Assembly (NCBI GenBank): GCA_030431355.1
Contig: JAUIJG010000087.1
Coordinates: 1 to 14,707 of the forward strand
Reading direction: 5' to 3'
Length of the DNA stretch: 14,707 nt
DNA from: a bacterium
Lineage (GTDB): Bacteria; Cyanobacteriota; Vampirovibrionia; Obscuribacterales; Obscuribacteraceae
A model generated the notes under the pieces. The model was not told the origin of the DNA and did no database searches. It saw nothing but the letters and a program-made list of their open reading frames with translations. This document shows, piece after piece, positions 1 through 14,707 of this stretch (positions are counted from its first letter, which is position 1; each line of letters begins with the position of its first letter). Both the position numbers and the translations under genes were made by a program.

Positions 1-394
1 CCAGGCTAGCTGTTGGAAACCTTTCCCACTCTCCGGTAAGGTCTTCCTGTAAGCTCTCCATACCAGGGTTATGACCGATCATTAGTATCGACGTATAGCG
101 ATTTTTTTGCTTGCGAAGTATCTTTCTAAGCTCTCCAACAGAGGCTTCATAAATACCATCCACGAATTCCGGGCTGGTTTTCAATTCTGCCGCCTCAGCC
201 AGGAGTGTGAGGGTCTCTTTTGTTCTAGTGGCCGGAGAGCAAAGAATCTTGTTTATCCGGCTCTCTCTCTCTTTTATCACTCTTCCCATTAAGGGTGCGG
301 CTTTTCGACCCCTTTCATTTAAAGGGCGTTCGAAATCAGATAAATGCGGATCATCCCAGCTTGATTTTGCGTGACGAAGTAAATATAGATGCAT
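1..394 (-). CDS. sixA: SixA-type phosphohistidine phosphatase (3' end off the window)
   Basis: Partial gene; 131 residues are visible and the reading frame is still open at base 1. The protein starts MHLYLLRHAKSSWDD, with the histidine-phosphatase RH motif at residues 7-8 (H8 is the expected phospho-acceptor). It continues with SDFERPLNERG (19-29), the ILCSPATRTKET block (50-61) and the second catalytic-histidine motif GHNPGM (107-112, H108), then FPTASL at the cut. This order is that of the SixA branch, which in E. coli removes phosphate from histidine on phosphotransfer proteins. A cytoplasmic location is expected because no signal peptide is seen. The ATG at 394-392 is chosen because the RH motif must lie near the N-terminus and a GGAG sits 7 bases upstream. 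A (CT)6 tract at 261-272 lies inside the gene but leaves the frame intact. The gene is divergent from the kinase pair. Family is confident; substrate is unknown. Confidence 0.9.
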   Translation of the reverse strand, partial: MHLYLLRHAKSSWDDPHLSDFERPLNERGRKAAPLMGRVIKERESRINKILCSPATRTKETLTLLAEAAELKTSPEFVDGIYEASVGELRKILRKQKNRYTSILMIGHNPGMESLQEDLTGEWERFPTASL

Positions 395-544
395 GAATTG
401 GCTCCGCTAACTTCCGGTAAATTCGAACCTACAATTCTATCCGGTTTTCTTGAACCTGGCCTTCTTAAAGTGCAGATTTCAATAGTTGATATAGTTGTAT
501 TTTGAGCTTTCCATTATTGTAGCTTTGGTTCAGGTTCGATAAGT

Positions 545-2290
545 ATGCCAGAGAAGTTAGCCAGTCCCGACGATGAAAAACGGAGAGGACAACACCTAAA
601 GCCTTTTTGTGAAATTTGCCGAAAGCCAATTAGCGGAATTTCCGGTACTGGTTCCGCCGACAAGCCTGTTACTTTTGCCGGACGTATTACGAATTGGTTC
701 ACCGCTCGATCGTTCTGTTCCTGTGGCTCTACTGGTTCAAACAGTCAAGTGGTTGCTTTGTATGAAAAAGGACTTGCCAGAAGTGAAGAGCAAGTAGATA
801 GTGCTTCGGATGAAGAGGTTCTGCCTGACCTGCCGGAGCGATACGAAGTTGTTGAGATCCTCGGTCATGGTGGAATGGGTACGGTTTATAGAGTGAGGGA
901 CAGGTCCATCGACGAAGAGTTTGCCGTTAAGGTTCTACGCAAGGAGATGGCCGAAGATGTACAAGCATCGAAGCGATTCGAGCAAGAAGCCAGGGCTCAA
1001 CAATGTTTAGCGCACCCCAATTTAATTCCGGTGTTTAGCAATGGCAAGACAAGCGCTGGTGCACCGTATATGATTATGGGTTTGAGCAGCGGTGTTAGTT
1101 TGGCAGAACTTTTGAGGTTGGGGAATAAATTCTCCGAGAAAGAAGTCCTTTCAATGATGAGCCAGGCTGCCGAAGCGCTGGCTCATGCTCACTCCAAGAA
1201 GATTATTCATCGCGATGTAAAGCCTGCGAATTTGATTGTCGAGGATGTTCCCGAAAGAGAGGATAAGAGGCTGAAAGTTGTGGATTTCGGCATCGCCAGG
1301 CTTTTGCCGATGGAGCGGCGTGGTGCCCTGGAGACCGCTCCTGGACTGACGGAGACAGGAGAGTTTGTGGGTAGTCCTGCCTATATGAGTCCTGAACATT
1401 GTCTTGGCCAGGATGTGGATGAGCGTTCCGATGTCTATTCTCTTGCTTGTGTAATGTATGAACTGCTCACCGGAGAGCCGCCGTTCAAGGATGACAATCC
1501 GGTTCAGGCCGTGGTTGATCATTTAAGCACTCAGCCGCCATCACTCTCCTCTCTAAATAGCGCGGTGGATAAGCAGCTTGAAAAGATAGTGCTGAAGGCA
1601 CTGTCTAAGAGACCTGAAGATCGGTATCAGAGTATGGAAGAGTTTCTTGATGATTTGAAGGGACATCAGGCGGGTCGAAAACTACGAATCAAGTTGTCTT
1701 CGAAAAGATCCTCCCTGGATTTGCCAGTGTATATTGTCCTGGCTCTAATTGTTCTGGCAGCACCTATCTTTTATTTTGTCTCTATAAACTCTTTTGCCGG
1801 CTCCAGAGTTCAGTTCAGCCAGAACAGGGTCGGTGCCGGCAGCAAGATGCTGGAGTACGAAGATGAAGATCAGACCAGGGGAAAGATCTATAAGCTGCGC
1901 GATGGGTGGGGGAGCGTTGTCTATGAAGTTAGAGCAGGGAATCAGGGGGCGGCAATTAGAAAAGCCCTTCACGAGATTAAGGTCAAAAGACTTGAAGTAA
2001 AAGGTCTCGCTCTGGATTTCCCTGACTTGCATAATATGGATTTGTCAGGGATAAGATTGCCCGGGGCAAGGATTACCAAGGCGAGGATGACTAACGCTAA
2101 TTTCTCCGGTGCTTTTCTAGAGGGTGCTGAGTTTATAGGATGCCGCGGTCCTGACTCTCACTTCAACAAAGCTAATTTAAAGGGTGCGCTGTTTAAAGAG
2201 TGCCGGATGAATCGCGCAGATTTTAAGGATGCTGACCTGAGCGGAACCAGATTTGAAAAGACAGAGCTTGAGAAAAGCCATGATGACTAG
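545..2290 (+). CDS. Membrane Ser/Thr protein kinase with zinc-ribbon-like head and pentapeptide-repeat tail (kinase 1)
   Basis: A 581-residue Hanks-type kinase. In order: a cysteine pair C22/C25 and C58/C60 that looks like a Zn-binding head; a kinase domain at about 100-372 with glycine loop GHGGMG (107-112), catalytic lysine K129, HRDVKPAN (222-229, D224), DFG (247-249), SPE in place of APE (282-284) and the late arginine R360; a basic linker; one hydrophobic helix at about 393-413; a module at about 447-490 shared with the next gene; and pentapeptide repeats with centre residues every five positions from L490 to L575 (18 centres, G535 the one clear break). All catalytic residues are present, so activity is expected. 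The kinase should face the cytoplasm and the repeats the far side of the membrane. Head plus repeats recalls cyanobacterial SpkB. The ATG has only a weak AGG 10 bases upstream. Substrate is unknown. Confidence 0.92.
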   Translation: MPEKLASPDDEKRRGQHLKPFCEICRKPISGISGTGSADKPVTFAGRITNWFTARSFCSCGSTGSNSQVVALYEKGLARSEEQVDSASDEEVLPDLPERYEVVEILGHGGMGTVYRVRDRSIDEEFAVKVLRKEMAEDVQASKRFEQEARAQQCLAHPNLIPVFSNGKTSAGAPYMIMGLSSGVSLAELLRLGNKFSEKEVLSMMSQAAEALAHAHSKKIIHRDVKPANLIVEDVPEREDKRLKVVDFGIARLLPMERRGALETAPGLTETGEFVGSPAYMSPEHCLGQDVDERSDVYSLACVMYELLTGEPPFKDDNPVQAVVDHLSTQPPSLSSLNSAVDKQLEKIVLKALSKRPEDRYQSMEEFLDDLKGHQAGRKLRIKLSSKRSSLDLPVYIVLALIVLAAPIFYFVSINSFAGSRVQFSQNRVGAGSKMLEYEDEDQTRGKIYKLRDGWGSVVYEVRAGNQGAAIRKALHEIKVKRLEVKGLALDFPDLHNMDLSGIRLPGARITKARMTNANFSGAFLEGAEFIGCRGPDSHFNKANLKGALFKECRMNRADFKDADLSGTRFEKTELEKSHDD

Positions 2291-2332
2291 CTTGATCTTG
2301 GATGCACAACTTCGTATGAAAGATTTGAATCT

Positions 2333-4447
2333 ATGACTGAAAATCAAAAGGAGAGAGAAGTTCGTGTAAGGCTTATTGATGCCTGTCCACTTTGTGGCAA
2401 GCCGAGAAGAAGTCGTAGTGGTATCACCGGCACCTTTTACACCTGGCTGGGAATTGGAGGAAAGACTTATTGTCGCTGTTCTAAGAGTAGCAAGGAAGCC
2501 AGTCTAAGGGCTTTGTATCAGAAGAACAAAGAGACTATCCACAAGCAGAAGAGTAAGGAAGCTGAGTCTATTCCCTTGCCTGACCTGGGCGAGGAGTTTG
2601 TGGTGAAAGAGAGTCTTGGACATGGTGGCATGGCTTCTGTCTACAGAGTTAAACGAGTATCTGATGGACAAGAGTTTGCAGCCAAGGTTATGCACGAGAA
2701 GGTTGCAGAAGATCTTCAACTGGTAAAACGATTTAAGCTGGAGGCAAAAGCAGCCGAGAGCCTCGACCATGAAAATCTGATTCCAGTATTTGGACAGGGG
2801 AAGACAGCTGATGGTAGCGAATTACCCTATCTTTTGATGGGGTTGAGCAAGGGACGCACCCTTATGGATAGTATTAAATCCGGTGAGACCATAAGCGTTT
2901 CACGTGCTCTTAAAATCGCTGAGGAGATTGGTGAAGCCCTTATTCATGCCCATGACAAGGGAATCGTTCACCGTGATGTAAAGCCATCGAACATACTTCT
3001 TGAGAGAAGCGTTGATGATCAGGAGCAAGTAAAAGTTGTCGATTTTGGCATAGCCAAAGTAACGCCTATAGAGAATCGTGTAGGTCAGGGACTGACCATG
3101 ACCGGAGAATTCTTCGGCACTCCTGCATACATGAGTCCCGAGCACTGTCTTGGCAAGAGCGTGGATGAGCGTTCGGACATTTACTCCCTTGGTTGTGTTT
3201 TATACGAAATGCTGGCTGGCAGACCGCCCTTCTGGAGTGAGAATCCCATAAAAGTGATCGTCTCCCATGTCAATGATAGCCCTTCTAAGTTTGATGCCGA
3301 GCTTAATGTCAAAGGAGATGTCGAGAAGGTTATTTTGAAAGCTCTTCGGAAAGAGCCGGATGACCGATACCAGAGTATGAGAGAGTTCCTTTCCGATATC
3401 AAGTTGCTCAGATCCGGAAAGAGGGTGAAGGTTAAAGATCTGCCTGTCTCGAAGGAGACCAATACTCTTCTGGACAACATTGTGGTGGTGGCGGCTATGG
3501 TGACGATGCTGGCCCTGGTCGCCTTGCCTGCTCTGATGTTCTTTCCTGATACCTTTGATTCTTTGCGGGAGATAAGAGGTTCACGAAGAGTTCTTCCTGT
3601 CGGTCCCACCTATCGCGAGAGTGTAGCCCGGGCGAGAAAAGCCGGTGGGGGCAAAGTTCCAGGGGACTTTGTCTACAAGATAAAAAATGAATTTGGAGAG
3701 GTGGTATTCTCCGGCGTCGGCAAAGACAAAAGGGCAGCAGCAAGGGCCGCTGTGTCCGGCGCGCTGGCCAAAGGAAAGAGCCTTAGAGGCGTGGCTCTGA
3801 TTGATCTCGACCTGAGTGATATGAAGTTGGTCGGGGTAGATTTTTCGAATGCCCGAATGTTGAATGTGGACTTCTCCGGTAGTGATATGACCCGAGCCAA
3901 TTTCTCCCTAGCGAAAATCGAGAAGAGTAATTTTAGCCGTGCGGTTGCAAGAGAAGCCAATTTTTCCCATTCGGTATTGAAGAAAGTGAAGGCGGAAAAT
4001 ATAAGATTGGAGAGAAGTATTTTTCGTGATAGTGAATTGGAAAGTATGATTTTTGATGGAGCGAACTTCAAAGAAGCTGGCATGGAAAGCGCCACATTAG
4101 TCTCTTGCAGTGGAAAAGGGACTGATTTTGTCGGTGCAAAAATGGATTCTGTTAGAATCCGAGAATGCAATTTGGTCAATTGCAGTTTTAATGCCGCTGA
4201 CATGAATCGCATCCATATTTATGACTCGGATCTTTCGGCTTCGACCCTTATAGGCTGTGTTTTGAGTGATCTTATGACCGACCGCTCAAAATTCAATCAT
4301 TGCATATTTGATAAATCTATCTTCAAGAATGACCGGCAACGTTTTCAGGACTACTCTTTCTACTCTCCATTTAATGGAAATGAGGCAGCTTACGCGAGTT
4401 TTGTGGGCTGTGACGTGCCGGAAGAGGACTTGAGACCAGGAAGGTAG
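2333..4447 (+). CDS. Membrane Ser/Thr protein kinase with zinc-ribbon-like head and long pentapeptide-repeat tail (kinase 2)
   Basis: A 704-residue paralogue of the gene 42 bases upstream, with the same architecture, so probably a tandem duplication and one transcription unit. Cysteines C18/C21 (CPLC) and C47/C49 (CRC) form the head. The kinase domain spans about 88-360: glycine loop GHGGMA (96-101, third glycine replaced by A101), K118, HRDVKPSN (213-220, D215), DFG (237-239), SPE (268-270), R345. A hydrophobic helix lies at about 381-404. A module at about 445-490 matches kinase 1. The tail is a pentapeptide-repeat run whose centre residues fall every five positions from L494 to F664, 35 centres in one register, all F, L, M or I except residues 539, 554, 594 and 649. 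This is about twice the run in kinase 1, so the sensor or scaffold part has diverged faster than the kinase. There is no strong Shine-Dalgarno; GAAAG lies 9 bases before the ATG, and the preceding frame offers no better start. Confidence 0.92.
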   Translation: MTENQKEREVRVRLIDACPLCGKPRRSRSGITGTFYTWLGIGGKTYCRCSKSSKEASLRALYQKNKETIHKQKSKEAESIPLPDLGEEFVVKESLGHGGMASVYRVKRVSDGQEFAAKVMHEKVAEDLQLVKRFKLEAKAAESLDHENLIPVFGQGKTADGSELPYLLMGLSKGRTLMDSIKSGETISVSRALKIAEEIGEALIHAHDKGIVHRDVKPSNILLERSVDDQEQVKVVDFGIAKVTPIENRVGQGLTMTGEFFGTPAYMSPEHCLGKSVDERSDIYSLGCVLYEMLAGRPPFWSENPIKVIVSHVNDSPSKFDAELNVKGDVEKVILKALRKEPDDRYQSMREFLSDIKLLRSGKRVKVKDLPVSKETNTLLDNIVVVAAMVTMLALVALPALMFFPDTFDSLREIRGSRRVLPVGPTYRESVARARKAGGGKVPGDFVYKIKNEFGEVVFSGVGKDKRAAARAAVSGALAKGKSLRGVALIDLDLSDMKLVGVDFSNARMLNVDFSGSDMTRANFSLAKIEKSNFSRAVAREANFSHSVLKKVKAENIRLERSIFRDSELESMIFDGANFKEAGMESATLVSCSGKGTDFVGAKMDSVRIRECNLVNCSFNAADMNRIHIYDSDLSASTLIGCVLSDLMTDRSKFNHCIFDKSIFKNDRQRFQDYSFYSPFNGNEAAYASFVGCDVPEEDLRPGR

Positions 4448-4484
4448 CTCCGAATTCCGGCCGAAGGGATGAATTGTTGGCAAC

Positions 4485-4511
4485 CTGACCCCACCCGGGG
4501 GTTAGCTTTAA
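4485..4511 (+). terminator. GC-rich hairpin after the kinase pair, possible intrinsic terminator
   Basis: CTGACCCC (4485-4492) pairs with GGGGGTTAG (4498-4505, using 8 of its 9 bases and one G-T wobble) around a 5-base loop. It starts 38 bases after the stop codon of kinase 2. The following CTTTAAATT is only a weak T-tract, so termination may be partial or factor-assisted. Confidence 0.4.
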
Positions 4512-4613
4512 ATTGTACTTTCGATTTACTAGGATCTGATAGTCGGATCTCTATTTTTTGCAATCTTTCAGAAAGACTGCTGGAAAATTTAGAGCAAGTA
4601 AACAGTCGGAAAC

Positions 4614-4620
4614 AGGGGAG
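4614..4620 (+). promoter_or_regulatory. Shine-Dalgarno that fixes the prepilin-like gene start
   Basis: AGGGGAG ends 8 bases before the ATG at 4629 and only 2 bases before an in-frame GTG at 4623. Spacing favours the ATG. Confidence 0.6.
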
Positions 4621-4628
4621 TTGTGAGG

Positions 4629-4853
4629 ATGAACAGGAGCGCTCGAAACAAGAAGGGTCAGAGTATGGTTGAGTACGCCATCGGCATAGGTGCTGTGGCT
4701 GCGGTTTGTATGGTTGCGCTAGGCTCTCTTGGCCATATTAGCGGCAAAATGATCAACAAGGTCTGTCATTCTATTAACGCTCCACACCATGCCCATTCGC
4801 CGGATCCCGGAAGAACAATTAGCGCAAGCGCCACTCCCTGGGTACTGGACTAA
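4629..4853 (+). CDS. Flp/Tad-type prepilin-like small membrane protein
   Basis: A 74-residue protein. A short basic leader (RSARNKK) ends in a glycine at residue 10, followed by QSMVEYAIGIGAVAAVCMV. This fits a class III/type IV prepilin cleavage site: G at -1, E at +5 (E15), then a hydrophobic helix of about 20 residues that would serve as both membrane anchor and assembly helix. GQSMVEYA also resembles the start of Flp pilins and TadE-like pseudopilins. The mature protein would be about 64 residues, in the size range of Flp pilins. The C-terminal third is polar and His/Pro/Ser-rich (four histidines at about 47-54) with one cysteine, C44. No prepilin peptidase, ATPase or other tad gene is visible, so it is an orphan here. 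It converges tail to tail with the next gene, the stops being 3 bases apart. A role in a surface filament is inference; a single-pass membrane peptide is the alternative. Confidence 0.7.
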   Translation: MNRSARNKKGQSMVEYAIGIGAVAAVCMVALGSLGHISGKMINKVCHSINAPHHAHSPDPGRTISASATPWVLD

Positions 4854-4862
4854 ATTTTAGTC
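4848..4862. repeat. Palindrome spanning the two convergent stop codons
   Basis: GACTAAA (4848-4854) and TTTAGTC (4856-4862) are exact inverted copies around a single T. The stop codons of the prepilin-like gene (4851-4853) and of the 107-residue gene on the other strand (4857-4859) both lie in it. The stem is AT-rich and weak; any termination role is speculative. Confidence 0.45.
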
Positions 4863-5180
4863 TTTAGCGTCTTCGACAAAAAGCATAGCGGGTCCGGCGT
4901 GCACTACCCGAACTTTAGAACCAAGTTCATAGTGGGCTTCCCTGTCCATGGCTCTGGCAGGCAGTTTTAACTCCCTGGATTCGTCGGCGAAAACTTCACC
5001 TGGTGTGTTTTTGTATATCGGAACTGCCACTTCAAAGGTCTTACCGATGGTGGCTTTGTGATTTTCTATAACTTGCCTGGTGTCAAGTTTCTTGACCATC
5101 TTGTCGCAGAAATCACTGACTTCATTTTTTACTTTGATAGCATTTTTGAAGATATTTTCGATCATTTCCCTATCTTGCAC
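4857..5180 (-). CDS. Small unknown protein in the amidotransferase-like/transglutaminase operon
   Basis: A 107-residue protein I do not recognise. Residues 1-40 are charged and probably helical (IENIFKNAIKVKNEVSDF and onward). From about residue 43 the sequence alternates like a small beta barrel: GKTFEVAVPIY, then LKLPARAM, then LGSKVRVVHAGPAMLFVE. The spacing recalls an OB-fold or the C-terminal domain of NfeD-like proteins, but this is a weak visual match. There is no signal peptide or membrane helix, so it is probably cytoplasmic. It begins 17 bases after the upstream gene stops on the same strand, so it is very likely cotranscribed with the amidotransferase-like/transglutaminase fusion and may assist that enzyme. 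The start is the GTG at 5180-5178, preceded by a purine-rich AGAAGAAAG; an in-frame ATG five codons later (5165-5163) with AGGG close to it is a possible alternative. Confidence 0.7.
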   Translation of the reverse strand: MQDREMIENIFKNAIKVKNEVSDFCDKMVKKLDTRQVIENHKATIGKTFEVAVPIYKNTPGEVFADESRELKLPARAMDREAHYELGSKVRVVHAGPAMLFVEDAKD

Positions 5181-5197
5181 CTTTCTTCTAATTATCT

Positions 5198-7222
5198 TTA
5201 TTCATTCACTATAACTCGTACTGCAACGGTTAATTTTTCCGGTCCGCCGCCTTTGTATATGGTGCCCGATGTTGGTGAAGCGTCCCGGTAGTTTCTTCCA
5301 GCGGCAACCCGAATATGGTCATGGCCCACAAGGCAACCATTGGTAGGGTCAAAGCCAAACCAGCCGCACCATGGTAGATAAAGTTCGGTCCAGGCATGGG
5401 ATGCTTCCGATTGCACCTTGTTTTCGTAGTCCGCTCCCGTGTTGATGTAACCGACTCTGTATCTTGCCGGTATGCCAAGTAATCGAGCCATACAGATGAA
5501 CAAGTTGGCAAAGTCCTGGCAGACACCTTTCCGTTTCGTGAATACTTCAAAGGGGGTAGTCTGGAGATTAGTAGAGCCGCTCACATATTTGTAATCTGAA
5601 AAGATTGTCCTGTTAACTTCAAGAAGAGCTTCAAGAAGATCGAAATCTTCCCGCTTTACGAATCCCATGGCATATTCAGTAAGAGTTCTGAGCTCACTTT
5701 CGGGAAGTTCCGGGGGAAGCAGATAGGGTAACATCATCTGTCTCTGCCAGGGCATCCAGACCAGGGGAACCGTCATTCGTTCGCTGGTGGAGCTGAGAAG
5801 AGGATAGGGCTGCAGTCGTACCTTCGAATAAGTCTTAATCGAGAGCTTTTTATATGTGGTATCGATTTTGACATCCGTGCTGCGGTTTCCGAACACGTCC
5901 TCAAACTCTCTGGTCTCTCCTTCGGGGCTGATCTCCAGCTTGTATTCGAGGAGTTCTTGCTGGAAGTCTTGCACCGGTTTCAGGTGCAGGCGGTGGGTGC
6001 TGTACTCTACGGGGTTAGAGTATTCGTAGCTGGTTTCATGAAAGATTGAAAGAACCCTGGGTTTTATGTTGTCCGGGATGGTCAGTGATTTGACCGGTTC
6101 CCGAACCAGGGCGCTGGTGGAACCGATAACAGGCTCGATTAGAGGAGAGGTGGCATAGGATGTGGTAGCGGAAGCGCTCACATTCTCCAGCTCTTTTAAC
6201 TGGCAAAATTCACCGGTGTGGAAGGAGGCCGAATTTGGGTTGATTGTGTGCTCCAGCTCTTCGGGGACAACCGGTCGACTGCTCGCCGCCTGATTTATGG
6301 TCTGGTTGGCGATGGGAATTTGCTGTTCGAATATTCCGTTCTTTTCGGGCGTGGCTATTATTTCTTGATTTTCGCCTGTTGAGTCGGCCGGGGTAATCCC
6401 CTGGCTGATACTGCTCGTGGTTTGCGGATCGAAGCTGCGATACACAACTTTGCCAAGCTTCGCCGCTATCATCTGGCCCGGTGGAATCTCATTCCATGTT
6501 CCATCAGACATCGGTTTCGAGCAGATTAAAAGCATGGTGCGATTTTGATCAAGGGGATCTCCAAAATCGATCTCCAGGGTGTCGTTATGCAGGATGGTGA
6601 CCGGATGGGGCGGGGTTCTTCGACAGTAATAAAGGGACTCTCCCCTGCCTTTATTGTCACGGTAAGCCACTGTCACATGACCATCGCTGAGAAGAAAGTC
6701 GGAAGGTCCGTACTGATTTAATGTTGAGAAGAGTTTGTGGATATTTTCCCAGCCAGCTTTGTTGAGGGTTCGTGCTCCGCTCTGTCTCAGTTGAGTCAGA
6801 ATCCAGCAGAAGGCATGTTCTGAATCTGTTCTGCCGACAGGTTCGAAAAAGAGGTCTTCTCCCAGGGGCAGCTCGGTAATTGCCTGTCTTGCCAGGTGTC
6901 CGATATGGGCGAATAGCCAGTGTCTACCGGCATATCTGTTTAGGAAAGGCAGTGTATCTTGCTGGGATACTCTCTTTGCCGCTCCCCGGAGTTGGCAGAC
7001 GAATACACTGGAGCGAAATCGGTCCCAGTCCCTGAGAACCCTTCGCATGACTGATTCTTTGGCGGCTCTGGGGTTTTTTATCACAACCCCCGCCGGGTCA
7101 TCGGATGGATACCAGCCAAACCCCCATCCACCCGGCGATTTACTTCCGTCCTCCACTCCGAAAAGAGTTATGGACGGGGATGCCGGGCTATCGAAGGACA
7201 TGCCTAAAATTTCACTGTTCAT
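5198..7222 (-). CDS. Class II glutamine-amidotransferase-like domain fused to a transglutaminase-like domain
   Basis: A 674-residue two-domain protein. Residues 1-265 follow the YafJ-type class II amidotransferase pattern: SEILGMS at the N-terminus (family: CELLGMS), GGWGFGWYP (31-39), R79, LFAHIGHL (103-110), TDSEHAFCW (132-140). Key residues are changed: the position of the catalytic cysteine reads S3 (after N2), HNG is HIG (I107), and the Thr after the Arg is A82. R79 and D133 remain. Residues about 266-385 form a linker rich in Ser, Thr, Gln and Pro. Residues about 387-470 match the beta-rich N-terminal domain of bacterial transglutaminase-like enzymes, and the core has an intact triad: C568 (GVCQDF), H609 (SHAWTE), D625 (FDPTNG). 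So the transglutaminase/peptidase half should be active and the amidotransferase half may not be. It is divergent from the DUF2126 fusion, 93 bases away, and heads an operon with the 107-residue gene. No clear Shine-Dalgarno precedes the ATG. Confidence 0.88.
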   Translation of the reverse strand: MNSEILGMSFDSPASPSITLFGVEDGSKSPGGWGFGWYPSDDPAGVVIKNPRAAKESVMRRVLRDWDRFRSSVFVCQLRGAAKRVSQQDTLPFLNRYAGRHWLFAHIGHLARQAITELPLGEDLFFEPVGRTDSEHAFCWILTQLRQSGARTLNKAGWENIHKLFSTLNQYGPSDFLLSDGHVTVAYRDNKGRGESLYYCRRTPPHPVTILHNDTLEIDFGDPLDQNRTMLLICSKPMSDGTWNEIPPGQMIAAKLGKVVYRSFDPQTTSSISQGITPADSTGENQEIIATPEKNGIFEQQIPIANQTINQAASSRPVVPEELEHTINPNSASFHTGEFCQLKELENVSASATTSYATSPLIEPVIGSTSALVREPVKSLTIPDNIKPRVLSIFHETSYEYSNPVEYSTHRLHLKPVQDFQQELLEYKLEISPEGETREFEDVFGNRSTDVKIDTTYKKLSIKTYSKVRLQPYPLLSSTSERMTVPLVWMPWQRQMMLPYLLPPELPESELRTLTEYAMGFVKREDFDLLEALLEVNRTIFSDYKYVSGSTNLQTTPFEVFTKRKGVCQDFANLFICMARLLGIPARYRVGYINTGADYENKVQSEASHAWTELYLPWCGWFGFDPTNGCLVGHDHIRVAAGRNYRDASPTSGTIYKGGGPEKLTVAVRVIVNE

Positions 7223-7315
7223 TGTTGGATTTGGTTTTTATTAAGGACGCCAAAGCTATATACTCTTATTTCTTACCTCGTAGGGGATAATTTAGCACGC
7301 TCGCCAGTATCGACC
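7223..7315. promoter_or_regulatory. Divergent intergenic region between the two transglutaminase fusions
   Basis: This 93-base gap must hold the start signals of both large genes. A plus-strand TATACT (7259-7264) has a poor -35 (TTTTTA, 7235-7240) 18 bases upstream. The symmetric TATATA at 7257-7262 could serve either strand. Neither gene shows a clear Shine-Dalgarno. Shared regulation is inferred only from the layout. Confidence 0.3.
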
Positions 7316-10300
7316 ATGCAATATCGTATCCAGCACATCACAAGCTACCATTACCCACAGAAGGCAGACCTCGGTCCCCACACCGTGCGCCTCCGCCCTG
7401 CTGTGCATGCCAAGTGCAAGCTGCTCAACTATAGCCTCTCAGTTGAGCCTGATTGTCAGGTGCGGTGGCAGTATGATCCCTGGAACAATCTTATCGCTCG
7501 CCTGGCTTTTCCTGCCGATAAGAAGATTGATGAACTTAAGCTTTGTGTGGATGCCACGGTGGAGGTCAAGCCCACCAATCCTTTTGACTTTTATGTGGAG
7601 AGCTGGTGTGAGACTTTGCCCTTCGATTATCCTGATGCTGTCAAGAAAGAGTTGCTTCCTTTCCTGGAAAAGCCTGTTCTTGGCCCGCTTTTAAGCGAAT
7701 TTATCCACCAGTTTCCCCTGGAAGGTCTGTTGGTCGACTTTCTCGTAAATCTCAACAGCCGAGTATTTGAGCATCTCAAATATGAAGTGAGGGAAGAGCC
7801 GGGTATTCAAACCAGCGAGGAGACCCTGGCTAGAAGAGCAGGAAGTTGCAGGGATACTGCTCAGATAATCATGGATATTCTGAGGTTAAAAGGGCTGGCT
7901 GCCCGTTTTGTCAGTGGCTATCTTCTTCAGGAAGTGGAAGATGAGAGCTTGCAAAAGCCGGAGATGAAACTGGATCTTCATGCCTGGACCGAAGTATATG
8001 TGCCCGGAGCCGGTTGGATCGGTTTGGATGGTACCAGTGGATTGCTCTGTTCAGAAGGTCATATTCCGCTGGCTTGCACGGTAACTCCTGAGCAAGCGGC
8101 CCCTGTTTTTGGTACCGCTAGTGAAGCTGCTGATCGATTTGATTACTCTTCCAATGTCTCCTTAATAGGAGCCGACTTCGACCATGGACAGCCATATTCC
8201 GATGACTCCTATAGAGAGATTCTAAAGTGCGGTGATACGGTAGACGCGCTGCTCGCCAGTCATGATCTGCTTCTTACCAGTGGTGGAGAGCCTACTTTTA
8301 CGGCGATAGAAAACGGTCTCTGTGCCAATGGGAATTCGGATGCTGACTCCGGAATGAGGGTGACCGAGCGTCCCGAGTGGTTTACCGAAGCGCTGGGAGA
8401 ATCCAAATGGTCCAAGTCCATGTCCTTGTTCTCGAAAGTATTCGATCAGTTTGGTGAAGGCCCGTTGCCCATTGTGGGAACAGGAAAACTTTATCCCGGT
8501 GAGAGCATGCCTAGATGGTCTATGACTCTCTTGTGGAGAGTAGATGGAGAGCCGATCTGGTTGAACCGAGATCTGTTGTCCTTCTCCGATCAATTAGATC
8601 AATTGAATCAGTCAGATCAACCCCGCGTGGAGAAACAGTCTGATACTTCAGACGATTCCGGTCGGTTTGTCCAGGCAGAAGAGTTTTTAAAAGAGCTAAG
8701 CAAGAATCTCAATGTGCAACCAAATATAATACCGGGATATGAAGACCCTGTTCAACTGGTTGTCTCGGAAGGTAATTTACCTCTGGAAGAAGAACTTTCT
8801 GAAATTTCCAGTCAGTCTGACCTGGACGATCAGGACGAACGCAAGCGTCTGGCTCGAGTTCTGGACCAGGGGGCCGGTTCTCCTGTTGGTCTATGTCTTC
8901 CCATGGCCAAGCTGGAGGACAAATGGTATTCCCAGGTTTGGAAGTTTAAGCGAGAGCGAATGTTCCTGGTGCCGGGGCAGAGTCCGATGGGCTTGCGTCT
9001 TCCCCTGGACCGCATCAGGTCTGATCTGGAATTTGAATTTGACCGGGATCCCTCCACCGCGTCAGGAGATCTGCCGGGCCGTGGTTCCCAGAGAAGCACC
9101 GAAAGTGGTGATAGAATTTCCAGCACGAAAGCTACGAATAGTCCGGAAGAAAGTCAGGACGATGTTTCAGAAAGCAATCAAGAGAGTATAGAAGAGCGGG
9201 AAGACAACTCGCGCGCGCCGGTCACCGCGCTGTGCGTGGAGAGACGGGGAGGCTTCCTCGGGGTATTCTTACCACCAATGCCTTCGGTGGATGACTTTTT
9301 GGAGTTGATTGAGGCGATTGAAGAAGCAGCGGTAGTAACATCCTGTCGCGTGAGAATAGAAGGTTACGCTCCACCTCCGGACCCCCGTATACGGAGCCTT
9401 AGTCTAACTCCGGATCCCGGTGTTTTGGAAGTTAATATGCCTGTGGCTGAGACCTTGCGCCAATACGCCCGCAACCTGGAGTTGGTGGCGAAGAGTGCGG
9501 AAAATTGCGCCCTTGGTACCGAGAAGTATCAGCTCGATGGTAGAGTCGTCGGCACTGGCGGCGGACATCATATCACTCTTGGTGGACCTACTACTCTGAA
9601 GAGTCCGTTCATCGAGCAACCGCATATTCTGGCTAGCATGGTGCGCTATTTTCAAAACCACCCCAGCCTCTCTTTCTTCTTTACAGGCTTGTTTGTTGGA
9701 CCCCATTCCCAGGCGCCACGTATAGACGAAGCTCGTCTGGAGAGCCTCTATGAGTTGGAGCTGGCTCTCAGCCAATTCCCCGGACCCGGTCAGGAAGCGG
9801 CTCCCTGGTTGACCGACAGGTTGCTTAGAAATATTTTGGTGGATATGACCGGAAACACTCACCGGGCTGAAATTTGTATCGATAAACTCTACAATCCGGA
9901 ATCGCCCACAGGACGGCTTGGCCTGGTCGAGTTGAGAGCTTTCGAAATGCCTCGGCATTATCAGATGGCGGTGGCGCAAGTCCTACTGGTGCGCGCTTTG
10001 ATCTGTCGATTTGTACTTGATCCTTATAGAGAGAAGTTAATCTCCTGGTCAGAGACCTTGCACGACAAGTACATGCTGCCTCATTATTTGATGCAGGATC
10101 TGGATGATGTGCTGAAAGATCTTAGTGAGCATGGAATGCGTTTTAGCAGGGAGTGGTTCTTACCCTTCAGGGAGTTCCGCTTTCCAGTTCTCGGCACTCT
10201 TCATAAAGAAGAGGTTTATCTTGAGTTGAGAGTGGCCCATGAACCCTGGCATGTTCTTTCGGTGGTCGAAGAGGGATCGACTGTAAGCCGCCCGGTAGAC

Positions 10301-10693
10301 TCTTCCATGGAGCGCATTCAAGTCAAGGTTTCCAATCTCAATCCGGAGAGGCAAAAAATCATAGTAAATGGAGTGGAGCTTCCACTTGCCCAGACCAGCG
10401 TGAGCGGTGAGTTTGTGGGTGCGGTCAGATTCAGAGCCTGGCAGCCACCAAATTGTATGCATCCGAATATAGAGGTGCACCATCCGATCGGGGCTTGCGA
10501 GTATCATGTTATCCATCCGGAAGGAAAGCTTTACGAAGAGCCTCCTCTTACCAGTCATGATGCATCTGCCAGGGTAAACCGGCGGTTTGTGGAAGGCAAT
10601 CATACTCCCTGGCCGGTTGAATATATTGCCACCGGTGATAGTGGAATGTTGACTCTCGATTTACGACTGCACCAGAAAGTACATGAGTGCTGA
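7316..10693 (+). CDS. Transglutaminase-like domain fused to DUF2126 putative amidoligase
   Basis: A 1125-residue protein of the COG4196/DUF2126 type. Residues 1-90 are the beta-rich N-terminal domain of bacterial transglutaminase-like enzymes (MQYRIQHITSYHY, then LGPHTVRLRP). The core has an intact Cys-His-Asp triad: C178 (GSCRDTA), H222 (LHAWTEVY), D238 (GLDGTSG). The rest is DUF2126, regarded as an amidoligase related to glutamine synthetase: LTSGGEPTF (320-328), GTGGGHH (746-752), GNTHRAEICID (846-856) and VELRAFEMP (871-879) supply the Glu, His, Asp and Asn residues expected for metal and ATP binding. Two polar segments, about 424-515 and 575-632, look like disordered insertions. The C-terminus is beta-rich. 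No signal peptide, so it is probably cytoplasmic. It is divergent from the amidotransferase-like fusion and convergent with the alpha-E gene, 29 bases apart. The start fits the family N-terminus although no good Shine-Dalgarno precedes it. Product unknown. Confidence 0.93.
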   Translation: MQYRIQHITSYHYPQKADLGPHTVRLRPAVHAKCKLLNYSLSVEPDCQVRWQYDPWNNLIARLAFPADKKIDELKLCVDATVEVKPTNPFDFYVESWCETLPFDYPDAVKKELLPFLEKPVLGPLLSEFIHQFPLEGLLVDFLVNLNSRVFEHLKYEVREEPGIQTSEETLARRAGSCRDTAQIIMDILRLKGLAARFVSGYLLQEVEDESLQKPEMKLDLHAWTEVYVPGAGWIGLDGTSGLLCSEGHIPLACTVTPEQAAPVFGTASEAADRFDYSSNVSLIGADFDHGQPYSDDSYREILKCGDTVDALLASHDLLLTSGGEPTFTAIENGLCANGNSDADSGMRVTERPEWFTEALGESKWSKSMSLFSKVFDQFGEGPLPIVGTGKLYPGESMPRWSMTLLWRVDGEPIWLNRDLLSFSDQLDQLNQSDQPRVEKQSDTSDDSGRFVQAEEFLKELSKNLNVQPNIIPGYEDPVQLVVSEGNLPLEEELSEISSQSDLDDQDERKRLARVLDQGAGSPVGLCLPMAKLEDKWYSQVWKFKRERMFLVPGQSPMGLRLPLDRIRSDLEFEFDRDPSTASGDLPGRGSQRSTESGDRISSTKATNSPEESQDDVSESNQESIEEREDNSRAPVTALCVERRGGFLGVFLPPMPSVDDFLELIEAIEEAAVVTSCRVRIEGYAPPPDPRIRSLSLTPDPGVLEVNMPVAETLRQYARNLELVAKSAENCALGTEKYQLDGRVVGTGGGHHITLGGPTTLKSPFIEQPHILASMVRYFQNHPSLSFFFTGLFVGPHSQAPRIDEARLESLYELELALSQFPGPGQEAAPWLTDRLLRNILVDMTGNTHRAEICIDKLYNPESPTGRLGLVELRAFEMPRHYQMAVAQVLLVRALICRFVLDPYREKLISWSETLHDKYMLPHYLMQDLDDVLKDLSEHGMRFSREWFLPFREFRFPVLGTLHKEEVYLELRVAHEPWHVLSVVEEGSTVSRPVDSSMERIQVKVSNLNPERQKIIVNGVELPLAQTSVSGEFVGAVRFRAWQPPNCMHPNIEVHHPIGACEYHVIHPEGKLYEEPPLTSHDASARVNRRFVEGNHTPWPVEYIATGDSGMLTLDLRLHQKVHEC
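8588..8623 (+). repeat. Degenerate 9-base tandem repeat inside the DUF2126 fusion
   Basis: Four in-frame 9-base units (GATCAATTA, GATCAATTG, AATCAGTCA, GATCAACCC) encode DQL-DQL-NQS-DQP at residues 425-436. They lie at the start of a polar, probably disordered segment and could be a site of slippage-driven length change. Confidence 0.6.
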
Positions 10694-10722
10694 CAATTAG
10701 CCCAGGAAGAACTTTGCTGCTT

Positions 10723-11733
10723 CTATTGAGCCAGAATGCTGCTGGAAGCAGGATCAAGCTCCTCGGGAATCTCTTCAGGAATTTCGGGATCGAAATAGTC
10801 TTTGTGTAGCTGACTGCAAATCTCGGTGGTCGAGTCGACAATATAGGTCAGCTCTTTGTGCAGACTTTTTTCAAGGCTTTCCTGGGTGGTTGTGTGTTTT
10901 AGCTCTTTGACCAGTTTGTTCAGCATCACCATGGATTCAGTCAACTCTTTTTGCTCAGGTGGTCTGATTCTTGCCATTATCCTTGCTGCTCTGTCCAGGC
11001 AGTAGAGAGCTGAGCGGGGAAACTCGGTATCTTTGATGAGAAATTCGAAAACCGACGGTCCGCTTATGCCGGTCTTACTCTTCTTCAAAAAAGCGTCTTG
11101 GGCCGAGCAGGATCTCAGAAGTGCCAACCACTGAGCAATTTCGATGGGGCTCTCCATATTCAATTTGGTAGGACCGATGGAATGGTATTTGAAGTCCAGT
11201 GTTCTTGCGGTCTGACCTGCTCTTTCCAGAAGAAGACCGAGTTGCATGAAATAAAAGGGCGTCTCATGGGACTGGGTATTCAGGCTGATACCCTGGATGG
11301 AGTTGATGTTGTTGATCAGGTACTGGAAAAATCTATCCCTGTCTCTCTTGTACATCCTCTTGCCTTGACCCTGGGAGATCCAGTGCCAGAGGGAATTGAT
11401 CGCCTCCCACATATCCAGACTTATGACTTCACGAATGGTGCGTGCGTTTTCTCTCGCCCAGAAAATGGAATTTTTTACAGCTACAGGATTCTCTTCGTTC
11501 CAGGTCAAGTAGTTTTGAATTAGTTCTTCGTCCTGGCGCGCATCTTCGTCAAATAGCTTTCCAAAACGCTTTCTTTCGCCCATGACTATAACCAGTGGGT
11601 ACCATCGTTCTATCTCAGGCATATTAATGTCTAAAATAAATGACCGATTTACTTGGAGTAACCGGGAGGTGCTCTCCGCTCTTTCTAGTTGGCGGAAGAG
11701 CCAGAAGCATGTTTCTGCTACTCGGGAGATCAT
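10723..11733 (-). CDS. Alpha-E domain protein (DUF403)
   Basis: A 336-residue, all-helical protein of the alpha-E family (COG2307). The N-terminus MISRVAETCFWLFRQLERAE matches the family signature SRVAE...YW..RYLERAE, and a second, similar helix pair repeats it at about 159-180 (FYFMQLGLLLERAGQTART), as expected for this internally duplicated family. Alpha-E proteins have no proven reaction; they travel with circularly permuted ATP-grasp and transglutaminase genes and are thought to work with the ligase, as substrate carrier or partner. Here the gene begins 2 bases after the stop of the ATP-grasp gene, and its GGAGG ribosome site lies within that gene's last codons, 10 bases before the ATG, so translation is probably coupled. 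No membrane segment is seen. The acidic, Pro/Glu-rich C-terminus (about 315-328) looks flexible. Confidence 0.92.
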   Translation of the reverse strand: MISRVAETCFWLFRQLERAESTSRLLQVNRSFILDINMPEIERWYPLVIVMGERKRFGKLFDEDARQDEELIQNYLTWNEENPVAVKNSIFWARENARTIREVISLDMWEAINSLWHWISQGQGKRMYKRDRDRFFQYLINNINSIQGISLNTQSHETPFYFMQLGLLLERAGQTARTLDFKYHSIGPTKLNMESPIEIAQWLALLRSCSAQDAFLKKSKTGISGPSVFEFLIKDTEFPRSALYCLDRAARIMARIRPPEQKELTESMVMLNKLVKELKHTTTQESLEKSLHKELTYIVDSTTEICSQLHKDYFDPEIPEEIPEELDPASSSILAQ

Positions 11734-11735
11734 AG

Positions 11736-13211
11736 TTAGGAATCCTCCAGGATCCAGGTGTCTTTGGTGCCACCACCCTGGCTGGAATTGACCACATAAG
11801 AGTCCTCCACAAGGGCGACTCTGGTGAGACCACCCGGCAGAACTCGAGTGTGCTGGCCGCTGATGATGTAAGGTCTCAGGTCTACACGTCTGGGCGCTGT
11901 GCCGGAGCCGGATCCTGTCCAGGTGGGACAGGTCGAGAGTTCCACCAACGGCTGAGCTATGTAACCTCGGGGGTTGGCTTCAATCTGGGTTTTGAAGCTT
12001 TGAATCTGGGCTTTAGTGGATTTCGGTCCGATCAACATTCCGTAACCACCGGATGCGTCCACCGCTTTTACCACCAGGTCTTTGAGATTCTCTAAGACAA
12101 ACTTTCTGTCTTTTTCTCGATGACAAAGATAGGTGGTGACCTGGGAAATCACCGGTTCTTCCGACAAATAAAAACGAATCATCTCCGGGACATAAGGATA
12201 AATAGCCTTATCGTCGGCAACACCGTTACCGATAGCGTTGGCCAGGGTGACGTTTCCTTCTTTATATGCCTCAAAAATTCCGGGTACTCCCAGGAGGCTT
12301 TTTTTGTTGAAGACCTCGGGATCTATGAAGTCGTCGTCGATGCGTCTGTAGATCACGTGGACCCGCTGGGGTCCGTTAGTGGTTTTCACATACACTATTT
12401 TGTTGCGAACAAAGAGGTCGCTGCCCTGTACAAGCTCGCAGCCCATGCGTCTCGCTAAAAAGCTGTGTTCGAAGTAGGCAGAATTATATGGACCCGGTGT
12501 CAAGACAACTGCTCTAGTCTCCGACTCTGATACGGGAGATAGCTCCGTAAGCGCTCCTCGGAGCCAGTGAGGGTAATCCTCTACTGTTTTAATACGTGCC
12601 CGGGCGAAGATACGAGGAAAGACTCGCTTCATCATGGCACGGTTTTCCAGAACATAGGAAACTCCCGATGGGGTTCTCAGGTTATCCTCTAGTACCACGA
12701 AGTTTCCGTCAGGACCGCGAATCAGATCGATGCCGGCCACATGAACATAAACTCCGCCGACGGGCATGATCCCTTCGGCTTCTTTGAGGTAGCCGCTGGA
12801 GTTTTTTACCAGATGTTCAGGAATCAGTCCTTCTTTCAAGATCTTCTTGTCATGGTAGATGTCTTTCAAAAACATGTTGAGGGCTTGAATTCTTTGAATT
12901 AATCCGCGCTCGCACTTTTGCCATTCTGATCCCGATACCGCCCTTGGTATTAAGTCGAAAGGCATTATCTTCTCCACACCCTGACTGTCGGAGTATACTG
13001 AGAAAGTAATGCCGCCCAGCATAAAAGCTTCGTCCGCTAGCTGTTGCCGGAGCACGAATTCGCTCTCTCCAAACTCGTCCAACAATTTTGTTAGACCTTT
13101 TAGTCCCTGGCGTGGCTTGTTCGCATCCGAGAAATACTCGTCATACGTTCCTTTTATGGGACGGTATGATGAAAGCAAAGGTCTTGTCATATCTGTCTTC
13201 TTGTTGGACAT
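11736..13211 (-). CDS. Circularly permuted ATP-grasp ligase (COG2308 type)
   Basis: A 491-residue protein, the usual length for this family. Diagnostic blocks in order: [20 protein letters not shown] (171-190), [13 protein letters not shown] (286-298), [19 protein letters not shown] (324-342), [17 protein letters not shown] (380-396), [12 protein letters not shown] (416-427), DLRPYI (444-449), GGLTRVA (460-466) and a C-terminal [11 protein letters not shown] (476-486). The ATP-binding lysine and glycine loop (K382, GGYG 388-391) come after the acidic metal-binding blocks, the reverse of ordinary ATP-grasp enzymes, hence the permutation. It is expected to activate a carboxylate with ATP and join it to an amine; the substrate is unknown. 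It is the first gene of a two-gene operon with alpha-E. The start used is the ATG at 13211-13209 with GAG 7 bases upstream; M8 (MTRPLLSSY) is an equally plausible start. Confidence 0.93.
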
Positions 13212-13268
13212 TCTTGGGCTCGTCTTCCAGCAGTCTTGCGGAACCTCTGAAATTATTTTGGAGTTCTA

Positions 13269-13296
13269 ATTGTACATTAATTGCCGGTTTTGTTAA
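13269..13296 (-). promoter_or_regulatory. Sigma-70-type promoter for the ATP-grasp/alpha-E operon
   Basis: On the minus strand TTAACA (13296-13291, five of six matches to TTGACA) is followed after 16 bases by TACAAT (13274-13269, five of six matches to TATAAT). It lies 57 bases upstream of the ATP-grasp ATG in the same orientation. No operator or riboswitch is evident in the leader. Confidence 0.5.
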
Positions 13297-13643
13297 TGAG
13301 GCTTCGTAGTCTTGCCGCACTACTGTTCCTTTGGCGGGCTCCACTGTTATTTGGACGCGATTGTTTTTTTGAATCCAGGCAGGTAGCGTTCCCAGACACC
13401 GGGCGATTAAGATTTCTTTGCAAAAAATTGAAGGTTAGTAGGGCTGCGATCTATCGAACTTTAGCAACCATCTATGCCTCCTTGTTAAAACTGCCCGGTC
13501 TGCTGAATCGCCCAAAGCAGAGGCGAGAGCAAGAAGTTCTGCGGCGAATCGAAAAGCTAAAGTGGTGGCATTGGTGGTGCTCTGTCGTGTTCAATGTTTC
13601 TGTCTTTGTGTAGCATACCTTAAGATTTGTTTGTGCTAGAGCC
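13297..13643. other. Non-coding stretch, no supported gene
   Basis: I see no tRNA, repeat array or convincing gene in these 347 bases. A plus-strand frame open from 13281 to 13613 contains a short stretch (KKLKVSRAAIYRTL) that looks faintly like a helix-turn-helix, but it has no ribosome site and an odd Trp-rich end. It may be a decayed gene or chance. Confidence 0.4.
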
Positions 13644-13671
13644 TTCTTCTGGTGATTCAACACGTTATAAT
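13644..13671 (+). promoter_or_regulatory. Possible promoter of the 191-residue gene
   Basis: A perfect TATAAT at 13666-13671 lies 146 bases upstream of the chosen start codon. The -35 region is poor (TTCTTC at 13644-13649, 16-base spacer), so an activator or alternative sigma recognition may be needed. Confidence 0.4.
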
Positions 13672-13676
13672 GGGTT

Positions 13677-13737
13677 ATCGCCGTTAATTAGCGATTTTGT
13701 TCGAAGCGCTCTGATCTTGTAGAAATCTCGATCTACA
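13677..13737 (+). other. Two small hairpins in the leader of the 191-residue gene
   Basis: ATCGC (13677-13681) pairs with GCGAT (13691-13695) around a 9-base AT-rich loop, right at the expected transcript start. TGTAGA (13718-13723) pairs with TCTACA (13732-13737) around an 8-base loop. Both are short; they could stabilise the 5' end or be chance. No match to a known riboswitch is seen. Confidence 0.3.
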
Positions 13738-13806
13738 TGATATGGGAGTGAAAGTCCTTCGTTTTGCGCTAGTGGCGCGTCTTTTATTGGTTGTCGAGAA
13801 GCTGCT

Positions 13807-13811
13807 GGGAG
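13807..13811 (+). promoter_or_regulatory. Shine-Dalgarno that fixes the 191-residue gene start
   Basis: GGGAG sits 5 bases before the ATG at 13817. The longer in-frame ATG at 13742 has no ribosome site. Confidence 0.6.
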
Positions 13812-13816
13812 AATTC

Positions 13817-14392
13817 ATGGCTGAAGTTAATAAGATTGAGATTCCAAATCAGAGCGGCGAGGTGGTCGCAGAGTTGGTAGTTCCCGAAGAGTGGGAACAG
13901 GGCACCAAGCCCCCCAGGCCAGGCTATCTCTGGATTTCTAAATTTTTCGTCTCACCTAAAGATGAAAGAGTGGGAGTTTGCCTCAGAGATCCTGCCAAGA
14001 AGACCTATCACTACCTTGAAGCTCAGCAGAATCCCTTTCTTGAGCTGCTCAGAAGACCTGCCCATGAGTTGAGCGAAGACGAGTTCCTCAGTGTTCATCT
14101 TATGTTGGAGCAAGTAGGCTGGCCCGGTCGTTTCAAGCGTGATTACGCCAAAACTGTAGAATTTGAGTCGACCAACGTGCTCGAAATCCAGGGACTGTGG
14201 CTCCAGGAGAATATCCGTGCCCGGGGCATAATTGTGGATACCACATTCGATGGTGATAATTATGTCCAGGAAGCCTGGTTTGTTGCTCCTCCTGAAGTGT
14301 TCGACGATTTCGCCGATGAAGCGGACCAGATTTTTGCTTCTCTGCAATGGAGTCAGAGTGCTGTCAAGGAAGCTGAAACAGCCTCCGCCTGA
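13817..14392 (+). CDS. Unknown 191-residue soluble protein
   Basis: I do not recognise this protein. It is acidic, has no membrane helix or cysteine pairs, and mixes strands and helices: a beta-rich start (NKIEIPNQSGEVVAELVVP), WISKFFVSPKDERVGVCLRD (about 44-63), a central helical part, a second beta part (VLEIQGLWLQENIRARGIIV) and YVQEAWFVAPPEVFDDFADEA leading to IFASLQW near the end. The final helix closing on a Trp is reminiscent of PsbP/Mog1-like folds, but that is a visual impression only. It is a monocistronic unit: its own -10 box and leader upstream and a strong terminator downstream. An ATG 75 bases earlier (13742) would add a hydrophobic 25-residue N-terminus; I prefer 13817 for its ribosome site, and a signal-like extension cannot be fully excluded. 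It is divergent from the ATP-grasp operon. Confidence 0.8.
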   Translation: MAEVNKIEIPNQSGEVVAELVVPEEWEQGTKPPRPGYLWISKFFVSPKDERVGVCLRDPAKKTYHYLEAQQNPFLELLRRPAHELSEDEFLSVHLMLEQVGWPGRFKRDYAKTVEFESTNVLEIQGLWLQENIRARGIIVDTTFDGDNYVQEAWFVAPPEVFDDFADEADQIFASLQWSQSAVKEAETASA

Positions 14393-14415
14393 TTTCAAAA
14401 GGTCAATCAATTTTT

Positions 14416-14457
14416 AGCTGACTTTCCTGTCAATAGCAGGTCAGTCAGCTTTTATTT
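14416..14457 (+). terminator. Intrinsic terminator after the 191-residue gene
   Basis: AGCTGACT (14416-14423) pairs perfectly with AGTCAGCT (14443-14450). An inner CCTG/CAGG pair extends the structure, and TTTATTT follows at once. It starts 23 bases after the stop codon and separates this gene from the next. Confidence 0.85.
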
Positions 14458-14504
14458 GCTAAATTTAATTCTGTTTTTCAAAGTAATGGATACCGTCAGG
14501 TTGT

Positions 14505-14511
14505 AAGGAGG
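14505..14511 (+). promoter_or_regulatory. Strong Shine-Dalgarno of the right-edge gene
   Basis: AAGGAGG, a near-perfect anti-16S match, ends 5 bases before the ATG at 14517. It is the best ribosome site in the window and suggests high expression. Confidence 0.8.
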
Positions 14512-14516
14512 TTCAA

Positions 14517-14707
14517 ATGTTCAAGAAAAAGCTTACTGAGGTTGCTGTGGAGTCGGTGACAGAATACCTTGAGGAGAAACTCGAATATCTGAAGACCCTG
14601 GATCTTGACAACGACGGACAAAAAGATGTCGATCAAATTGTGGAGATCGTCAACCGCTGCGGTGACGCGGTCAAAGGTGAGGGCACGCAGATGTTCTCGT
14701 CCGGATC
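14517..14707 (+). CDS. Unknown protein with an EF-hand-like acidic loop (3' end off the window)
   Basis: Partial; 63 residues are visible. The N-terminus is a charged amphipathic helix (MFKKKLTEVAVESVTEYLEE). It is followed by an EF-hand-like loop at residues 29-40 with Asp at loop positions 1, 3, 5 and 9 and Gly at 6 (DLDNDGQKDVDQ). Position 12 is Gln rather than Glu, so calcium binding may be weaker or of dockerin type. A second helix (IVEIVNRCGDAVKGEG) completes a helix-loop-helix. There is no signal peptide or membrane helix in what is visible, so a cytoplasmic calcium-responsive role is possible but unproven. The gene stands alone after a terminator, with about 60 bases of leader and no clear promoter boxes. 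The family cannot be named from this fragment. Confidence 0.75.
   Translation, partial: MFKKKLTEVAVESVTEYLEEKLEYLKTLDLDNDGQKDVDQIVEIVNRCGDAVKGEGTQMFSSG

Follow-up and report, generated by a model that had tools for sequence, protein, structure and literature searches.

The five-gene cluster at positions 4857-13211 of the window (the whole stretch of 14,707 nucleotides analysed here) is real, and it represents a widespread variant of a system that is already known but still unexplained. The striking fact about its D family, in which a class-II amidotransferase-like domain is fused to a transglutaminase, is the family-wide absence of the catalytic Cys. Judged by sequence, the D-type cluster brings together two ligase-type proteins (A and C), an alpha-E protein and two transglutaminase domains, namely the transglutaminase of D and the transglutaminase-like domain of C, both putatively assigned by their Cys-His-Asp motifs. 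The cluster is predicted to build or modify peptides, as an atypical form of a known system, from which the proteasome-like component is missing here.

All five open reading frames were found intact. Gene A (11736-13211, minus strand) encodes a circularly permuted ATP-grasp ligase of 491 aa (CP_ATPgrasp_2, PF14403, E 9e-164), and gene B (10723-11733, minus strand) encodes an alpha-E helical protein of 336 aa (Alpha-E, PF04168, E 3e-73). The 1125-aa product of gene C (7316-10693, plus strand) carries a transglutaminase-like part and a DUF2126 amidoligase domain (Bact_transglu_N, Transglut_core and DUF2126, the last being PF09899 with E 3e-282). Gene D (5198-7222, minus strand) encodes the 674-aa fusion of a class-II amidotransferase-like domain and a transglutaminase (GATase_4, 4e-60; Bact_transglu_N, 3e-20; Transglut_core, 5e-22), while gene E (4857-5180, minus strand) encodes a small protein of 107 aa with no family above the cut-off. 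As four of the five proteins (A, B, C and D) matched their families far above the Pfam cut-offs, the five-gene anatomy and the domain calls of the preliminary description were borne out for A to D by the profile searches.

The genes form three units, with A-B running leftward, C rightward and D-E leftward. A and B are separated by 2 bp and D and E by 17 bp, while the gap is 29 bp between C and the end of B and 93 bp between C and the divergent start of D. The 93 bp that separate the divergent genes D and C (7223-7315, defined by geometry and belonging to neither strand) presumably hold both promoters; a promoter consensus scan listed no promoter-like site inside it, and a scan of the window for RNA families gave none at the gathering score. 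Non-cluster open reading frames occur on both sides, as had been described, at 4623-4853 (plus strand) and 13742-14392 (plus strand). However, the Flp_Fap match of the prepilin-like left-hand frame (E 0.0057) is below the cut-off, and the right-hand gene has 216 aa counted from its first ATG, not 191. The locus L001, which is the closest relative in the fetched set, shows the same layout with E and the right-hand gene included. Hence the cluster looks complete within the window, in agreement with the earlier claim.

Proteins A and B are well preserved. Protein A matches the PDB entry 3n6x (E 7e-166) and keeps all 54 columns that are at least 97% identical in 103 relatives. Similarly, B keeps all 6 columns of at least 97% identity in 96 relatives, E170-R171 among them. 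Because A adjoins B, a circularly permuted ATP-grasp stands beside alpha-E, which is the mark of the broad ATP-grasp/alpha-E/transglutaminase systems. In C, the transglutaminase triad was assigned by motif to C178, H222 and D238, and the Cys and His motifs were present in 55/55 transglutaminase-DUF2126 open reading frames examined. The DUF2126 domain of C is full-length and differs at 8 of the 149 columns that are near-invariant in 48 relatives. L001 shares four of these departures exactly, and at two others it departs as well, with a different residue. Based on the 8 departures, C may lack ligase function in the window's clade.

In protein D, the amidotransferase-like domain (residues 3-269) is followed by a variable linker and then by the transglutaminase. 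The predicted model (mean pLDDT 73.6) superposes on 1te5 over residues 3-262 and on the transglutaminase-like 3isr over residues 385-674. Together with the GATase_4 match, this superposition supported the Ntn amidotransferase fold that had been called earlier. The matched ranges of the GlmS and PurF chains start at their residue 1, which corresponds to residue 3 of the D model. Anbu or proteasome structures were absent among the 50 structural matches listed for this model, which is uninformative either way. The transglutaminase triad, assigned by motif to C568, H609 and D625, was invariant in 40/40 aligned rows. When P0001 (99% identical to the window's D) was used as the reference, the mean identity of 34 non-sister rows was 48% for the amidotransferase domain, 12% for the linker and 62% for the transglutaminase, the first two values both being on the high side since the rows were drawn from best hits. 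Residues S9, D11, G32-W33, H106, G108, E135 and D180-G181 were invariant in 40/40 aligned D sequences. As the amidotransferase domain is conserved well above the linker, a retained role is favoured.

In a profile of 40 D proteins, the first residues align to Met1-Cys2-Glu3 of 1te5. The nucleophile column was then read from 197 sequences aligned to 1te5, namely 120 listed proteins (the best 120 of at least 1371), 76 loci (not counting L023, L046, L057 and L079) and the window; the set is redundant, at least 9 of the 76 loci repeating a listed protein over the stretch compared. Cys was found in 0 of the 186 readable sequences, in which the column held Ser (128), Thr (42), Gly (11) or other residues (5), while 11 gapped rows fell outside this number. 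In comparison, 15/15 standalone homologues, which are all those that the same profile listed in 80 genomes, start with Met-Cys. The five other class-II-type proteins read from D-bearing genomes keep the Cys as well; by eye they are EgtC-like, GlmS-like and PurF-like, and the unreadable class-II match of L101 is not among them. D as an active Cys-type amidotransferase is thus ruled out, and the earlier suggestion that this domain works as an amidotransferase was not upheld.

The glutamine pocket has been kept in part. The Gly of AHNG, the Glu of TDSE and the Asp of SDG are each present in 197/197 sequences and the Asp of TDSE in 192/197, while the Asn of AHNG (123/197) and the Arg (140/197) vary. 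The Asn of the HNG motif, which we take to be the oxyanion hole of class-II glutamine amidotransferases, is replaced by Ile in the window's D. With the Cys gone throughout and the pocket Arg and Asn varying, the domain might be seen as a functionless relic riding along with the transglutaminase. However, an identity of about 48% across phyla against 12% in the linker, with invariant residues in 40/40 sequences, makes such a relic quite improbable.

Alternatively, the domain might still be active as an Ntn hydrolase, with Ser or Thr in the role of Cys, and so do the job of Anbu. Ser or Thr indeed occupies the Cys column in 170/186 readable sequences, and Anbu is rare alongside D (9/80 genomes). 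This Ser or Thr directly follows a possible start codon (ATG, GTG or TTG) in 33/76 loci, and in 10 further loci, including L001 (Met-Ser-Ser), such a codon is followed by a Ser or Thr placed one residue before the column. However, neither arrangement was found in the remaining 33/76 loci, and Gly, Asn, Arg, His or Ala occupies the column in 14/76. In the window's D, the Ser at this column (Ser3) is preceded by Asn2, so it would not be freed by plain Met removal, and the Ile in place of the Asn of AHNG also speaks against hydrolysis. Moreover, P0004 (74% identical) has Asp at the column, and Anbu and D adjoin in the locus L047. On balance, a working Ser/Thr hydrolase in Anbu's place appears rather unlikely, although part of the family may include Anbu-like Ser/Thr hydrolases. 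It is likewise doubtful that much of the D family is a class-II amidotransferase turned Ser/Thr-type Ntn hydrolase, an independent counterpart of Anbu and the proteasome subunits, from which the window's lineage (Asn2 before Ser) may have fallen away with the domain kept for binding only.

We prefer the reading in which the amidotransferase domain of D would act as a recognition or docking module presenting the substrate to the transglutaminase. Such a domain would not hydrolyze glutamine, although part of its glutamine pocket is kept. The absence of Cys from the family, the partly kept pocket, the conservation of the domain and the invariant transglutaminase triad all argue for this role, while the Ser or Thr in 170/186 sequences argues against it, since a changed nucleophile is possible instead of a dead site. 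In the cluster as a whole, taken as a variant of the ATP-grasp/alpha-E/transglutaminase peptide-ligase system, A and C would form amide bonds on a peptide or protein, and the transglutaminase of D would cut or transamidate at glutamine or gamma-glutamyl-type bonds. We give this recognition reading of the whole cluster an even chance of being correct.

The D fusion is widespread. A protein search, restricted to the 7996 candidates with the most words in common, found at least 1371 D relatives, and among the best 120 that were listed, 119 matched all three domain models, the exception (P0011) being a partial protein. A contig scan yielded 93 D relatives, of which 80 loci were kept. Their titles name Myxococcota, Planctomycetota, Nitrospinota, alpha-, beta- and gammaproteobacteria, Melainabacteria, Spirochaetales, Wallbacteria, Eremiobacterota and others. 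By profile, 40 of these 80 loci, many of which are short contigs, contained both A and C; A was present alone in 13 and C alone in 15, and 12 had neither. When only the 44 loci in which D is flanked on each side by 7 kb or more were considered, the corresponding numbers were 27, 5, 7 and 5, and A or C was thus present in 39/44. For example, L066 (record titled Kiloniella laminariae DSM 19542) carries the fusion with ATP-grasp, alpha-E and DUF2126 genes. The relatives thus do link the fusion to ATP-grasp and DUF2126 genes, and the missing linkage that the preliminary description had named as a refutation was not encountered in these loci.

It had also been proposed that D fills the slot of Anbu. 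The Anbu profile gave no match in the window, which is the part of the host genome searched here. Because PF00227 detects Anbu poorly, missing that of G014 and giving the L047 protein 22.2 bits where the cut-off is 22.4, the counts rest on profile A2, which was built from four proteins. Anbu was present in 9/80 D genomes (4/40 and 5/40) and in 49/79 other alpha-E genomes from the phylum of G040, none of which (0/79) had the full-length D fusion. Alpha-E was present in 83 of 150 genomes from this phylum; 80 of the 83 were searched, G186, G187 and G189 being left out, and G040 itself was excluded from the 79 as it had been chosen for having D. Strong as this contrast is (Fisher p 1e-11), it is no independent test, since the phyla sampled are not the same in the two sets. 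Of 77 genomes belonging to the same class as G001, from which L001 comes, 4 had the full-length fusion, 8 had alpha-E and none had Anbu; this empty result is uninformative alone, but the profile did match in other genomes. Hence no Anbu gene co-varying with the cluster from elsewhere was encountered in the class of the nearest relative.

In five of the nine genomes with both D and Anbu, Anbu lies beside its own ATP-grasp and alpha-E (L091, L092, L094, L166 and L167). In two it lies beside a transglutaminase-DUF2126 gene (L047 and L168), adjoining the D cluster in L047, and in the other two no partner was detected (L093 together with L170-L171, and L169, which lies close to the end of its contig). 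Since Anbu is found in 9/80 D genomes, strict replacement of Anbu by D is ruled out. D-type and Anbu-type clusters are nevertheless largely alternatives (9/80 versus 49/79), so the proposal survived in this sense, while the word slot was too strict for a family in which L047 has both adjoining. The earlier interpretation was accordingly right in its anatomy and half right about the Anbu slot, and its working amidotransferase found no support, Cys being absent from 186/186 sequences.

A quick tree of 104 ATP-grasp proteins, with SH-aLRT as the only support and some fused rows long-branched, also grouped them by partner type, requiring 9 changes over four labels against a shuffled mean of 47.8; L047 was labelled D-type by hand although Anbu adjoins. 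As many as 21 of the 23 Anbu-linked ATP-grasps fell in one set of 22 rows containing no D-linked row. The 50 D-linked ATP-grasps were divided between two other sets (26 and 27 rows), with 25 in each, and are not one clade. The Anbu-linked row L094 falls in a D set.

Several known systems can be compared with the cluster. The peptide-tagging system reportedly predicted by Iyer et al. 2009 pairs a circularly permuted ATP-grasp with a glutamine-synthetase-like ligase that is also circularly permuted, the latter presumably being DUF2126. A, B and DUF2126 are common to both systems, but the Ntn member here is a Cys-less amidotransferase-type domain, not Anbu. Compared with the standalone YafJ/1te5-type class-II glutamine amidotransferase, which has Cys2 in a 257-residue chain (1te5) and no transglutaminase, D is Cys-less and fused. 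The Anbu operon (ATP-grasp, alpha-E, transglutaminase and Anbu), as given in the available parts of PMC5666114 and PMC6376114, shares the A and B families, the transglutaminase superfamily and a compact arrangement; the window differs in that Anbu is absent, the transglutaminase is fused to the amidotransferase-fold domain and DUF2126 is present. In the same portion of PMC6376114, the Anbu proteins tested showed no detectable peptidase or amidase activity, and only orthophosphate release from ATP is reported for a Yersinia bercovieri relative. The Burkholderia cenocepacia cluster I35_5080-5083 likewise has DUF404/407, DUF403 and two transglutaminase-like genes, one of them large; unlike for D, the available part of PMC5491218 names no amidotransferase domain for it. 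A literature search with limited coverage of subscription papers recognised no description of the fusion. The Anbu system has no established product. A widespread version that is mostly free of Anbu and joins a Cys-less amidotransferase fold to a transglutaminase shows which parts are dispensable and suggests that the substrate chemistry concerns glutamine or gamma-glutamyl groups.

The small protein E was found in four proteins only. Its predicted structure consists of an N-terminal helix and an NfeD-like OB fold, residues 40-106 resembling the NfeD-type OB domains 3cp0, 3wwv and 2k14, although E gave no Pfam NfeD match at E 0.1. E would be a clade-specific accessory.

When the other open reading frames near D were clustered, five groups recurred in at least 6 D loci, one of them being a glutaminase (PF04960). 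It was present in 8/80 D loci and in 0/45 loci without D, the latter often being shorter (Fisher p 0.05, uncorrected for kinship), and the Pfam identification was made on 4 of the 8. Two glutaminase copies in one frame lie directly behind D in L003, L009, L045 and L048 (Planctomycetota), and two copies lie beyond C in L006. L026 has a single copy between D and A, L024 has one behind B, and L041 has one behind D, in two frames. Five of the eight loci belong to Planctomycetota, and the window has no glutaminase gene. The link of glutaminase to D clusters is suggestive, not proven.

According to the available part of PMC5491218, the Burkholderia cluster is NtrC/sigma54-dependent, with values of -6.0 to -9.4, taken as fold changes, for its four genes in an ntrC mutant. 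The accessible text of PMC6376114 describes high Anbu expression under nitrogen starvation, and in that of PMC3597751 these domains are associated in marine metagenomes with domains of urea metabolism. Given the NtrC/sigma54 dependence of this relative and the glutaminase recurring beside some D-type clusters, the pathway might belong to nitrogen-limited metabolism. The D/C and A promoters showed no nitrogen-control site, the sole GTAN8TAC match, at 4663, being at chance level. The NtrC dependence, the glutaminase neighbours and the urea-metabolism association would suit a mainly catabolic nitrogen-scavenging pathway, in which the transglutaminases are peptidases or deamidases, the ligases recycle products and no tag is made. 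However, two ATP-dependent ligase types look costly for pure catabolism and the window promoters lack a nitrogen-control site, so we consider scavenging unlikely. The recognition reading also has points against it, namely that the D-linked ATP-grasps are not one clade, that glutaminase accompanies only 8/80 D loci, that the window promoters have no nitrogen-control site and that C, given its DUF2126 departures, may be inactive as a ligase in this clade.

The other recurrent neighbours of D, named by eye, include a GAF/regulator-like group (median distance 6.5 kb) and a kinase group at 3.4 kb. Of the two further groups, one is antisense to alpha-E in GC-rich DNA and the other lies at 3.1 kb.

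Because five otherwise invariant residues of the DUF2126 domain deviate in both the window and L001, its closest relative among the loci fetched, the ligase of this clade may have an altered or lost activity. The residues concerned are 555, 797, 982, 983 and 1007 of C, the transglutaminase-DUF2126 amidoligase fusion (7316-10693, plus strand); at these positions, all 47 of the other DUF2126 domains compared carry D, T, G, E and G, respectively.

In L075-L078, the D-type gene (amidotransferase-like domain plus transglutaminase) precedes a DUF2126 ORF that showed no transglutaminase part, and neither ATP-grasp nor alpha-E was detected within the locus. A third layout, containing an ATP-grasp-alpha-E fusion, was observed in L127-L135 and L144; in most of them the fusion adjoins a separate ATP-grasp/alpha-E pair and a transglutaminase-DUF2126 gene. 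In the Planctomycetota loci L003, L009, L045, L048 (about 11.8-13.8 kb) and L006 (15.3-17.4 kb), two glutaminase domains, encoded in a single reading frame, adjoin the D-type gene.

On the right flank, a 216-aa ORF (13742-14392, plus strand) with a weak, sub-threshold TraI_2_C match is divergent from A, the ATP-grasp ligase gene, in the window and in L001 alike, and its L001 counterpart is 76% identical. The left flank carries a small Flp-like prepilin ORF (4623-4853, plus strand; Flp_Fap E 0.0057, under the cut-off) with the sequence KKGQSMVEYAIGIGAVAAVC, and two tandem Ser/Thr kinases (545-2290 and 2333-4447, both plus strand) with C-terminal pentapeptide repeats. In L001, the small-protein gene E is adjoined by an ORF showing 29% identity to the second kinase.
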